Shown: positions 1-64,000 of the stretch, in pieces
Position numbering within the stretch: position 1 is the first letter of the stretch
Layout: the number at the start of each line of letters is the position of its first letter
Source of the DNA: Acinetobacter guillouiae CIP 63.46
GTDB lineage: Bacteria > Pseudomonadota > Gammaproteobacteria > Pseudomonadales > Moraxellaceae
DNA length: 64,000 nt
Direction: 5' to 3'
Assembly (NCBI RefSeq): GCF_000368145.1
Contig: NZ_KB849283.1
Coordinates: 1,762,324 to 1,826,323 of the forward strand
Made by a program: the position numbers and the translations under genes
The notes under the pieces: generated by a model
The model's database searches: none
Told to the model about the DNA's origin: nothing
Seen by the model: the letters and a program-made list of their open reading frames with translations, nothing else

Positions 1-227
1 TTTTGGCTAAAAGCTAAAGTTTCAAGTTCTTTGCTGTTTGAAGACTTTTGATCAGTATTACGTTCAACATAGCCTAATCCGCCTGATTCTCTTAAAAGCA
101 CATTCATACTTGACGTACTCTTATTTAAATTTTCAGTCGAATTATCATTCGCAAATGCCATACCTGCTAAACTAAATAAAGCAACAGATAAAATTGTTTT
201 TGAATATAACTGTTTAGTGATGTGCAT
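1..227 (-). CDS. copB: Copper resistance protein CopB (N-terminal part, cut by window edge)
   Basis: About 75 codons read leftward from ATG at 227 and run off the window. The start MHITKQLYSKTILSVALFSL is a typical signal peptide, ending near AGMAFA, so the product is exported. CopB/PcoB proteins are outer-membrane copper resistance proteins that follow the multicopper oxidase gene. Here the ATG overlaps the end of copA by 14 nt, which suggests one mRNA and coupled translation. The assignment rests on position and export signal, since the barrel domain lies outside the window. Confidence 0.7.
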   Translation of the reverse strand, partial: MHITKQLYSKTILSVALFSLAGMAFANDNSTENLNKSTSSMNVLLRESGGLGYVERNTDQKSSNSKELETLAFSQ

Positions 228-2124
228 GTTGATTCACTCCCTCATGGCTAGTTTGAGGTTGGGCAACGATACTTTTCGTATCATCATTGCTATCTACACT
301 TGCCACAATGAGTTTGTTCATCATTCCAGCGGCCATGTGATATAACAAATGGCAGTGGATAGCCCATTCACCTAATTCATCAGCAGTAAGTAAAGTTGTA
401 ACTGTTTTCCCCGGTGGCACAATGATGGTATGTTTATTCGGCATATTACTTGGATCTTGACCATTTTCAAGCTGCATAAACATACCGTGCAAGTGCATTG
501 GGTGAGCCATCATACTGTCATTCACAAATTTCAAGCGTATACGTTCCCCGTATTTCACTTTGAATGGTTCTGTTTCATTAAACTTCTTACCATTAATTGT
601 CCAAATATAGCGCTCCATGTTCCCACCAAGACGGATTTCCATTTCACGTTCAGGGGCACGAGTATCTGGTTGAGGCTTTAAAGATTGTAAGTCACTATAT
701 TGAAGTGCTTTTTGACCAACAGGTGTTGAAGCATTTGCCCAGCCATATACAACATCACCATTCTTTTCTTGTGTAGGTGCATTAGATGTAGTCATTTGCA
801 TGCCATGGTTCATACCTGACATAGATTGATCTTTTGAGCTGTCTGTCATAGACGACATATCGTGATCCATGCCTTTCATTGAAGACATATCTTGATCCAT
901 GCCTTTCATTGAAGACATGTCATGATCCATACCTTTCATCGAAGACATGTCATGATCCATACCTTTCATCGAAGACATGTCGTGATTCATGCCCTTCATT
1001 GAAGACATATCGTGATCCATGCCCGCCATAGACGACATATCATGCCCCATCCCCATATCTTCCATAGTTAATAAAGAACGAGGACGTGACTTCGGCATTT
1101 TGATTTGATTTATTGGAGGAGTATTTTCATCATGTAATGAACCAACTGAAAAGCCACTCCTATCAATTGATTCTGCTTCAATTTGATAATTTGATTGTTT
1201 GGGTTCTACAATAACATCATACGTTTCAGCCGTTCCTATTCTGAATTCATCAACAGGAACAGGTTTCACTGGCTGCCCATCTGCACTGACTACCGTCATT
1301 TTCAAGTTAGGGATTCTGACGTCAAAGAATGACATTGCTGAGGCATTAATGAACCGAAGACGTACTTTTTCACCCGTCTTAAAATTACCAATCCAATTTT
1401 GTTCTGGAGTCTTACCATTCATCAAAAAAGTATATTTTGTCACATCAGACATATCAGTCTTGAGCATTCGCATCTGGTTCCACATCGAACGGTCTTGCCA
1501 TGTTGCTTTTAAACCATCTTTTTTAATTTTTTTAAAAACATCAAAAACAGTTTCACGACGGTTCTGATAATAGTCAGCTTCTTTCTTTAGATTATTCATG
1601 ATTTTATCACTAGTTGAATCATGAAAATCTGAGAGCAATACAACATAATCCTTATCTGTTTTCTCAGCTACAGTTAAAGGTGTCCTATTTTTTGGGTAAA
1701 TGACTAACGGACCATACAAGCCCTCTTGCTCTTGACCTTTACTATGCGAATGATACCAATAGGTACCATTTTGGCGTACCTTAAACTTATATTCATAGGT
1801 CTTACTAGGGGCAATACCATCAAACTGATTAAATCCGGGTACGCCATCCATGATGCCCGGTAAAATTAAACCATGCCAATGAATAGAAGAATCTTGTTTT
1901 TTTAGCTTGTTATGGACACGAATAATAGCATCATCACCTTCCTCAAATTCAAGAAGAGGTGCAACAAATTTCCCGTTGACCGTAATTCGTTTTAAAGGCT
2001 TACCTGTGATATTCACCGTTTGCTCAGCGATTGTTAAATCATATTCTTTAACCGCTGCCACAACCCAAGTTGATGAAAATAAACCTACTCCTATTAAAAG
2101 GACATGACTTAATTTTTTAGACAT
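214..2124 (-). CDS. copA: Copper resistance multicopper oxidase CopA/PcoA type
   Basis: 636 residues. Oxidises Cu(I) in the periplasm and helps sequester copper. Copper ligand motifs are present: HWHG near residue 83, YWYHSHS near 123, and HPMHLHG and HCHLLYHMAAGM at the C-terminal end. A linker near residues 358-427 carries seven 10-residue Met/His/Asp repeats (consensus GMDHDMSSMK), a likely copper-binding tail. AGGTGA precedes the ATG. Odd: the signal peptide (MSKKLSHVLLIGVGLFSS) has no twin arginine, unlike many PcoA proteins that use Tat export. It is followed by copB with a short overlap and preceded by a Met/His-rich gene, probably in one operon. Confidence 0.93.
   Translation of the reverse strand: MSKKLSHVLLIGVGLFSSTWVVAAVKEYDLTIAEQTVNITGKPLKRITVNGKFVAPLLEFEEGDDAIIRVHNKLKKQDSSIHWHGLILPGIMDGVPGFNQFDGIAPSKTYEYKFKVRQNGTYWYHSHSKGQEQEGLYGPLVIYPKNRTPLTVAEKTDKDYVVLLSDFHDSTSDKIMNNLKKEADYYQNRRETVFDVFKKIKKDGLKATWQDRSMWNQMRMLKTDMSDVTKYTFLMNGKTPEQNWIGNFKTGEKVRLRFINASAMSFFDVRIPNLKMTVVSADGQPVKPVPVDEFRIGTAETYDVIVEPKQSNYQIEAESIDRSGFSVGSLHDENTPPINQIKMPKSRPRSLLTMEDMGMGHDMSSMAGMDHDMSSMKGMNHDMSSMKGMDHDMSSMKGMDHDMSSMKGMDQDMSSMKGMDHDMSSMTDSSKDQSMSGMNHGMQMTTSNAPTQEKNGDVVYGWANASTPVGQKALQYSDLQSLKPQPDTRAPEREMEIRLGGNMERYIWTINGKKFNETEPFKVKYGERIRLKFVNDSMMAHPMHLHGMFMQLENGQDPSNMPNKHTIIVPPGKTVTTLLTADELGEWAIHCHLLYHMAAGMMNKLIVASVDSNDDTKSIVAQPQTSHEGVNQHAHH
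841..1050 (-). repeat. Seven 30-bp tandem repeats inside copA (Met/His-rich tail)
   Basis: Seven consecutive 30-bp units encode GMxHDMSSMK-type decapeptides. Variants are GMG, GMD, GMN and one Q for H. The near-identity of neighbouring units at the DNA level points to recent expansion, so copy number may differ among strains and change copper capacity. Confidence 0.85.
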
Positions 2125-2212
2125 TTATTTCACCTATCTAATATAAAGATGGGGAGCTCAAGCAAACCAATTATTCGCTTTAATCTCCCCAATCTTTCAT
2201 TTATCGTATTTG
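2125..2212 (-). other. Intercistronic hairpin before copA
   Basis: The gap between the Met/His-rich gene and copA contains arms AAAGATGGGGAG and CTCCCCAATCTTT separated by about 28 nt. They can pair with one bulge. No T-tract follows in the minus direction, so it looks more like an mRNA processing or stability element than a terminator. Confidence 0.4.
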
Positions 2213-2563
2213 TTATTTATTTGATGTATTTGACATGTTCATCTTTGAGTGGTCCATGTTCATCATATTTGAATGATCCATATTACCCATTTTAGACTGA
2301 TCCATATTCATCATCTTAGAGTGATCCATCTGAGACATATCAGCCATATTGCCATGCTCATGCTGACTATGATCCTGTTGGGTTTTCTCATCATTCTTCA
2401 TATTACAAGGTTTTTGGCATTTCTCTGACATTTTTGAGTCCGCTTTAGTTTCAGTGACTACAGTGGTTCCCTGTTTAGCATCGGCTGCCCAAGACTGAGT
2501 TCCTGCAATTAAAGTTCCAATACACATAAGTGTAGTTAAGCTACGACGGAATAGAGTTTTCAT
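2213..2563 (-). CDS. Met/His-rich periplasmic copper-binding protein
   Basis: 116 residues from the ATG at 2563, chosen because GGAG lies 6 nt upstream; an in-frame TTG at 2575 is less likely. A signal peptide (MKTLFRRSLTTLMCIGTLIAG, cleavage near QSWA) is followed by a spacer with CxKPC and then a tail of MDHSKMMNM-like repeats rich in Met, His and Asp. Such tails bind Cu(I)/Cu(II) in the periplasm. It lies directly upstream of copA on the same strand and downstream of a copper-box-like operator. No enzymatic domain is visible; a scavenging or chaperone role is inferred from composition. Confidence 0.75.
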   Translation of the reverse strand: MKTLFRRSLTTLMCIGTLIAGTQSWAADAKQGTTVVTETKADSKMSEKCQKPCNMKNDEKTQQDHSQHEHGNMADMSQMDHSKMMNMDQSKMGNMDHSNMMNMDHSKMNMSNTSNK

Positions 2564-2630
2564 GTTTTGCTCCAAAAATTAACTTTATGTAAATACCTTA
2601 AAGGCCTTCACTAAACATCTATGTGACATG

Positions 2631-2652
2631 AAAATGACATTTTTGTAATCTA
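2631..2652. promoter_or_regulatory. CusR/CopR-like copper box in divergent promoter
   Basis: A 22-bp imperfect palindrome AAAATGACAT-tt-TTGTAATCTA resembles the E. coli CusR box (AAAATGACAA-nn-TTGTCATTTT) with the same 2-nt spacer. It lies between the Met/His-rich gene (minus) and copR (plus), as expected for an autoregulated divergent copper promoter. The spacing match and the second copy at 7338 support the call; binding is inferred. Confidence 0.65.
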
Positions 2653-2713
2653 CAACGAATCACGTATTTATAACGTTATTATGTTCTTAATGAGTGATAT
2701 GGGATTTTTATCA

Positions 2714-3397
2714 ATGAGAATCTTACTAGTTGAAGATGAACAAAAAACCGGTGACTACCTTAAACAAGGTCTATCTGAAGCTGGGTATATAACGGATTGG
2801 GTAACGGATGGATTATCTGGTAAACATCAAGCGCTTTCCGAAGAATATGACCTCATCATTTTAGATGTGATGCTTCCAAAGCTAGATGGTTGGGATATCA
2901 TTTATGATATCCGAAAAAGTGGCAAAACTATGCCTATTCTTTTTCTTTCAGCACGTGATCAAATTGAAGATCGTGTGAAAGGCTTGGATTTAGGTGCTGA
3001 TGATTATCTAGTCAAGCCTTTTGCTTTTGCTGAGTTATTAGCACGAATTAAAAGCTTACTCCGACGGGGACAACAAAAAGAAGATAGTAACCTTATTACA
3101 ATTGCTGATCTTGAACTTGATCTTCGTAAACGCCGCGTCACTCGCGCTGGGCAACGTATTGACTTAACAGCTAAAGAATTCGCGCTGATGGAATTATTTA
3201 TGCGTAGACGTGGTGAGATATTACCTCGTACGCTCATTGCCTCTCAAATATGGGACATGAATTTTGATAGTGATACCAACGTTGTAGAAGTCGCTATCAA
3301 ACGTTTGCGCAGTAAAATTGACAGTAATTTTAGCCCAAAGCTGATACAGAACATACGTGGAATGGGGTATGTTTTAGAGGTAGAAGATGACTCGTAA
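2714..3397 (+). CDS. copR: Copper response regulator CopR/CusR type (OmpR family)
   Basis: 227 residues from the ATG at 2714 ([10 protein letters not shown]); the longer frame from 2681 adds 11 non-conserved residues. The receiver domain has the acidic pair EDE, phospho-acceptor Asp in LIILDVMLP and the KPF lysine. The C-terminal winged helix ends in the usual [12 protein letters not shown] and RGMGYVLE segments. It partners the kinase whose ATG overlaps its end by 11 nt. It probably activates the copper operons through the boxes at 2631 and 7338. Confidence 0.93.
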
Positions 3398-4763
3398 ATT
3401 GTTTAATGCAATCAGCTTTCGTATAGCAATCATCTTTTCTCTTTCTACTGTTATCATCTTAATGATTATGGGGTTGGTTATTCACAAGCTCGTAATGCAT
3501 CATTTTGAAGCTCAAGACCGAACTCAATTAGAAGGCAAAATTCAACTTATAGAGAATCTACTTGAACAGAACCCATCTAACTCTCAAGAACTAAATTTAT
3601 ATTTAAAAGATGCCTTAATTGGACATCACGATCTGATTGTTCAGATTGAACGTCCAACAGGTCAAGTTATTTTTAGCTCAGCACCATCAGTAATTCATCC
3701 CCAAGCACTCAACAAATCAAAACAAGATCCATGGCTTGAATGGAAAATTAAAAATAAGACTTATCGTGGCTTAATTTATAAAAAGACTTTTGATCATAAT
3801 GACTCGTTTATATCAGCTCAGATTATTGTTGGAATCGATACCTCTGAGCATCTACATTTCTTAAATGACTTTAGACGTCAACTTTTATACATTGGATTTG
3901 TGGGTACAATTTGTTTAATGTTCTTAGGGTGGTTCGCAGCATGGCGAGGGCTACGTCCAGTACAACAAATGGCAAAAGTAGCAGAGGGTATCTCAGTCCA
4001 ACATCTTTCTGAACGTTTAGAAGTCGAAAATACTCCAACCGAACTTAAATCACTGGCTGTCGCTTTTAATGATATGTTAGATCGGCTAGAAGCCGCAGTA
4101 GAAAAACTTTCAGATTTTTCATCTGATCTTGCTCATGAAATAAGAACACCTATTAACAATTTGATGACTCAAACTCAAGTATGTTTATCTCGTAGTCGAA
4201 ATATTAATACTTATCAGGAAGTTCTATTTTCAAATTTAGAAGAGTTTGAGCATTTAGCTCGCATGGTCTCTGATATGCTATTTTTGGCAAAAGCAGAACA
4301 TGGTCTACATTTACCTAACCTACAACAGGTTAATTTAGTTAAAGAAGTTTCAGCATTATTTGATTTTTATGATGCTATCGCTGCTGAAAAGGGAATGTCA
4401 CTCGAACAGAGTGGTTCAGGTAGTATAAAAGGTGATCCTTTAATGCTACGCCGCGCTTTAAGTAATTTGTTATCGAATGCAATTAAATATGGCAAATCAG
4501 ATTCGGTCATCAAAATCACATGCCAACAAAACTTTGATACAACAACATTCATCATTGAAAATGAAAGCTCCCCACTATCATCAGAACAACTTAATCGGTT
4601 ATTCGATCGTTTTTATCGAACAGATGTATCTAGACAGAGAGTTGAAGAAGGTACTGGCCTTGGTTTAGCAATTACCAAATCTATTCTTGATGTGCATGGA
4701 GCTTCCATTCAAGCGACTTATAACGAGGGACATATTTCTTTTAAAATTATCTTTAAAAATTAG
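3387..4763 (+). CDS. copS: Copper sensor histidine kinase CopS/CusS type
   Basis: 458 residues. An N-terminal membrane helix (about 12-33), a periplasmic sensor of about 130 residues and a second helix (about 168-188) are followed by HAMP, a HisKA domain with phospho-acceptor His in [11 protein letters not shown], and an HATPase domain ([22 protein letters not shown]). This is the layout of heavy-metal sensor kinases that detect periplasmic Cu(I). It is cotranscribed with copR, with the start codon inside the regulator gene. Confidence 0.93.
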
Positions 4764-4800
4764 TGATATCTCGGTTATTAAGCACTCATTCTAATGATGC

Positions 4801-4834
4801 TTACCACTCATTAACTTACGCTAATGAGTGGTAA
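4801..4834. terminator. 13-bp perfect inverted repeat between convergent copS and ATPase genes
   Basis: TTACCACTCATTA and its exact complement flank an 8-nt loop. It sits between the ends of two convergent genes, where a bidirectional terminator is expected. The flanking T-tracts are weak. Confidence 0.5.
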
Positions 4835-4841
4835 GTCGTGA

Positions 4842-7205
4842 TTATTTTTGATGACGTAATCGTAAGGCATTACCAATTACCGATGCTGAGCTTAGGCTCA
4901 TTGCTAATGCAGCAATCATAGGCGAGAGTAACCAGCCAGTAAATGGATACAGTACACCAGCAGCCAAAGGGATACCTAATCCATTATAGAGGAAAGCAAA
5001 CATCAAGTTTTGTTTCATATTTTTAACAGTTGCCTCTGATAAAGAACGAGCAATTTCAATACCACGTAAGTCACCTTTTACTAATGTAACTTGGGCACTA
5101 TTCATTGCTACATCAGTACCCGTGCCCATTGCGATTCCAATATCAGCTTGAGCCAAGGCTGGTGCATCATTAATTCCATCACCAGCCATAGCAACAATTC
5201 TCCCTTCTTTTTGCAATTTTGTGACCAAATCTAATTTATCAGCAGGTTTAACCTCACCATAAACCTCACTAATTCCTAACTTAGCCCCAACTGATTTTGC
5301 TGTAGTTAGCCCATCACCTGTTGCCATGATGATTCTTAAACCTGAGTCTTCCAACGATAAAAGGGCCTCTGGAGTGCTTGCTTTGATTGGATCTGAAACT
5401 GCCAGAAGACCTAGCAGTTTTCCATCGGCTGCCAAATACATAACACTGGCACCTTCAGCTCTTAATACCTCTGCTTGTGGAATAAGAGTGTTAACAGATA
5501 TCCCTAATTGCTTCATCAGTGCCGTATTACCTAGAGCTAATTTTTGTCCGTTTATCTCTCCATTAACACCAATACCTGAACCTGATTCAAATGAAGTAGG
5601 TTTACTTAAAGTAAGATTTCGCTCACGGGCGGCACGTACAATTGCATTTGCTAAAGGATGCTCACTGCCCTGATCTAAACTCGCAGCTAAACGGAGGACT
5701 TCATTCTTTTCATATCCTGAAGTGGCTACTACTTTATTGAATGATGGTTGTCCTTCTGTCAAAGTTCCTGTTTTATCAATAATCAATGTATCAATTTTAC
5801 GTAGATTCTCTATTGCGGCAGCGTCTCGAAAAAGTACTCCATTTGATGCACCTCGCCCTGTTGCTACCATAATTGACATTGGCGTAGCTAATCCCAAAGC
5901 ACATGGGCATGCGATGATTAAAACAGCTACTGCATTGATTAATCCATAAACCCAACTAGGTTCAGGTCCGAATAGCCCCCACCCCAAAAAAGTTAGAACA
6001 GCAATACCTATAACCCCCATAACAAATCGTCCTGCAACATGATCCGCCATCCGCTGCATAGGTGCTTTTGAACGTTGAGCCTGAGCAACCATTTGCACGA
6101 TTTGAGAAAGTACGGTTGATGATCCAACTTTTTCTGATCGCATCACCAATGAACCATTCATGTTCATTGTTGCACCAATGACTTGATCACCCACACGTTT
6201 TGTAACTGGCACAGGTTCACCAGTTAACATCGATTCATCTACAGAGCTTGAACCTTCTGTAATGACTCCATCAACAGGAACTTTTTCACCGGGGCGTATC
6301 CGTAATAAATCGCCTACGTGTACATGAGATAGTGGAATATCTTCTTCTATACCATCAACACTGATTTTTCTTGCTGTTTTAGGTGCTAGCCCAAGTAGGG
6401 ATTTAATTGCCGCTGAAGTTTGGGAACGTGCTTTTAACTCTAGCACTTGACCTAACAATGTGAGAGAAATAATCGCTGCGGTCGCCTCAAAATACACAGC
6501 AACACGCCCCATAGATACAAATGAGTCTGGAAATACTTGAGGTACTATTGTTCCAACAAGGCTGTATATAAAAGCAGCTCCTGTACCAATTCCAATCAAG
6601 GTCCACATATTTGGACTCCGATTAAGGATTGACTGCCAACATCTCACAAAAAATGGCATTCCTGCCCACAAAACAATTGGTAAAGTCAGTACCAGTTCAA
6701 TCCAGCTTTGCACCTGCATTTCGAACCAGTTCAATTGATGACCAAACATTGCTAAGAAAACTACAATAATGGTTAGCGGTAAGGTCCACCAAAATCTATG
6801 CTTAAAATTCTTGAGTTCTGGGTTTTTATCAGCGTCATCTAAGTCAGGAAGTAAAGGCTCTAACGACATACCACAGATCGGACAATTTCCCGCATGGTTC
6901 TGTCTAATTTCAGGATGCATTGGACAAGTGTATATCGTGAAGGTATTAACATGAGCAGGCTGATTAACTTCATTTGAATCCTCACCATCCCTCTTTTGTG
7001 GTTCTTTTAACGTAACTACATTCTCAACTTTAGTAATATAAAAATGAGGATCACTTTTAAACTTTATGTGGCATTTCTCACTACAAAAGTAAAAAGTTCT
7101 ATTTTTAACTTCTTCATAAAACTTGGATGCTTCTGTAACTGTCATACCACAGACAGGGTCAGTAAGTCTGTTATTGAGTACTTTGTTTTCATGATGATGG
7201 TCCAT
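4842..7205 (-). CDS. Copper-translocating P1B-type ATPase
   Basis: 787 residues from the ATG at 7205. The upstream ATG at 7220 overlaps the ribosome-binding AAGGAGG, which is spaced correctly for 7205. The His-rich start (MDHHHEN) is followed by a YHS domain (DPVCGMTV, about 15-60) and a heavy-metal-binding motif ([19 protein letters not shown], about 95-120) instead of a classical CxxC HMA domain. Core motifs are the CPC metal site ([13 protein letters not shown]), DKTGTLT phosphorylation loop, SEHPLANAI and [10 protein letters not shown]. It exports Cu(I) from the cytoplasm. It is divergent from copC with a copper box between. Confidence 0.95.
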
Positions 7206-7337
7206 AAAAGCCTCCTTCATATTTAATTTTTAAATTAATAATTTCATTAAGATGGAAATAGACTCCCTCTTATTAGTTTGTTTAGTGATCATTGTTTTCT
7301 TTAAAGCCAGTGTACCACTTGTGGTTTTTTAATTTTT

Positions 7338-7359
7338 AAAATGACAAAAATGTAATTTT
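7338..7359. promoter_or_regulatory. CusR/CopR-like copper box between ATPase and copC
   Basis: AAAATGACAA-aa-ATGTAATTTT: the left half is identical to the E. coli CusR half-site, and the right half matches 8 of 10 with the same 2-nt spacer. It lies in the 280-bp divergent gap between the copper ATPase (minus) and copC (plus), so one site could control both directions. Confidence 0.7.
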
Positions 7360-7485
7360 GAAGTCATCGGGATGTTTCTCTCATCCTTTAATAATAAGCA
7401 TGAGAAAGGTGATGACCAAGCAACCAATTGATGCATTTCATTCGGTCATTACTGAGCCCAAGATTAGTTTAAAGAGGATGAAGAA

Positions 7486-7866
7486 ATGAAAATTTTCAAA
7501 AATAAAATGTCAGCTCTACGTAACACTCTCGTAGGTGCAACACTGATTGTTACTGCTTCAAGTGCATTTGCACACGTGAAACTTGAAAGTGCAATTCCTG
7601 CGATCAATGCTTCTGTAGCAAGTCAACCAAAAAACATAACACTCAATTTTGGTGAAGAAGTCATGCTAATGAACGTTAAGTTACTTGATGCCCAACGTAA
7701 GGATATCCCTTTGAACTACCAAATAACTCATGATATGAAAAAATCATTTGACGTAGCGGTTCCAAAACTAAAAAAAGGAAAATATACGGTGGTTTGGACC
7801 ACAATGGGTACCGATGGTCATAACATGAATGGTGAATATAATTTCACTATTAAATCGGCAAAATAA
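7486..7866 (+). CDS. copC: Periplasmic copper-binding protein CopC
   Basis: 126 residues: signal peptide with cleavage after SAFA, so that the mature chain starts HVKLESAIPA with the N-terminal His that ligates Cu(II) in CopC proteins. The usual beta-barrel signatures follow (LNFGEEV, and YTVVWTTMGTDGHNMNGEYNF with the C-terminal His ligands). GAGGATGAAGAA precedes the ATG. It is followed by copD, which probably receives copper from it. Confidence 0.93.
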   Translation: MKIFKNKMSALRNTLVGATLIVTASSAFAHVKLESAIPAINASVASQPKNITLNFGEEVMLMNVKLLDAQRKDIPLNYQITHDMKKSFDVAVPKLKKGKYTVVWTTMGTDGHNMNGEYNFTIKSAK

Positions 7867-7883
7867 CAATGAGTGAAAATAGT

Positions 7884-7912
7884 CAACATGCCAGCAGCTT
7901 GCTGGCATGTTG
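7884..7912. other. Strong hairpin between copC and copD
   Basis: A 13-bp perfect stem CAACATGCCAGCA with a 3-nt loop, 17 nt after the copC stop and 21 nt before copD. There is no T-tract, so it may lower readthrough or protect copC mRNA, giving more CopC than CopD. Confidence 0.55.
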
Positions 7913-7933
7913 CTATAATAAAGGGAGAGAAAT

Positions 7934-8815
7934 ATGATTCCTGAGACTTGGATATACGCAACATGGTTGGTTAAAGTCATTCTATATTTAGGGATTGCAT
8001 TTATTATAGGTGGTGCTTTCTGCTATTTCTTACTTGGACGTTATGTTGAAATAAAGGGAACTATTCTCAAATACATAACTATTGGTACAGGATTAGGTCT
8101 TTTTTCAAGTGTTCTCGGCTTCTTCATTCTTATAGGAAGTTTTGCCAACACTGGCCTTTCAGGTATGTGGGATAGCAACTATATAAATATACTAGTCAAT
8201 ACTCCTACTGGACATGTCTATATCATTCGATCAATCAGTTTTGCACTTTTACTCATATTTATGATAGTCAAACTTAGTAAAGGGACGATTGATATTTCCA
8301 AAACTGAAGGAGCAATCTTTACCATACTGCTCACACCAATCGTTTTAAGTTTTTCACAACTCGGACACGTCACGAATTTACCCTTATTCGCTCAAGCTTT
8401 GTTATCAATACATGTACTTGTAATGTCCTTATGGATGGGGTCGCTTTATCCATTATGGAAAACAAGCAAAAAAATTAATGGCTTACCACTTAAAGAACGT
8501 ATGCATCTATTTGGGCAAATAGCAGCCTTTATTGTAGGAATACTCATCGCTTGTGGTCTTAGTATTGCTTTATTACTCTTTAAAGATTTTAATACTCTAA
8601 TCAATACACCTTATGGGCATGGATTTATTATTAAAATATTATTTGTCCTAAGTATTTTATTGTTAGCAGCCTTTAACAAATGGTATTTCACACCTCGCTT
8701 ACAAGACCCGAAATTTGCGAAACAATTGGGCTATGCCATTTTATTTGAGATGTCATTAGGTCTATCAATTCTTTTAGCCACTGGTTATATCACCACTGTA
8801 GTCGGTATTGAGTAA
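7934..8815 (+). CDS. copD: Copper resistance membrane protein CopD
   Basis: 293 residues with about eight hydrophobic helices spread over the whole length. It belongs to the CopD/PcoD inner-membrane family, proposed to take up copper from CopC for cytoplasmic or enzyme use. GGGAGAG lies before the ATG. It sits between copC and a small His-rich gene starting 14 nt later, likely one transcript. Confidence 0.88.
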   Translation: MIPETWIYATWLVKVILYLGIAFIIGGAFCYFLLGRYVEIKGTILKYITIGTGLGLFSSVLGFFILIGSFANTGLSGMWDSNYINILVNTPTGHVYIIRSISFALLLIFMIVKLSKGTIDISKTEGAIFTILLTPIVLSFSQLGHVTNLPLFAQALLSIHVLVMSLWMGSLYPLWKTSKKINGLPLKERMHLFGQIAAFIVGILIACGLSIALLLFKDFNTLINTPYGHGFIIKILFVLSILLLAAFNKWYFTPRLQDPKFAKQLGYAILFEMSLGLSILLATGYITTVVGIE

Positions 8816-8829
8816 AAAAGGATCACGCT

Positions 8830-9099
8830 ATGACTTCATGGATGAAGTACAATTTATTATTTTTCATTTTTTTGAATACGACATCATGGGCTGAACCTAG
8901 CACTTCAAAAACGATTCGCTCCTTAGATGATACCGAATTACGTAATATCACTGATCATAATCATGGCGACACCAAAGTCGAAGAGAATAAAGACCATCAT
9001 TCTAAAGATAAACAACTACGTAATGAAGATAGTAGACAACAAAAAGTTATAAATGGATTAATGTTACAAAAGCCTAACGTACTACCGCCCTCCAAATAA
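8830..9099 (+). CDS. Small His-rich secreted protein of the copC-copD operon
   Basis: 89 residues. AAGGATC before the ATG and a 14-nt distance to copD indicate cotranscription. The signal peptide (hydrophobic LLFFIFLNTTSWA) is followed by a charged chain with several His (DHNHGD, DHHSKD) and no Cys or Met cluster. It is not a family I recognise; a periplasmic copper-binding accessory role is inferred only from location and histidines. Confidence 0.6.
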   Translation: MTSWMKYNLLFFIFLNTTSWAEPSTSKTIRSLDDTELRNITDHNHGDTKVEENKDHHSKDKQLRNEDSRQQKVINGLMLQKPNVLPPSK

Positions 9100-9170
9100 A
9101 CGATACTTAAGTAATGTTTATTGATTCAATAAGTAGCTCAAATTTTTTAATAAAAAATAGTAGCAATATT

Positions 9171-9200
9171 ACTGTTGGGGGCTTCTTAGCCCCCAACAGT
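9171..9200. terminator. 12-bp stem hairpin ending the leftward island operon
   Basis: ACTGTTGGGGGC / GCCCCCAACAGT with a 6-nt loop, directly after the stop of the minus-strand gene at 9203 and also downstream of the copC operon. T-runs are weak on both sides; it probably acts as a bidirectional terminator. Confidence 0.6.
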
Positions 9201-9202
9201 AT

Positions 9203-10099
9203 TTAATTCAGAGCTTGAACCGACTGTTGCAACCCTTTCTGAATATTCTGCAAATGAGTTAAATCATGTATTTGCTGATGCTGTTCTGATTTAGGCTCAT
9301 CCGTGTAAAACTCTTCAACAATATCTAGTCCCTCTTCTCCTCCCACCTCAAAACTGGCATTGCCGTAACCCTGCCGTGCCACATGATCTAACGCCTCCTG
9401 ATAAAACCCTGCTGCCTTGCTCTGCTCATCCATCTGTTTGGCTGACGCAATCGCATCTTTTAGGCTTGTGCCATCACGTAAAGTTAAGTCCACGTAATAG
9501 ATTGGAGTGCGGTAACTTTGCGTGGTGCTTTTACCTCTTAAAGTCAGTTGCAAAGGCAAACATGAAAGTAGATCACCTGATGCAGCATGGTAGTAACGCA
9601 GTCGTGCTGCCAAAGTGCGAATACTGTTAAAGCCCGTAGTTCTAAAGATGAATGTGCCAAACTCATCCGATTCATCTAGGTTGACGTAGAGTCTGCCATA
9701 GGGTTTACACAAACCACTTTGTGCCAATGGGCATAAATCAGGTGATGGGCATGGATGTTGCTCAATGCCATTTTGCCCCAGTCGCTGACAGGTTTCCCCA
9801 TTGCCTGAGCAGATTAAACGTCCTGTTTGTCGGTCAAATAAGCTGTACTCTGCCCGTAAGTTCAATTCAGGATCATTGAAGATCATACGGACGGGAATGC
9901 TTCTGAGTTTTTGATTCGGTGCTTTGGCACGTAGTTGCTCATCCAATGGATGTTTCACCCAACCATCCTTATTCTGAATTTGACTGGTAATGGTAAATTG
10001 GTCGTCCTTTTCAGGGAGTCGTTTGCCATTCTTTTCGACAATTTTGCCAATACTGATACGACCTAAAACGGGTGGTGTGATTGCTAAACCTTTAATCAT
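9203..10099 (-). CDS. Recombination-directionality-factor-like / 'hydrolase or metal-binding' island protein
   Basis: 298 residues from the ATG at 10099, which has GAGGA 6 nt upstream; the frame is open to 10228 but the extra residues look non-coding. It starts MIKGLAITPPVLGRISIG and carries four Cys in a central segment (TCQRLG..CPSPDLCPLAQSGLCKP, about residues 100-130), a possible metal site. From memory it matches the family usually named 'hydrolase or metal-binding protein' or RDF-like (Gp3-like), found next to DUF932 and YqaJ genes in integrative elements. The function is not proven. A hairpin-T-tract unit precedes it. Confidence 0.6.
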   Translation of the reverse strand: MIKGLAITPPVLGRISIGKIVEKNGKRLPEKDDQFTITSQIQNKDGWVKHPLDEQLRAKAPNQKLRSIPVRMIFNDPELNLRAEYSLFDRQTGRLICSGNGETCQRLGQNGIEQHPCPSPDLCPLAQSGLCKPYGRLYVNLDESDEFGTFIFRTTGFNSIRTLAARLRYYHAASGDLLSCLPLQLTLRGKSTTQSYRTPIYYVDLTLRDGTSLKDAIASAKQMDEQSKAAGFYQEALDHVARQGYGNASFEVGGEEGLDIVEEFYTDEPKSEQHQQIHDLTHLQNIQKGLQQSVQALN

Positions 10100-10146
10100 G
10101 TTGATGTCCTCTATAGTGATGTTTAAATTTGGGTAAATAAATTTTA

Positions 10147-10181
10147 GGCATAAAAAATCCCATACCTGTGGGGCATGGGAT
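10147..10181 (-). promoter_or_regulatory. Island hairpin-T-tract-ATG unit 1
   Basis: Read on the minus strand: ATCCCAT stem, 11-nt loop, stem, then T6 and ATGCC. It is a terminator-shaped hairpin 52 nt before the start of the gene at 10099. The ATG right after the T-tract opens a 19-codon frame (MPKIYLPKF...) whose stop lies 8 nt inside the next gene, suggesting a leader peptide and coupling. Confidence 0.55.
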
Positions 10182-10217
10182 CGGTTGGTTTGGGTAGTGG
10201 ATTTCGGTATCTCCGTC

Positions 10218-11366
10218 TTATCCACCATTGGGGTAAATCTGAAAGCGTCGTGTGCCTGCTTTGGTTTGTGGAAATTGCTGTAAGTATTCAGGATGCTGCT
10301 TAAGAAGTGCTTTACTGTCTAGGCTGATAGAGTCTTGCGCCTTTTTCCACGTCACCGCCCCACCTGTAAAGACCGCTCGCTCTGCATCTTTCATCAACAT
10401 TTGTAATCGATGTTTGAGTTCATCAAAATACTGTTGGTGTTGTTCAACTTTATGTCGCTCCTCTAACATTTGATTAAATAGGTAGTTGGCTTGTTCATTT
10501 TGGGTCAGGTCTTCTACTGTTAGTGGGATCTGCTCTGGGTAAAGTTGCTGCAAGGCTTTGGCTGCTGAATCCGAAGCATCTACACTTGGCGGAATACCTG
10601 TTTCAACACATTGCCAGAAGTGACGTTCTGCATTAATGATGTGTTGAATGACAGTCTCGTTACGAGTCACCTTATAGATTTTGGTTTCATGTCCACAGAT
10701 CAAGGCACAGATATGCGCTGCCTGTTTACCTGTCACAGCTAATTGATGCTGTACCTGACAGAGCACATATAAAGGCACACCATCTCGCCATAACTTAGAA
10801 CCATATTCCCCTACAGTTTTACATTCCAAGATTTGAACCTCTTCACTACCCACCACGGTATAGTCCAAATTGGCGAGCATAAAGTGTTTGTCTTCATCAG
10901 GGTGTTGTAACACTGCATTGACCCGACGCACCTTATTGTTGGTGTGCATGCTGTAGTATTCAGCCACCAAAGGTTCAAGTTGCTTGCCCCAATACAAGGG
11001 TGCATAGCCTGCACTTTCATCTTCAATGTTTTGTTGCATCCGTCCTGTTTTGATCATCCATAATTCCAACATCGACATATAGGGATTGAGTCCACAAGCG
11101 GTAGCGGCATCACTGCTGCCAATGCCCTGTTTTCTGACTTCGAGCCATTGCTGGTAATTGAGCTGTTTAGTATTGGCAAGGCGTTTGGCTGTAGGTGCTT
11201 TGGTTTTTCGTGGCTGTTTATTTTGAGCGTCGGTTGTGTGACTCTGTGGATGACGTTTACTTCGAGTTCCCACTTCCACTTGCTGAGTGGGTTGATCTAA
11301 GTGTGGTGAATAAGGCTGTAGTGGTGGATGGTTTAAACTGTTTTGAATTTGGGTATGGCTATTCAT
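10218..11366 (-). CDS. YqaJ-type viral recombinase / exonuclease
   Basis: 382 residues from the ATG at 11366 (AGGA about 9 nt upstream). An N-terminal basic, proline-rich stretch is followed by a lambda-exonuclease/YqaJ core: QWLEVRKQGIGSSDAATACGLNPYM (about 90-115), then LANLDYTVVG and the catalytic-like ILECKTVG (Asp, Glu-x-Lys of the PD-(D/E)XK fold). These nucleases make single-stranded ends for annealing-based recombination in phages and ICEs. Neighbours are a DUF932 protein and an RDF-like protein, so this looks like a recombination module. Confidence 0.8.
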   Translation of the reverse strand: MNSHTQIQNSLNHPPLQPYSPHLDQPTQQVEVGTRSKRHPQSHTTDAQNKQPRKTKAPTAKRLANTKQLNYQQWLEVRKQGIGSSDAATACGLNPYMSMLELWMIKTGRMQQNIEDESAGYAPLYWGKQLEPLVAEYYSMHTNNKVRRVNAVLQHPDEDKHFMLANLDYTVVGSEEVQILECKTVGEYGSKLWRDGVPLYVLCQVQHQLAVTGKQAAHICALICGHETKIYKVTRNETVIQHIINAERHFWQCVETGIPPSVDASDSAAKALQQLYPEQIPLTVEDLTQNEQANYLFNQMLEERHKVEQHQQYFDELKHRLQMLMKDAERAVFTGGAVTWKKAQDSISLDSKALLKQHPEYLQQFPQTKAGTRRFQIYPNGG

Positions 11367-11410
11367 ATTGAATATTCCTGTATGAGTAAAATCGTAAAAG
11401 CTAAATTTCG

Positions 11411-11444
11411 GGCATAAAAAAAGCCACATTTGGGGAAATGTGGC
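11411..11444 (-). promoter_or_regulatory. Island hairpin-T-tract-ATG unit 2
   Basis: A 9-bp perfect stem GCCACATTT with a 4-nt loop, then T7 and ATGCCC on the minus strand, 49 nt before the YqaJ-like gene. The ATG opens a 4-codon frame (MPEI-stop). Confidence 0.55.
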
Positions 11445-11467
11445 AAAAAAGTGAATCTTGATTTTGA

Positions 11468-11492
11468 GGATGTCTTTATCCTAAATACATCC
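11468..11492. other. Secondary hairpin upstream of unit 2
   Basis: GGATGT / ACATCC arms flank 13 nt between the end of the 90-residue gene and unit 2. Together the two hairpins look like a two-stem leader, which would fit attenuation, but the stem is short. Confidence 0.3.
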
Positions 11493-11508
11493 GCTCTCGG
11501 TTGAACAT

Positions 11509-11781
11509 CTAACTTTTGGCGATGTTATTGAGCAACTCAGGTTCTAACATAAAAAAGTCTTTGCCAAAGTGCTCTAAAGCCAAATCGGATACATTGATCT
11601 GATATTCAATATCTCCATTTAAAAAGCTTTGTGACTTTTGGATGGAGCGTTCCCAACCAAAGGTCTTACCACACTGGGTGAGCAAGTATTGATAGACTTT
11701 TGCATCATTAATCCTTAATACGAATGCATCATCGGCTAACTGTTGAATTGAGACATTTTTAGAATATTGCACGTCAATCAT
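11509..11781 (-). CDS. Hypothetical island protein, 90 residues
   Basis: MIDVQYSKNVSIQQLADDAFVLRIN... with GGGAG well placed before the ATG. It is acidic, with no signal peptide or membrane helix. It is not a family I recognise. It lies between the DUF932 gene and the YqaJ-type nuclease in the same direction and is probably an accessory of that module. Confidence 0.6.
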   Translation of the reverse strand: MIDVQYSKNVSIQQLADDAFVLRINDAKVYQYLLTQCGKTFGWERSIQKSQSFLNGDIEYQINVSDLALEHFGKDFFMLEPELLNNIAKS

Positions 11782-11900
11782 GATCTACTCCCTAGAATAA
11801 ATGACCAAGTGAATAACAGTTATCATTATAGAAAATTGATCCGATTTCAATCACAAATCTATATTTTTCTATAACTATGAAGAGCTTAGTACATATTTAT

Positions 11901-11932
11901 GGCATAAAAAAACCACATCAGGGGAGATGTGG
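11901..11932 (-). promoter_or_regulatory. Island hairpin-T-tract-ATG unit 3
   Basis: CCACATC / GATGTGG stem with a 6-nt loop, then T7-ATGCC on the minus strand, about 120 nt before the 90-residue gene. The ATG is followed at once by a stop (MP-stop). A second small hairpin (CACTGT..ACAGTG, 11943-11960) precedes it. Confidence 0.55.
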
Positions 11933-12022
11933 CGAAAAGTGTCACTGTGCTTCTACAGTGTTACCGTATGCTTAGGCTAAAGGAGCTGGCTTAACTGAAA
12001 CTGAATGAATGGTATGCTTTTC

Positions 12023-13078
12023 TTAACTAACCATTCTCAATGCCTGTTCGAGACCACGTTGCTTGATCGCAGCTCCCGCTCCAAACCAAGCTGAATCGAG
12101 TCGGTGATCAGTACTCATCGCTCGACGTTCGTGGTCACAAAATTCGGTGATGCTGCACAGCAATCCATAAGCGGTATCCTTGGCTGAACTGAGTTCTGCC
12201 CCTCGTCCATGTCCGTTAAACATGGTCATAACTTTCGACATCGCTCGTCCATTCGGTTCAGTTTTATTGTCGGCTTTACTTACTGGGGTGACGCCTTGAT
12301 TTGGCATGGCTGCATTACGATAGAACTGAATAATGCTTTCATCCTGTTCTGCTGTACTGAGACTGGTGTTATTAAACACCGCATCAAAGTAGGCTGCCGC
12401 TTCCTGCTGGGTCACTTTACGCTGACTCAATTGTTTCATCTCATACATGTGTTCATCCCATGCACGGACTGAAATCCCCAATTGCTGTTTGACTTTCTCC
12501 GCATCGAACTTGGTACTGTGCGGAACTTTAACCACACCTGAACTATTATTCTGTCCTTTGAGGGCAATCGCCAAAGTGTTATTACACACCACGCGGATCG
12601 AAGTGAATTGTGCTGTCGTTGCCAGTGTGCCATCACAAGCTGTCGCTAAAAGAATATAACCATTGCTGACATCTTTACCTTTTAAAGCTGAACTTTGTCC
12701 TGTTTTCGCCAGTGCCCAGAATTTCTTGCCACCTTTGAGTACGCCTGCGGTTTCCAATTCAAAACCTGATTGTTCGGTCAGGTCTTTATAGAAGTGTAGG
12801 ATTTCCATCGGTTGCACTTCCTGAAAGCGTTGACTGACCACTGATAAAGGTGCATGAGTATCCGAGCGATATAAAACCCGTTGTTCTTCAAACGGCATAA
12901 TGATGCTCTGCCCACGTTGGTTCTGTGCCATGTAACTAACATCGGAGGATTCGATGCGCCAGTCCATGCCTGCCTGCTGTGCCCAAACTTCAATCGGTTG
13001 GTTTTGGGTGAGTTGATTGCCTAGTCCATGCCAAGGGGTTTGACCGACATACGCCATTTGTTCAATTTGATGTGCCAT
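12023..13078 (-). CDS. DUF932 / phage-plasmid-like protein
   Basis: 351 residues starting MAHQIEQMAYVGQTPWHGLGN, with AGGAAG before the ATG. The start motif (W-HGLG) and later AHAPLSVVSQRFQEVQ, SNGYILLATACDGTLATTAQFTSIRVVCNNTL are characteristic of the DUF932 family carried by plasmids, ICEs and phages beside RecT/YqaJ-type recombination genes. Its biochemical function is unknown. It is in line with the nuclease and RDF-like genes downstream. Confidence 0.8.
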   Translation of the reverse strand: MAHQIEQMAYVGQTPWHGLGNQLTQNQPIEVWAQQAGMDWRIESSDVSYMAQNQRGQSIIMPFEEQRVLYRSDTHAPLSVVSQRFQEVQPMEILHFYKDLTEQSGFELETAGVLKGGKKFWALAKTGQSSALKGKDVSNGYILLATACDGTLATTAQFTSIRVVCNNTLAIALKGQNNSSGVVKVPHSTKFDAEKVKQQLGISVRAWDEHMYEMKQLSQRKVTQQEAAAYFDAVFNNTSLSTAEQDESIIQFYRNAAMPNQGVTPVSKADNKTEPNGRAMSKVMTMFNGHGRGAELSSAKDTAYGLLCSITEFCDHERRAMSTDHRLDSAWFGAGAAIKQRGLEQALRMVS

Positions 13079-13166
13079 AGTAAATCTTCCTAAAATAAGT
13101 GTGTGATATAAAGTTTTAAAGCATGTGTAAATTCAACGATGTAACCGTGCAAAGGCTCAGATGTGA

Positions 13167-13466
13167 TTACTTCGCCCATGCAAAGGTGCGTTGACAATCC
13201 AAGCAGAGATAGTGCTCGGCATTGCTGTAATACTTTTCAAAGCAGTATTGACTGACCACAACGAGGACACCGCCGATGACCACGCCGATCGCCGCACCAA
13301 TAAAAGGTGAAACGCCTGCTTTTTTAGCGACCTGCATACCGAACAACGCCATTTGTGTGGGGGAAATACAACGTTGTAGTTGTTCAAAATAATTAAAGTT
13401 GGGATTGCCTGTATCAGTCTGTTGAACATGGACAGACTGACAAAAGGGACAGCGAATAAGAGACAT
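13167..13466 (-). CDS. Small membrane protein with zinc-ribbon-like Cys pairs
   Basis: 99 residues from the ATG at 13466 (GGAA upstream); the frame also opens in phase at 13493, right after a hairpin T-tract. CPFCQ at the N-terminus and CLDC at the C-terminus form a split CxxC pair. A glycine-rich hydrophobic helix (GAAIGVVIGGVLVVVSQ) lies between. I do not recognise the family; a membrane-anchored zinc ribbon is a fair description. Confidence 0.55.
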   Translation of the reverse strand: MSLIRCPFCQSVHVQQTDTGNPNFNYFEQLQRCISPTQMALFGMQVAKKAGVSPFIGAAIGVVIGGVLVVVSQYCFEKYYSNAEHYLCLDCQRTFAWAK

Positions 13467-13488
13467 TGAATATTCCAAATAACGTGAG

Positions 13489-13524
13489 GGCATAAAAAAA
13501 CCGCATCCCTTAAGGACGCGGTTT
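13489..13524 (-). promoter_or_regulatory. Island hairpin-T-tract-ATG unit 4
   Basis: AAACCGCATCC / GGACGCGGTTT stem (one A-C mismatch), then T7-ATGCCC on the minus strand. Here the ATG at 13493 is in phase with the next gene and would add 9 residues to it. Confidence 0.55.
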
Positions 13525-13569
13525 GGTGTACAGCTTAAATTGAGTGTTTTGGCTTAACGTTGAACGGGG

Positions 13570-13959
13570 TTATTGAAAGCTATAGCTTGCAGTGCCTTGG
13601 TCGGTTTCAACATCGACACGTACCACATTGTCATAGCCACAACCTGTTAATTTCAGGTTTAAACGCAGCCCCATTTTAAAATGTTGTGGGTATTCCAACG
13701 ATCGACGATAGCCTTCATAACCGCATTCACCATTGTTGATCAGCACATTGGTCACATCGATCGGATCTGCACTGTTAGAACGGATCGTCAATACTGTAGC
13801 GGACTGATTTTGCGCATACCAATTACTGGTGTCTTTCACATCCAGTTCAACCGTAAAGGTATTCGGATCAAGGCCTGAGCTGCATCCAACGAACATCATG
13901 CTGATTGTCGCCGTCACTGCCACGAGGATGGGTTTTAAATATTGCTTCATCACATTCAT
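13570..13959 (-). CDS. Small island lipoprotein
   Basis: 129 residues. A lipoprotein signal peptide with lipobox FVGC (Cys near residue 26) is followed by CSSGLDPNTF, so the mature protein is probably anchored in a membrane of the envelope. The rest is a short domain with two further Cys (NNGECGYEGY, LTGCGYDN) that may form a disulfide. Its ATG overlaps the stop of the previous gene as ATGA, so translation is coupled. The family is not recognised. Confidence 0.6.
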   Translation of the reverse strand: MNVMKQYLKPILVAVTATISMMFVGCSSGLDPNTFTVELDVKDTSNWYAQNQSATVLTIRSNSADPIDVTNVLINNGECGYEGYRRSLEYPQHFKMGLRLNLKLTGCGYDNVVRVDVETDQGTASYSFQ

Positions 13960-14576
13960 CCTGAGCAGTAATTATAGCTGACCTTATAGTCGCCTTGATC
14001 CATGTCAGTGCTGACCATGTGAATTTCACAGTCTTTGCCGACCTTGAATTTGTAAACATAATAGCGATTACCGACTTGTTCCGACTCAAGCGCACCACGT
14101 GACAAGACTTGTATTTGTTGACTGGATTTCCCCGTATCTTTCGCAATTTTATCGACAACATATTGCTGATATCGACGAATATTTTTTTGTTCAAAATCAG
14201 GAAGCTCAGCATAAGCCATCATGTACTCGAGTGTTTCTGCTGCTTTTAAGTTCTGATCAAACTCAAAGCTGAGTAACTCAGGTTCATGTTTGGATGTACT
14301 TGGGTTCTGGGTTGCCTTAGTCAATTCTTTAACATCAATCCCATCCACTTCCGCTGCGGGGATCTCAGGTGATCCTGTCTCTGCTGAAGCTGCAACAGAT
14401 GCAGCAACAGATGCAGCAACATCTGACGCTTGTATCGCACTGGCATTGTTATCGGCAATATTTGTTTGAACAGGTTTTTCTACAGCATGTTTAGGACTAA
14501 AGAAATAAAAGCCCGCGATACTGATCAGAGTCAATGCCAATATCGCAGCCAAGCCCAATATGGTTTTCTGGTTCAT
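13956..14576 (-). CDS. Membrane-anchored hypothetical island protein
   Basis: 206 residues with GGGAG before the ATG. One N-terminal helix (about 7-27, ILGLAAILALTLISIAGFYFF) anchors a periplasmic part containing an Ala/Ser-rich run of VAAS repeats (about 52-66; the DNA shows a 12-bp repeat) and a C-terminal domain with two Cys. It lies 17 nt after the secreted 88-residue gene's stop and overlaps the lipoprotein gene by 4 nt. Unknown family; part of a three-gene envelope operon. Confidence 0.55.
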   Translation of the reverse strand: MNQKTILGLAAILALTLISIAGFYFFSPKHAVEKPVQTNIADNNASAIQASDVAASVAASVAASAETGSPEIPAAEVDGIDVKELTKATQNPSTSKHEPELLSFEFDQNLKAAETLEYMMAYAELPDFEQKNIRRYQQYVVDKIAKDTGKSSQQIQVLSRGALESEQVGNRYYVYKFKVGKDCEIHMVSTDMDQGDYKVSYNYCSG

Positions 14577-14593
14577 CTCACTGCTCCCCGTGT

Positions 14594-14860
14594 TTAGTTA
14601 GGCACTGAAACTTGACCATTCTTGGCATTGAAATAGACAAAGCGTGGACAACCACCTTGGAAGTTCACCGTGAAATTACGCCAGCCCCGATTACCCGGAT
14701 TGGTTTTATACATACATTGATATGCCCCACCACCCAAGTTACGCGCTTGGACAAAATACGCTTCACTTTGTGTGGCAAACCAGCCTGCATGTGTCCATGA
14801 GGCTGTGGCAAATAGAGTTGAAATCAGAGTGGTTTTTAGGAATGTGTTGATCATCATCAT
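14594..14860 (-). CDS. Small secreted hypothetical island protein
   Basis: 88 residues. The signal peptide (hydrophobic LKTTLISTLFATASW, cleavage near THA) is followed by a short Gly/aromatic-rich domain with two Cys (AYQCMYK, GGCPRF). AGAGAAA precedes the ATG cluster (three consecutive Met codons). It is the first gene of the leftward envelope operon. Unknown family. Confidence 0.55.
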   Translation of the reverse strand: MMMINTFLKTTLISTLFATASWTHAGWFATQSEAYFVQARNLGGGAYQCMYKTNPGNRGWRNFTVNFQGGCPRFVYFNAKNGQVSVPN

Positions 14861-15470
14861 TTTCTCTTTTTATAGGCATCACCTGTCTTGGTCTTGATCA
14901 GACGCGATGTTCCCCATGTCAGTTATGTTTGAATGAATTTCTCTGTTTTTTTGGAGTGTTATAGACGATAAAGCACACGAATCTACGACCCTCAAAACAG
15001 CATGAGAGATTCATCTTCATCTCGGTAATATGTACTTGAAAAAGTTTTATTCTTAGAAAGTCATCGACACAGCGATGCATGTACTACAAGCACAGCACGA
15101 GGTCTAATCACCGCTATGTTGTAGATAGGGTGCAAACATGAAAAAAGAGAAATGTAAAAGACGGTCTTGATGTAAGCGCATGGCGTACTCCTTGTGTGAA
15201 AGAGTTCTACCAAATTACTGCTAAATAATGGTGGCAGAACGAGAGAGGGTTAGCAGACTGACACACAAGAATCAGCACGCACAAGGCGTCCCTCCCTCGC
15301 CCTACCGCAACGGAGGAGGAACGAACGAGTTCGCCACCAAAAAATTACTTTTTTGATGTGCTTGTGTGTAAATGGGTCTGCTAAAACCCACTGACGATGT
15401 AGGTCAGCAGGCTAAGGATAATCTGCACGGGGTAGAGCGTCAAGCAAGTACAGGAATGTAATATGAATTT
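14861..15470. other. 610-bp non-coding stretch in the island
   Basis: No credible reading frame. The right two-thirds is unusually rich in GC for its surroundings and holds the nested complementary arms listed separately (15204-15407). The left part (14861-15180) probably contains the promoter of the envelope operon; I see no strong consensus box there. Confidence 0.6.
15204..15407. ncRNA. Candidate structured RNA or replication origin
   Basis: Nested pairing arms: 15204-15212 with 15232-15240 (8 of 9); 15247-15258 with 15376-15389 (AA bulge); 15261-15269 with 15361-15369 (9 of 9); 15285-15288 with 15332-15335; CU-rich 15289-15298 with 15311-15320; 15391-15395 with 15403-15407. So a long two-part stem encloses an inner arm, flanked by two small hairpins. 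It lies just downstream of a rolling-circle-like replication gene pair. It could be a non-coding RNA or a structured origin; strand is unknown. Confidence 0.45.
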
Positions 15471-16442
15471 TTAGCGTCGTACGGGTGCACCGTGAAACCA
15501 TTTAAAACCTTTAGGATAAACACATATCCTATTGGCTAAACCTTCGCTACTGGTTTCTCGATCAGGCATCTCGTCTAAAGCACTTAAAGGGTCTAAAGCT
15601 TGATCCAGAGCATTCCTTTGAATAATCAGTTGATATTCGTCTTCATGTTGATATTGCTGGAAATCTACCAGTGGACAAAACGAAATCCCCCTATATTGAG
15701 TTACCCTTTTCCAGCAAATATCTATTTCTCGACTATACACTGAAGGTTCGCCATACAATAAGGGATCGAGGGTCAGAAAGAATTTCACAACATAGCGTTG
15801 ATCAACCCGAATAACCTGATAAAACGTAAATACGACTTGGGCGTTATACCAAGAGAGTTGTTTGAGCTGCTTTTGAAAATGATAAAACAGCTTATTCCAA
15901 TCAGAGATATTAACGTATTGATTGTGGAGTCCTTCTAGATTTAATTCAAATTTCAAATCAACAGCATTGGGATATATTTTACTCACCGTACAATAGGATT
16001 CACGAATTTTGTCGATCTGCTTCGTGTAATACTGATTATACTGTTGGAGTTGTTCTAAAAAGCTTGCACTTTTAAACAGCTTATTTAGTCGCTTCAAAAT
16101 TTTATCAATATGTGCCGATGCTTGATCATTATAATGAGCAGCTGTGGTAGCACTCTCCATTGTAAAATAGGGAACACCTGCTTCCAGTAATACACTGCTA
16201 TAAGCACGATAAAAAGCATCCACCCAAAATGAAAACTTGTGCTGCCCTCCACAAGCCACCATCAGGATACGCCAATCATCAAAGTAGCTCATCAGTGCTT
16301 GTTTTAACTCCTGATTTAAAGCATTTTGATAATCGTTGAACTCCATACCTTCTGGAACCCGCTCAAACTTGAGTCGTTTGTAATGCTCAATCATGTTCTG
16401 TTCTAAGCGTACAGCTGTAAATTCTAATGCTAAATTACTCAT
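15471..16442 (-). CDS. Hypothetical partner of the replication-like gene
   Basis: 323 residues from the ATG at 16442, which has AGGA 6 nt upstream; an ATG at 16484 directly abuts the previous stop (TGA-ATG) and is an alternative. Soluble, rich in aromatic residues and Gln, with a predicted alpha-helical middle (KRLNKLFKSASFLEQLQQYNQYYTKQIDKI). No motif I can name. Its size and tandem position after the Gp2/YagK-like gene suggest a related or cooperating replication/maintenance protein. Confidence 0.6.
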   Translation of the reverse strand: MSNLALEFTAVRLEQNMIEHYKRLKFERVPEGMEFNDYQNALNQELKQALMSYFDDWRILMVACGGQHKFSFWVDAFYRAYSSVLLEAGVPYFTMESATTAAHYNDQASAHIDKILKRLNKLFKSASFLEQLQQYNQYYTKQIDKIRESYCTVSKIYPNAVDLKFELNLEGLHNQYVNISDWNKLFYHFQKQLKQLSWYNAQVVFTFYQVIRVDQRYVVKFFLTLDPLLYGEPSVYSREIDICWKRVTQYRGISFCPLVDFQQYQHEDEYQLIIQRNALDQALDPLSALDEMPDRETSSEGLANRICVYPKGFKWFHGAPVRR

Positions 16443-16484
16443 GTGTTGTCCTATGAATGAATTGATTTCATAGAACTGGCACAT

Positions 16485-17486
16485 TCATAATTTTTTAAAC
16501 CAAACCTCCTCTTCCAGCTTTGCTAAAGCGGTCTGCGTATTCCATTCTTTGATTCTTCTATTTTCCTCAGTATCAGGTATAGGGCGACCGTGATGCTGAT
16601 AATCTCCTTTATAAAAAGTTCTACGTCCTTGTGGTTTAACCAATAACGTCTGCCTGTATTTTTCAGGATCACTGAGATATGCAACGGTTCTTAAAGCATT
16701 ATTGCCTTGATCAGGCTCTGTACGACGTATAATACCAATCCCCAAAGTACCTTGATCGAGATACTTCTTTTTGTTTTCTGTCGTGTTGTTATTCCATCCA
16801 TAGCCTTTTCCAAGCGTGATCTCCTGCCACTTTTCAATCACCCATTTAGCAATGTTATAATCGTTGCGATATTTGGACTCATTAATAACCAATGCCAGAT
16901 GCACATGAAAGCCTTTGGTTATTCCATGCTCTAGCGCAATCGCATAAGTCAAAAGTGCATCAAAATATCCATTCTTATCCGTAATCAAATCACGTAGTTT
17001 TTCGATATGCTGATAGAAGTCGTGTATCGTAATGTCTTTCAAACGATCTCTGGAATAGTATAAATCCACCCTGATCACCAATACTTCATGATAGGCTTTA
17101 ATTGCACCTTCGAACTCCTCAAGTAACGCCACTCGATTCAATTCTTTCCGTCTTGTAAAGCTTTTGATCTCCTCATGTATCAGCCCTCGATGCGCATGCA
17201 GGATTCGTCTTAATGCCTTAATTTCGCCTATAGACAACCCTGATAGATATTCACCAAAGCTAAGTATTCCACGCTGACTATTGACGTACTCAGTGACTGC
17301 AATAAACGCCCTAATCGATGCTGCGTACCCAATCCCTTCTTGTTTAAACGCTTCAAATGCACACCATAAGTATTCTAGGTTGAAAATGAACGCTTCATTC
17401 GACATATCAAAATTAAGACATACATCCACAAAGGTATGAATGGCATACATCACCCCTGCCTGATCATCTAAATCGGATTGCAACAC
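16485..17486 (-). CDS. Inovirus Gp2 / YagK-YfjJ-like replication protein
   Basis: 333 residues from a GTG at 17486 (ATG at 17450 is an alternative). The middle contains GFHVHLALVINESKYRNDYNIAKWVIEKWQ followed by GKGYGWNNN, resembling the 'FHxHxxLFxNG..R' region of the YagK/YfjJ, inovirus Gp2 family, whose HxH resembles the metal site of HUH rolling-circle initiators. Many such genes sit in satellite-like islands. A perfect palindrome lies 11 nt upstream. Role in excised-element replication is inferred. Confidence 0.65.
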   Translation of the reverse strand: MLQSDLDDQAGVMYAIHTFVDVCLNFDMSNEAFIFNLEYLWCAFEAFKQEGIGYAASIRAFIAVTEYVNSQRGILSFGEYLSGLSIGEIKALRRILHAHRGLIHEEIKSFTRRKELNRVALLEEFEGAIKAYHEVLVIRVDLYYSRDRLKDITIHDFYQHIEKLRDLITDKNGYFDALLTYAIALEHGITKGFHVHLALVINESKYRNDYNIAKWVIEKWQEITLGKGYGWNNNTTENKKKYLDQGTLGIGIIRRTEPDQGNNALRTVAYLSDPEKYRQTLLVKPQGRRTFYKGDYQHHGRPIPDTEENRRIKEWNTQTALAKLEEEVWFKKL

Positions 17487-17496
17487 GTTGAACTTC

Positions 17497-17524
17497 CTTA
17501 ACTATGATTAACGTCATAGTTAAG
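17497..17524. promoter_or_regulatory. Perfect palindrome upstream of the Gp2-like gene
   Basis: CTTAACTATG-attaacgt-CATAGTTAAG: 10-bp perfect arms, 8-bp spacer, covering the region where the promoter or ribosome-binding site of the leftward gene must lie. A 9-of-10 half copy (gatagttaag) recurs at 17904-17913, at the other end of the intergenic region. Operator or replication-initiator binding site is likely. Confidence 0.6.
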
Positions 17525-17757
17525 CAATCGACTTATTTTTTTAAATGGAGTCCTTATCTAGAGTAAGCTCGAGTCATCCAATATGCACATGTATCGAATA
17601 GTGATCTCATCCTGCATTGATTATTGATCAATCGCATCATGCATATTCGGATATCTGTTTAGGTATGTAAGACATATCTCATGGTTCTTGTTATGTGTAT
17701 GAGTAATCATTATTGTATTGATATATCTCGTATTTATAGTTCTATTATCTATCTTAG

Positions 17758-17797
17758 TATCTATATTAATTATTAATTATCTATATTAATTATTAAT
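17758..17797. repeat. Two exact 20-bp direct repeats
   Basis: The unit TATCTATATTAATTATTAAT occurs twice in tandem, in DNA that is almost pure A+T for more than 80 bp. It could be an easily melted segment of an origin or simply low-complexity DNA. Confidence 0.8.
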
Positions 17798-17964
17798 AGT
17801 ATATATTACCGTCTTAGTCCAAGAGCAATAACAATAGCCCAGCCGATCAGCGCGATTTCTAAATCTTCGACCAAGCTAGGCCTTTTATATATTTTAGCGT
17901 TACGATAGTTAAGTCAGAAAAATGGTTTTCGACTGAAATTTCATATCAGCTCAACGACTGTATT

Positions 17965-19452
17965 TTAAAAAGTTAAAGCTGTACAAGATTGATCCAACAA
18001 ACCAAATAACTTTTGATTTTCTATGGTCATCTCAACCTCTTCTTGGACTTTCCTATACACCTTTCCATCAGATTCAAAGGTAACAATAAATAGCTGGTCT
18101 TGCTTTATAGAAGCCGAAATATAACCACTCATTTGCATCTTGTCAGTTAATGGAATAGGACTGATGTCACCAAATTGTTGCTGAACAGGGTCTATCAAAT
18201 GAAGCGCTTCGTTTTTAAGTAAATATTGCGTGATAAAGCTGTAAATCTGTAATTGGTTGGTTTCTAAAATTTGTATAAGTTCATTCTTTGGAATTTGGTA
18301 AGTTGAGTTAGCATAAGAGTCAAAATCATTAAAACAAAGATATTTCTTGAATTCTGGAATCTTTTCATACAATGCTAAATCATCAAATAGATCTATTTTA
18401 CTCGACCAATATAATTGACCAGCTGGCAAGTATTTAGTGACATACTTAAAAATAAATTCTAAGCGTTTTAAATTATCTATTTGGTTGTCAGCTTTTTTCA
18501 GTCTGATGCTTGACCTGAATTTAGAAATATTCATCTTTATAGCAAAGTTGTCACTAAGCCCTGAAGTAAAATCAAACATTTCAAAATACTTTACTAAAGC
18601 AGAAATATCATTTTCAAATTGGAAAGCATTTAAATCTTGAATATATTGTAACATCTGAATCTGTGATGATAAAAATAGCTCTGGCTTATCCAATTTATTC
18701 AAAACATCTAAGGCTTGTACTAACAAATTCTGAGTTGCTGGATTCTTTATCAAAAAATATTTTTTGTATCGGCAATATTCACCCCATATTGGATGTGATA
18801 AATTAATTAAATAAATCGCTGAAGTAAAATTGAGAAGCGCATTGTCTAATGTACCATTTATTTTAGACCTTAATATTCCAAACGAGAAAATTTTATCTAA
18901 AGAGCGTAAAATAGAATGCCTATTCATGCCTGTATAAAGACCTAACTCATGCATACCCACTCTAAGAACTACCCCATTCTCATCACTATTGACAACTAAT
19001 GTAAATAATACAAGCCATGCCTTATAGTCAATTTTCAATAGTTTATCTATTTGGCTTTGCAGATGGCTAATTCTTACATCATAAATAATGGTCAAAAGTT
19101 TATAAATAAATCTGAATAAATGACTATTATGCTTCTGTACCTCTATCTGGCGTTTAATTAAATTTCTATATCTTAAGTCATTATCACCATTTAAAATATA
19201 ACTTATCTTCACTCTATCATTTGAAATGGATTCGAACATCCCTGTATTAATAAGCGATTGAATTGAGCTTCTAAGCTTAACTGGATGGATGCCTATCTCT
19301 TTTGCAAGTGTAAGTGGCACACTCATATCTATTGCTTGATCAAAATACTTCAACCATAGTCTAAAAAAGACAAACCTATCTAAAGGTCCCAAGCTATAGT
19401 CTAACGCCCTAAAGAGGACAACAGCTACAGCCGTAGTTTGCGAAATATTCAT
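17965..19452 (-). CDS. Unknown island protein with two winged-helix-like segments
   Basis: 495 residues from the ATG at 19452 (a GTG at 19461 is possible). Two segments look like helix-turn-helix/winged helix: LTLAKEIGIHPVKLRSSIQSLINTGMFE (about 50-77) and VGMHELGLYTGMNRHSILRSLDKIFSFGIL (about 165-195). The rest is helical, with no catalytic motif seen. Strongly AT-rich. It diverges from a coiled-coil gene across a gap with four GTTAAC sites, which it might bind as an autoregulator. Family not recognised; replication-initiator-like proteins also use paired winged helices. Confidence 0.55.
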   Translation of the reverse strand: MNISQTTAVAVVLFRALDYSLGPLDRFVFFRLWLKYFDQAIDMSVPLTLAKEIGIHPVKLRSSIQSLINTGMFESISNDRVKISYILNGDNDLRYRNLIKRQIEVQKHNSHLFRFIYKLLTIIYDVRISHLQSQIDKLLKIDYKAWLVLFTLVVNSDENGVVLRVGMHELGLYTGMNRHSILRSLDKIFSFGILRSKINGTLDNALLNFTSAIYLINLSHPIWGEYCRYKKYFLIKNPATQNLLVQALDVLNKLDKPELFLSSQIQMLQYIQDLNAFQFENDISALVKYFEMFDFTSGLSDNFAIKMNISKFRSSIRLKKADNQIDNLKRLEFIFKYVTKYLPAGQLYWSSKIDLFDDLALYEKIPEFKKYLCFNDFDSYANSTYQIPKNELIQILETNQLQIYSFITQYLLKNEALHLIDPVQQQFGDISPIPLTDKMQMSGYISASIKQDQLFIVTFESDGKVYRKVQEEVEMTIENQKLFGLLDQSCTALTF

Positions 19453-19473
19453 AAAACGCACTATTATTTATAA

Positions 19474-19537
19474 GTTAACGTTAAGTTAACATATTTGTTA
19501 ACGTTGTAGATAACACCGCATTATCATTTATGTTAAC
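19474..19537. promoter_or_regulatory. Four GTTAAC palindromes in a divergent promoter
   Basis: GTTAAC occurs at 19474, 19485, 19497 and 19532, the first three spaced 11 and 12 bp, about one helical turn. They fill the 120-bp gap between the winged-helix gene (minus) and the coiled-coil gene (plus). Such phased palindromes suggest an operator for a dimeric regulator. Confidence 0.6.
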
Positions 19538-19581
19538 ATTAGATATAACGTTTAATTTGTAAAAAAATATATGGTGATTTT

Positions 19582-20283
19582 ATGACCCGACCTAAAATTA
19601 GGCTTCAAGAATGGCTAAACACAGAACAAAAAATAAAATTACAATTTATTCAGTATGAATCAAATCTATTAAACCCTTTTGGTTTATTGACAAGCCAAAC
19701 AGGACATAATGGAGAAACTCATATTATTGATAGAATCCAAAGCAACCACCTTACTGAAAGATCAATGCTAAATGGTATGTCTATAGCAATATCAGAAGTT
19801 TGTTTTGAAAAATTAAAACAAAAATATCGTACTTTTAAAAACAAACAGAAAGATTCATTTTTAATTAAAAAGCAATATAAACTTTCTAAAGAAACAGTAA
19901 ATTCAATTAAAAAAATTAAAGAAGAATTTAGCTTTCCTCGTGAAGAACATGTTATCGAGAATATTATAACCGGCCATATTAACGACAAAAATATAAAGCA
20001 AAAGATTGAAAAATTAAGACCAAAGGAAATAGACTTAGAAGCATTTAAATCTATAATTGATAATAATAAGAAAGAAATTTATAATTTGGATCTGAAAAAC
20101 AAAAACCTTGAATACAAGATCAAACATATAACTCATTTGTTAGCAACATCTTATTTAAAGAATGAATATTTAGAAAGCATTCTTTTAAAAAATGAATTAA
20201 CTTCAGAATATTCTATTCCACCTGAAGATGAAATTAAAAACAAAATTTTTGAAATTAATTGCTCACTAAATGAAAGTTTATAG
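19582..20283 (+). CDS. Unknown Lys-rich coiled-coil island protein
   Basis: 233 residues, very Lys/Ile/Asn-rich and AT-rich. The region from about 150 to 215 has heptad-like Leu/Ile spacing (KKEIYNLDLKNKNLEYKIKHI) typical of coiled coil. The start MTRPKIRLQEWLNTEQKIKLQ is basic. There is no signal peptide. It is the only rightward gene in this part of the island besides alpA. Function unknown; DNA binding or partitioning is possible but not shown. Confidence 0.5.
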   Translation: MTRPKIRLQEWLNTEQKIKLQFIQYESNLLNPFGLLTSQTGHNGETHIIDRIQSNHLTERSMLNGMSIAISEVCFEKLKQKYRTFKNKQKDSFLIKKQYKLSKETVNSIKKIKEEFSFPREEHVIENIITGHINDKNIKQKIEKLRPKEIDLEAFKSIIDNNKKEIYNLDLKNKNLEYKIKHITHLLATSYLKNEYLESILLKNELTSEYSIPPEDEIKNKIFEINCSLNESL

Positions 20284-20425
20284 CCTTGTTTTAATCTTAG
20301 ATGACGTAAGAAAGTCACCAATTAATACAGCATAAAACAATGATGATATTGAGATAATGTCTCTAATGAAGCAGAAATACTGCATTTCAGACTGTTGCTG
20401 ACTAAGAGCCAAAATCTCATTATAT

Positions 20426-21307
20426 TCATGATGGTTCTCGAATGATTTTTCTCAATAAATCAGGACGACGTCTTAAGTGACTTACTAGCACTTCATCACA
20501 GTAAGCCGTATTAAATGGAAATTGCTTTTGCTGTGGAAAATGCCGCTCAGGATGCTGTAGAAATTGTTCCCATTTTTTATTTGCGTTTTGTAATTCTTTA
20601 ATTTGATTTAAATAGGTGCGATCCTGAATTTTAAATGGTATGTCAAAATCATCGTCTTCACAGATTTCTTTCTTTTCATTGTTTTTTATGGCATCAGTTA
20701 AATCTAAAATTTTCTGTTTATTCACCTCTAATCTGCTTTGAACCCATTGCACATCAAACTCTCTAAACTTGATTTGCAGTGTGGGTAAAATCAGGTGTAC
20801 CGCCTGCGAAGCATTTTTGAATCTTCCATTCTTCTGTGCGTATACAGTTAATTCTGAATAGAATATCTCAAGCTTTTTATTTAACAATGGTGTGTATCGT
20901 TTACGTACATTTAAAATCCCATTAATTCTACGCTTTAAACTCGGATTGTAGGCATATACCTTCCCTGTATCACTGGCAACCAAATCTATATATTTGTTTA
21001 ATATTTCTGAGTATTTTTCATTAATGTGCTGCTGTCTATAGTCACTAATTTCGGTTGTCACAATACTAATTTGATCAATCAAATTCAATAAATCATGTAC
21101 CGTATACATTGCCCCGTAAGACTGCATTTGGCTAAGTTCGACCATCAGTCCAATGAATGTCTGCTGTTCCGATTCTTCAAATTCATCTTTTATTTCAAGA
21201 TCCACCAATAAATTATTTTCCCTTAAATAACGTCCAGCATGATCCAAAAAGCAATTCAGAATTTCATCCATAAGTTGCTTAAAATCAAGAAGTGTGCAAT
21301 TTTTCAT
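20426..21307 (-). CDS. Hypothetical island protein, 293 residues
   Basis: Soluble, mostly helical and charged. Acidic cluster CEDDDFDIPF near 220 and a C-terminal part with HLRRRPDLLRKIIREP. No motif I recognise. It lies between the unknown AT-rich genes and alpA and points away from alpA, so it is probably driven by a promoter in the 21308-21490 gap. It has the size of island replication or regulatory proteins, but no function can be assigned. Confidence 0.55.
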   Translation of the reverse strand: MKNCTLLDFKQLMDEILNCFLDHAGRYLRENNLLVDLEIKDEFEESEQQTFIGLMVELSQMQSYGAMYTVHDLLNLIDQISIVTTEISDYRQQHINEKYSEILNKYIDLVASDTGKVYAYNPSLKRRINGILNVRKRYTPLLNKKLEIFYSELTVYAQKNGRFKNASQAVHLILPTLQIKFREFDVQWVQSRLEVNKQKILDLTDAIKNNEKKEICEDDDFDIPFKIQDRTYLNQIKELQNANKKWEQFLQHPERHFPQQKQFPFNTAYCDEVLVSHLRRRPDLLRKIIREPS

Positions 21308-21490
21308 TATTTCAATCTAAATTCTATTTTTCAATACCTTATAATACTACTCTAGTAGTTTTTTAAAAGAAATTATTACTATTCTGTTTATTCATTTAGA
21401 GAAAAAATATGATTGTGGCATAGCGAGTCGGAACCGATTTTTAAATTCAATTAATGGCTCAAATAAAAATTTATTACTGGAGCATATGCC

Positions 21491-21775
21491 ATGTTAGAAC
21501 ATCGTTATCGTGTTAAAGATTTAGTCAATTATCCTGAACGTCTAGCCAAGGATTATGTTGATCGTGGTGGCCGCCATCGTCGGTTATCACATAAACCAGC
21601 AACCAAAGGTTTGTTGAATATTGCGGAATCCACTTTTTGGAAAATGATCCGTCGCGGTGATTTTCCTGAACCAACCTATTTGACTGCTAGTATGCCAACT
21701 TGGGCGGAGAGTCAGATCGTTGAATGGCTAGAACTAAAAGAGCTAAAAGAGCTAAAAGAGCTAAAAGCTGCATAA
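21491..21775 (+). CDS. AlpA-family excisionase-like regulator
   Basis: 94 residues with TGGAG before the ATG. LLNIAESTFWKMIRRGDFPEPTYL is the helix-turn-helix of AlpA/phage CP4-57 regulators, which control integrase expression and can act as excision factors. It is convergent with the integrase gene. Unusual: an N-terminal extension of about 35 residues and a C-terminal run of ELK repeats. Confidence 0.8.
   Translation: MLEHRYRVKDLVNYPERLAKDYVDRGGRHRRLSHKPATKGLLNIAESTFWKMIRRGDFPEPTYLTASMPTWAESQIVEWLELKELKELKELKAA
21731..21766 (+). repeat. 9-bp tandem repeats at the end of alpA
   Basis: Four copies of a GAGCTAAAA-like nonamer (first copy GAACTAAAA) encode LKELKELKELK. Slippage here would change only the tail length in steps of three residues. 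Confidence 0.8.
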
Positions 21776-21780
21776 ACTAA

Positions 21781-21809
21781 AGCAGCCTGTCGATGACAGG
21801 CTGCTTTTT
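21781..21809. terminator. Terminator between alpA and integrase
   Basis: AGCAGCCTGTC-gat-GACAGGCTGCT followed by TTTTT on the plus strand; 11-bp perfect stem between convergent genes. Confidence 0.85.
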
Positions 21810-21812
21810 ACA

Positions 21813-23045
21813 TTATTCTTTATTTACATTTAATTCTTGATCAGCAAGTAATGATTCCAAATAATCAGCCCACTCCTGCATCATTTCACGACGGTTGTTT
21901 AAAAACTTAGTTCGATTATAAGCAGTGCCATTGTTGTCTTTTACCTTATGGGCTAACTGGTGTTCAATAAAGTCTACACGCTGTTCCAGAATTTCATCCA
22001 GCATGGTACGTGCAGTTGCCCTAAAGCCATGTGCTGTCTGTTCACCACCATAGCCCAAGCGTTTTAAAGCGGAGTTAATGGTATTGTCAGAAATAAAGGT
22101 TTTACCATCCCGCCCAACAAAAATGTATTCGCTGTATGGGTGCAGATCAATAATTGACTCAATCAAGTCAAAAGCTTGATCTGATAATGGCACAATATGC
22201 AGTTGCTTAGTTTTACTGGCTGTAAACTTAAAGCAACGCTCTTCACGATAGAAATACTCCTTTTTCAGCTTGCGGATCTCCCCAGGTCGCTGAAATGTCA
22301 GCACAGAGATTTTTAATGCTACCTGCGTGGTCAGTAGGCAACGTGTATAAAGTTTGGAGTAGTTCCAGATTTTATTCAGCATCGGAGCCAAGTCCTGCTC
22401 TTCTGTCACGGCTGCAAAGTTTCCACCCTGTGGTTTTGGTAATTCAATATCTTCAATGGGATTGTACTGGATCAGCTTTTTTTTACGCGCTGATTTAAAG
22501 ATCTGGTTGAGGTCTGATTTAAGCCGTTTGGCAACAGACAGAGCCCCACGCTCGATAATGCGCTTAAAAACCTTAACCTCAAGGATTTCTAAGGTAAGCT
22601 GTGGAAAGGTTAAATCACCAACGTAGGGATAGACATCGTGCTTTAAACGACGGACTGTTTCCTCATCTTGCTTTTGCTCTAGCTCACGTTTATACAACCA
22701 TGCTTCCGCAACGATACGAAAAGTATTTTCAGCTTCTTTCTGTTTCTGAGACTTGGTTTCAATCCGCTCCATTGCTGGATCAATGCCCTGCTTGATGAGT
22801 TTCTTATATTCATCACGAATCGTACGGGCATCATCCAGTGAAACTTCAGGGTAAGTCCCTAAAGATAAATCGTTACGCTTACCTAAGAATGGACGTGTGT
22901 AATTGAAGATCCAGTACTTGCTACCGCTTTGGTCTATACGCAGATACAGATTTCCCCCATCTGACAGCTTATACATCTTGTCAGGATCAGGTTTAGTTTT
23001 TTTAACTTGTAAAGCACTAAGCTTATTGATTCCACGAGTCGTCAT
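21813..23045 (-). CDS. P4-type tyrosine recombinase (site-specific integrase)
   Basis: 410 residues. The N-terminal DUF4102-like arm (MTTRGINKLSALQVKKTKPDPDKMYKLSDGGNLYLRI) and SAM-like domain (EAWLYKRELEQKQ) precede a complete catalytic domain: Arg in FQRPGEIRKL, HGFRATARTML (His-x-x-Arg) and the nucleophile Tyr in GTAYNRTKFLNNRREMM. These enzymes integrate islands into tRNA 3' ends, and a tRNA-Ser lies 170 bp upstream in the same orientation. There is no clear ribosome-binding site; the ATG overlaps the stop of a 4-codon frame (MSEL) that begins after a hairpin T-tract. Confidence 0.93.
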   Translation of the reverse strand: MTTRGINKLSALQVKKTKPDPDKMYKLSDGGNLYLRIDQSGSKYWIFNYTRPFLGKRNDLSLGTYPEVSLDDARTIRDEYKKLIKQGIDPAMERIETKSQKQKEAENTFRIVAEAWLYKRELEQKQDEETVRRLKHDVYPYVGDLTFPQLTLEILEVKVFKRIIERGALSVAKRLKSDLNQIFKSARKKKLIQYNPIEDIELPKPQGGNFAAVTEEQDLAPMLNKIWNYSKLYTRCLLTTQVALKISVLTFQRPGEIRKLKKEYFYREERCFKFTASKTKQLHIVPLSDQAFDLIESIIDLHPYSEYIFVGRDGKTFISDNTINSALKRLGYGGEQTAHGFRATARTMLDEILEQRVDFIEHQLAHKVKDNNGTAYNRTKFLNNRREMMQEWADYLESLLADQELNVNKE

Positions 23046-23051
23046 AATTCA

Positions 23052-23094
23052 GACATAAAAAAATGCAGTAAGAAATTATCTTACTGCATTTTTT
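23052..23094 (-). promoter_or_regulatory. Island hairpin-T-tract-ATG unit 5, before the integrase
   Basis: AATGCAGTAAG / CTTACTGCATT stem extended by A/T pairs to about 15 bp, then T7-ATGTC on the minus strand. The ATG opens MSEL-stop, whose TGA overlaps the integrase ATG. A terminator-like hairpin this close to the start suggests attenuated integrase expression. Confidence 0.6.
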
Positions 23095-23213
23095 ACTACT
23101 TTATAACCACCGATTGGCGTAGTGCGTCACGGCTTGTTATATCGTATATTTCCGACTTTAACCTTATAAATCATAAACTTATATAGTGTTAAACAGTGTC
23201 AGAAACTTGAATT

Positions 23214-23303
23214 TGGCGGAAGCGGTGAGATTCGAACTCACGGAGGACTCACACCCTCGTCGGTTTTCAAGACCGGTGCATTAAACCGCTCTGCCACGCT
23301 TCC
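23214..23303 (-). tRNA. tRNA-Ser (anticodon UGA)
   Basis: 90 nt including encoded CCA. Acceptor GGAAGCG / CGCTTCC, anticodon loop CTTGAAA (TGA), a long variable arm as in Ser tRNAs, and T-loop GTTCGAATC. Its 3' end faces the island integrase and is the likely attachment site. Confidence 0.96.
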
Positions 23304-23414
23304 AATGGCGGCTATCATATAAATAAAATTGCAACTTGGCAAATCTTTTTCAGTATTTCTTCAATCAAATGTACAAAATAAAGTCAAATCTCGCCAATTT
23401 GATGAATATTCAAG

Positions 23415-23888
23415 CTATTCATAACGAATTGAATTGATATACCAACGTTTTTTCCCTGATGGTGTATCCACTTCTGCCTCATCATCAACTTGTTTAGACA
23501 GTAAAGCTCTTGCCATCGGTGAATCAATTGAGACATGTTGCGGATGATGATCATAAATTTCATCTACCCCGACCAGACGTATGGTTTTTTGTTCACCTTC
23601 ATCATTTTCTATTTCAACCCAAGCACCAAAATACACCTTGCCTGCTTGTTCTGGAGAAAAATCGATAATTCTTAATTCTTCTAAACGCTTCCCCAAATAA
23701 CGTACACGACGATCGATTTTTCGAAGTAGCTGCTTATTATACTGGTAATCAGCATTTTCAGAACGGTCACCCAGACTGGCAGCCCATGTCACTTTTTTGG
23801 TAATTTCAGGTCGTTCTTCGCGCCAGAGATGTTGTAACTCTGCAACCAACAGATCATGCCCTGAACGGGTAATTAAATTAGATTTCAT
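23415..23888 (-). CDS. greB: Transcription elongation factor GreB
   Basis: 157 residues. Nearly identical to known GreB in the coiled-coil tip region (LWREERPEITKKVTWAASLGDRSENADYQYNKQLLRKIDRRVRYL), with the acidic tip residues that help RNA polymerase cleave backtracked RNA. The C-terminal FKBP-like domain is complete (VSIDSPMARALLSKQVDDEAEVDTPSGK). It marks the core-chromosome side of the island border. Confidence 0.95.
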   Translation of the reverse strand: MKSNLITRSGHDLLVAELQHLWREERPEITKKVTWAASLGDRSENADYQYNKQLLRKIDRRVRYLGKRLEELRIIDFSPEQAGKVYFGAWVEIENDEGEQKTIRLVGVDEIYDHHPQHVSIDSPMARALLSKQVDDEAEVDTPSGKKRWYINSIRYE

Positions 23889-24442
23889 GATTTAAAACCA
23901 TTTAAAATACATATGCACTTGATACTTATTTTTTAAAAAATGTTACTACAGTCTACAGCCAATAGCGTAAAAATGTCAGCTCAAAAATAGCGCATTTTAA
24001 GTTTTAAAAAGCAATAAAATCGTTTTTTTCCTATTTAAATTCAGACAGAAAATTCAATCAGAAAACCTTTTAAAAGTGGTAATTCTTAACTTACATTTGG
24101 AACATTTGCTTACAGTTTTTGGCAGCGTATTTCAGTTTTAAAATTTCTGCATTTTTTAAAAAAATATTCTGTTAAAAATCATTATCTTAAATATTTTAAA
24201 TTGATCATTTTTCATACAAAGTTTGACAGATCTAAAAACCGCCTATATTATGCGCACATGTTTTATGAGTTTATTTTTTTAATTTTGTAGTTTTTCTGCA
24301 AAATCTTTCTATCCCACATGTCATTTTTTGAATGACGTTCATGACTGCCCACCCTTATTGAATTTACCAACTATAAGAAGTTTTTAAGCGTTTTTGTGCT
24401 TATTACTTTTTAGGGCAATAAATTACTTGTAGCGGAGACAAC
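23889..24442. other. 554-bp intergenic region with long leader
   Basis: AT-rich, no gene. It contains a near-consensus sigma-70 promoter (next entry) giving a leader of almost 190 nt before the transglycosylase gene. No obvious riboswitch fold was recognised. Confidence 0.6.
24223..24251 (+). promoter_or_regulatory. Sigma-70 promoter for the MltF-like gene
   Basis: TTGACA, 17-bp spacer, TATTAT. Transcription would start near 24258, leaving a leader of roughly 185 nt before the ATG at 24443. Confidence 0.65.
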
Positions 24443-25552
24443 ATGCACAGTAGTTCAACCTCTGGGTCGAGGCTTAGCCTTAACTCATTTTTTCGTGCGC
24501 TGCCAATCAAAACTTTAGTTTTATCCACTGCATTAATTCCTTTTAGTATTAATGCGAGTAAGAACAATCAATACAATGCTGTAGTTAATTCGAGTAAATT
24601 GACTGTAGTTGCGGTTTCCAATCCAAGCATCGTGTTTAAGGATGGAGACTACAAGCATGGCTTCGGCTATGACTTAGCCCATAACTATGCTGAAAGTTTA
24701 AACGTTAAACTTGAGCTTAAAACTGTTTCTGACAATGCAACAGCATTGAAAATGGTTGCTCAAGGTAAAGCGAATTTTGCGATTACCACCGCAAATATGC
24801 AAAGCATCGAAGCAGAACGCTTAACCTCATTTTCAGCAAGCTGTGGCGATTTCAACAGTTTAAAAAGTAATGGTTTAAACCCAGAATTAAATTGGGTATT
24901 TAAACAAGCTGAAGATCCATTAACAGCAACTGCAAGTGGTTTCATTTGCCAAAGCAAACAAAATGGTTCAACGCAGCAACTTGCCTCATTTTATAATCGT
25001 AATGTCGTCAAGAAAGACGATTGGAACGTGATTCAACGTGACTTAAGTTCTCGTCTACCGATTTATAAAGCCAGCTTTAAGCGCTCTGCACAGCAATATG
25101 GCTTAGATTGGCACCTACTTGCTGCAATTGGTTATCAAGAATCATATTTAAAACCAGACTCTGTTTCTCCCACAGGTGTCCGTGGTTTGATGATGTTGAC
25201 CAATACCACAGCCAAAGAAATGGGTGTCAGTAATCGAAGTGACCCCGCTCAGAGTATCCAAGGCGGCGCAAAATATTTTGATATGATGTTGAGTCGTTAT
25301 TCTTATATTCGTAATCCAGATCGTCATTGGTATGCTTTGGTTGCATACAATATGGGGCCTGGTGCAGTTGAAGGTATTCAAAAGCGCATCAAAGCACAAG
25401 GTAAAGATCCCAATGACTGGATGAATCTTTATAATTATTTGACACGTAATCAAGCAAGTAATGGTCGTTATAAACAAGCGGTACAGTATGTCACACGTAT
25501 TCGGGCTTATTTAGAACACATTAAGACCACACCTCGATTACTAGAAATTTAA
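24443..25552 (+). CDS. MltF-like membrane-bound lytic transglycosylase (short form)
   Basis: 369 residues with GGAG before the ATG. An N-terminal export segment (about 20-38) and one lobe of a solute-binding domain (LTVVAVSNPSIVFKDGDYKHGFGYDLAHNYAESL, about 50-115) precede an SLT domain (about 195-350) with the catalytic Glu in IGYQESYL and the GVRGLMMLT signature. It cleaves peptidoglycan between MurNAc and GlcNAc. It is shorter than E. coli MltF (518 residues) because most of the second binding-domain lobe is missing. Confidence 0.85.
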   Translation: MHSSSTSGSRLSLNSFFRALPIKTLVLSTALIPFSINASKNNQYNAVVNSSKLTVVAVSNPSIVFKDGDYKHGFGYDLAHNYAESLNVKLELKTVSDNATALKMVAQGKANFAITTANMQSIEAERLTSFSASCGDFNSLKSNGLNPELNWVFKQAEDPLTATASGFICQSKQNGSTQQLASFYNRNVVKKDDWNVIQRDLSSRLPIYKASFKRSAQQYGLDWHLLAAIGYQESYLKPDSVSPTGVRGLMMLTNTTAKEMGVSNRSDPAQSIQGGAKYFDMMLSRYSYIRNPDRHWYALVAYNMGPGAVEGIQKRIKAQGKDPNDWMNLYNYLTRNQASNGRYKQAVQYVTRIRAYLEHIKTTPRLLEI

Positions 25553-25593
25553 TCTGTATTTTAAATCGATTGGATTTGTAAAAATCAGGCAAT

Positions 25594-25623
25594 AAAAAAG
25601 CTTACTCTCGGGTAAGCTTTTTT
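25594..25623. terminator. Bidirectional terminator
   Basis: A6-GCTTAC..GTAAGC-T6 between the convergent MltF-like and SCP2 genes; both strands have the T-tract. Confidence 0.85.
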
Positions 25624-25635
25624 ATTGTAAAAAGA

Positions 25636-26019
25636 TTAAGCAGTTTGCTCTAATACTTTCTTAAATAAATCTTTTTGCTCTTGGCTTGGCTTGGCTGTTT
25701 GTAAAGCCATCAATTGAGACATATCACCTTGAACTTTGATTTTGCCTGTCATAAATGCTTGCATAGCAGCAGCCATATCAAATTCTAAGAATACTTTACG
25801 AAGTGTTTCAGCATCCATGTTCAATGTTGTTTTCGCATTTGCAGAACTACCTTTGACGATTTTTCCGCCGTCTAAAGCAAGCTCTGTGTTGCCATCTGCA
25901 TCTGCAACAACCAAATTAATTGCTAAACCTGAAAGTGCTGGTGGTAAGTTTAAATCACCTGCTTCAGCAGTTAATTTTTCAACATTTGCAAACCAATCAT
26001 CAGTTAAAAATGCAGGCAT
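25636..26019 (-). CDS. SCP2 sterol-binding domain protein
   Basis: 127 residues from the ATG at 26019 (MPAFLTDDWF), which has GAGGA 7 nt upstream; the ATG at 26025 abuts that box. A single SCP2 domain with the family pattern LVVADADGNTELALDGGKIVKGSSANAKTTLNMDAETLRKVFLEFDMAAAMQAFMTGKIKVQGDMSQLMAL. It probably binds lipids or acyl chains in the cytoplasm; the bacterial role is unclear. It is a single gene with its own terminator. Confidence 0.88.
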   Translation of the reverse strand: MPAFLTDDWFANVEKLTAEAGDLNLPPALSGLAINLVVADADGNTELALDGGKIVKGSSANAKTTLNMDAETLRKVFLEFDMAAAMQAFMTGKIKVQGDMSQLMALQTAKPSQEQKDLFKKVLEQTA

Positions 26020-26244
26020 GTTCATTCCTCAAATTATTTATTCAATTTATTGTGTTATCTATCCAGACAACATCAGGTTGAAGCAGTTTTGCTTGCCCAA
26101 TGTTATAGCATGATAATTTCAATTTGGGCTAAAGTTTTTTGTACGGACTGTTCATGTTTTATCGGTTTTATCGTTTTATTTTTTTAAATCAGGCACTCAT
26201 CTCAATATGAATGCCCGATTCGTTCATTTAATTGGCAAAAAAGA

Positions 26245-27153
26245 TCAATCTGCTGCAAAACTAAGATTTACAACATCTAAACGTTTTTTCATTTCTTCCG
26301 TATCACATTTCATATCGAATTCACGTTCTTCATCCAATTTTTCAAAATCAAATAAATCACGGTCAGCCAATTGAGATGGTGAAACATTCTGCAATGCACC
26401 AAAAATGCTATGCAAACGTTTTGGATATTGTTTATCCCAACCACGTAGCATGTCATTTAACATGGCACGTTGTAAGTTTTCCTGAGAACCACATAAGTTA
26501 CATGGAATAATCGGGAATTTACGAATTTCAGCATATTTGATGATGTCTTTTTCTTCGACATAAGCCAAAGGACGGATCAAAATGTTCTTTTTATCCGAAG
26601 ACAATAATTTTGGCGGCATCGCTTTTAAGCTACCACCATGGAATAAATTCAAGAAGAACGTTGCAATGATATCATCGCGATGATGGCCCAATGCCACTTT
26701 GGTCGCACCAATCTCTTGCGCAAAACCGTAGAGTGAACCACGGCGTAAACGTGAACACACTGCACAGTAAGTTTTCCCTTCAGGTGTCAAACGCTTGGTG
26801 ATGCTATAAGTATCTTTTTCCAAAATATAATAAGGAATATTGTTTTCTTCCAAATATTTCGGTAACACATCTTCAGGAAAACCAGGTTGCTTTTGATCCA
26901 AGTTCACTGCGACAACATCAAAGTTGATCGGTGCAATACGTTTAAATTGCAACAAAATATCAAGCAAGGTGTAACTGTCTTTCCCACCAGAAACACAGAC
27001 CATTACCTTATCGCCTTCCTCAATCATTTTAAAGTCACGAATTGCATGGCCGACTTGACGACGAAGTTTTTTCAAAAGACGATAATAAGCTGAACTTGTT
27101 GGAAGCTCTGGTTTAAAATTAAATCCTTGTTCGGACTCAACTGGCGAGTACAT
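26245..27153 (-). CDS. ttcA: tRNA 2-thiocytidine(32) synthetase TtcA
   Basis: 302 residues. The PP-loop motif [10 protein letters not shown] (about 55) binds ATP, and two CxxC pairs, [11 protein letters not shown] and [14 protein letters not shown], bind the iron-sulfur cluster. [19 protein letters not shown] is also family-typical. It thiolates C32 of some tRNAs. A single gene in this orientation. Confidence 0.95.
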
Positions 27154-27646
27154 AGACGAGATAAACCCATAAAAAAATACTGGGCAATTTTATCTGATTT
27201 GAACGTTAACCGCATCTAAAGATTTTTTTATTTTGCATCAATTTTTATCTGGTCATCTTCCTGTCGTATTTCCACATTTAAAATAGACGGCTCAGTTCAT
27301 TTTTTAGCCGAAGTGCTTATCTTTTGGACTTTTCCACAGTTTTCCACAAAACCTGTGGATAAAATTGTGGATTGTTTGGGGCTTGACAAAGTTTTCTCAC
27401 GCAATGATGGGCATTCTCTTTAGATTGATCATTTTTTAACCATTATATTTTATATATATTTTTCAATTGTTTAACATAGTCAATAAATATATTTTAAAAA
27501 AAATATAAAATTTTTTTTGATTAATATGCCAACAAATAGCACTTGCTTTTTCGCGATTGTATTGTTAAAACTCAATTCATAGTTTTTCTTGTTCAATAAC
27601 TTTGTTAAACTCCCAAAAATTGGGGAAATATTTTAATTACTACAAA
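27154..27646. other. Intergenic region with DnaA-box cluster and AT-rich tract
   Basis: About 490 bp between divergent ttcA and a transglycosylase gene. The left half holds four DnaA-box-like 9-mers (27330-27374); the right half (about 27420-27540) is almost entirely A+T with long A and T runs. Promoters for both flanking genes must lie here, but the DnaA-like cluster is not needed for them. Confidence 0.6.
27330..27374. promoter_or_regulatory. Cluster of four DnaA-box-like sites
   Basis: TTTTCCACA at 27330 and 27340 (plus), TTATCCACA (perfect consensus) on the minus strand at 27354-27362, and CAATCCACA on the minus strand at 27366-27374. Three fit the relaxed consensus TT(A/T)TNCACA. Two face right and two face left around a 5-nt centre. 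They could titrate or reactivate DnaA, or mark an origin-like element. Confidence 0.55.
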
Positions 27647-28543
27647 ATGAAAAAATTAATTACGGGTTCGCTAGTGTCTATTTTAGGGTGTATGAGCTTT
27701 GCCTCATTTACATCGCAAACGTTTGCAGGTCAAATTTATTTCTACAAAGACCAAAATGGGACAACCTTACTGACCAATCGCAAAAATTCGGATCGTTCAC
27801 TGCAAAAAGTCAAAGTGACTTATTATAAAGACAGTAATATTCATAGTTATAGCAATTGGGGCAGCTCAGAATCTGCAGTACTGCCGAGTTATAGTAAAAG
27901 TAAAAATTCCTTTGATAGTATTATCCGTCAAGCTGCGCAGACGCATGGTGTGTCTGAAGGCTTAATCAAAGCAGTGATGCATACCGAGTCTGGCTTTAAT
28001 ACCAATGCCCGTTCTCCTGTTGGTGCGCAAGGTTTAATGCAACTGATGCCTGCAACGGCTCGTCGCTTCAATGTGTCCAACTCTTATGATCCACAGCAGA
28101 ATATTTTTGGTGGTGCCAAATATCTCAGTTGGTTAATGAAACGCTTTAATGGCAATACCAATTTAGCTTTAGCGGCTTATAATGCTGGTGAAGGGAATGT
28201 AGATAAATACGGCGGTATTCCCCCCTTCCGTGAAACCCAAGACTATGTCAAACGTGTCACCAGTCGTTTAAACAACCTCTATGCTGGTGGTTTAAATTTA
28301 TCTGCAAATAATATTGGCACTTCAACCAGTACTGGACAGATCATTGCCCAATCAAATCAAAATGATTTCTCCAATCAAGTCGAGCCGACACCACAAATCA
28401 GCAACAGTTCAAATATTCAACCAGTAAAATATAGTTCTCGACCAATTATTATTGCTTCTGATGGGACTTACACAGATGCACCTGCGGGTTCTTATTCAAC
28501 AGCACATGCCAGTGCGACAGCACAAATCACCATTGGCAACTAA
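27647..28543 (+). CDS. Lytic transglycosylase with DUF4124-like N-terminus
   Basis: 298 residues from the ATG at 27647; an upstream TTG at 27602 would extend it without a signal-like start. The signal peptide (MKKLITGSLVSILGCMSFAS, cleavage near TFA) precedes GQIYFYKDQNGTTLLTNRK (DUF4124-like) and an SLT domain (about 95-205): KAVMHTESGFNTNARSPVGAQGLMQLMPATARRF with catalytic Glu, then LALAAYNAGEGNVDKYGGIPPFRETQDYV. A Ser/Asn-rich tail follows. It cuts peptidoglycan in the periplasm. Confidence 0.88.
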   Translation: MKKLITGSLVSILGCMSFASFTSQTFAGQIYFYKDQNGTTLLTNRKNSDRSLQKVKVTYYKDSNIHSYSNWGSSESAVLPSYSKSKNSFDSIIRQAAQTHGVSEGLIKAVMHTESGFNTNARSPVGAQGLMQLMPATARRFNVSNSYDPQQNIFGGAKYLSWLMKRFNGNTNLALAAYNAGEGNVDKYGGIPPFRETQDYVKRVTSRLNNLYAGGLNLSANNIGTSTSTGQIIAQSNQNDFSNQVEPTPQISNSSNIQPVKYSSRPIIIASDGTYTDAPAGSYSTAHASATAQITIGN

Positions 28544-28857
28544 TGCTTATCTGCACTTAGAATCCAATAAAGAGCCCTATTGAAATAGAAAATAAAGCAC
28601 GTAATTTGTGCAATTACATATTTTCAACAAATTGCTGAAAAAAATAATGTTTTCTCTAATACAGAGAATCTTTTTTTAACTTGCCTATTTTTTTAAATAA
28701 ATTCTTTATCCACTATCCCTTTCAATTGAATTTATCATTTTTGCCAGCTAGATTTTTCCCTCTTATTCTTGAATTTTAATCATCTAAACCTCATATTGAA
28801 TTTCATGATTTATTTTAATACATCATATTATTTATTATTTATAAGAGGATTCTCTCC
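28544..28857. other. 314-bp intergenic stretch
   Basis: AT-rich, with no gene or clear consensus promoter. It must hold the htpX promoter. AGAGG lies about 10 nt before the htpX start. Confidence 0.5.
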
Positions 28858-29763
28858 ATGATGCGGATTGGTTTGTTTTTGCTAACCAACCTCGCGGTAC
28901 TGGTTGTAGCTGGCATTATCCTATCATTATTAGGTGTTGGTAGTTACTACGGCGCTGGCGGTCTTAAATTAGGCAACCTGATGGTCATCTGTTTAGTGTT
29001 TGGTATGGTAGGTTCTTTAATCTCCCTATTTATGTCCAAATGGATGGCGCTAAAAACCACAGGTACTGAATTAATTGACCCGAATGCTCCTCGTAACCAA
29101 GCCGAAGTTTGGTTATTACAAGAGGTTGCTCAACTTTCACAACGTGCTGGTATTCAAATGCCAGATGTTGGTATTTTCCCATCTTATCAGTCGAATGCGT
29201 TTGCCACAGGTTGGAATAAAAACGATGCACTTGTATCGGTTTCAACAGGTTTGCTTGAACGCATGAACAAAGATGAATTGCGTGCCGTGCTTGCGCATGA
29301 GATTGGTCACGTTGCCAATGGTGACATGGTCACATTATCCCTTATTCAAGGTGTAGTGAACGCCTTTGTAATGTTCTTTGCCCGTGTGGTTGGTGATTTT
29401 ATTGACCGTAATATCTTTGGCCGTCAAGATGGTGAAGCGCCTGGACTTGCTTATTTTGCAATTACCATCGTGCTTGATATCGTCTTCGGTATATTGGCTT
29501 CGGCAATCGTAATGTGGTTCTCTCGCTATCGTGAATACCGTGCAGATGAAGCTGGAGCTCAACTTGCAGGTAAAGAAGCCATGATTTCCGCTTTATTGCG
29601 TCTACAGGCTGAATCTGAAATGCCAGATCAAATGCCGAAAGAAATGAAAGCTTTTGCGATCGCAGAAGGTAAAGAGCAAGGTTTTAGTTTGGCTGCTTTA
29701 TTCCAAACTCACCCAAGCATCGAGCAACGTGTTGCCGCTTTACGCCAACTCAATTTACCTTAA
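28858..29763 (+). CDS. htpX: Membrane zinc protease HtpX
   Basis: 301 residues. Start [14 protein letters not shown] as in E. coli HtpX. Two N-terminal membrane helices (about 4-24, 36-56), the zinc site [10 protein letters not shown] (about 143) with the downstream Glu in [15 protein letters not shown], and two further helices between. It degrades misfolded membrane proteins alongside FtsH. Confidence 0.96.
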
Positions 29764-29801
29764 TCTATACACGCTCGCTCAATCGTAGTGATCTCATAGA
29801 A

Positions 29802-29832
29802 AAACAAAGCCTCCAATATGGAGGCTTTGTTT
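29802..29832 (+). terminator. htpX terminator
   Basis: AAACAAAGCCTCC-aatat-GGAGGCTTTGTTT, 13-bp stem, 39 nt after the htpX stop. Confidence 0.85.
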
Positions 29833-29913
29833 ATGGGTACATCATATTTTAGTTTTTGCTTTATCCAATATTTACCGCGCAATTTCTATCTATCTTACTT
29901 TCTTACTTTCTTT

Positions 29914-29955
29914 CAATACCAATACCAATACCAATACCAATACCAATACCAATTT
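29914..29955. repeat. Hexanucleotide microsatellite (CAATAC)6
   Basis: Six perfect CAATAC units plus a partial seventh, between the htpX terminator and the end of the glyoxalase-like gene. Such hexamers vary by slippage, but here no frame or promoter is evidently affected. Confidence 0.9.
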
Positions 29956-29961
29956 GAGGGA

Positions 29962-30315
29962 TTAATCTAACTGGATACAACGAATTAAACTCCCATTTGG
30001 ATCAATCACACAAAACATATCAATTTCTTCGAGATACTGAATTTCAGTTATTCGTGCTTCTGGGAATTGTGCCCAATCTAAACCTTGCCAAAAATGAAAC
30101 AGATCTTTCAAGACATGTGTTCTTAAGCAAGCACTAAACCATGATTCTTTTGGATTTAAATTGGGGTGATGGAAAAACTCAACCAGCAAACTGTCTTTAC
30201 TTAAGATCATCCATTCTGTGGACTGATAATCACACTGAAAACCTAAGAATGCATAAAATTTACGAGTATGATCAAAATCAATAGCAGGAAGGTTTGCCGA
30301 AATATAATCTTGCAT
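29962..30315 (-). CDS. VOC-family (bleomycin-resistance/glyoxalase-like) protein
   Basis: 117 residues from the ATG at 30315, which has AGAGG 6 nt upstream (GTG at 30321 overlaps the box). A single VOC domain: SANLPAIDFDHTRKFYAFLGFQCDYQS at the start, LLVEFFHH in the middle and FCVIDPNGSLIRCIQLD at the end. It resembles Ble-type binding proteins, but substrate and resistance cannot be read from sequence. Confidence 0.8.
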   Translation of the reverse strand: MQDYISANLPAIDFDHTRKFYAFLGFQCDYQSTEWMILSKDSLLVEFFHHPNLNPKESWFSACLRTHVLKDLFHFWQGLDWAQFPEARITEIQYLEEIDMFCVIDPNGSLIRCIQLD

Positions 30316-30368
30316 GATCACCTCTGTATTTTAATATCTACATTTTCAAATCAATTCAATGTTGGAAT

Positions 30369-30950
30369 TTAAGCACGATAGCTTTGATACCAATCCCACA
30401 ACATATTTACGCCAAACCACATCGCAAGTCCAATCAGGATTAAAACAATCAAGCCTAAAATATCGGGAATATGAATCCAAATCCAAGCAATGACAGGATT
30501 ACGCCAAAATGCGGAATGCTGTTGCTTTTGTTCTAGCTTCTCATGTAAAAATGGGTGAACCACATGATCATCGCTATAAATCTGATATTCTTCTTGAATA
30601 TGGTCATGTACAACGTCTAAAGCTCTACGACTGGGCCGAATAAAAATATCAAATAAAGTTCCAGCGATCGGTATACACCCCACAACGCCGTCAATCACAG
30701 CCAGTTTTAATACCCCATTGAGTTTAGCTTGAGGCACGCCAATCTGTTTGGCTTTATAAACTGCATAGCAAGTCAGCACAAAACCCGCGACATCACCAGC
30801 AATCGGTATGGTACTGAGTGCAGCATCAGCCCCAACCCCTTGCTTGGTAAATGGAATACGTACCACCGAATCCATCATATTGGCAAATTTAGCCAAATCT
30901 CGTTCAAGTTTAATGACTTCTTGAGTAGATAATTTTTTTTCTGTACCCAT
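30369..30950 (-). CDS. DUF4112 membrane protein
   Basis: 193 residues. The DUF4112 core LAKFANMMDSVVRIPFTKQGVGADAALSTIPIAGDVAGF and GVVGCIPIAGTLFDIFIRPSRRALDVVHDH (about 15-125) is followed by a C-terminal helix (about 160-183). Function unknown in all members I know of. Single gene. Confidence 0.88.
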   Translation of the reverse strand: MGTEKKLSTQEVIKLERDLAKFANMMDSVVRIPFTKQGVGADAALSTIPIAGDVAGFVLTCYAVYKAKQIGVPQAKLNGVLKLAVIDGVVGCIPIAGTLFDIFIRPSRRALDVVHDHIQEEYQIYSDDHVVHPFLHEKLEQKQQHSAFWRNPVIAWIWIHIPDILGLIVLILIGLAMWFGVNMLWDWYQSYRA

Positions 30951-31067
30951 AAAGATTTCAATTTTTTTGACATGGTTAAGTTAAATTGATCATACCCAAT
31001 AAATTCAGTATGTTGTGTATAAGTTTAATATTTACAGTAGCAAAATTTTATCTACGCAATAAAAAAA

Positions 31068-31094
31068 GCTGAGCCCTCTTTTAAAGTACTCAGC
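31068..31094 (-). terminator. Terminator of the L,D-transpeptidase gene
   Basis: GCTGAG/CTCAGC arms with a 15-nt loop followed by T7 on the minus strand, 22 nt after the stop. Confidence 0.75.
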
Positions 31095-31115
31095 CTTTTC
31101 GGATATACAACGGGA

Positions 31116-32147
31116 TTAATCTAAGAACTTAACCACGGTCCCCGGTTGAACCTTGCGACCTAAATCATTGGCATCCCAATTGGTCAAACGAATACAACCA
31201 TGAGAAGCGGTCTTTGAAATTAATGAAGGATTCGGTGTACCATGAATACCAAATGTCGGTTTACTTAAAGCAATCCACATATTACCAACAGGACCATTTG
31301 GGCCAGGCGGTAATGCCAGCTTTTGACGGTTGCTCCCTTGAACAAAGTTTTTCGGGTTATAACCATAGACAGGGTTTGGTGCAACTTTAATGACCTTATG
31401 CGTCCCTTTCGGGGATGGTGTACCAGAACCCCCAATTGTGGCAGGAAAAGATGCAATCATTTGATTTGTACTATTATATAAATAAAGTTGTCGAGCAGGC
31501 TTATGCGCAATAATTAAGGCCACACCTTCAGGCAAATCATTACGTACGATCGGTACATTGATAGTTTCGCCTACTTTTTTAAAGTTAGCTTTTGGATTGA
31601 GTTGTTTAAGAAAGTCTTCATCAATATGAAACTTTTCACCTAACATTTCACTCACACGGGTGTAATACAAACCCGGCATTTTTGCTTGTTGGGCATAATT
31701 TCGCGGAATTGCTTTGGCATAAGGTCCTTTAATATCCGCGGCAGTAATTTGATAAGTTCCAAACGCTGCAGTTTTTTGATTTTTTAACAAACTGTCCCAA
31801 GTCTGTTTATCCAGTTCACCACTAATTGGTAAACTTTTAATCTGTTGATACGCGGCAAGTGCTTTTAAAAAGTTCTTGCCACTTTTACCGTCGATTGGCC
31901 CAGGCGAAGCATGTAAATTATTGAGCATCACTTGTGCACGGGCATAAACGGGGAATTGTCCTCTGCCAATATTTTCTGACCAATTGGCTGTATTGATACT
32001 ATTGACTGACCAATCTTGTTTTAAGTCCGCTTTTATCGCTTCTTGACTTTTATCAGCTTTAACATTTTGTTTGGCAAAAATTTGACTTTGAATATTTAAA
32101 CCCACAAGACACATGATGCAAATCAGGTTTGGCAGAAACTTGCCCAT
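31116..32147 (-). CDS. L,D-transpeptidase (YkuD) with peptidoglycan-binding domain
   Basis: 343 residues. Signal peptide (about 1-25), a peptidoglycan-binding-like helix pair (LNNLHASPGPIDGKSGKNFLKALAAYQQ, about 70-110), a LysM-like segment (EMLGEKFHIDEDFLKQLNPKANFKKVGETINVP) and a YkuD domain with the catalytic HGTPNPS..SHGCIRLTNWDA (Cys near 320). It makes 3-3 crosslinks or attaches proteins to peptidoglycan. Acinetobacter has several such enzymes; I cannot say which named one this is. Confidence 0.92.
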   Translation of the reverse strand: MGKFLPNLICIMCLVGLNIQSQIFAKQNVKADKSQEAIKADLKQDWSVNSINTANWSENIGRGQFPVYARAQVMLNNLHASPGPIDGKSGKNFLKALAAYQQIKSLPISGELDKQTWDSLLKNQKTAAFGTYQITAADIKGPYAKAIPRNYAQQAKMPGLYYTRVSEMLGEKFHIDEDFLKQLNPKANFKKVGETINVPIVRNDLPEGVALIIAHKPARQLYLYNSTNQMIASFPATIGGSGTPSPKGTHKVIKVAPNPVYGYNPKNFVQGSNRQKLALPPGPNGPVGNMWIALSKPTFGIHGTPNPSLISKTASHGCIRLTNWDANDLGRKVQPGTVVKFLD

Positions 32148-32672
32148 ATAAAGCTCTCTATTAACTCAATATTATAATTGATGTACTTATCTAATAAACT
32201 ATTGTATTACAGATACATAGTATACTGATCTCGAACAATAAAAGCGACGTCACACACACCTTGAGCCGATTATTTATATTCTCAAGGCTTTAAACACAAT
32301 TGTATAAGGTCAATAGCGTGTTTATTCATAAAATGAAAGTTATGTATGTTCGAAGTTTATCTTTGTATGACTTTATTATCATTTTTTAAGAAAAATATGC
32401 AATAGTACATTTTGACTATTTAATCATTTAAAAACGGTAATTTTAAAATAAATTCAAAATAAGCAATTGAAAATCATTACCATGTTATACAGTTGTAGAT
32501 TTTCTACTCAGCATTAGCACCCAATCATGACACATACATGACCAATCCGAACAAAATATAAGCTTTAGATTTGTTTTTAATCATTTAATTTGAATTATTG
32601 ATTAGAAATAGCTGTTATCATTTTAAAGTGTTATAGATTATCATCTCATTTATTTTGTCAGTAAGAATTGCC
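32148..32672. other. Intergenic region, about 525 bp
   Basis: AT-rich, between the divergent L,D-transpeptidase and pyrC genes. The only recognisable element is a Fur-box-like 19-mer at 32463-32481 (GCAATTGAAAATCATTACC, 14 of 19 to the E. coli consensus). No reading frame of note. Confidence 0.5.
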
Positions 32673-33707
32673 TTGAATACGATCACTTTGCTTCAGCCAG
32701 ATGACTGGCATGCCCACCTGCGTGATGGTCTTGCCTTAAAACGTACAGTTCCAGATCTAGCCAAACAATTTGCCCGTGCGATTTGTATGCCGAACCTCGT
32801 TCCACCTGTGAAAACTGTAGATGAAGCGAATGCTTATCGTGACCGTATTATGGCACATGTCCCTGAAGGGGTTGATTTTGACCCACGTATGGTACTGTAT
32901 TTTACCGACCATACTTCTCCAGATGAAGTTCGCAAAATCAAAGAGTCTCAATTCGTCAATGCAATTAAACTCTATCCTGCTGGTGCAACAACCAACTCGG
33001 ATAATGGTGTCAGTGACATTCGTAAAGTCTATGCAGTGATTGAACAGCTTGAAGAACATCAAGTGCCATTACTATTACATGGTGAAGTTACCCATCAGCA
33101 TGTGGATATTTTTGACCGTGAAAAACGCTTTTTAGACGAAGTACTTTCACCGTTACTGAAACAATTTCCGCAATTAAAATTGGTGTTAGAACATATTACC
33201 ACCAGTGAAGCCGCGCATTTTGTGCTTGAACAAGATCGTAATGTTGCTGCGACGATCACACCACAACATTTAATGTTTAACCGTAATGATATGTTGGTCG
33301 GTGGTATAAAACCGCACTTTTATTGTTTACCGATTTTAAAGCGTCAAACTCATCAACAAACTTTACTTGAAGTTGCCACTAGCGGAAGTCCTAAGTTTTT
33401 CTTAGGTACTGATAGTGCGCCACATTCTAAAAATGCCAAAGAAAATGCATGTGGTTGTGCAGGTTGCTATAGTGCACCTACAGCAATTGAGCTTTATGCT
33501 CAGGCTTTTGATCAAGTCAACAAAATCGAACGCCTAGAAGGTTTTGCCAGTATGTTTGGTGCAGACTTCTATGGTTTGCCTCGCAACACAAATAAGATTA
33601 CCCTTGTCAAAGAAGATCAGGTAATCCCTGAAAGTTTAGATTATTTGGATGGTGAACACATTATTCCACTTTATGCTGGAAAAACCATCCAATGGAGAAA
33701 GGTGTGA
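32673..33707 (+). CDS. pyrC: Dihydroorotase PyrC, with TTG start
   Basis: 344 residues if translation starts at the TTG at 32673 (then [14 protein letters not shown]); another TTG in phase at 32655 adds six residues. There is no ATG in position. The zinc-binding HAH of [10 protein letters not shown], the carboxylated Lys in [28 protein letters not shown] and [14 protein letters not shown] are all present. It catalyses ring closure of carbamoyl-aspartate in pyrimidine synthesis. It overlaps rnt by four bases. Confidence 0.93.
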
Positions 33708-34351
33708 CAACTGAAACATTACCTGTGATTGGACAACGCTTTCGTGGTTTTTTACCCGTTGTGGTTGACGTTGAAACAGCAGGTTTTAATGCAGATACCG
33801 ATGCATTGCTTGAAATCGCATGCATCCCGATTGTGTATGATGCTGAAGGAAAATTTGTTCCAGGTGAAGCACATCATGCGCACATCAATCCTTTTGAAGG
33901 TGCAAATTTAGATCGTCGCTCTTTGGACTTTATTGGTGTAGATCCATTTAATCCAATGCGTATGGCAATGGCTGAAGACGAGAAAACCGCATTAAAGCGT
34001 ATTTTTAAGGCGGTTAATGAAGTACGTCGTCAACAACATTGTACCCATGCGGTCTTGGTCGGACACAATGCCCATTTTGATTTAGGCTTTCTAAGAGCTG
34101 CAATTGCGCGAACTGGCAGTAAAAATCAAAACCCTTTTCATAGTTTTTCTGTATTTGATACTGTGACTTTAAGTGCGGTCATGTTTGGTCAAACTGTTTT
34201 GGCTAAATCATGTATTCAAGCTGGAATTGAGTTCGATGGTAAAGAGGCTCACTCGGCCTTGTACGATACTCAAAAGACGGCTGAACTGTTTTGCTATATT
34301 TTGAACAAACTCGCACCTCACTTACTTGACAATTTGGTGGCGGATCAATAA
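33704..34351 (+). CDS. rnt: Ribonuclease T
   Basis: 215 residues from the GTG at 33704, which overlaps the pyrC stop (GTGA) and has GGAG 6 nt upstream; an ATG at 33692 without ribosome-binding site is the alternative. DEDD exonuclease: [11 protein letters not shown] (Exo I), [12 protein letters not shown] (Exo II) and [14 protein letters not shown] (Exo III). It trims tRNA 3' ends, and a tRNA-Glu gene follows after 20 nt. Confidence 0.94.
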
Positions 34352-34371
34352 GATATCGCCATCTTCTAAAC

Positions 34372-34447
34372 GACCCTATCGTCTAGAGGCCTAGGACATC
34401 GCCCTTTCACGGCGGTAACCGGGGTTCGAATCCCCGTAGGGTCGCCA
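34372..34447 (+). tRNA. tRNA-Glu (anticodon UUC), copy 1
   Basis: 76 nt with encoded CCA; acceptor GACCCTA/TAGGGTC, anticodon loop CTTTCAC. It begins 20 nt after rnt without a clear promoter of its own, so it may be processed from the pyrC-rnt transcript. Confidence 0.97.
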
Positions 34448-34597
34448 TCTAATTATTCTTATAATTCCTTTCTCTTTTTTTGATCTTCTTGATTCAATTA
34501 TTTTATTTCATCCCTTTTCTTTAGACTTTAGAAGCTGATGGTTTATTTTATTTTGTCTATTTTGGCATTTTAATCTAAAATATCTCTTTAAAGTTCA

Positions 34598-36037
34598 ATG
34601 ACATCAAATATGCAATCACCTGATCAATCGAATCAGCACACTGTCGCTGATGGGCAAACTATTGTCTTAAAAAGATCCATGACCAAACGCCACCTGATCA
34701 TGTTGTCATTAGGCGGTGCGATTGGTACAGGCTTATTTTTAAGTTCAGGTGAAGTGATTGCACAAGCTGGGCCGATTGGCGCTGTGATTGCCTATATTAT
34801 CGGTGGTTTAATTGCCTATATGGTAATGCTGTGCTTAGGCGAACTTGCCGTCAATCAGCCTGTGACCGGATCTTTTGGTGCTTTTGCAGCTAAAAATATT
34901 GGACCGGGTACAGGCTACATGGTGTCATGGATGTACTGGCTTGGCTGGTCTGCCACCTTGGGGACTGAATTTACCGCAGCAGCCATGCTGATGCAGGAAT
35001 GGTTTCCAACAACCTCCATCTGGTTATGGACCCTAGTCTTTATTGTTGCCGTCTTGATTTCCAATCTAACCTCAACACGCTTTTTTGCAGAGTCCGAGTT
35101 TTGGTTGTCTTTTGTTAAAGTTGCAACGGTACTAGTATTTATCTTACTCGGCCTAACCGCAATATTTGGATTAATTCCCTTCCATGGGCATGAAACTGCA
35201 CCTTTATTCAGTAATTTAACCGCACATGGCTGGTTACCCAATGGTTTATTTCCTATTTTTGCCACCATGCTGATTGTAAATTTTGCCTTTAATGGTACTG
35301 AGATGATTGGGATTGCTGCTGGTGAAACTGAAAATCCTGAAAAAAATGTCCCGAAAGCAATTCATGCTGCGGTTTGGCGGTTAATGATTTTCTTTGTTGG
35401 TACCATTATTGTCATCAGTTCATTATTACCCTATCAAGATGCTGGCCTAGCCGCGCATGGTGAAGGGATCAGTAATAGTCCCTTTGTTTCTGTATTTAAC
35501 TTGATTGGAATTCCTTACGCAGAAGACATCATGCGTTTTGTGATCATTACAGCGCTTTTGTCCACTGCTAATTCAGGACTATATGCGGCATCTCGTATGA
35601 TGTGGGCGCTTTCAATTCAAAAACAATTACCTCGAGTTTTTTCCAAACTGACCAAATCAGGTACCCCTGTTGTTGCAATTTTTGTGACCATGATTGGGGG
35701 TTTACCCGGTTTACTGTCGGAGCAATTTGGCGCAGATGTGATCTTTAAAAACTTACTCGGTGTGGCAGCATTTACCATGGTTATCGTGTGGATGAGTATT
35801 TGCTGGAGTCAGTTTAATTTCCGTCGTAAATGGCTAGCCAGCGGTAAAACACTGGCTGATTTAAAATTTAAAACGCCGTGGTATCCCATTGTACCAATTC
35901 TTGGCTTTATCACTTGTACCGCAACCGGTTTAAGTATGGCAGCAGATCCGGAAATGCTTTCTGGCTTTATTGGTTGTTTAGTGTTTATGGCAGGATGTTA
36001 TGCAACTTATTACTGGCTTTATCATCAGAAAAATTAA
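34598..36037 (+). CDS. Amino-acid permease (APC superfamily, MmuP/AAT-like), paralog 1
   Basis: 479 residues with about 12 membrane helices. The start of the core, KRHLIMLSLGGAIGTGLFLSSGEVIAQAGPIGAVIAYIIGG, and NFAFNGTEMIGIAAGETENPEKNVPKAI are typical of the AAT family; from memory the closest named protein is the S-methylmethionine permease MmuP. Substrate is not certain. It is strongly similar to the permease at 36719, and both lie between tRNA-Glu copies. Confidence 0.85.
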   Translation: MTSNMQSPDQSNQHTVADGQTIVLKRSMTKRHLIMLSLGGAIGTGLFLSSGEVIAQAGPIGAVIAYIIGGLIAYMVMLCLGELAVNQPVTGSFGAFAAKNIGPGTGYMVSWMYWLGWSATLGTEFTAAAMLMQEWFPTTSIWLWTLVFIVAVLISNLTSTRFFAESEFWLSFVKVATVLVFILLGLTAIFGLIPFHGHETAPLFSNLTAHGWLPNGLFPIFATMLIVNFAFNGTEMIGIAAGETENPEKNVPKAIHAAVWRLMIFFVGTIIVISSLLPYQDAGLAAHGEGISNSPFVSVFNLIGIPYAEDIMRFVIITALLSTANSGLYAASRMMWALSIQKQLPRVFSKLTKSGTPVVAIFVTMIGGLPGLLSEQFGADVIFKNLLGVAAFTMVIVWMSICWSQFNFRRKWLASGKTLADLKFKTPWYPIVPILGFITCTATGLSMAADPEMLSGFIGCLVFMAGCYATYYWLYHQKN

Positions 36038-36059
36038 GTCGCATTGTAAATCACTGATC

Positions 36060-36079
36060 AGCCCGTATTCATACGGGCT
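36060..36079 (+). terminator. Terminator after permease 1
   Basis: AGCCCGTAT-tc-ATACGGGCT then TTTTC, 9-bp stem, 22 nt after the stop. Confidence 0.8.
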
Positions 36080-36261
36080 TTTCTATTTTAGGCTTTTAAT
36101 CCGCAGCATAATTTTTAAGTGATTCATATATAAATCAAGCCGTTTTTATTTGATTTGGATTCTTCTAAAAACAAAAAATAGCTTTCTGGCTAAATTAAAA
36201 ACAAATACATGATGATTCGCTTATAGATTCATCAGTTAAACGCTTTTTCGATAAATCCATT

Positions 36262-36290
36262 TTGACAAAAATGTCTTTTATCCTTAATAT
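36262..36290 (+). promoter_or_regulatory. Promoter of tRNA-Glu copy 2
   Basis: TTGACA, 17-bp spacer, TAATAT, then ACGC; 17 nt before the tRNA. Near-consensus, as expected for a stable RNA promoter. Confidence 0.85.
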
Positions 36291-36307
36291 ACGCATCACC
36301 TCATTAC

Positions 36308-36383
36308 GACCCTATCGTCTAGAGGCCTAGGACATCGCCCTTTCACGGCGGTAACCGGGGTTCGAATCCCCGTAGGGTCGCCA
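36308..36383 (+). tRNA. tRNA-Glu (anticodon UUC), copy 2
   Basis: Identical in all 76 bases to the copies at 34372 and 39309. It has its own promoter and terminator. Confidence 0.97.
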
Positions 36384-36718
36384 TATTTGAGAAGGTTGTT
36401 AAAATAAAACTTTCTCGTAAAAAAGCCTGAGCAATACGACTCAGGCTTTTTTATATCTATCGTATTTTAAAGCAGTTAAAAACCACCATCCCTTCATATT
36501 TAAAAGGTTGTTTTTTCATCAATAATCTGGATTTTTAATTTAAAATAATCAGTGCAGAGTTAAATATAAATAATTGATTTAAATATTTATTTATAAAAAC
36601 CATAAAATCGCGGTGATTTATAGTATTGCTTATTGAGCATTAGCAACACTCAATCATTGCACTATTTATGAATTGGGCTAAAATAGCGCGCTTCTTGTTT
36701 TATTTCCATCTGAAGCTT
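36384..36718. other. 335-bp gap after tRNA-Glu copy 2
   Basis: Holds the tRNA terminator (36421-36450: AAAAGCCTGAG, 8-nt loop, CTCAGGCTTTT) and then AT-rich DNA that must contain the permease 2 promoter. Nothing else seen. Confidence 0.6.
36421..36452 (+). terminator. tRNA-Glu copy 2 terminator
   Basis: 11-bp perfect stem AAAAGCCTGAG/CTCAGGCTTTT with trailing T-tract. Confidence 0.85.
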
Positions 36719-38143
36719 ATGCAGTCATCACCAAATCAAAATGATGCTCAGGTATCATCTAATTCTTCACCACTCAAACGAGCAATGAGTACTCGTCACT
36801 TGGTGATGATTTCGCTTGGTGGTGCAATCGGTACAGGGCTTTTTTTAGGTTCTGGTGAGGTGATCTCACAAACCGGTCCGATTGGTGCCATTATCTCTTA
36901 CATCCTCGGCGGTGTAATTGCCTATATGGTGATGCTGTGCTTAGGTGAACTTGCTGTTCATATGCCTGAGTCTGGTTCGTTTGGTACTTATGCGCAACGA
37001 TACATTGGTCCAGGTACCGGATACACCGTTACTTGGCTGTATTGGCTAACATGGTCAGCAACACTAGGCACTGAATTTACTGCTGCGGCTTTGTTAATGC
37101 AAGAATGGTTTCCGCATATCTCGATGTGGTTATGGACGCTGATTTTTGCAGCAATCGTGTTTGGCTTAAATATGAGTTCAACCAAATGGTTTGCCGAATC
37201 TGAGTTCTGGCTCTCTTTGGTCAAAGTCATCACGGTAATCGCTTTTATTCTTTTTGGCCTTTTGGCAATTTTTGGTATTTTAAATTATCAGGGACATACT
37301 TCAGCACCGTTATTTAGTAATTTGACCGATGAAGGCTGGTTCCCACAAGGTCTATTCCCAATCTTCACCACCATGTTAATCGTGAACTTTGCCTTCTCTG
37401 GCACTGAGTTGATTGGCGTTGCTGCGGGTGAAACTGAAGATCCCGCGAAAAATGTGCCTAAAGCCATCAATACTGCTATTTGGCGTTTATTGATTTTCTT
37501 TGTTGGTACTATCATCGTAATTAGTGCATTGCTGCCTCACCAAATGGCAGGATTACATGCTGAAGGGGTCAGTAGCAGCCCATTTGTTACCGTATTTGAT
37601 CATATTGGTATTCCATACGCAGAAGACATTATCCGTTTTGTGATCATCACTGCGTTGTTGTCTGCGGCCAACTCAGGGCTATTTGCGGCATCACGTATGA
37701 TGTGGTCGCTCTCAGCCAAGAAACAGCTTCCAGCAATGTTTTCTAGAGTCAATGCACGCGGTATTCCATATATTGCTGTGATTGTCACCATGTTCGGTGC
37801 GTTACCTGGTCTGCTTTCAGAACAATTTGCACCTGAGACTATTTTTAAAAACTTGTTGGGTGTGGCTGCGTTTACCATGGTTGTGGTGTGGATGAGTATT
37901 TGTCTGAGCCAATTTAATTTTAGACGTCAATGGTACAAACAAGGTCATACCAAAGCTGAATTAGGCTTTGCTGCACCATTGTTTCCAATTGTGCCGATCT
38001 TAGGTTTTATCTTCTGTTTAATTACCTGTATCAGTATGGTATTTGACCCTGAGATGGTAGTTGGCTTTATTTGTTGTTTAATCTTTATTGCGATTTGCTA
38101 TATCAGCTACGCATTCTTATATAAAGATCAATCACAATCCTAA
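36719..38143 (+). CDS. Amino-acid permease (APC superfamily, MmuP/AAT-like), paralog 2
   Basis: 474 residues from the ATG at 36719 (GAAG upstream); the frame opens at 36668 with 17 extra residues. About 12 helices; same core as paralog 1 (STRHLVMISLGGAIGTGLFLGSGEVISQTGPIGAIISY, NFAFSGTELIGVAAGETEDPAKNVPKAI). The MmuP-like reading is from memory; substrate unproven. The two proteins align without large gaps, which suggests tandem duplication together with the neighbouring tRNA-Glu. Confidence 0.85.
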   Translation: MQSSPNQNDAQVSSNSSPLKRAMSTRHLVMISLGGAIGTGLFLGSGEVISQTGPIGAIISYILGGVIAYMVMLCLGELAVHMPESGSFGTYAQRYIGPGTGYTVTWLYWLTWSATLGTEFTAAALLMQEWFPHISMWLWTLIFAAIVFGLNMSSTKWFAESEFWLSLVKVITVIAFILFGLLAIFGILNYQGHTSAPLFSNLTDEGWFPQGLFPIFTTMLIVNFAFSGTELIGVAAGETEDPAKNVPKAINTAIWRLLIFFVGTIIVISALLPHQMAGLHAEGVSSSPFVTVFDHIGIPYAEDIIRFVIITALLSAANSGLFAASRMMWSLSAKKQLPAMFSRVNARGIPYIAVIVTMFGALPGLLSEQFAPETIFKNLLGVAAFTMVVVWMSICLSQFNFRRQWYKQGHTKAELGFAAPLFPIVPILGFIFCLITCISMVFDPEMVVGFICCLIFIAICYISYAFLYKDQSQS

Positions 38144-38170
38144 ACAAAATCTTACTGATCATGCCTAAGC

Positions 38171-38199
38171 AAAAAGTGTAGCCATTGGCTACACTTTTT
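38171..38199 (+). terminator. Terminator after permease 2
   Basis: AAAAAGTGTAGCC-att-GGCTACACTTTTT, 13-bp perfect stem. Confidence 0.85.
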
Positions 38200-38275
38200 G
38201 TACATTCATAGATAGTCAAAATCAGTTTAAGCTCGTAATTTAATAGTTAAACATAACAATCTATAAAAAACCCCA

Positions 38276-39175
38276 ATGAAGATTATTTTTATTCATGGTA
38301 TGAACCAGCAGAATTATAATGCTGAGAGTTTAAAGCAACATTGGATTGATATTCTTCAACAGGGAATCGATGAACTTAAACTGCCTATTTCAACAGCACA
38401 ATTAGATATTCGCTTGGCTTTTTATGGCGATTTAATCAGTAAACACCAATTAAGCAATCGCTTTGACTTAGAAAGCTTTCTGCCTAAATCATGGGTAAAC
38501 TTTCACTTTCATAAACATACAACAACGTCACCAACGACAACTTCAAATATCCCTCCCGCAATTCCAATACTGCCCTACTTCATGCCTGAACATGACTTAA
38601 AACTGTCCAACCGCTTGTATTTGGCTTCGCAATTGTTAAAAGATAAAGCGCTCAAAGAGTTCTCTTTAATTTTAAATAATTTTCCAAAACTTCATGAAAG
38701 TCTGATTCATAAATTCCTGATCGAAACTTATTTATACCTCGCCAATCCTCAGTTTATGGATGAAGTCCATCAACGGATACTCGCTAGCTTAGAACCCGAT
38801 CAACCGCATATTATCGTTGCGCATTCATTAGGAACCGTGATTGCCTATAATCTTTTACAACAGCTGCAAACAAACTACCAGATACAACGCTTTATTACCT
38901 TAGGCTCACCACTCGCCTTTAAAGTGATTCAGTCTAAACTGGCACCACCAATCAAAAGACCAAATTGTCTAAATGGTGATTGGCATAATTTCTATTCACC
39001 AGATGATTTTTTAACTGCTTTTCCTTTGATCAACGCGCCCTTTGACTTTCAACCCGCGATTTTAAATACCGCGATTTCAACGTTTATTCATACTTCTCAT
39101 CAAATCGCAGGCTACTTACAACATCCTGCGGTGATTAAAAATATTTTAGATCCCATTGTGTACCCCAAGCCGTAA
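38276..39175 (+). CDS. Alpha/beta-hydrolase (esterase/lipase-like)
   Basis: 299 residues. KIIFIHGMNQQNYNAESL near the start provides the oxyanion-hole HG, and HIIVAHSLGTVIAYNLL (about 180) carries the nucleophile Ser in the pattern AHSLGT; RFITLGSPLAF follows as in lipases. No signal peptide, so probably cytoplasmic. Substrate unknown. It lies between permease 2 and tRNA-Glu copy 3. Confidence 0.8.
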   Translation: MKIIFIHGMNQQNYNAESLKQHWIDILQQGIDELKLPISTAQLDIRLAFYGDLISKHQLSNRFDLESFLPKSWVNFHFHKHTTTSPTTTSNIPPAIPILPYFMPEHDLKLSNRLYLASQLLKDKALKEFSLILNNFPKLHESLIHKFLIETYLYLANPQFMDEVHQRILASLEPDQPHIIVAHSLGTVIAYNLLQQLQTNYQIQRFITLGSPLAFKVIQSKLAPPIKRPNCLNGDWHNFYSPDDFLTAFPLINAPFDFQPAILNTAISTFIHTSHQIAGYLQHPAVIKNILDPIVYPKP

Positions 39176-39262
39176 TAATGGTCTTAATTTTAACCACTTT
39201 GCTCATATTGCTTTGTTTTTATCCATATAAACGCAATTTCAGTTTTTATTGTGGAAAAAAGT

Positions 39263-39291
39263 TTGACACCTGCCAGTATTCACCCTAATAT
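39263..39291 (+). promoter_or_regulatory. Promoter of tRNA-Glu copy 3
   Basis: TTGACA, 17-bp spacer, TAATAT, then ACGC: the same layout and -10 as the copy 2 promoter. Confidence 0.85.
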
Positions 39292-39308
39292 ACGCCCACC
39301 TCTGAAAC

Positions 39309-39384
39309 GACCCTATCGTCTAGAGGCCTAGGACATCGCCCTTTCACGGCGGTAACCGGGGTTCGAATCCCCGTAGGGTCGCCA
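39309..39384 (+). tRNA. tRNA-Glu (anticodon UUC), copy 3
   Basis: 76 nt, identical to the two other copies; followed by a terminator-like hairpin (AAAAGCCTGAG...CTCAGGTTTTT) at about 39419-39450. Confidence 0.97.
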
Positions 39385-39418
39385 CATTCAAGAATGTATG
39401 TATATACCGCTTCTTATA

Positions 39419-39450
39419 AAAAGCCTGAGCATAATGACTCAGGTTTTTTT
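39419..39450 (+). terminator. tRNA-Glu copy 3 terminator
   Basis: Nearly the same hairpin as after copy 2 (one base changed), followed by a T7 run. This supports duplication of the tRNA with its flanks. Confidence 0.8.
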
Positions 39451-39469
39451 ATGCCTGCTATATTTCCAA

Positions 39470-40084
39470 TCAATTCAAGCCAGCAACCGAGTCAACCATT
39501 TTCAGTTTCTTTGAATTAAAAATTGCACTTGGCGCAATCACAGTTTCTTGCAATGGAATATGCTGTCCATAGCGTTGTCGCATAAGTGCTTTAACACTTC
39601 GATCTGTGAGATCAAAACTTTGTAATTTTTCCAAGGGCGCCAATTCTATTCCTAAAGCGTATTGATAAGCTTTCCATACAATTTCAGAGCAATAAATTGC
39701 GTCATCATTCCATTCAAAATAAACATCATAGGGTTTATTTAAATAAGTCTCGGCCTGTTTGACTAACTTGTGCTGTTGCTCTGCAGTTAATTGAGGTTGA
39801 TAACGCTTTACGACATAGGCTTTATTTACACCGCGATTGATCCATTGTTGAAGCGGTGTATATTTCACAGGCTGAATCGCCTCCAAAACCAAAGCTTGAC
39901 CTTGTTTCATCACGATCATTCCCATGTGGCTATATGGCGAATGGGTGGCTTTTTGAATCACAAGACTTTGTGCAGATTTAGAGCTATGAAAAATAATATC
40001 TCCTGTCTGATACTCTGCGGCATATACCGAATTAACGCAAAACAACACTTTCAGAAACAAGAGTTTGAATGGTTTTTTTAACAT
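39470..40084 (-). CDS. YiiX-like papain-fold (NlpC/P60-related) peptidase
   Basis: 204 residues. Signal peptide (about 1-22), then GDIIFHSSKSAQSLVIQKATHSPYSHMGMIV with the conserved His and later AIYCSEIVWKAYQYA with the likely catalytic Cys: the permuted papain-like layout of YiiX/YebB proteins. It probably cleaves peptidoglycan peptides or amide bonds in the envelope. Single gene. Confidence 0.8.
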   Translation of the reverse strand: MLKKPFKLLFLKVLFCVNSVYAAEYQTGDIIFHSSKSAQSLVIQKATHSPYSHMGMIVMKQGQALVLEAIQPVKYTPLQQWINRGVNKAYVVKRYQPQLTAEQQHKLVKQAETYLNKPYDVYFEWNDDAIYCSEIVWKAYQYALGIELAPLEKLQSFDLTDRSVKALMRQRYGQHIPLQETVIAPSAIFNSKKLKMVDSVAGLN

Positions 40085-40166
40085 CGTTTAAATCTTAATT
40101 TTAATCTTCTTTAACTTGGATTTAATCTAACAGAGTAGTAAAGCATTGCCTAAACTTTGCGATAAA

Positions 40167-40200
40167 AAAGGAGCAAAATAAACTTTCATTTTGCTCCTTT
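40167..40200. terminator. Hairpin with T-tract between two leftward genes
   Basis: AAAGGAGCAAAAT / ATTTTGCTCCTTT, 13-bp perfect stem, 8-nt loop, with A-runs on the left giving a T-tract on the minus strand. It would terminate the gene at 40286. Confidence 0.75.
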
Positions 40201-40285
40201 AGCTTTTAATTCAAATCAAAAACATCAGCTGTTTGTGATTTTGCTTTTGACTTATATACCTCATCAAGACAAGAGCAAAACCCAA

Positions 40286-41533
40286 TCATTCATCATTTAA
40301 AGCACATTCAAAACTACTTGGGGTTTGACCACATCGAACCTTTTTCAAAATTTTCATCATTGTTGGGTCATAGAAGCCTTCTTTGGTCATCTGAATACGT
40401 GCTTCACGCATAATCTTAATATAGCCCGGTTTATCCGCTTCACGAATATCAAACCAATATTTATCTGGAACTTCTCGCTCTAGTTTATCGACAAACTGAA
40501 ATGCTGGGCTGAGTTGTTTAGAAATCATTTCCCGTGCGATTGGTCCCATACCTGCAGGGAACTTATTCCGATGCATGATTAATGTGCCTGTGACCTGTAT
40601 CAAAGGAAAGCGAATAATACCACCGACCACATTACCATTTTTATCAGTCATACCCTTTTTCAATTCTAAAGGCTTAAATAACAAAGCAGGCCCCGCCATA
40701 ATATCGACTTCTTTGTTATTAAACTTTCCACCCACAGTTAATAGATCAACTGAAACAGGTTGTGCACCAACATTTTGCACCAACTTCTTTTGAGTACCGT
40801 CAAAGTTCATGACTGCCACTTTTTTCCCTGCTGCTTTTGATAAGGTATCAATACGGCGATCATTGACCATGATATACGCAGCACCTAAAGGAACAATCCC
40901 CACCACTTCATAATCACGATTGACCATTTTTGCATCGTACTCAGGCCGTGCAAGTAACTGGATCACGGTGGTTAATTGCTTATAGTTTTGTACTGCCCCA
41001 ATAGCATCAATACTGCCGACAAACGGATTAAACTGACGTGCACGAATGTTACTGATTCCAGCACCATCACAGCGTTTACTGCGGAAATCCTCAGTCAATA
41101 CACGTTCATCGGTATAAACTCTTAAATTAATATCCGTAGAAGCGGTTTTCTTTAATTTTGGATAATTTAAATCAATATGCATCGACAATTTGGTTGGACG
41201 GGTAATTTTCATATCCACCCCAAATTCCTTAGCAATCTGTGTAATTCGTGGCAGTTCACTGATATAACTGGTCGCTTGTTCAAAAGCTTCACTATTGGCG
41301 CCATCAGGAGAATACACACACAGCGTGACTGTTTTGGGAATCTGTTGCCAAACTTTTGGATCATTCATTAAGGTTTTAATTTTATTCTTTGAATGTGCAG
41401 ATAACTCAAGATCCAGTTTTGGCGCTGCTGGAGCGGCATAGCTCATCAGCGGTAAACTGCTTGCCAATGCAAGCATTGAGATAACAAACCGTCGTGACAA
41501 GGTATGAGATTGTTGTTTTAGCTGACTTTGCAT
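40286..41533 (-). CDS. Putative solute-binding protein, AdeT-like (DUF6091)
   Basis: 415 residues from the ATG at 41533, which has AGGAAA 8 nt upstream; ATGs at 41566 and further up lack this. The signal peptide (RRFVISMLALASSLPLMSYAA) is followed by a periplasmic-binding-protein-like fold (VTLCVYSPDGANSEAFEQA; CDGAGISNIRARQFNPFVGSIDAIGAV; VVGIVPLGAAYIMVNDRRI). From memory this is the Acinetobacter family labelled AdeT or DUF6091. The link of AdeT to aminoglycoside efflux is debated; ligand unknown. Confidence 0.75.
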   Translation of the reverse strand: MQSQLKQQSHTLSRRFVISMLALASSLPLMSYAAPAAPKLDLELSAHSKNKIKTLMNDPKVWQQIPKTVTLCVYSPDGANSEAFEQATSYISELPRITQIAKEFGVDMKITRPTKLSMHIDLNYPKLKKTASTDINLRVYTDERVLTEDFRSKRCDGAGISNIRARQFNPFVGSIDAIGAVQNYKQLTTVIQLLARPEYDAKMVNRDYEVVGIVPLGAAYIMVNDRRIDTLSKAAGKKVAVMNFDGTQKKLVQNVGAQPVSVDLLTVGGKFNNKEVDIMAGPALLFKPLELKKGMTDKNGNVVGGIIRFPLIQVTGTLIMHRNKFPAGMGPIAREMISKQLSPAFQFVDKLEREVPDKYWFDIREADKPGYIKIMREARIQMTKEGFYDPTMMKILKKVRCGQTPSSFECALNDE

Positions 41534-41854
41534 GGTGTTTTCCTGTTTATTTTCGTGCTTATCCATAATTATCACTCACGTGAATTTCTTCTCAGCCTAA
41601 TTGAAGTACTTTCATTTGCAATTGACTGAGCAAAATCCTACATTTGTCAGAATAGATACTCCGGACTTAAAATGTAGAACATCAATATTTAATCTTGTTT
41701 TATCAAACGATTAGCATAATAGCTTAAAACCGCCCATTTATCGCAAACTCTAGTGAATAAAAGATAATCAAAATAACATCTTGATCATTTCGTTATAAAT
41801 GCTGTTTATCATTTCATTGTATACTGGCAACAGTTTAGTTTTAGCATTCAAAAC
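41534..41854. other. 321-bp divergent intergenic stretch
   Basis: Between the AdeT-like gene and the formyl-THF ligase gene. AT-rich; I looked for a 6S RNA, which often precedes this ligase gene in gammaproteobacteria, but saw no long symmetric hairpin. Confidence 0.5.
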
Positions 41855-42439
41855 ATGGATCAAAATTCACAACTGCGTAGATCTTTAAGACAACAACGAC
41901 AAAAGCTGACCCGCAATCAACAAATGGTCATTGAATTGCAATGCTTTAAACAGATGCTACGCCATCACCATTTTTTCAATGCGCAGAAAATCGGATTATA
42001 TTTAGATGCTTTTGGTGAAATTCAAACCAAATTGCTTATCGAATATTGCTGTGCGATTGGAAAAACCGTGTATTTGCCCATGATCTGTAATATGAACAAA
42101 AAACTGGTTTGGGTCAAAATATCAAATCGGCAGTTTCGCAATCGACGCTTTTCTTTACATCGTCTTGGGATGTTAGAGCCCATGGCAAGTCGTGCTAAAC
42201 ATATTTCAATACTCGATCTGGTGGTTATGCCTTTATTGGCTTGTGATTTAAAAGGTAGCCGTATGGGCATGGGAGGCGGTTTCTATGATCGAACGCTTGC
42301 ATCAGCTGCACACCGCCCACATCGACTCGGTTTAGCGCATAATTTTCAGTTACTCACCCACGAGTTAAAAAGAAACCCATGGGATCAGCCCTTAGATAGC
42401 TTAATTACCCCAGCAAAAACCTATTATTTTCGCCGTTAA
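41855..42439 (+). CDS. 5-formyltetrahydrofolate cyclo-ligase
   Basis: 194 residues. Start LRRSLRQQRQKL, IGLYLDAFGEIQTKLLIEYC and the phosphate/folate motif GSRMGMGGGFYDRTLA (about 130-146) are characteristic of the MTHFS family, which recycles 5-formyl-THF to 5,10-methenyl-THF using ATP. Standard length. Convergent with nothing; lon follows 150 bp later. Confidence 0.9.
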   Translation: MDQNSQLRRSLRQQRQKLTRNQQMVIELQCFKQMLRHHHFFNAQKIGLYLDAFGEIQTKLLIEYCCAIGKTVYLPMICNMNKKLVWVKISNRQFRNRRFSLHRLGMLEPMASRAKHISILDLVVMPLLACDLKGSRMGMGGGFYDRTLASAAHRPHRLGLAHNFQLLTHELKRNPWDQPLDSLITPAKTYYFRR

Positions 42440-42586
42440 ATTGACCAATAAATGCAAATAGGTTTATTTGTTAATCAGATACTTGCGATTTTTTAAACTT
42501 TTTATTTGGCAAAGCCCTTGTAATTTTTGAAATACACATCACTATAAAAAACATGGCAACACCGTTGTCACTCATTAGGAGTGCCC

Positions 42587-45016
42587 ATGTCTGAGATTAT
42601 TATGAATCAAGAAAACTTAGAGCCACAGGTTCCAAGTGTATTACCGCTTTTAGCGTTGCGTGACGTGGTTGTGTACCCACATATGCAAATTGCGCTATTT
42701 GTGGGTCGTGAAAAATCGATCAATGCAGTTGATGTGGCTCGTAACAGTGACAATTTAGTATTTGTAGTTGCGCAAAAAGATTCGCTTACAGAAGAAATTG
42801 ATCACGACAACTTATATCAATATGGTACCGTCGCGAAGATTGTACAAGTTGTGAATCATGAAAATGATGAAAACTGTATCAAGGTACTGATTGAAGGCTT
42901 ACATCGTTCTAAGCTGGTTGAAATCATCGACAATGATGAATACTTATCGGCTGAACATGCATTAAGCCCAATGACGATATCTGTAGATAAAGATACTCAA
43001 GCAACACGTGTAGAAGAATTACGTGCACTGTTTTCACAGTATGCAGAAGCCAAATTACGTAATGCACGTGAATTGATTGCAGCAGCAAATAAAATCGACG
43101 ATTTATTACAATTGTTGTTCTTTGTTGCAACCCGTGTACCTTTAAATATCGATGTAAAACAAAAATTCCTAGAGCACGATGAGTTTGAAGCACACTTACA
43201 AGAGCTAATGACTTATTTATTGCAACAATCTGAAGAACAACAGATTGAGCAAACATTGCATGACTCTGTAAAACGCCAAATGGAAAAGAACCAACGCGAA
43301 TACTTCCTCAATGAAAAGATGAAAGTCATTCAGCGTGAACTTTCCGATATGAATGGTGGTGCGGAAGATGATGTTGCTGAAATTGAAAAACGTTTAGCGG
43401 AAGCTGATTTACCTGAACATGTGCGTAAAAAAGCTGAAAATGAATTCCGTAAACTCAAAGCAATGCAACCTGCGTCAAGTGAAGCTGCTGTTGTACGCAA
43501 CTATATCGAGGCTATTTTAGATACGCCTTGGAATAAAGCCAGCAAAGTCAGCATTAACTTAGCAAAAGCTCAGGAAATTTTAGATACAGACCACTATGGT
43601 TTGGATGAAGTCAAAGAACGTATTGTTGAATACTTAGCAGTTCAATCACGCGTGAAAAAACTTCGAGGTCCAATCCTTTGTTTAGTTGGTCCTCCTGGTG
43701 TTGGTAAAACCTCACTCGGGGAATCAATTGCCAAAGCAACTGGTCGTGAATTCGTTCGTATGGCACTCGGTGGTGTCCGTGACGAAGCAGAAATTCGTGG
43801 TCATCGTCGTACCTATATTGGTGCGATGCCGGGTAAAATTGTGCAGTCATTGACCAAAGTTGGTGTTAAGAACCCTCTGTTCTTGCTCGACGAAGTTGAC
43901 AAAATGGCACAGGATTATCGTGGTGATCCAGCTTCTGCCCTGCTTGAAGTACTTGATCCATCACAGAACAACAAGTTTAACGATCACTACTTAGATCTTG
44001 ATCTTGATTTGTCTGAAGTAATGTTTATCTGTACTGCAAATAGCATGAATATTCCTGAGGCTTTATTAGACCGTATGGAAGTAATTCGTTTACCGGGTTA
44101 TACCGAAGACGAAAAAGTCAATATTGCTGATCGTTACCTTGTTCCAAAAGCAATCAAGAACAATGGTTTGCGTGGCAAAGAATTGACTGTTCATGAAGAA
44201 GCGATTCGTGACATTGTGCGTCGTTATACCCGTGAAGCTGGTGTACGTAGCCTTGAACGTGAAGTATCGAAGATTGCACGTAAAGTGGTGAAAGAATCAG
44301 TCAGTAAGAAAGCGAAAAACTTACATATTGATGTCACTGCTGAAAACTTACCTGAATATTTAGGTGTGCATAAATTTGATTACGGTATGGCGGAAGAAGA
44401 AGCTCAAGTGGGTCGTGTAAATGGCTTGGCATGGACTTCTGTCGGTGGTGAGTTATTGACTATCGAAGTTGCAGCAGTAAAAGGTAAAGGTAAATTTATT
44501 ACCACGGGTTCACTCGGCGATGTAATGAAAGAGTCGATTACTGCGGCAATGACTGTGGTTCGTACACGTGCTGATGAATTGGGTATTGAAGCTTCTCGTT
44601 TTGAAGAAACTGACGTACACGTTCACTTACCTGAAGGTGCGACACCGAAAGATGGACCATCTGCAGGTTTGGCATTAACCACTGCTCTGGTTTCGGCATT
44701 CACTGGGATTGCAATTCGTCCTGATATTGCAATGACAGGTGAAACCAGCTTAGGTGGCCGAGCAATGCGTATTGGTGGCTTAAAAGAGAAACTTTTAGCA
44801 GCACATCGTGGTGGCGTTAAACTGGTGTTTATCCCACAAGAAAACGTTCGTGACTTAGCTGAAATTCCTCAGAACGTGAAAGATGGTTTGGAAATTAAAG
44901 CTGTGAAAAGTATCGATGAGATTCTTCCACTTGCTTTGGTTGAGCAACCTACGCCATTGGTCAAAGCACCAATCGTTAAAGCGGTTGATGAAGGCAAAAA
45001 AGCTGCACGTCATTGA
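42587..45016 (+). CDS. lon: ATP-dependent protease Lon
   Basis: 809 residues from the ATG at 42587; TAGGAG lies 6 nt upstream, and the GTG at 42581 falls inside that region. N-terminal substrate domain, AAA+ module with Walker A GPPGVGKTS and Walker B LFLLDEVDKM, and protease domain with the Ser-Lys dyad (Ser in ATPKDGPSAGLAL, Lys in GGLKEKLLAAHRGG). It degrades misfolded and regulatory proteins. Confidence 0.97.
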   Translation: MSEIIMNQENLEPQVPSVLPLLALRDVVVYPHMQIALFVGREKSINAVDVARNSDNLVFVVAQKDSLTEEIDHDNLYQYGTVAKIVQVVNHENDENCIKVLIEGLHRSKLVEIIDNDEYLSAEHALSPMTISVDKDTQATRVEELRALFSQYAEAKLRNARELIAAANKIDDLLQLLFFVATRVPLNIDVKQKFLEHDEFEAHLQELMTYLLQQSEEQQIEQTLHDSVKRQMEKNQREYFLNEKMKVIQRELSDMNGGAEDDVAEIEKRLAEADLPEHVRKKAENEFRKLKAMQPASSEAAVVRNYIEAILDTPWNKASKVSINLAKAQEILDTDHYGLDEVKERIVEYLAVQSRVKKLRGPILCLVGPPGVGKTSLGESIAKATGREFVRMALGGVRDEAEIRGHRRTYIGAMPGKIVQSLTKVGVKNPLFLLDEVDKMAQDYRGDPASALLEVLDPSQNNKFNDHYLDLDLDLSEVMFICTANSMNIPEALLDRMEVIRLPGYTEDEKVNIADRYLVPKAIKNNGLRGKELTVHEEAIRDIVRRYTREAGVRSLEREVSKIARKVVKESVSKKAKNLHIDVTAENLPEYLGVHKFDYGMAEEEAQVGRVNGLAWTSVGGELLTIEVAAVKGKGKFITTGSLGDVMKESITAAMTVVRTRADELGIEASRFEETDVHVHLPEGATPKDGPSAGLALTTALVSAFTGIAIRPDIAMTGETSLGGRAMRIGGLKEKLLAAHRGGVKLVFIPQENVRDLAEIPQNVKDGLEIKAVKSIDEILPLALVEQPTPLVKAPIVKAVDEGKKAARH

Positions 45017-45034
45017 TCCAATGATCGAAAAAGA

Positions 45035-45057
45035 GAACGCTTCGGCGTTCTTTTTTT
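45035..45057 (+). terminator. lon terminator
   Basis: GAACGC-TTCG-GCGTTC with seven Ts; a stable UUCG tetraloop hairpin 18 nt after the stop. Confidence 0.92.
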
Positions 45058-45272
45058 ATGTTTATAATCTATTGTTTCTTTAAGTTTACCTTAGAATATT
45101 GATTAAAAAATAAACTTATTTACAAAATACAGCTACGCTTGAGTTAAGTTTGTCATAAGCTAATCACAATAAAGTCTAAAAATAGAGTTTAAAGGCTCAA
45201 CTGCCCTTAAGCTTATAAATACAGCCATGTATGGTTATAAAACCGATAACAGCAAAATAAAAGGACACGTTT

Positions 45273-45650
45273 ATGTCAAATCCAGTGTGTTGGTTCGAAA
45301 TCTATGTCAATGATATGGCACGGGCAAAATTATTTTATCAAACGGTGATTGGTTCTGAGCTGAGTTTACTTAGTGATCCAAACGATTCATCGGTGGAAAT
45401 GTGGACATTTCCATCGGATATGAGCCAATACGGCGCAACAGGCTCATTGGTTAAAATGGAAGGCATTTCTGCTGGTGGAAACAGTACAATTGTCTATTTC
45501 AGTAGTGAAGATTGTGCCATTGAAGAAGCCCGAGTAGCAGCCGCTGGTGGTCAAGTTCATCAAACAAAAATGTCGATTGGGCCTCATGGGCATATTGTTT
45601 TAGCCATTGATACTGAAGGCAATATGTTTGGTATTCATTCAATGAATTAA
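45273..45650 (+). CDS. VOC-family glyoxalase-like protein
   Basis: 125 residues with AAAGGA before the ATG. CWFEIYVNDMARAKLFYQTVIGSELS at the start and GPHGHIVLAIDTEGNMFGIHSMN at the end are the two halves of a VOC domain (PhnB/glyoxalase type). Metal-dependent enzyme or binding protein; substrate unknown. Confidence 0.85.
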   Translation: MSNPVCWFEIYVNDMARAKLFYQTVIGSELSLLSDPNDSSVEMWTFPSDMSQYGATGSLVKMEGISAGGNSTIVYFSSEDCAIEEARVAAAGGQVHQTKMSIGPHGHIVLAIDTEGNMFGIHSMN

Positions 45651-45804
45651 TGGTGAGTGAACATAACGACTGTTGCTAATTTAAAATTGGCAACTAGACT
45701 GGTTGAAAAATACACAAGTATCCTCATATATAAATTATACAAGTATGCGCGCTGTAAGTGTGGTTACTTAACGTTGATTTGGTCTCCAGACAGATCTACG
45801 TTAA

Positions 45805-45840
45805 AACACAGTCCTACCCATTTTGGACTGTGTTTTTTTA
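45805..45840 (+). terminator. Isolated intrinsic terminator
   Basis: AACACAGTCC / GGACTGTGTT (10-bp perfect stem, 10-nt loop) with a following T-run. It lies 155 nt after the VOC gene, in a stretch without a convincing gene, so it may end a long 3' UTR or a small RNA. Confidence 0.75.
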
Positions 45841-45909
45841 TGGGTAAATTCGAGACTGATACAAAAGCTTATCTTAGAGAAAGTATTTATTGGCTTAAAG
45901 CGCATAGAG

Positions 45910-46338
45910 TTATGACCGGTTCTGCTGCCATTGTGCATATTTTTGACTAATCACGACTGCCATCAAATCATAATTGTCCCATGTATCATCCACAGCATAA
46001 GTATCTGTCAAACCTCTAGCATCAACTAAGATTTCATCATAATCTTTAAAATATTGATTGCTCTCATAATAGGCTTGGGTAAACTCAAAGCCTTGTTCAT
46101 TTAAATCTTCTTCCCAAAATTTTTCATCACACATATTGATCAAAAACTGTCGTCCAGTCATTTGACGTGTGCGTACTTGTTCTAATTCATCGGCACTTTC
46201 TTCTTGGTGAAACTCACCTTCCAATTGGTTATTGATAATCCAGGCCAAATAAATTCAAATATGTGTTCCACCATTTTCATATGGAAAGCCTGCTTGCTCT
46301 GCGGATTCGCCATGCCAATCAATACGATCTATTGCCAT
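45910..46338 (-). pseudogene. DUF7832-like gene interrupted by in-frame TGA
   Basis: From the ATG at 46338: MAIDRIDWHGESAEQAGFPY ENGGTHI, then TGA at 46257-46255, then in the same frame IYLAWIINNQLEGEFHQEESADE... to the stop at 45910. The frame is continuous except for that TGA; homologs as I recall have Gly here (GGTHI-G-xYLAW), so one base change GGA to TGA explains it. A TTG at 46248 could start a 112-residue fragment but would lose the conserved N-terminus. Probably a recent nonsense mutation or a sequencing error. Confidence 0.7.
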
Positions 46339-46434
46339 TGTTTATTTTTCCTTGTGATTATTTATTTAGATCTCTAAACAGTATAAACATTTATCTGGTC
46401 TTTTTTAATCCAAAAACTAAGCAGTTAGGATAAA

Positions 46435-46461
46435 AAAGCCCTGAAATTAATTCAGGGCTTT
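46435..46461. terminator. dapF terminator
   Basis: AAAGCCCTGAA-attaa-TTCAGGGCTTT, 11-bp stem with A-run on the left (T-tract on minus), 28 nt after the dapF stop. Confidence 0.85.
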
Positions 46462-46488
46462 GCTCTAAGCTGTAAAAAGAAAAGCAGA

Positions 46489-47334
46489 TCAACCTTGGAA
46501 ATAACGTAAATCTAAACGACCTTCATAAACGGTTGCCGTCGGCCCTGTCATCCAAACCACATCGCCTTCTTTCCATTCGATTTGTAATTTACCACCAGCC
46601 AACTCAATTTCGACATTATTGGCCAGTAAGCCACGACGCATTCCAGAGACTGCGGCTGCACAAGCGCCTGTACCACATGCCATCGTTTCGCCCACACCAC
46701 GTTCAAACACACGTAAGCGCGCATGCTTTTCATCAACAATTTGCATAAAGCCTGCATTTACTCGTTGCGGAAAACGTGCATGTGCTTCCACTTGAGGACC
46801 AATTTTGGCAACATCTGCAGTTAAAACATCGGGAACGATTGTCACTGCATGTGGATTGCCCATATTGACCACATCAATAGTCAGCAATTCATTATCTTGC
46901 AATGCGATGTCATACAATGCATCTGGCTCTTCTGCAAGAAATGGAATCTCATTGGGTAAAAATTTTGGATAGCCCATGTTGACGCGCACCCAACCATTTT
47001 CACCCAACTCAGGTTCGACAATACCAGCGCTGGTTTGAACTTTAAAACGCTTTTTATTGGTCAACTGACGTTCATAAACAAACCGTGCAAAACAACGTAC
47101 GCCATTGCCGCATTGCTCTACTTCTGAACCATCAGCATTGAAAATACGATATTTGAAATCAACATTGGGAAAATCTGGTGGTTCAACAATTAACAGTTGA
47201 TCAAAACCAATCCCGAAATGGCGATCAGCCAAACGGCGAATGGTCATTGCATCAAAAAATGCACGCTGGCTGATTAAATCAACCACCATAAAGTCATTGC
47301 CCAGACCATGCATTTTGGTAAATTCTAATAACAT
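46489..47334 (-). CDS. dapF: Diaminopimelate epimerase
   Basis: 281 residues. [19 protein letters not shown] start, first catalytic Cys in [11 protein letters not shown] and second in [15 protein letters not shown]. It interconverts LL- and meso-diaminopimelate for lysine and peptidoglycan synthesis. It begins 13 nt after lysA, the next enzyme in the pathway, in the order lptM-lysA-dapF. Confidence 0.97.
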
Positions 47335-47347
47335 TTAAAATGGCTCC

Positions 47348-48592
47348 TTAAGGCAATAAGCTTTCATTTTCCCAAAGTGATTCAATCGTTTCTCGCTTAC
47401 GAATCACATACGATTGGTCAGCATCGACCATGACTTCAGCAGCACGACCACGGCTGTTATAATTTGAACTCATGACAAAACCATACGCACCTGCACCTAA
47501 AACAGCAAGATTGTCATTTTCCTGAATGGCAAGTTCACGTTCTTTCCCAAGGAAATCGCCCGTTTCACAAATGGCGCCCACGATATCCCAAGTCTTTGCT
47601 TCAACATCTATACGCGATACCACAGCTTGAATGTCCATCCACGCTTGGTAAAGCGATGGACGAATCAAGTCATTCATTGCAGCATCAATAATCGCGAAAT
47701 TACGATAGTTGGTTGGTTTTAACAAATCAACTTTCGTCACCAATACCCCAGCATTTGCTGAAATACTCCGCCCCGGTTCCATATAGACTTTTAAGCCTAA
47801 TTTCTCTAAAGCTGGACGCATTGCATTGGCATATTCAGCAACACTTGGCGGTGTTTCATCTTTATAGGTCACCCCTAAACCACCACCAATATCGATGTGT
47901 TTAAGCTGGATGCCCAATTCTTTCAATTTTGCAATCATCATAATGACGCGGTCAAGCGCATCTACGAAAGGTTGTGTTTCAGTTAATTGCGAACCAATGT
48001 GACAATCGATCCCAATCACATCAAGGTTGGGTAAAGACGCTGCATATTGATAGGTTTCAAAAACTGAATCTGATGGAATACCAAATTTATTTTCTTTTAA
48101 ACCTGTCGAAATATAAGGATGTGTTTTTGCATCTACATCTGGGTTTACCCGTAACGAAATCGGAGCTTTTTTGCCTAAACTTGCCGCAACTTTCTGAATA
48201 CGATCAAGCTCAGCATGGGATTCCACATTAAAGCACGCAATCCCGACTTCTAGGGCTTTTTGAATATCTGCTTCTTGTTTGCCTAAACCTGAGAATACGA
48301 TTTTTGTAGCATCTCCACCTGCGGCAAGGACTCGCGCAAGCTCACCACCTGTGACAATATCAAAGCCTGAGCCTAATTTTGCCAATACATTCAATACCGC
48401 AAGATTTGAGTTTGACTTCACCGCAAAACAAATTTGATGATCGATAAAGCTAAATGCCTGATCCATATCCAAATAATGCTTTTCAAAAGTTGCTTTTGAA
48501 TAAACATAAAGCGGTGTGCCATATTGCTGCGCGAGTTGATCTAAAGAACATTGCTCTGCATGCAATACCCCATGAATGCGGGAGAAACTCAT
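47348..48592 (-). CDS. lysA: Diaminopimelate decarboxylase
   Basis: 414 residues with AAAGGAT before the ATG. PLP-binding Lys in ICFAVKSNSNLAVL, HIGSQL, the phosphate-binding DIGGGLGVTY, EPGRSI and the active-site Cys in ICETGDFLG. It makes lysine from meso-DAP. Same operon as lptM and dapF. Confidence 0.97.
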   Translation of the reverse strand: MSFSRIHGVLHAEQCSLDQLAQQYGTPLYVYSKATFEKHYLDMDQAFSFIDHQICFAVKSNSNLAVLNVLAKLGSGFDIVTGGELARVLAAGGDATKIVFSGLGKQEADIQKALEVGIACFNVESHAELDRIQKVAASLGKKAPISLRVNPDVDAKTHPYISTGLKENKFGIPSDSVFETYQYAASLPNLDVIGIDCHIGSQLTETQPFVDALDRVIMMIAKLKELGIQLKHIDIGGGLGVTYKDETPPSVAEYANAMRPALEKLGLKVYMEPGRSISANAGVLVTKVDLLKPTNYRNFAIIDAAMNDLIRPSLYQAWMDIQAVVSRIDVEAKTWDIVGAICETGDFLGKERELAIQENDNLAVLGAGAYGFVMSSNYNSRGRAAEVMVDADQSYVIRKRETIESLWENESLLP

Positions 48593-48625
48593 GAATCTAT
48601 CCTTTCAATGAAAGTGTAATTAGGT

Positions 48626-48856
48626 TTAGTTTGAAGTGGCTTGAGACGCTGGCACAGACTGATCTGCAACGGCTGTCTGATCTTGCACTTTTGCCTTGCT
48701 TTGGGCAGCTTTATTGGCATCTTTTGAATAAAGCAAATATTTGGCACGTTTGTCATAGTCTTGACTGTTTGCCAACTGCAAATTGCCTGATTGACCACAA
48801 CCCACCAACACTGTACTTGCTAAAACTAAACCGATGCCACAAATTGCAAAACGCAT
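48626..48856 (-). CDS. lptM: LptM-like small lipoprotein
   Basis: 76 residues from the ATG at 48856 (AGGTGA upstream). Lipobox STVLVGC, then CGQSGNLQLA, which fits the CGxxGxL start of LptM (YifL). In E. coli LptM helps assemble the LPS translocon and also lies just upstream of dapF. The rest is a low-complexity Ala/Ser/Gln tail. It starts the lysA-dapF operon. Confidence 0.75.
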   Translation of the reverse strand: MRFAICGIGLVLASTVLVGCGQSGNLQLANSQDYDKRAKYLLYSKDANKAAQSKAKVQDQTAVADQSVPASQATSN

Positions 48857-48957
48857 TTGTTCACCTATTTCCAAAATTTTCGTCAGTATACCTTATACCT
48901 TGAATCTAAAATATAGACCAAAGCGGAAGCCTTAAAGCTTAAAATGAGAATAAAAAA

Positions 48958-48982
48958 AACGCCAGTAAATTACTGACGTTTT
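48958..48982 (-). terminator. Terminator of the CycA-like permease gene
   Basis: AACGCCAGTAA / TTACTGACGTT (one mismatch) with an A-run on the left, i.e. a T-tract on the minus strand, 30 nt after the permease stop. Confidence 0.75.
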
Positions 48983-49011
48983 CTTATCAATATCATTGAA
49001 ATCGTTAATGA

Positions 49012-50412
49012 CTATTTTTTCTTATAAAAACAGAAATAACCAATTGCAAGGATAATGAGCCAGATCGGACTGACCATCAATGATTTCATTGTATCTGGTT
49101 CTAATGCAAGAATACCAATCGTACCAACAAAGAAAATGATCACGATATAACAAGTAATCGGTCCACCGGGTAATTTAAACACTGATTTTGCATGAAGTTC
49201 TGGGCGTGTTTTGTAGTACACCAAGTAACTCCACAAAATAATGATCCATACCAAGATAAACAAGATCGTGGATAGTGTGGTTGCTAAAGTAAATGCTTCG
49301 ACTGTGTTTGGAACGAAATATTGTAATGCCGCACCACCCAATAGACATACACCAGAGAAATATAAAGCATTCGCTGGAACTGCGCGTTTATTTAACAGAC
49401 CAAATGCTTTAGGACCTTGATCTTCACGCGAAAGACCAAACAGCATACGACTTGTTGAGAATACACCACTGTTCATTGAAGACATTACAGAAGAAAGGAC
49501 CACCAAGTTCATAATGATTGCAGCCGCAGCAATTCCCGCTTGACTAAACAAGTTCACAAATGGGCTAACTTTAGGATCAATCATATTCCATGGTGTGACT
49601 GACATAACAATCACCAATGCCAATACATAGAAGAAAATAATACGGATTGGAATTGAGTTAACGGCTTTAGGTAAGTTCTTCTCTGGATCTTTGGTTTCTG
49701 CTGCTGTGGTACCAACAAGTTCAACACCGACAAAAGCAAAGATGGCAATTTGGAAGCCTGCTAAGAAGCCTTCAAAGCCTTTCGGGAACATTCCCCCATG
49801 ATCCCAAAGATGAGTAAATGACGCCACTTGACCTGTTGCTGCTGAAGTAAAGCCGGTAAAAATCATCCAGAAACCCACCAAAATTAACACCACAATGGCA
49901 ATAATTTTGATCAGCGCAAACCAGAATTCCAATTCACCAAACAGTTTTACTGTGACTAGGTTCAACCCTAAAATAAAGAAGATTGCGGCAACACTTATCA
50001 TTGCCCCTTCACTTGGAGTAAATGGCAACCCATTATTAAAGAACTGTAAGTAATAGATAATTGCAGATAGATCTGCAATACCAATTGTGATCCAGCACAG
50101 CCAATAGGTCCATCCGACAAAATAGCCTGCCCATGGTCCGATCAAATCTGTAGAAAAATCAATAAATGACTTGTATTGCAAGTTCGAAAGTAACAGTTCA
50201 CCAAGCGCACGCATGACGAAAAAAACCATCAAACCAATGATCATGTAAATAAATAATATGGATGGTCCCGCAAGACTGATCGTCTTCCCTGAACCCATAA
50301 ATAAGCCTGTACCAATCGCACCACCAATTGCAATCAATTGTAGATGACGATTCGATAAACTTCTTGCTAGTTCACCTGTTTCCGCAGAAGAACTGAGGTT
50401 TTCATTTGACAT
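49012..50412 (-). CDS. cycA: D-serine/D-alanine/glycine permease, CycA-like
   Basis: 466 residues, about 12 membrane helices. LSNRHLQLIAIGGAIGTGLFMGSGKTISLAGPS, YLIGPWAGYFVGWTYWLCWI-like segment and FAFVGVELVGTTAAETKDPEKNLPKAVNSIP match CycA more closely than the two other permeases in the window. Proton-driven uptake of Ala, Gly and D-Ser is inferred from family. Confidence 0.85.
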   Translation of the reverse strand: MSNENLSSSAETGELARSLSNRHLQLIAIGGAIGTGLFMGSGKTISLAGPSILFIYMIIGLMVFFVMRALGELLLSNLQYKSFIDFSTDLIGPWAGYFVGWTYWLCWITIGIADLSAIIYYLQFFNNGLPFTPSEGAMISVAAIFFILGLNLVTVKLFGELEFWFALIKIIAIVVLILVGFWMIFTGFTSAATGQVASFTHLWDHGGMFPKGFEGFLAGFQIAIFAFVGVELVGTTAAETKDPEKNLPKAVNSIPIRIIFFYVLALVIVMSVTPWNMIDPKVSPFVNLFSQAGIAAAAIIMNLVVLSSVMSSMNSGVFSTSRMLFGLSREDQGPKAFGLLNKRAVPANALYFSGVCLLGGAALQYFVPNTVEAFTLATTLSTILFILVWIIILWSYLVYYKTRPELHAKSVFKLPGGPITCYIVIIFFVGTIGILALEPDTMKSLMVSPIWLIILAIGYFCFYKKK

Positions 50413-50691
50413 TGTTATATTCTTCTCTCAGATTTCGTTGTACAAAAGTAGCTTAAAACAAAAAAAATAAAAAAGCCTTTTTCAATGAATACTTAAAATA
50501 TCTAAGTTTTTTCATCTTTTAGCTTATTTAATAGTCAAACGACTATCCCTTACCTTTCTTATTTTTACCGTTCCTTCGATTTGCAGTTTACGTGCCAAAA
50601 TAGTTTTTGGCGAGATGTTAAGCAAAAAATTGTATTTCAATGGCGCTATTGGTACATTCAGCACATCATTCAAAAGGTGAACGCACTCAAA

Positions 50692-52077
50692 ATGGGCAAA
50701 GTCAAAACTGTTTATCGTTGTGAACAATGTGGTACAGACCATCCAAAATGGGCAGGTCAATGTTCAGACTGTGGTGAATGGAATTCTCTTACTGAAGTGC
50801 GAATTGAACCTGTCGTATCACATCGTGCCAAACCTATGGGCGGTGGGTATGCAGGACAAGCAGCCAATGTCACCTTGCTTAACCAGATTACCGTGTCCAA
50901 TGAAACACGTTTAGCTACGGGTATTGGTGAATTTGACCGAGTACTTGGCGGTGGCTTAGTCACAGGTTCTGTCGTCCTGATCGGGGGTGACCCCGGTATT
51001 GGTAAATCAACGATTCTGTTGCAAACCGCAACACATATGGCTGCTGCGAAGAATTCAGCGCTCTATGTCACAGGGGAAGAATCACTTTCACAAGTGGCTT
51101 TACGTGCTAATCGCCTCGACTTAGCTACTGATAAATTACAAGTCATGGCAGAAACATGTGTAGAACGAATTTGTGATACCCTCGCACAATTACGCCCTGC
51201 CGTTGCCATCCTTGACTCAATCCAAACCTTATATACCGAAACCTTACAATCTGCTCCCGGCGGTGTTTCGCAAATTCGTGAGTCAGCGGCACTATTGACT
51301 CGATTTGCAAAAAATAGTGGTACAGCGTTATTTCTTGTTGGTCACGTCACCAAAGAAGGTGCCTTGGCAGGTCCGCGTGTGCTTGAGCATATGGTCGATT
51401 GCGTACTGTATTTTGAAGGGCAATCTGACTCCCGTTACCGTATGATTCGTGCTGTCAAAAACCGTTTTGGTGCAGTCAATGAACTTGGTGTATTTGGCAT
51501 GACAGATAAAGGCTTAAAAGAAGTCGCCAATCCATCTGCTATCTTTTTAAGTCGTTATGATGAAGCGATTCCCGGTTCAGTGGTGATGATCAGTCGTGAA
51601 GGTACACGTCCGTTATTGGTTGAAGTTCAAGCGCTGGTTGATGACGCACATGGACAACCACGTCGGGTCGCACTCGGTTTAGAACAAAACCGCTTAAATA
51701 TGTTGCTTGCAGTCATGCATCGTCATGGTGGTGTGCAGACCTCTGGACAAGACGTTTATGTCAATGTCGTGGGTGGCTTGAAAATTACCGAAACAGGTTC
51801 TGATCTTGCGGTACTTTTGGCCTGTGCTTCAAGTTTACGCTCTAAAGCTTTACCACAACAATTGGCTGTGTTTGGTGAAGTGGGTCTATCAGGTGAAATA
51901 CGCCCTGTTCCCAATGGACAAGAACGCTTAAAAGAAGCCATAAAACATGGTTTTAAATACATCATCGTACCTAGAGGCAATGCCCCCCAAAAGCCTATTG
52001 CAGGTGTACAAATCATTGCAGTGGCTCGACTGCATGAGGCATTAACAGAAGCCATGCAATTGAGTGATGAAGTCTAA
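50692..52077 (+). CDS. radA: DNA repair protein RadA/Sms
   Basis: 461 residues from the ATG at 50692 (MGKVKTVYRCEQCG); the open frame from 50581 has 37 extra, non-conserved residues. C4 zinc finger (CEQCG..CSDCGEW), RecA-like ATPase (Walker A GGDPGIGKST), the RadA-specific KNRFG, and a Lon-like C-terminal domain. It promotes branch migration in recombination repair. Confidence 0.96.
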   Translation: MGKVKTVYRCEQCGTDHPKWAGQCSDCGEWNSLTEVRIEPVVSHRAKPMGGGYAGQAANVTLLNQITVSNETRLATGIGEFDRVLGGGLVTGSVVLIGGDPGIGKSTILLQTATHMAAAKNSALYVTGEESLSQVALRANRLDLATDKLQVMAETCVERICDTLAQLRPAVAILDSIQTLYTETLQSAPGGVSQIRESAALLTRFAKNSGTALFLVGHVTKEGALAGPRVLEHMVDCVLYFEGQSDSRYRMIRAVKNRFGAVNELGVFGMTDKGLKEVANPSAIFLSRYDEAIPGSVVMISREGTRPLLVEVQALVDDAHGQPRRVALGLEQNRLNMLLAVMHRHGGVQTSGQDVYVNVVGGLKITETGSDLAVLLACASSLRSKALPQQLAVFGEVGLSGEIRPVPNGQERLKEAIKHGFKYIIVPRGNAPQKPIAGVQIIAVARLHEALTEAMQLSDEV

Positions 52078-52629
52078 GCATCCCATTTATAAAATAGGAC
52101 CAAGCCTTACAAGGAAGTAAGCTTGCTTTGATAGATAGCTTAAATAAAATTTGCTTCTTCTCCCTCATTAAATGAACCATCATAGATCCAATAAAAATTA
52201 AATCTCTGACTAAAGTTGAAACAACAGTTTTGCTTTAATCATTTTTATAACGGATTGATCGATCGATATTTATTCAAATAATTTAAAGGTAAAGGCTGGA
52301 TACTACACGCTATAAATTATCCATTAAATCATGAGAATTTTTATCATAAATTGCTGCACTAAATTTGTATATCACAGCACAATTCCACCGATATGATAAA
52401 AGCCTTTTTAAATTGATAGTTTTAATTATTTCAATAGATTAGAAAATCCGTATTGGGCTTTAAAAGCCCAGCAATATATTCGTTATGTTTATGTGAATAT
52501 ATGTGCAAATAAATCTTAAAAACATTGAAATTCTCTTAAAAAGACTGCATAAAGAGAACTATGAAAAGCAATTACAGTAATGTGCTTGCACTCATATTCA
52601 TCAACATATTTTTAATATAGGTAGATTCA
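52078..52629. other. 552-bp intergenic stretch
   Basis: AT-rich, with no gene and no terminator-like hairpin with T-tract. The only fold seen is GGGCT..AGCCC near 52455. The promoter of the Tim44-like gene should be at its right end. Confidence 0.5.
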
Positions 52630-53631
52630 ATGGAAGTTCGACAGCGCGGCTTGGTCGCAGGTATTTTAATGGCAACTTTGGCTGTAGCACCTTTAGCTGA
52701 AGCAAAACGTGCAGGTGGTGGTAAAAGCCATGGCATGAGCCGTTCTTCGAGTTCAAGTCAGTCTTATTCTCAACCTCGACAAGTTACGCCTGCTCAACAA
52801 CCAACGCCTGCTCAACCTGGTCAACAAAAATCAGGTTCTGGTGTAGGTAAAATGGTTGCTGCTGGTGTTGCAGGTGCAGCAGTAGGTGCGATTGCGGCAA
52901 ATGCAATGGCTGATGATCATAATGGTAATGCCCAAGCACAGACCAATGATGCTGAATTAGCGAAACAACAAGCAGCTGCTCAACAAGAAGAGAAAAAAGG
53001 TGGAATTCCAAGCTGGATCTGGTTAATCCTGATCGCAGGTGCTGCATTCTTCTTGTTCCGTAAATTCGGCGCAAAAAAAAAATTAGCCAGCAATAATCCA
53101 TATGCACCAAATAGCACAGGTCCAACATCTGCGCCATTTGGTCAAAACAATACGGCACGTAGTTCAAACGACACGACCAATATTTTTGGTCAGTCTGTCA
53201 ATGGTGGTACTGCAACACAAGCACCGTTTGGCGCAGCCTCTATGCAAAGCGGCAATCAACTTCCGGATGGAACTGAACCTGCTGCTTTCTTACGTGTTGC
53301 TCGTCAACGCTTTAACCATATTCAGTCAATGAACTCAGTGAGCAATATTGCTGAAATTCAACGCTATTTAACAGCTGATCTTTATCAGTCAATGTACAGC
53401 GATATCATGGCAAACCAAGATCAAGATGTGGCTGAGTTTTCAAACTTAAATGCATTGGTATTGGATAGTGCAACAGAAAATGGACAATACGTGGTGAGTG
53501 TTCGTTTTACAGGAACTGTCAGCGAAGACTTAAATAGTCAACCTGTACCGTTCTCAGAAGTATGGCACTTTGTTAAACCAGCAGGGTCTACTCAAGATTG
53601 GTTAGTTGCTGGAATTCAACAAGAAAGTTAA
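52630..53631 (+). CDS. Tim44-like domain membrane protein
   Basis: 333 residues. Signal peptide ending near AEAKRAGG, a Ser/Gln/Pro-rich spacer, a Gly/Ala-rich helix (GKMVAAGVAGAAVGAIAANAM), a clear membrane helix (IPSWIWLILIAGAAFFLF, about 127-144) and a C-terminal Tim44-like domain (about 215-333, FLRVARQRFNHIQSMNSVSNIAEIQRYLT...WHFVKPAGSTQDWLVAGIQQ). Bacterial members are of unknown role. Confidence 0.85.
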   Translation: MEVRQRGLVAGILMATLAVAPLAEAKRAGGGKSHGMSRSSSSSQSYSQPRQVTPAQQPTPAQPGQQKSGSGVGKMVAAGVAGAAVGAIAANAMADDHNGNAQAQTNDAELAKQQAAAQQEEKKGGIPSWIWLILIAGAAFFLFRKFGAKKKLASNNPYAPNSTGPTSAPFGQNNTARSSNDTTNIFGQSVNGGTATQAPFGAASMQSGNQLPDGTEPAAFLRVARQRFNHIQSMNSVSNIAEIQRYLTADLYQSMYSDIMANQDQDVAEFSNLNALVLDSATENGQYVVSVRFTGTVSEDLNSQPVPFSEVWHFVKPAGSTQDWLVAGIQQES

Positions 53632-53653
53632 TTGAATAGCATTTTATTGCAAT

Positions 53654-53684
53654 AAAAACAGTGCTTCGGCACTGTTTTTTTTTA
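53654..53684 (+). terminator. Terminator of the Tim44-like gene
   Basis: AAAAACAGTGC-TTCG-GCACTGTTTTT with a run of Ts. Confidence 0.92.
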
Positions 53685-53819
53685 AATACAGTAGATATTG
53701 ATGATTTTCTATCGAATAGATTAAATCAAGACGGAAATAGTTTTGTTGAGATGCAGCCATTCGTTTAAAATCACTTTGTCTTTATAATCAAAGCTAATTA
53801 AAAAAATGGGATAAAACAA

Positions 53820-54146
53820 ATGAATAAAATAATCTATAGTCTCATTCTCAGTTGTAGCGCACTTTCAAGCTTTAGCTTTGCCTGTGATCCGGCTTCTTTA
53901 GACTGGGAGAAGTTTCATAAGACCTATGATTTAAATAAGAATGATACCTTTGAACTCAATGAGTTCTTAAAAGTCAAAGACTTTGATCCACTACCGTGGC
54001 CAGATGACAGACAGTTTCAAGGCAAAGATAAAAAAATTAAATTATTTAAATTCTTAGATAAAAATAAAGATGCAAAGCTCTCAGATGAAGAAGTTGGTGC
54101 AATCCATAGCCTATTACCTAATCCCTGTGCCAATTGGCCTCACTAA
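53820..54146 (+). CDS. Secreted EF-hand-like protein
   Basis: 108 residues. Signal peptide (cleavage near SFA) and two EF-hand-like loops: DLNKNDTFELNEF (about 37-49) and DKNKDAKLSDEE (about 81-92), both with Asp/Asn at positions 1, 3, 5 and Glu at 12. Two Cys near the ends may form a disulfide. It probably binds calcium in the periplasm; role unknown. Confidence 0.75.
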   Translation: MNKIIYSLILSCSALSSFSFACDPASLDWEKFHKTYDLNKNDTFELNEFLKVKDFDPLPWPDDRQFQGKDKKIKLFKFLDKNKDAKLSDEEVGAIHSLLPNPCANWPH

Positions 54147-54190
54147 ATAGTCTTATGAGCTAAGGAAAATCTGCATCTCAGAAATAAAAA

Positions 54191-54210
54191 AGCCCTGATG
54201 AATCAGGGCT
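54191..54210. terminator. Terminator of the DegS/AlgW-like gene
   Basis: AGCCCTGAT-ga-ATCAGGGCT with A6 on the left (T-tract on minus). Confidence 0.85.
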
Positions 54211-54226
54211 AAAATTTTTGCGATAC

Positions 54227-55402
54227 TTAACGTCGTGGTAAAGGGATAAATTGTGAGTCAGCACTTTGAACTTTACGCTCACCCACTTTAACCGTGAGAT
54301 TGACGGTTTGTTCGCCACGGATGACTTCAACTTGAATATCGGTATTCGGTGCTTGGAGTGCAACATAATTAATTAAATGTGAGGTTGAAGTAATATCTTC
54401 ATTATTCACTTTAACAATACGATCGCCCACTTTAATACCCGCTTCCGCCGCAGGACCTTTTTTCAATACATCAGCAACCACAACACCTGGCTGACGCGGT
54501 TGTAAAACATCTGCTTGCGTTGGAGGAACTAAACTAATGCCCATCCATCCACGAATCACACGACCATCTTTTAAAATCGAATTTAAAATTTGCTGACAGA
54601 TTTTGGCAGGAATGGCAAAGCCTATCCCCAACGAACCACCTGACTGTGAGAAGATTGCAGTATTGACCCCAATCAAATTCCCAGCCACATCAATCAATGC
54701 ACCACCAGAATTACCTGGGTTAATGGCTGCATCGGTCTGAATAAAGTCTTCGTAAGTATTGATACCGAGATCAGAACGACCCGTCGCAGAGATAATCCCC
54801 TGCGTTACCGTTTGCCCGACACCAAATGGATTTCCTATTGCCAATACAACATCACCGACTTCATTGCCACTCAATTTAAATGGCAAGACAGGTAATTCTT
54901 TCAACTCTATTTTAATCACAGCCAAATCTGTATCAGGGTCTGTCCCGATTACAGTCGCTTCTGCACGGCGACCATCTTGCAAGGCAACAACGATTTGATC
55001 TGCTTGAGCAATCACATGATTATTTGTCAAAATATAACCATCTGGACGCACAATCACCCCTGAACCCAGACTATTTTCATTCTGGTTTTGATTTTGTTCA
55101 GGAATCTGATTTCCAAAGAACTCTCTAAACGCAGGATCATTGAGCAATGGATGATTTTGTTTTACTTTTTGAGTGGTAAAAATATTCACCACTGCTGGTG
55201 CGGCAACCTTAACGGCAGCACTATAGGACACCACACCACCCGTTCGAGATGTATTGACCAAAGGCTCAACTTTCTCAGCAGGCATCTTCACACCATCAGC
55301 AGCAATCGGTGCTTTGGGCTGTTGAAGTTTTTGCCAAACCACAAAACAAATAATAACCAGTATCAGTAAAACCCAAGGGAGCCAAGTAAATGAACGCCGC
55401 AC
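54227..55402 (-). CDS. Membrane-anchored serine protease, DegS/AlgW-like
   Basis: 391 residues. One N-terminal helix (about 6-24) anchors a trypsin-like domain with His in ILTNNHVIAQA, Asp in DPDTDLAVIK and Ser in INPGNSGGALID, followed by one PDZ domain (about 285-375). One PDZ and an N-terminal anchor match DegS/AlgW rather than DegP. These proteases start the sigma-E-type envelope stress cascade; whether it does so here is not shown. Confidence 0.9.
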   Translation of the reverse strand: MRRSFTWLPWVLLILVIICFVVWQKLQQPKAPIAADGVKMPAEKVEPLVNTSRTGGVVSYSAAVKVAAPAVVNIFTTQKVKQNHPLLNDPAFREFFGNQIPEQNQNQNENSLGSGVIVRPDGYILTNNHVIAQADQIVVALQDGRRAEATVIGTDPDTDLAVIKIELKELPVLPFKLSGNEVGDVVLAIGNPFGVGQTVTQGIISATGRSDLGINTYEDFIQTDAAINPGNSGGALIDVAGNLIGVNTAIFSQSGGSLGIGFAIPAKICQQILNSILKDGRVIRGWMGISLVPPTQADVLQPRQPGVVVADVLKKGPAAEAGIKVGDRIVKVNNEDITSTSHLINYVALQAPNTDIQVEVIRGEQTVNLTVKVGERKVQSADSQFIPLPRR

Positions 55403-55573
55403 GTTTTTATTCCTCTAAGAATTTTTTAATTCGTTGATGCAAAAGCAATTTGTATATTGTAAAGCAATTCAATCAAGAAACATAAAAAACACAAAGAGTT
55501 TTGTTCAGCTTTAGTTACAATTTAAAATATGTTTTGATGGTCTTAACACACTTCATTTAAATAAAGGTTATTC

Positions 55574-56332
55574 ATGGCTTTACTCAAAGATATCATCCAG
55601 TGGTGTGATCAAACCTTAAAATCACATGAATTTAAAGATTACGCACCCAATGGATTACAAATCGAAGGACGATCTGAAGTAAAGAAAATCCTGTGTGCAG
55701 TCACGGCGTCACAGGATGCGATTGATGCAGCGATTGCACAACAAGCAGACCTGCTCTTGGTTCATCATGGCTATTTCTGGAAAGGCGAACCCTATCCAAT
55801 CACAGGTATGCGTGGCAAACGAATCAAAGCATTAATCCAAAATGATATTTCACTTGTTGGATACCACCTCCCCTTAGATTCGCATCCAACACTGGGGAAT
55901 AATGCAATGATTGCCAAAATCCTTGGACTGGAAAACATTGAAGCTTTAGACCCAAGCGAACGCAATCCGATTGGTAATATCGGTTATTTAAAAAACCCGA
56001 TCTCACCAGAAGATTTTAAACACCTTCTCACTGAAAAATTAGGTTTCAACACCATCCATCTCAATGCAGAAAAATCATTGATTCAAAAAGTCGGCTTCTG
56101 TACAGGTGGAGCACAGGATTTTATTGGCAAAGCGGCAGCAATGAATTGTGATGCCTATATTTCAGGTGAAGTCAGCGAGCGTACTTTTTATGAAGCCAAA
56201 GAGTTAGATGTGCATTACTATGCATGTGGTCACCATGCAACAGAGCGCTATGGTGTTCAACAACTTGCTCAAGCGATCGCGGAACAGTTCAATATTGACG
56301 CTAGTTATTTCGAACTCAACAACCCGATTTAA
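55574..56332 (+). CDS. Nif3-like dinuclear-metal protein (YbgI family)
   Basis: 252 residues. Metal ligands in LLLVHHGYFWKGE, YHLPLDSHPTLGNNA and HYYACGHHATERYGV; CAVTASQDAIDAAI start of the domain. Often called GTP cyclohydrolase I type 2, but the family's real activity is unsettled. Standard length. Confidence 0.92.
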   Translation: MALLKDIIQWCDQTLKSHEFKDYAPNGLQIEGRSEVKKILCAVTASQDAIDAAIAQQADLLLVHHGYFWKGEPYPITGMRGKRIKALIQNDISLVGYHLPLDSHPTLGNNAMIAKILGLENIEALDPSERNPIGNIGYLKNPISPEDFKHLLTEKLGFNTIHLNAEKSLIQKVGFCTGGAQDFIGKAAAMNCDAYISGEVSERTFYEAKELDVHYYACGHHATERYGVQQLAQAIAEQFNIDASYFELNNPI

Positions 56333-56552
56333 GCGCTATCCTAAAAAATGTAGCGTATTTTTTGGCAAATAATGCTCTGCCGATTAGACACTTTTCCATA
56401 AAAATGCGATGTACTTTTTAGATTTTCTATATACGTATTAAATCGAAATAAATTGTGTATTGTTATTTAACATCTTGCACAATTGTTGAAAGAATCCATT
56501 ACAATAAAGCCACTTAATGTTAAAACCCAGCTAAATGCAAGGAATTTAAAAC

Positions 56553-57179
56553 ATGACAACCATTACTTTACCTGCTTTACCATACGGCTATGAAGATCTT
56601 GCGCCGCACATCAGCAAAGAAACTTTAGAATTCCATCATGACAAGCACCACAATACTTATGTTGTAAATTTAAACAACTTAATCAAGGGTACTGATCTTG
56701 AAGGTAAAACTTTAGAAGAGATCATTGTTGCTGTTGCTGGCGATGCATCTAAAGCAGGTGTATTCAACAACGCTGCACAAGTTTGGAACCACACATTCTA
56801 CTGGAACTGTATGGCTAAAAACGGTGGCGGTAAAGCAACTGGCGCTTTAGCTGCTAAAATTGATGAAGCTTTCGGTTCTTACGAAAAATTCGCTGAAGAA
56901 TTCGCTGCTGCGGCAACAACTCAATTCGGTTCAGGTTGGGCTTGGTTAGTTGCTGATAAAGTGAATGGCGAACTTTCTATTCTTAAAACTTCAAATGCAG
57001 ATACTCCACTTGCACATGGCAAAGTAGCGGTACTTACAATTGACGTTTGGGAGCATGCTTATTACATCGACTTCCGTAATGCTCGTCCTAAATACATTTC
57101 AACTTTCTTAGAAAGCCTTGTAAACTGGGACTATGCAAACGCGAAATATGCGGGCCAAGAAGCTGGTGTTGAAAAATAA
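56553..57179 (+). CDS. sodB: Superoxide dismutase [Fe]
   Basis: 208 residues. Metal ligands His in LEFHHDKHHNTYV, His in AAQVWNHTFYWN, and Asp/His in DVWEHAYYIDFRN. AAQVWNHTFYW and GSGWAWL fit the iron type. Cytoplasmic; converts superoxide to peroxide and oxygen. Confidence 0.96.
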   Translation: MTTITLPALPYGYEDLAPHISKETLEFHHDKHHNTYVVNLNNLIKGTDLEGKTLEEIIVAVAGDASKAGVFNNAAQVWNHTFYWNCMAKNGGGKATGALAAKIDEAFGSYEKFAEEFAAAATTQFGSGWAWLVADKVNGELSILKTSNADTPLAHGKVAVLTIDVWEHAYYIDFRNARPKYISTFLESLVNWDYANAKYAGQEAGVEK

Positions 57180-57203
57180 GATCTCAGCATTTTATTTTTA
57201 TAT

Positions 57204-57232
57204 AAAGGCCATTCTGATTAGAATGGCCTTTT
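57204..57232 (+). terminator. sodB terminator
   Basis: AAAGGCCATTCT-gatt-AGAATGGCCTTT, 12-bp perfect stem plus Ts, 25 nt after the stop. It abuts the start of the next open frame. Confidence 0.92.
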
Positions 57233-57260
57233 TATGCGATTCAATTTTTTCAATTCAAAT

Positions 57261-57902
57261 ATGATCAATCCTAATTACACGGTAAAAGCAGATCCAATAA
57301 AAATCTTTTATAGTTATGCAATGCTTAGCGCTATTCAGATCCCCTGTTATCTCTATATTACCGACACGGACGATATCAGCTTCACTTTTATTTTTGTGGT
57401 TCTATTTTGGCTGTTTATTGTGTTGTTTGAACTTATTTCATTGTCTTTGCTGATCAAACATGGACGACCACAGATATGTTTTCATTCCGAGTTTTGCCAA
57501 ATTCAAATGTATGCAATAAAAATCACCATTAATTATGCACAAATTTCTGCTTTCAGTATGCGTAAAATACAGCAAGAACATCGAGGCTTTTCTTTTGGTA
57601 TGTGTTACGAACTTGACTTAATGTTTATTGATCAAATTATGCAACAACATTTTTTGTGGAAAAAAGCCTATAGGGTTAAAAATATAGTGATTTCATCAAA
57701 CTTGCTTTTTAAAAATATTCAAATCTTAGAAATCACGATTATTTTTAGTGCTTTAGTCCGAATGAAACCATCACAACGAATACCAACCCTTCTTCAGCTG
57801 CAACAAAATTTAATCACTTATGATCATTTAATCTCGAATAAAGAACTGGAAAACTTTAAAAATAATCAATATATATACAAACTCTTTAAATTCGGACAAT
57901 AA
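57261..57902 (+). CDS. Hypothetical membrane protein
   Basis: 213 residues from the ATG at 57261; an earlier ATG at 57234 lies at the sodB terminator T-run. Two hydrophobic helices (about 20-37 and 42-65) then a soluble part rich in Phe, Ile, Gln and His. No family recognised and no ribosome-binding site visible, so confidence is moderate. Confidence 0.5.
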   Translation: MINPNYTVKADPIKIFYSYAMLSAIQIPCYLYITDTDDISFTFIFVVLFWLFIVLFELISLSLLIKHGRPQICFHSEFCQIQMYAIKITINYAQISAFSMRKIQQEHRGFSFGMCYELDLMFIDQIMQQHFLWKKAYRVKNIVISSNLLFKNIQILEITIIFSALVRMKPSQRIPTLLQLQQNLITYDHLISNKELENFKNNQYIYKLFKFGQ

Positions 57903-57936
57903 AAAAACATTTAAGCCTTTTTTCTTATCATTTCAC

Positions 57937-57965
57937 TTGACCACTTTGGCTTTCATCCATAAAAT
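57937..57965 (+). promoter_or_regulatory. Promoter of the tRNA-Asn pair
   Basis: TTGACC, 17-bp spacer, TAAAAT, then GCGC. 11 nt before the tRNA. Confidence 0.8.
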
Positions 57966-57976
57966 GCGCATCAGAT

Positions 57977-58052
57977 TCTCCAATAGCTCAGTCGGTAGAG
58001 CGACGGACTGTTAATCCGCAGGTCCCTGGTTCGAGCCCAGGTTGGAGAGCCA
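57977..58052 (+). tRNA. tRNA-Asn (anticodon GUU), copy 1
   Basis: 76 nt with CCA; acceptor TCTCCAA/TTGGAGA, anticodon loop CTGTTAA. Confidence 0.97.
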
Positions 58053-58057
58053 TCTAT

Positions 58058-58133
58058 TCTTCCATAGCTCAGTCGGTAGAGCGACGGACTGTTAATCCGC
58101 AGGTCCCTGGTTCGAGCCCAGGTGGAAGAGCCA
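58058..58133 (+). tRNA. tRNA-Asn (anticodon GUU), copy 2
   Basis: 76 nt, starts 5 nt after copy 1. Same body, but acceptor TCTTCCA/TGGAAGA: two base pairs differ from copies 1 and 3, both with compensating changes. Confidence 0.97.
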
Positions 58134-58140
58134 AATTCTA

Positions 58141-58172
58141 AAAAGCCCACTCATAATGAAGTGGGCTTTTTT
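58141..58172 (+). terminator. Terminator of the tRNA-Asn pair
   Basis: AAAAGCCCACT/AAGTGGGCTTTT hairpin with trailing T-tract, directly after copy 2. Confidence 0.9.
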
Positions 58173-58335
58173 ATATCTTTATTTTCTATAGACAAAAGAT
58201 TTAAACGTTTTTCGGCTTACGCCTAAATTTTAGAACGTTTAAAACAACTTTGCTTTTATTCAGATTTACTTTTATTCAGAATGATCAAATATTTAGCAAA
58301 TAATGCTTTTTTATGATGAATTTAACAATTTTTCC

Positions 58336-58364
58336 TTGACCCATTCCCATTTCATCCCTAAAAT
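58336..58364 (+). promoter_or_regulatory. Promoter of tRNA-Asn copy 3
   Basis: TTGACC, 17-bp spacer, TAAAAT, then GCGT; same layout as the promoter at 57937. Confidence 0.8.
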
Positions 58365-58375
58365 GCGTTCCAGAT

Positions 58376-58451
58376 TCTCCAATAGCTCAGTCGGTAGAGC
58401 GACGGACTGTTAATCCGCAGGTCCCTGGTTCGAGCCCAGGTTGGAGAGCCA
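58376..58451 (+). tRNA. tRNA-Asn (anticodon GUU), copy 3
   Basis: 76 nt, identical to copy 1. Confidence 0.97.
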
Positions 58452-58458
58452 GATTTTA

Positions 58459-58488
58459 AAAACCCACTCATGATTGAGTGGGTTTTTT
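58459..58488 (+). terminator. Terminator of tRNA-Asn copy 3
   Basis: AACCCACTCA-tgat-TGAGTGGGTT plus T-run, about 10 nt after the tRNA. Confidence 0.9.
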
Positions 58489-58513
58489 CTTGTCTATACG
58501 ATACCGATCCCTT

Positions 58514-58963
58514 ATGTCTCTCTATTTACATCAAATTTTATTTTTATTGATTGGCAGTATCGCAACCTTTGCTTTATTGCTTGCCTGCTTTGGTCAGTAT
58601 TTATTTCGAAATAAACATTATTATGCAAAACGTGTGATCACCCCTTTTGAACAGAAAATGTTTTTCCGTTTAAATGAAGCCTTTCCTCAATATCATGTAC
58701 TTGCGCAAGTCGCGTTTAGCGCGTTAATTGATTGCAATCAATTTAAATTGCGTTCCAAATTCAATCGTAAAGTGACCGACTTTGTGCTACTCGACAAACA
58801 GCTTGAAGTGATTGCTATTATTGAACTTGATGATCCCAGTCACCTTGGCAAAGAACATATCGATGCACAACGTGACGAGATGTTAGAACAAGCAGGTTAT
58901 CAGGTATATCGCTATACCGATATTCCCAGTTGTCGAGATTTAAGAAAAGACATTGCTGATTAA
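58514..58963 (+). CDS. DUF2726 membrane-anchored protein
   Basis: 149 residues from the ATG at 58514; the frame opens at 58478 inside the tRNA terminator. One N-terminal helix (about 8-28), then a DUF2726 domain (VTDFVLLDKQLEVIAIIELDDPSHLGKEHIDAQRDEMLEQAGYQVYRY), which has an endonuclease-like D...E-x-D pattern. Function unknown. Confidence 0.8.
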   Translation: MSLYLHQILFLLIGSIATFALLLACFGQYLFRNKHYYAKRVITPFEQKMFFRLNEAFPQYHVLAQVAFSALIDCNQFKLRSKFNRKVTDFVLLDKQLEVIAIIELDDPSHLGKEHIDAQRDEMLEQAGYQVYRYTDIPSCRDLRKDIAD

Positions 58964-59008
58964 ACATGATCAGTCAAGCATTTTTAAAGCTTACCATTCA
59001 GCCATGTC

Positions 59009-60346
59009 TTATAAAATAATCGATGCAATACATAAGTAAACAATGACACCTGTTGCATCACAAATCGAGGTGACCAAAGGTGCCGAAGCACTTGCTGGAT
59101 CCAGCTTTAAACGATTCAATATAAATGGCAGACTCATCCCTATTAAGCAACCCATCAATACAATACCCATCATACTTAAAGCTAACACCAAAGCGACCAT
59201 TGCATCGCCTCTAAAGTAACCAAGAATGGACACTGCAATTGCCATTGTTCCGCCCAAACATAGACCAACCAAGCTTTCACGCCCAATCAGATACATCCAA
59301 TCTTTTAAATGTACATCACCCGTTGCCAATGCCCGTACCATTAACGTGGCCGATTGTGAGCCAGCATTCCCGCCACTCCCGACCAAAAGCGGCAAAAAGA
59401 ATACCAGCACAATATTTTTTGCAATAATATCTTCAAAATGAGCAATCCCAAATCCAGACAATAAGCTGCCAAAAACCAAAATCACCAGCCAAAATACCCG
59501 TTTTTTATACAGGTAATGAATCGGCGCTGTCTTAATACTCATTTTAGGAGACGATGAGACTGCACTGGATTTTAAAAAATCTTCTGTAGCCTCTTCAGTG
59601 ACGACATCCATGGCATCATCATAAGTAACAATACCTAAAAGACGTTGTTGCTCATCAACAATTGGCAGTGCAATAAAGTCATAATAATGCAGCTTCTCTG
59701 CAATGCTCTCTTGGTCTTCATTAACGTCCCCAACAATCAAATCAGTACTCATGACTTCGGCAATGGTTTGCTCAGGCTCAGCAAGAATAATTTCACGTAA
59801 GGACACAACCCCGAGTAACTTGCCTAGTGCATTGACCACATAAATCAAATAGACCGTTTCACGATCTGTGGCAATTGCCCTGATCTGCTTGATGGCTTGT
59901 GTCATGTTCAAATCAGGTGACAATGTCACATAATCCGAACTCATGATTGCACCAGCAGACTCTTCTGGATATCTGGCTAAATGTTGGATCTGCTGTTGTA
60001 TTTCAGGGCTTAAATCAGCATAAACAGCTTGCTGTAATGCATAAGGCAAGTACTTAAATAAATCAGTACGATCGTCCGAGTGCATCTCAGAAATGATATT
60101 GACCAGTATCTGTTTTGGTAAATGTTCAGAAATTTTAAGTTGTTGTTCGAGTGATAAAAACTCAAGAATATAGGCAGCATTGGGCAAATACTCCACCAAT
60201 GTCAGCTGTTCATTTAAAGATAAGTCTGCCAAAATTTTTGCGATATCGGCATCATTGATTTGTTCAAATTGTTTTTCAATGAGATCAAATTGATGGTTTT
60301 GAATGGCTTTTTCTATTTCTGAAACGAGTGCCAAAGAAAATTGCAT
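59009..60346 (-). CDS. mgtE: Magnesium transporter MgtE
   Basis: 445 residues from the ATG at 60346 (GGAT upstream; TTG at 60358 is in phase). An N-terminal helical superfamily domain, two CBS domains (about 130-250) that sense Mg2+, and about five membrane helices at the end. FFLPLLVGSGGNAGSQSATLMVRALATGD and SICDATGVIVYL are typical pore segments. It admits Mg2+ when cell magnesium is low. Confidence 0.95.
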   Translation of the reverse strand: MQFSLALVSEIEKAIQNHQFDLIEKQFEQINDADIAKILADLSLNEQLTLVEYLPNAAYILEFLSLEQQLKISEHLPKQILVNIISEMHSDDRTDLFKYLPYALQQAVYADLSPEIQQQIQHLARYPEESAGAIMSSDYVTLSPDLNMTQAIKQIRAIATDRETVYLIYVVNALGKLLGVVSLREIILAEPEQTIAEVMSTDLIVGDVNEDQESIAEKLHYYDFIALPIVDEQQRLLGIVTYDDAMDVVTEEATEDFLKSSAVSSSPKMSIKTAPIHYLYKKRVFWLVILVFGSLLSGFGIAHFEDIIAKNIVLVFFLPLLVGSGGNAGSQSATLMVRALATGDVHLKDWMYLIGRESLVGLCLGGTMAIAVSILGYFRGDAMVALVLALSMMGIVLMGCLIGMSLPFILNRLKLDPASASAPLVTSICDATGVIVYLCIASIIL

Positions 60347-60455
60347 AGGATGATCCAAATTCCATCAAACTTTTGCCACATGTTGGACTGCAATCCCACG
60401 AAAATAAAGATGTTTTTTGTTGTGAAACATATTTTAAAAATTCTGGATGATTTTA

Positions 60456-60493
60456 AGCTTGATCAATGATCATCAAAGAGCATTGATCAAGCT
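60456..60493. terminator. 13-bp inverted repeat after the RND gene
   Basis: AGCTTGATCAATG and its exact complement flank a 12-nt loop, between the end of the RND gene (60511) and the start of mgtE. No T-tract is evident, so termination is likely but weakly supported. Confidence 0.45.
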
Positions 60494-60510
60494 AAGGTCA
60501 ATCAACACCC

Positions 60511-63500
60511 TTACTCAGAGGGTGCTTTTGATTTAAAAATTGAACGAACCAGCACATACATAAATGGGATAAACAGCAAAACTAAAACTGTTCCGAAGAT
60601 CACCCCACCCAATACGCTTACCCCTATTTCTTGACGGCTGGCAGCACCCGCACCAAATGCAACAACCAAGGGGATAATCCCCGCACCAAAGGCCAAGGAT
60701 GTCATCAGAATTGGACGTAACCGCAACCCTGCGCCTTCTAATGCAGCAGCAATCGCTGTTTTACCTTTTTCCTGTGATAGTGCCGCAAACTCAACAATCA
60801 AAATCGCATTTTTACACGACAAACCAATCGTGGTCAGCAATGCAATTTGAAAATAAATATCGTTTGGAAAACCTGCCAATTTACTAAAAATAATATTGCC
60901 CCCAATCCCCAAAGGAATTGCCGCAATCACAGCAGTTGGAATCGACCAGCTTTCATATAAGGCTGCGAGACAAAGGAAAATAAAGCCGATCGAAATCAAA
61001 TACAGTAACCATGCTTGGCTACTTGATTTTTGTTCTTCAAATGACAAGCCACTCCACGCAACATCTATTCCATCTTGTTGACTAATCAAGGTCTGAATAT
61101 CTTTCATGGCTTGACCCGAACTGGTATGCGCCGCTGCATTGGCTTCCATTTGTAAGGCGGTATAACCTTGGAAACGATTCACAACGTCGGGACCACCTTC
61201 CCAGCGCGTTGTTGCGAAATTGCTAAATGGCACCATTTGGTTTTGTGCATTACGCACTGTCCATACCTGTAGATCTTCAGGCTTAGAACGAAACTCTGCA
61301 TCGCCCTGCATCATCACCCGTTTAATTCGTCCACGATCAATAAAGTCATTTACATAAGAGCCACCCCATGCTGCTGACAAAGTATTGTTAATCGCGGTTT
61401 GACTCAGCCCATTTGCCAATGCCAATTTTTGATTAACATCAACTTTTAACTTAGATTTATCTGGATTGGATTTTTTATCCAGATTCTCAAAGGATTGGAA
61501 CTGTTTGGCTTGCGCCTGCAATATACTGAATTGTTGGTCTAAATATTTCCGTCCTTGACCGTTAATATCCTGAATCCAAAATTCTAAGCTATCACTATCC
61601 CCCAAGCCATTTACAGAAGCAGGCAAACTGACAGTAATCCGAGCATTGCGATCTTGACTAAAATACTTTGTCGCACGTTCACGAATCGCTTGCGCAGAAT
61701 TTTGTGTACCTGAGCGATCATCCCAATGCTTTAAAGCCACAAAGCCGGTTCCTAAATTTTGTCCTGTACCTGAAAAATTACGCCCATAACGAATCAAGAC
61801 AATATCAACATTCTGTTTTTCATGTTCAAGGAAATATTTTCGGATATTTTCCCCAACCACCTGACTACTCGACATCGGTGCACCATCAGCTAAGCGGAAC
61901 TGCACACTCAACATGCCCTGATCTTCACTTGGAATAAAACTGGTGGGTAAAGTCCGATAAATCAGTGAAAAAACAGCAATCAAAGCCACAAAAATCGTCA
62001 AAATCACCCATTTCAAATTTAGGGTCTTTTGAATCAGGCGAATATAACCTTGTCTTAGATTTTCAAGTTTGCGATTAAACCATGTGGCCCAACGCATGGG
62101 TTTAGGATTGGGTTTTAAAATAATGGCACAGAGTGCTGGAGTTAGGATCAATGCAACCAACAATGACAAGGCCATTGCCGCCACTAAGGTGATGGAGAAT
62201 TGACGATAAATTACACCTGTCGAACCTGTAAAGAACGCCATCGGAATAAATACCGCCGTCAAAACTACGGTAATCCCGATCAAAGCTCCTGTCATTTCCT
62301 GCATAGACTCGATAGATGCCTGTTTTGCAGTTAAGCCCTGCTCATGCATCAAACGTTCAACATTTTCCACCACCACAATGGCGTCATCGACCAACAGACC
62401 AATTGCCAACACTAAGGCAAATAAAGTCAATGTGTTAATACTCATGCCCAGCACATTAAGTACCGCAAAAGTACCTAAAATCACAATCGGTACAGTAATG
62501 GTTGGAACCAGCGTTGCACGCCAACTTTGTAGGAAAATAAACATGACCAGAACCACCAATACGATGGCTTCTAATAAGGTTTTGACCACTTCTTTAATTG
62601 ATTCTTGCACAAACGGCGTGTTATCACGTGGATAAACAATCTTATAACCTTGAGGTAATTTTTCAGAAATCTTCGCCAATTCAGCTTTGATGAGTGCAGA
62701 TGTTGCTAAAGCATTTGCACCAGAGGATAAAGAAATCCCCATGCCCGATGAAGGGTAACCATTAATGGTATTAAAAGACTGATAATTTTCTGCACCCAAC
62801 TCAATACGCGCCACATCTTTTAAATAGATATAGCTACCATCTGTATTGGATTTAACAATAATATTTTTAAATTCGTCGACTGTTCTTAAACGTGAACCAG
62901 CCGTGACTTTTGCATTTAAATATTGGTCAGCAGTTACTGGTAAATCACCGACGCCACCAGCTGCAACCTGTGTATTCTGTGCTTCTATTGCTGTGCGAAT
63001 ATCACTCGGCATCAATTGATATTGACGCAGTAAATTCGGATTCAGCCAAATTCGCATGGCGTATTGAGAGCCGAAAACATCAACTTCACCAATCCCTTCA
63101 ATCCGTGATAATTCTTGTTCTATATGATCAGATAAGTAGTCACCTAATTCGATATTGTTACTTTTACCTGTTTCATCATACAAGCCCACCACCATAAATG
63201 TATCGCCAAGTGATTTATTCACCGTTACACCTTGACGCTGTACATCATCTGGCAAGCGGTTCAGTACACCATTAATACTATTTTGTACTTGGACTTGTGC
63301 GGTATCTGGATCCGTTCCGTTTTCAAAACTGATACTAATTCTGGCACGACCAGATGAGTCACTACTCGAACTAAAATACAGCAGATTATCGATCCCTTTA
63401 ATTTGCTGCTCTAAAACCTGAGTAACACTCTCTTCAACAGTTTCAGCATCTGCACCTGTATAGGTTGTAGAAACACTAATCCTTGGCGGAGCAATATCTG

Positions 63501-63609
63501 GATATCGCTCTATCGGTAAATTCAAGACTGAAAATACGCCTAAAGCCATGACAATAATTGCAAGTACACAGGCAAAAATAGGACGTTGAATAAAAAATTT
63601 TGAGAGCAT
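60511..63609 (-). CDS. RND (HAE-1) multidrug efflux permease
   Basis: 1032 residues with 12 helices and two large periplasmic loops. Start MLSKFFIQRPIFACVLAIIVMALG, proton-relay Asp pair in GLLVDDAIVVVENVERL and Lys in GLSCKNAILIVEFAALS, as in AcrB. It is not AdeB, AdeG or AdeJ as I remember their starts. Odd: no membrane-fusion or outer-membrane partner lies upstream or downstream on this strand within the window; it must borrow or be encoded with the divergent gene cut at the right edge. Confidence 0.93.
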   Translation of the reverse strand: MLSKFFIQRPIFACVLAIIVMALGVFSVLNLPIERYPDIAPPRISVSTTYTGADAETVEESVTQVLEQQIKGIDNLLYFSSSSDSSGRARISISFENGTDPDTAQVQVQNSINGVLNRLPDDVQRQGVTVNKSLGDTFMVVGLYDETGKSNNIELGDYLSDHIEQELSRIEGIGEVDVFGSQYAMRIWLNPNLLRQYQLMPSDIRTAIEAQNTQVAAGGVGDLPVTADQYLNAKVTAGSRLRTVDEFKNIIVKSNTDGSYIYLKDVARIELGAENYQSFNTINGYPSSGMGISLSSGANALATSALIKAELAKISEKLPQGYKIVYPRDNTPFVQESIKEVVKTLLEAIVLVVLVMFIFLQSWRATLVPTITVPIVILGTFAVLNVLGMSINTLTLFALVLAIGLLVDDAIVVVENVERLMHEQGLTAKQASIESMQEMTGALIGITVVLTAVFIPMAFFTGSTGVIYRQFSITLVAAMALSLLVALILTPALCAIILKPNPKPMRWATWFNRKLENLRQGYIRLIQKTLNLKWVILTIFVALIAVFSLIYRTLPTSFIPSEDQGMLSVQFRLADGAPMSSSQVVGENIRKYFLEHEKQNVDIVLIRYGRNFSGTGQNLGTGFVALKHWDDRSGTQNSAQAIRERATKYFSQDRNARITVSLPASVNGLGDSDSLEFWIQDINGQGRKYLDQQFSILQAQAKQFQSFENLDKKSNPDKSKLKVDVNQKLALANGLSQTAINNTLSAAWGGSYVNDFIDRGRIKRVMMQGDAEFRSKPEDLQVWTVRNAQNQMVPFSNFATTRWEGGPDVVNRFQGYTALQMEANAAAHTSSGQAMKDIQTLISQQDGIDVAWSGLSFEEQKSSSQAWLLYLISIGFIFLCLAALYESWSIPTAVIAAIPLGIGGNIIFSKLAGFPNDIYFQIALLTTIGLSCKNAILIVEFAALSQEKGKTAIAAALEGAGLRLRPILMTSLAFGAGIIPLVVAFGAGAASRQEIGVSVLGGVIFGTVLVLLFIPFMYVLVRSIFKSKAPSE

Positions 63610-63882
63610 CAGAGTAGGTTCTGCGTCAAAGGATTGAGGTAAAGTTGTTGTAGCAATTAAATCGACTTTATATGGATATTCTGTGACTTAAACTAAAAAC
63701 TCAAGGAAAAATAACAGAAAAGCGAATGATAAGTTTAAATATGAAGAAACTATGAAGAATTTTTTTCTTCTAGACATAAATCAACCAAAAGCATTTCATC
63801 AATTTTTCATCTTGATGTCATCACAGTGTCAATTTAACCACTTAGACTACAGCCAGTTTCCATATAAGAATTTGAGAAAAAT
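63610..63882. promoter_or_regulatory. Divergent promoter region of RND permease and lipoprotein gene
   Basis: 273 bp, AT-rich, between an efflux gene (minus) and a rightward lipoprotein gene. It contains a GAAGAA..TTCTTC-type arm pair near 63740-63770 but no clear consensus operator I can name. Confidence 0.4.
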
Positions 63883-64000
63883 ATGATTAAAAATACTGGG
63901 TTAATGATCAGTATTATGGCGTTATTAACCGCTTGTAATGATGACGATAAAAAATCAGAAAACGTCACACCAGAATACAAAGAACCTAAGATCATTATTG
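63883..64000 (+). CDS. Lipoprotein gene, N-terminal part (cut by window edge)
   Basis: 39 codons from ATG at 63883: signal peptide with lipobox LLTAC and a Cys followed by NDDDKK, so the product is lipid-anchored, with Asp after Asn at +2. The next residues are ENVTPEYKEPKIII. It could be an RND adaptor (these are often lipoproteins) or an unrelated periplasmic enzyme. The rest is outside the window. Confidence 0.6.
   Translation, partial: MIKNTGLMISIMALLTACNDDDKKSENVTPEYKEPKIII

Follow-up and report, generated by a model that had tools for sequence, protein, structure and literature searches.

The structured non-coding region at 15180-15460 of the window (the whole 64,000-nt stretch of DNA analysed here) holds, judged by its sequence and its alignment with relatives, a C4 antisense RNA, a member of a described family of small regulatory RNAs originally known from phage P1, encoded on the minus strand. 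Very probably this region serves an integrated mobile island as its immunity switch, silencing an operon that encodes DUF932 and YqaJ proteins. The earlier note had correctly proposed a regulatory non-coding RNA here; its further suggestion that the RNA was undescribed was rejected because the Rfam score lies above the curated cut-off, and the RNA is of the same kind as the Group 1 sRNAs of Acinetobacter baumannii. As the C4 family is described and common in the genus, the window copy belongs to a known kind of RNA: as a C4 immunity switch it is ordinary, though complete and well supported, and the surprising lead lies in its relatives. For the window, a named switch, two targets and a likely controlled operon replace a structure of unknown kind, and all of them are testable.

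The Rfam search matched the C4 antisense RNA family (RF01695) at 15312-15227 on the minus strand, scoring 56.2 bits where the gathering threshold is 45, over the full model (1-87), and reported no match on the plus strand; none of 14 control genomes matched C4. The family is listed, as 'c4 antisense RNA' next to a 'c4-a1b1' motif, in the passages available from Weinberg 2010 (PMC2864571). With a stricter filter, which loses weak matches, C4 was found in at least 145 of 175 Acinetobacter genomes and, in a sample of the family with Acinetobacter included, in at least 121 of 299. The earlier note had suggested folding both strands against shuffles and looking for compensatory changes, and both checks came out in favour of a structured RNA. 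Folding of the minus strand gave a z of -5.11 (0 of 200 shuffles as low) and that of the plus strand -2.77 (2 of 200); a plus-strand structure was dropped in view of this weaker fold and of the Rfam match on the minus strand only. In an alignment of 20 chosen sequences, the window copy (L004) among them, 98.5% of 517 cells pair, and in the three C4 stems 16 of the 26 pairs show changes on both sides, with a covariation score of 0.470 compared to 0.243 in shuffles (0 of 500 shuffles reached the observed values). G-U pairs are frequent in the minus-strand alignment; on the opposite strand they would turn into A-C mismatches, so the pairing needs the minus-strand RNA. Folded alone, the 86 nt reached a minimum-energy z of -4.21 and kept the first and third stems, the second stem being missing. 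A covariance model of our own (R1), built from 20 Acinetobacter copies, scored 65.6 bits at the c4 gene of phage P1 and 64.1 bits at that of P7; its score at the window is not independent, since L004 is part of the model.

The elements of the switch, with a' and b' named after the P1 record AF234172 (b' being the loop of the third stem and a' the segment that follows this stem), are listed here in the order in which the minus strand would be transcribed:

15415..15443, minus strand: candidate sigma-70-like promoter, TTGACG-17-TATCCT (-35 at 15443-15438, -10 at 15420-15415)
15391..15407, minus strand: 5' hairpin CUGAC-CUACAUC-GUCAG, read from the sequence
15378..15384, minus strand: upstream target a1, TTAGCAG, facing a'; the same letters stand at the equivalent place in the phage P7 sequence
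15361..15369, minus strand: upstream target b1, ACACACAAG, facing b'
15227..15312, minus strand: C4 antisense RNA (RF01695), matched by Rfam
15230..15306, minus strand: predicted mature C4, GGU...GCCACC, 77 nt, its ends taken from the alignment with P1
15261..15269, minus strand: antisense segment b', loop of the third stem, CTTGTGTGT
15250..15256, minus strand: antisense segment a', CTGCTAA
15204..15240, minus strand: alternative hairpin, C4 3' arm (15240-15232) with 15212-15204, a2 lying in the loop region
15218..15224, minus strand: downstream target a2, TTAGCAG
15191..15198, minus strand: downstream target b2, CACACAAG, overlapping the Shine-Dalgarno sequence AAGGAG (15193-15188)
15104..15181, minus strand: leader ORF of 25 codons, MRLHQDRLLHFSFFMFAPYLQHSGD, starting at 15181

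All the main pieces described in the earlier note, namely the complementary arms 15261-15269/15361-15369 and 15251-15258/15376-15383 and the hairpins 15204-15240 and 15391-15407, are present at these coordinates, as is an excess of GC (48.4%, compared to 42.5% in the 1 kb to the left and 37.9% in the 1 kb to the right). Its reading of them as nested stems of a single fold did not hold: the long arms are instead pairs of antisense and target, on the minus strand. The GGCG/CGCC and CU-rich/GA-rich arms that it placed inside exist as letters but fall outside the conserved structure.

The promoter match is weak on its own, because the scan found one site where 1.2 were expected in shuffles; inspection by eye showed similar TTGAC...TATCCT letters ahead of many relatives among the matches listed. 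The hairpin at 15391-15407 likely corresponds to what is called 'Region 1' in the Group 1 sRNAs of A. baumannii, for which passages of PMC5320573 describe the loop motif CUACAUU, though the minimum-energy fold of 15412-15370 contains another, longer pairing in its stead. A search of 14900-15600 gave no terminator-like site. Downstream of C4, 15212-15204 mimics the C4 5' arm, and the stretch 15204-15240 folded alone beat its shuffles by a modest margin only (z -1.84, 12 of 200). Among 60 distinct arms, the longest helix of the C4 3' arm averaged 8.2 bp with its own downstream stretch and 6.6 bp with those of others; helices of at least 7 bp were formed by 51 of the 60 own pairs and by 47% of non-cognate ones (0 of 10,000 permutations). 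The 3' arm can pair either inside C4 or with the mimic, a possible switch of processing or folding.

A comparison of the b' loops with the stretches around them indicates that, in Acinetobacter, C4 varies in step with each copy's own cis sites. The loci comprised the best C4 matches of the genus search (30), 80 listed places picked by eye with near-duplicates and contig edges left out, and the matches to C4 in two high-copy genomes and in the genome that holds the window. R1 was run on 108 of the 115 sources (leaving out the window locus L004 as well as L012-L014, L023, L026 and L028) and gave 123 matches, in 108 of 108 sources; for the swap tests one locus was kept per distinct loop or arm. 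Over 60 distinct loops, the longest exact match of b' to its own upstream stretch averaged 7.5 nt, compared to 4.7 nt at other loci, and reached at least 7 nt in 45 of 60 own pairs and in 4.9% of non-cognate ones. The own downstream stretch gave 7.15 nt compared to 4.63 nt, with at least 7 nt in 37 of 60 and in 5.9%, respectively; matches under 7 nt accordingly make up 15 of 60 loops upstream and 23 of 60 downstream. Own-site matching was equalled in 0 of 10,000 permutations on either side, the permutations ignoring relatedness and the site windows having been chosen after inspection of the site data. The a-site reads TTAGCAG in the window and P7, and TTGACAG in P1 and other Acinetobacter copies.

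We also compared the strength of the pairing, using duplex energies, since co-folding gave values of about 0 owing to the program's inability to form loop-loop pairs. For the window's b1 the strongest duplex of all 60 loops was with its own loop; for b2, 2 of the 59 other loops gave a stronger one. The window's genome carries four C4 loci, and in a 4 by 4 duplex table each b' preferred its own upstream and downstream stretches, with -7.9 to -13.1 kcal/mol on the diagonal and nothing stronger than -7.2 off it. One of the four, L003, which lies ahead of a TetR gene, lacks an exact site downstream. Another, L002, is a second locus of the window's type with a different b', TTTCTTTGTTA, and with the same leader peptide as on the A. 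johnsonii plasmid NZ_CP068198. A search for the window's specificity in viral contigs yielded 98 pattern matches to the downstream site; 80 of the 98 were scanned with our own C4 model and contained 0 C4, so the pattern matches look like chance.

Downstream of the leader lie eight ORFs, from 14860 to 9203, of which the first encode small proteins without family matches and the later ones include three with recognizable families:

14594..14860, minus strand: first operon gene, 88 aa, function unassigned; an 81% identical copy stands in the same order on NZ_CP068198
12023..13078, minus strand: DUF932 / TIGR03299 phage/plasmid-like protein
10218..11429, minus strand: YqaJ / lambda-exonuclease family protein
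9203..10228, minus strand: Gp3-like protein (recombination directionality factor-like family), by Pfam

Seven of the eight genes (all but a 90-aa ORF) occur in the same order after a C4 on the A. johnsonii plasmid NZ_CP068198, and none of the eight matched icd or ant1/ant2 in Pfam or PHROG. The earlier note's 'envelope operon' could fit the first genes only, given the DUF932, YqaJ exonuclease and Gp3-like proteins that follow. Of its replication gene pair, the gene lying upstream matches YagK/YfjJ weakly (E 5e-6), and the partner at 15471-16484 has no Pfam match. One end of the island is marked by a tyrosine integrase (21813-23045), which adjoins tRNA-Ser (23214-23303), and by an AlpA-like gene whose score of 20.8 falls short of the cut-off of 21. 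Within the window no sequence repeated the tRNA-Ser end convincingly enough to be a second attachment site, and a 22-nt probe (up to 2 mismatches) occurred at two places in the genome, one of them tRNA-Ser itself. Nine island proteins gave no match to defence-system models. To the left of the operon, 214-9099 carries genes of a copper-resistance type (a CopD domain, with copper-oxidase-like and P-type ATPase-like ORFs judged by eye), possibly as island cargo. Elsewhere in the window, three tRNA-Glu genes (34372, 36308 and 39309) of equal Rfam score are spaced by ~2 and ~3 kb, a possible sign of duplication or of insertions between the copies.

The closest counterpart of this arrangement is the immI region of phages P1 and P7, which encodes the same three-stem RNA, 77 nt by alignment and also the length annotated for c4 in both phages. 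The P1 record annotates a1, b1, c4, a2, b2 and icd in that order, the upstream sites as putative; this order, ending in a short ORF and with b2 at a ribosome-binding site, is that of the window, and the a-site letters of P7 are identical to the window's. The window differs from P1 and P7 in its b' specificity, in the pairing of the 5'-arm mimic (9 bp, compared to 5 contiguous bp in P1 and P7) and in what follows, which is icd/ant genes in P1 immI and DUF932, YqaJ and Gp3-like proteins here. In A. baumannii AB5075, the available passages of Weiss 2016 (PMC5320573) describe 21 C4-like Group 1 sRNAs, which are transcribed; among those that have a 5' region, coverage goes up at GGW, known in P1/P7 as the RNase P site, with two exceptions. 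The window copy shares with them the C4 structure, a 5' hairpin loop of the CUACAUU type, the GGW start as aligned and presumably the genus, whereas it lies in an island and keeps both pairs of cis targets. Two further systems, as described in passages of PMC4825925, are similar in part: the CI RNA of the satellite phage P4, compared by layout, is likewise a single RNA flanked by two complementary targets and acts via transcription termination, and the IsrK/STnc1160/orf45/anrP system of Gifsy-1, compared by description, has a short upstream RNA, a processed complementary RNA of ~80 nt, a short ORF and an operon but, unlike the window, regulates anrP.

Family membership, the sites, their coevolution and the synteny are established by the analysis above, and from them we infer promoter use, processing, repression, early termination and superinfection immunity as follows. 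Transcription of the minus strand would start from the promoter at 15443-15415 and run through a1/b1, C4 and a2/b2 into the 25-codon leader and then the operon at 14860-9203, which places a1/b1 and C4 in one presumed transcript. C4 would be released from it, probably through RNase P cleavage at GGU (15306), as an RNA of 77 nt, and its a' and b' segments would pair with a2/b2 in further transcript molecules, covering the Shine-Dalgarno sequence of the leader. Left untranslated, the leader would allow transcription to stop early, keeping the recombination operon off, and pairing with a1/b1 may provide a second point of early termination or of autoregulation. It is the layout shared with P1 that places the 25-codon leader under C4. 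In P1, early termination is Rho-dependent. C4 of this phage stops antirepressor synthesis by pairing near the ribosome-binding site, according to passages of PMC12197685, PMC8546580 and PMC8198154.

Of 163 named C4 units, 155 distinct ones were classified by what follows them, and 8 were dropped as duplicates or for their short flanks. A TetR-like gene lies within 1,300 nt downstream in 67 units (two representatives of these genes match PF00440), a small ORF resembling a 94-aa lipoprotein-like protein in 16, and neither in 72, the 'other' class. Examples of C4 units in TetR leaders, from A. baumannii-like genomes, are L217, L222-L225, L227-L230, L232-L234, L244, L249, L251 and L254-L258. Excluding 10 TetR-linked units with no a1 site, mostly inner units of arrays, a2 was missing in 33 of 57. 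In these 33 units (21 distinct loops) the upstream cognate match was retained, at 7.38 nt compared to 4.30 nt and at least 7 nt in 16 of 21 (0 of 10,000 permutations), while the downstream match was no longer distinguishable (4.33 compared to 4.26 nt; 3,630 of 10,000 permutations).

This upstream pairing in TetR-linked relatives that have lost the downstream site, together with the use of flanking seqA and seqC by the P4 CI RNA (passages of PMC4825925), would suit a different control of the window's operon, in which C4 acts mainly on the nascent a1/b1 stretch, transcription is stopped before the operon and the downstream sites are minor. We regard this as rather unlikely here, as a2 is kept in the window and in all 72 of the 'other' units and b2 in 67 of them. 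Furthermore, anti-Shine-Dalgarno letters, loosely defined, occur in 35 of 43 b' loops of the 'other' class (CCT itself in 28 of 43), compared to 4 of the 21 loops of a2-less units, and their presence in the 'other' loops fits translational control of the leader.

Action of C4 on host messenger RNAs, suggested for the A. baumannii relatives in passages of PMC5320573, would accord with the abundance of the relatives and the variability of their target segments; yet the cis sites of each locus follow this variation, so that a host target is not needed, and we consider such co-option in trans very improbable for the window. Even less credible is the origin of replication that the earlier note had offered as its other option, structured and serving the excised island. 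The YagK/YfjJ-like gene upstream would suit it, but no support was found for an origin at the folded region, whose arms are accounted for by the Rfam identity, the covariation through G-U pairs on the minus strand and the coevolution of the targets.

Beyond the window, the TetR-linked C4 loci appear to be the TTTR genes of the published opacity (opaque/translucent) switch of A. baumannii. In the available parts of PMC9802203, the switch of AB5075 is described as 11 TTTR genes and one pseudogene; set against the positions of the Group 1 sRNAs by a fitted linear map, the TTTR gene numbers fell a mean of 10.7 kb from those positions, compared to 90.5 kb for random sets fitted likewise (minimum 28.1 in 300). 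This comparison of positions is coarse but points to shared loci, and by it the TetR-linked class appears to include the Group 1 sRNAs. We call genomes 'A. baumannii-like' because they carry ~20 C4 copies each, a number like that of AB5075, and because records named A. baumannii have 12-14 places. Reportedly, one paper treats Rho in the A. baumannii opacity switch. The term 'C4 antisense' has 0 occurrences in the available main text of the opacity-switch study (PMC9802203), and a connection between C4 and the switch was not found in passages of related papers. We tentatively suggest, as an idea slightly more apt to fail than to hold, that C4 leads two lives in Acinetobacter: one as an island immunity RNA with both targets, as proposed for the window, and one in the TetR leaders of A. 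baumannii-like genomes, where many copies have lost the downstream target and the anti-Shine-Dalgarno letters, as a self-addressed transcription attenuator that gives rise to stochastic on/off expression of each TetR gene. If the TetR link is true, an inherited phage immunity circuit would be a possible mechanism of random TetR switching in A. baumannii.

Several other arrangements of C4 were seen among the loci. At L006:1009-1587, L015:1000-1587, L016 and L092:3138-3682, tandem arrays hold as many as four units that differ in their b' loops, ~85 nt apart in three arrays; they are possibly stacks of immunity specificities, and the inner units tested had no clear targets of their own. At L220, L237, L243, L245, L248 and L252, C4 precedes the small lipoprotein-like ORF (94-106 aa), which had no Pfam match in the one case tested. 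Records named 'Acinetobacter phage MD-2021a' (H21-H40, CAKLQF/CAKLQH) contain many C4 matches; the one region opened carried ordinary genes of a chromosomal type, and the records may be bacterial contigs. Finally, the main unit is accompanied by a second and divergent one (37-42 bits), ~0.5-1.3 kb away on the opposite strand, at L032:201-284, L041:2494-2575, L055:4779-4859, L056:2841-2924, L057:4791-4873, L086:4176-4257 and L087:4144-4225; this second unit has upstream and downstream targets of its own and a different a-site.
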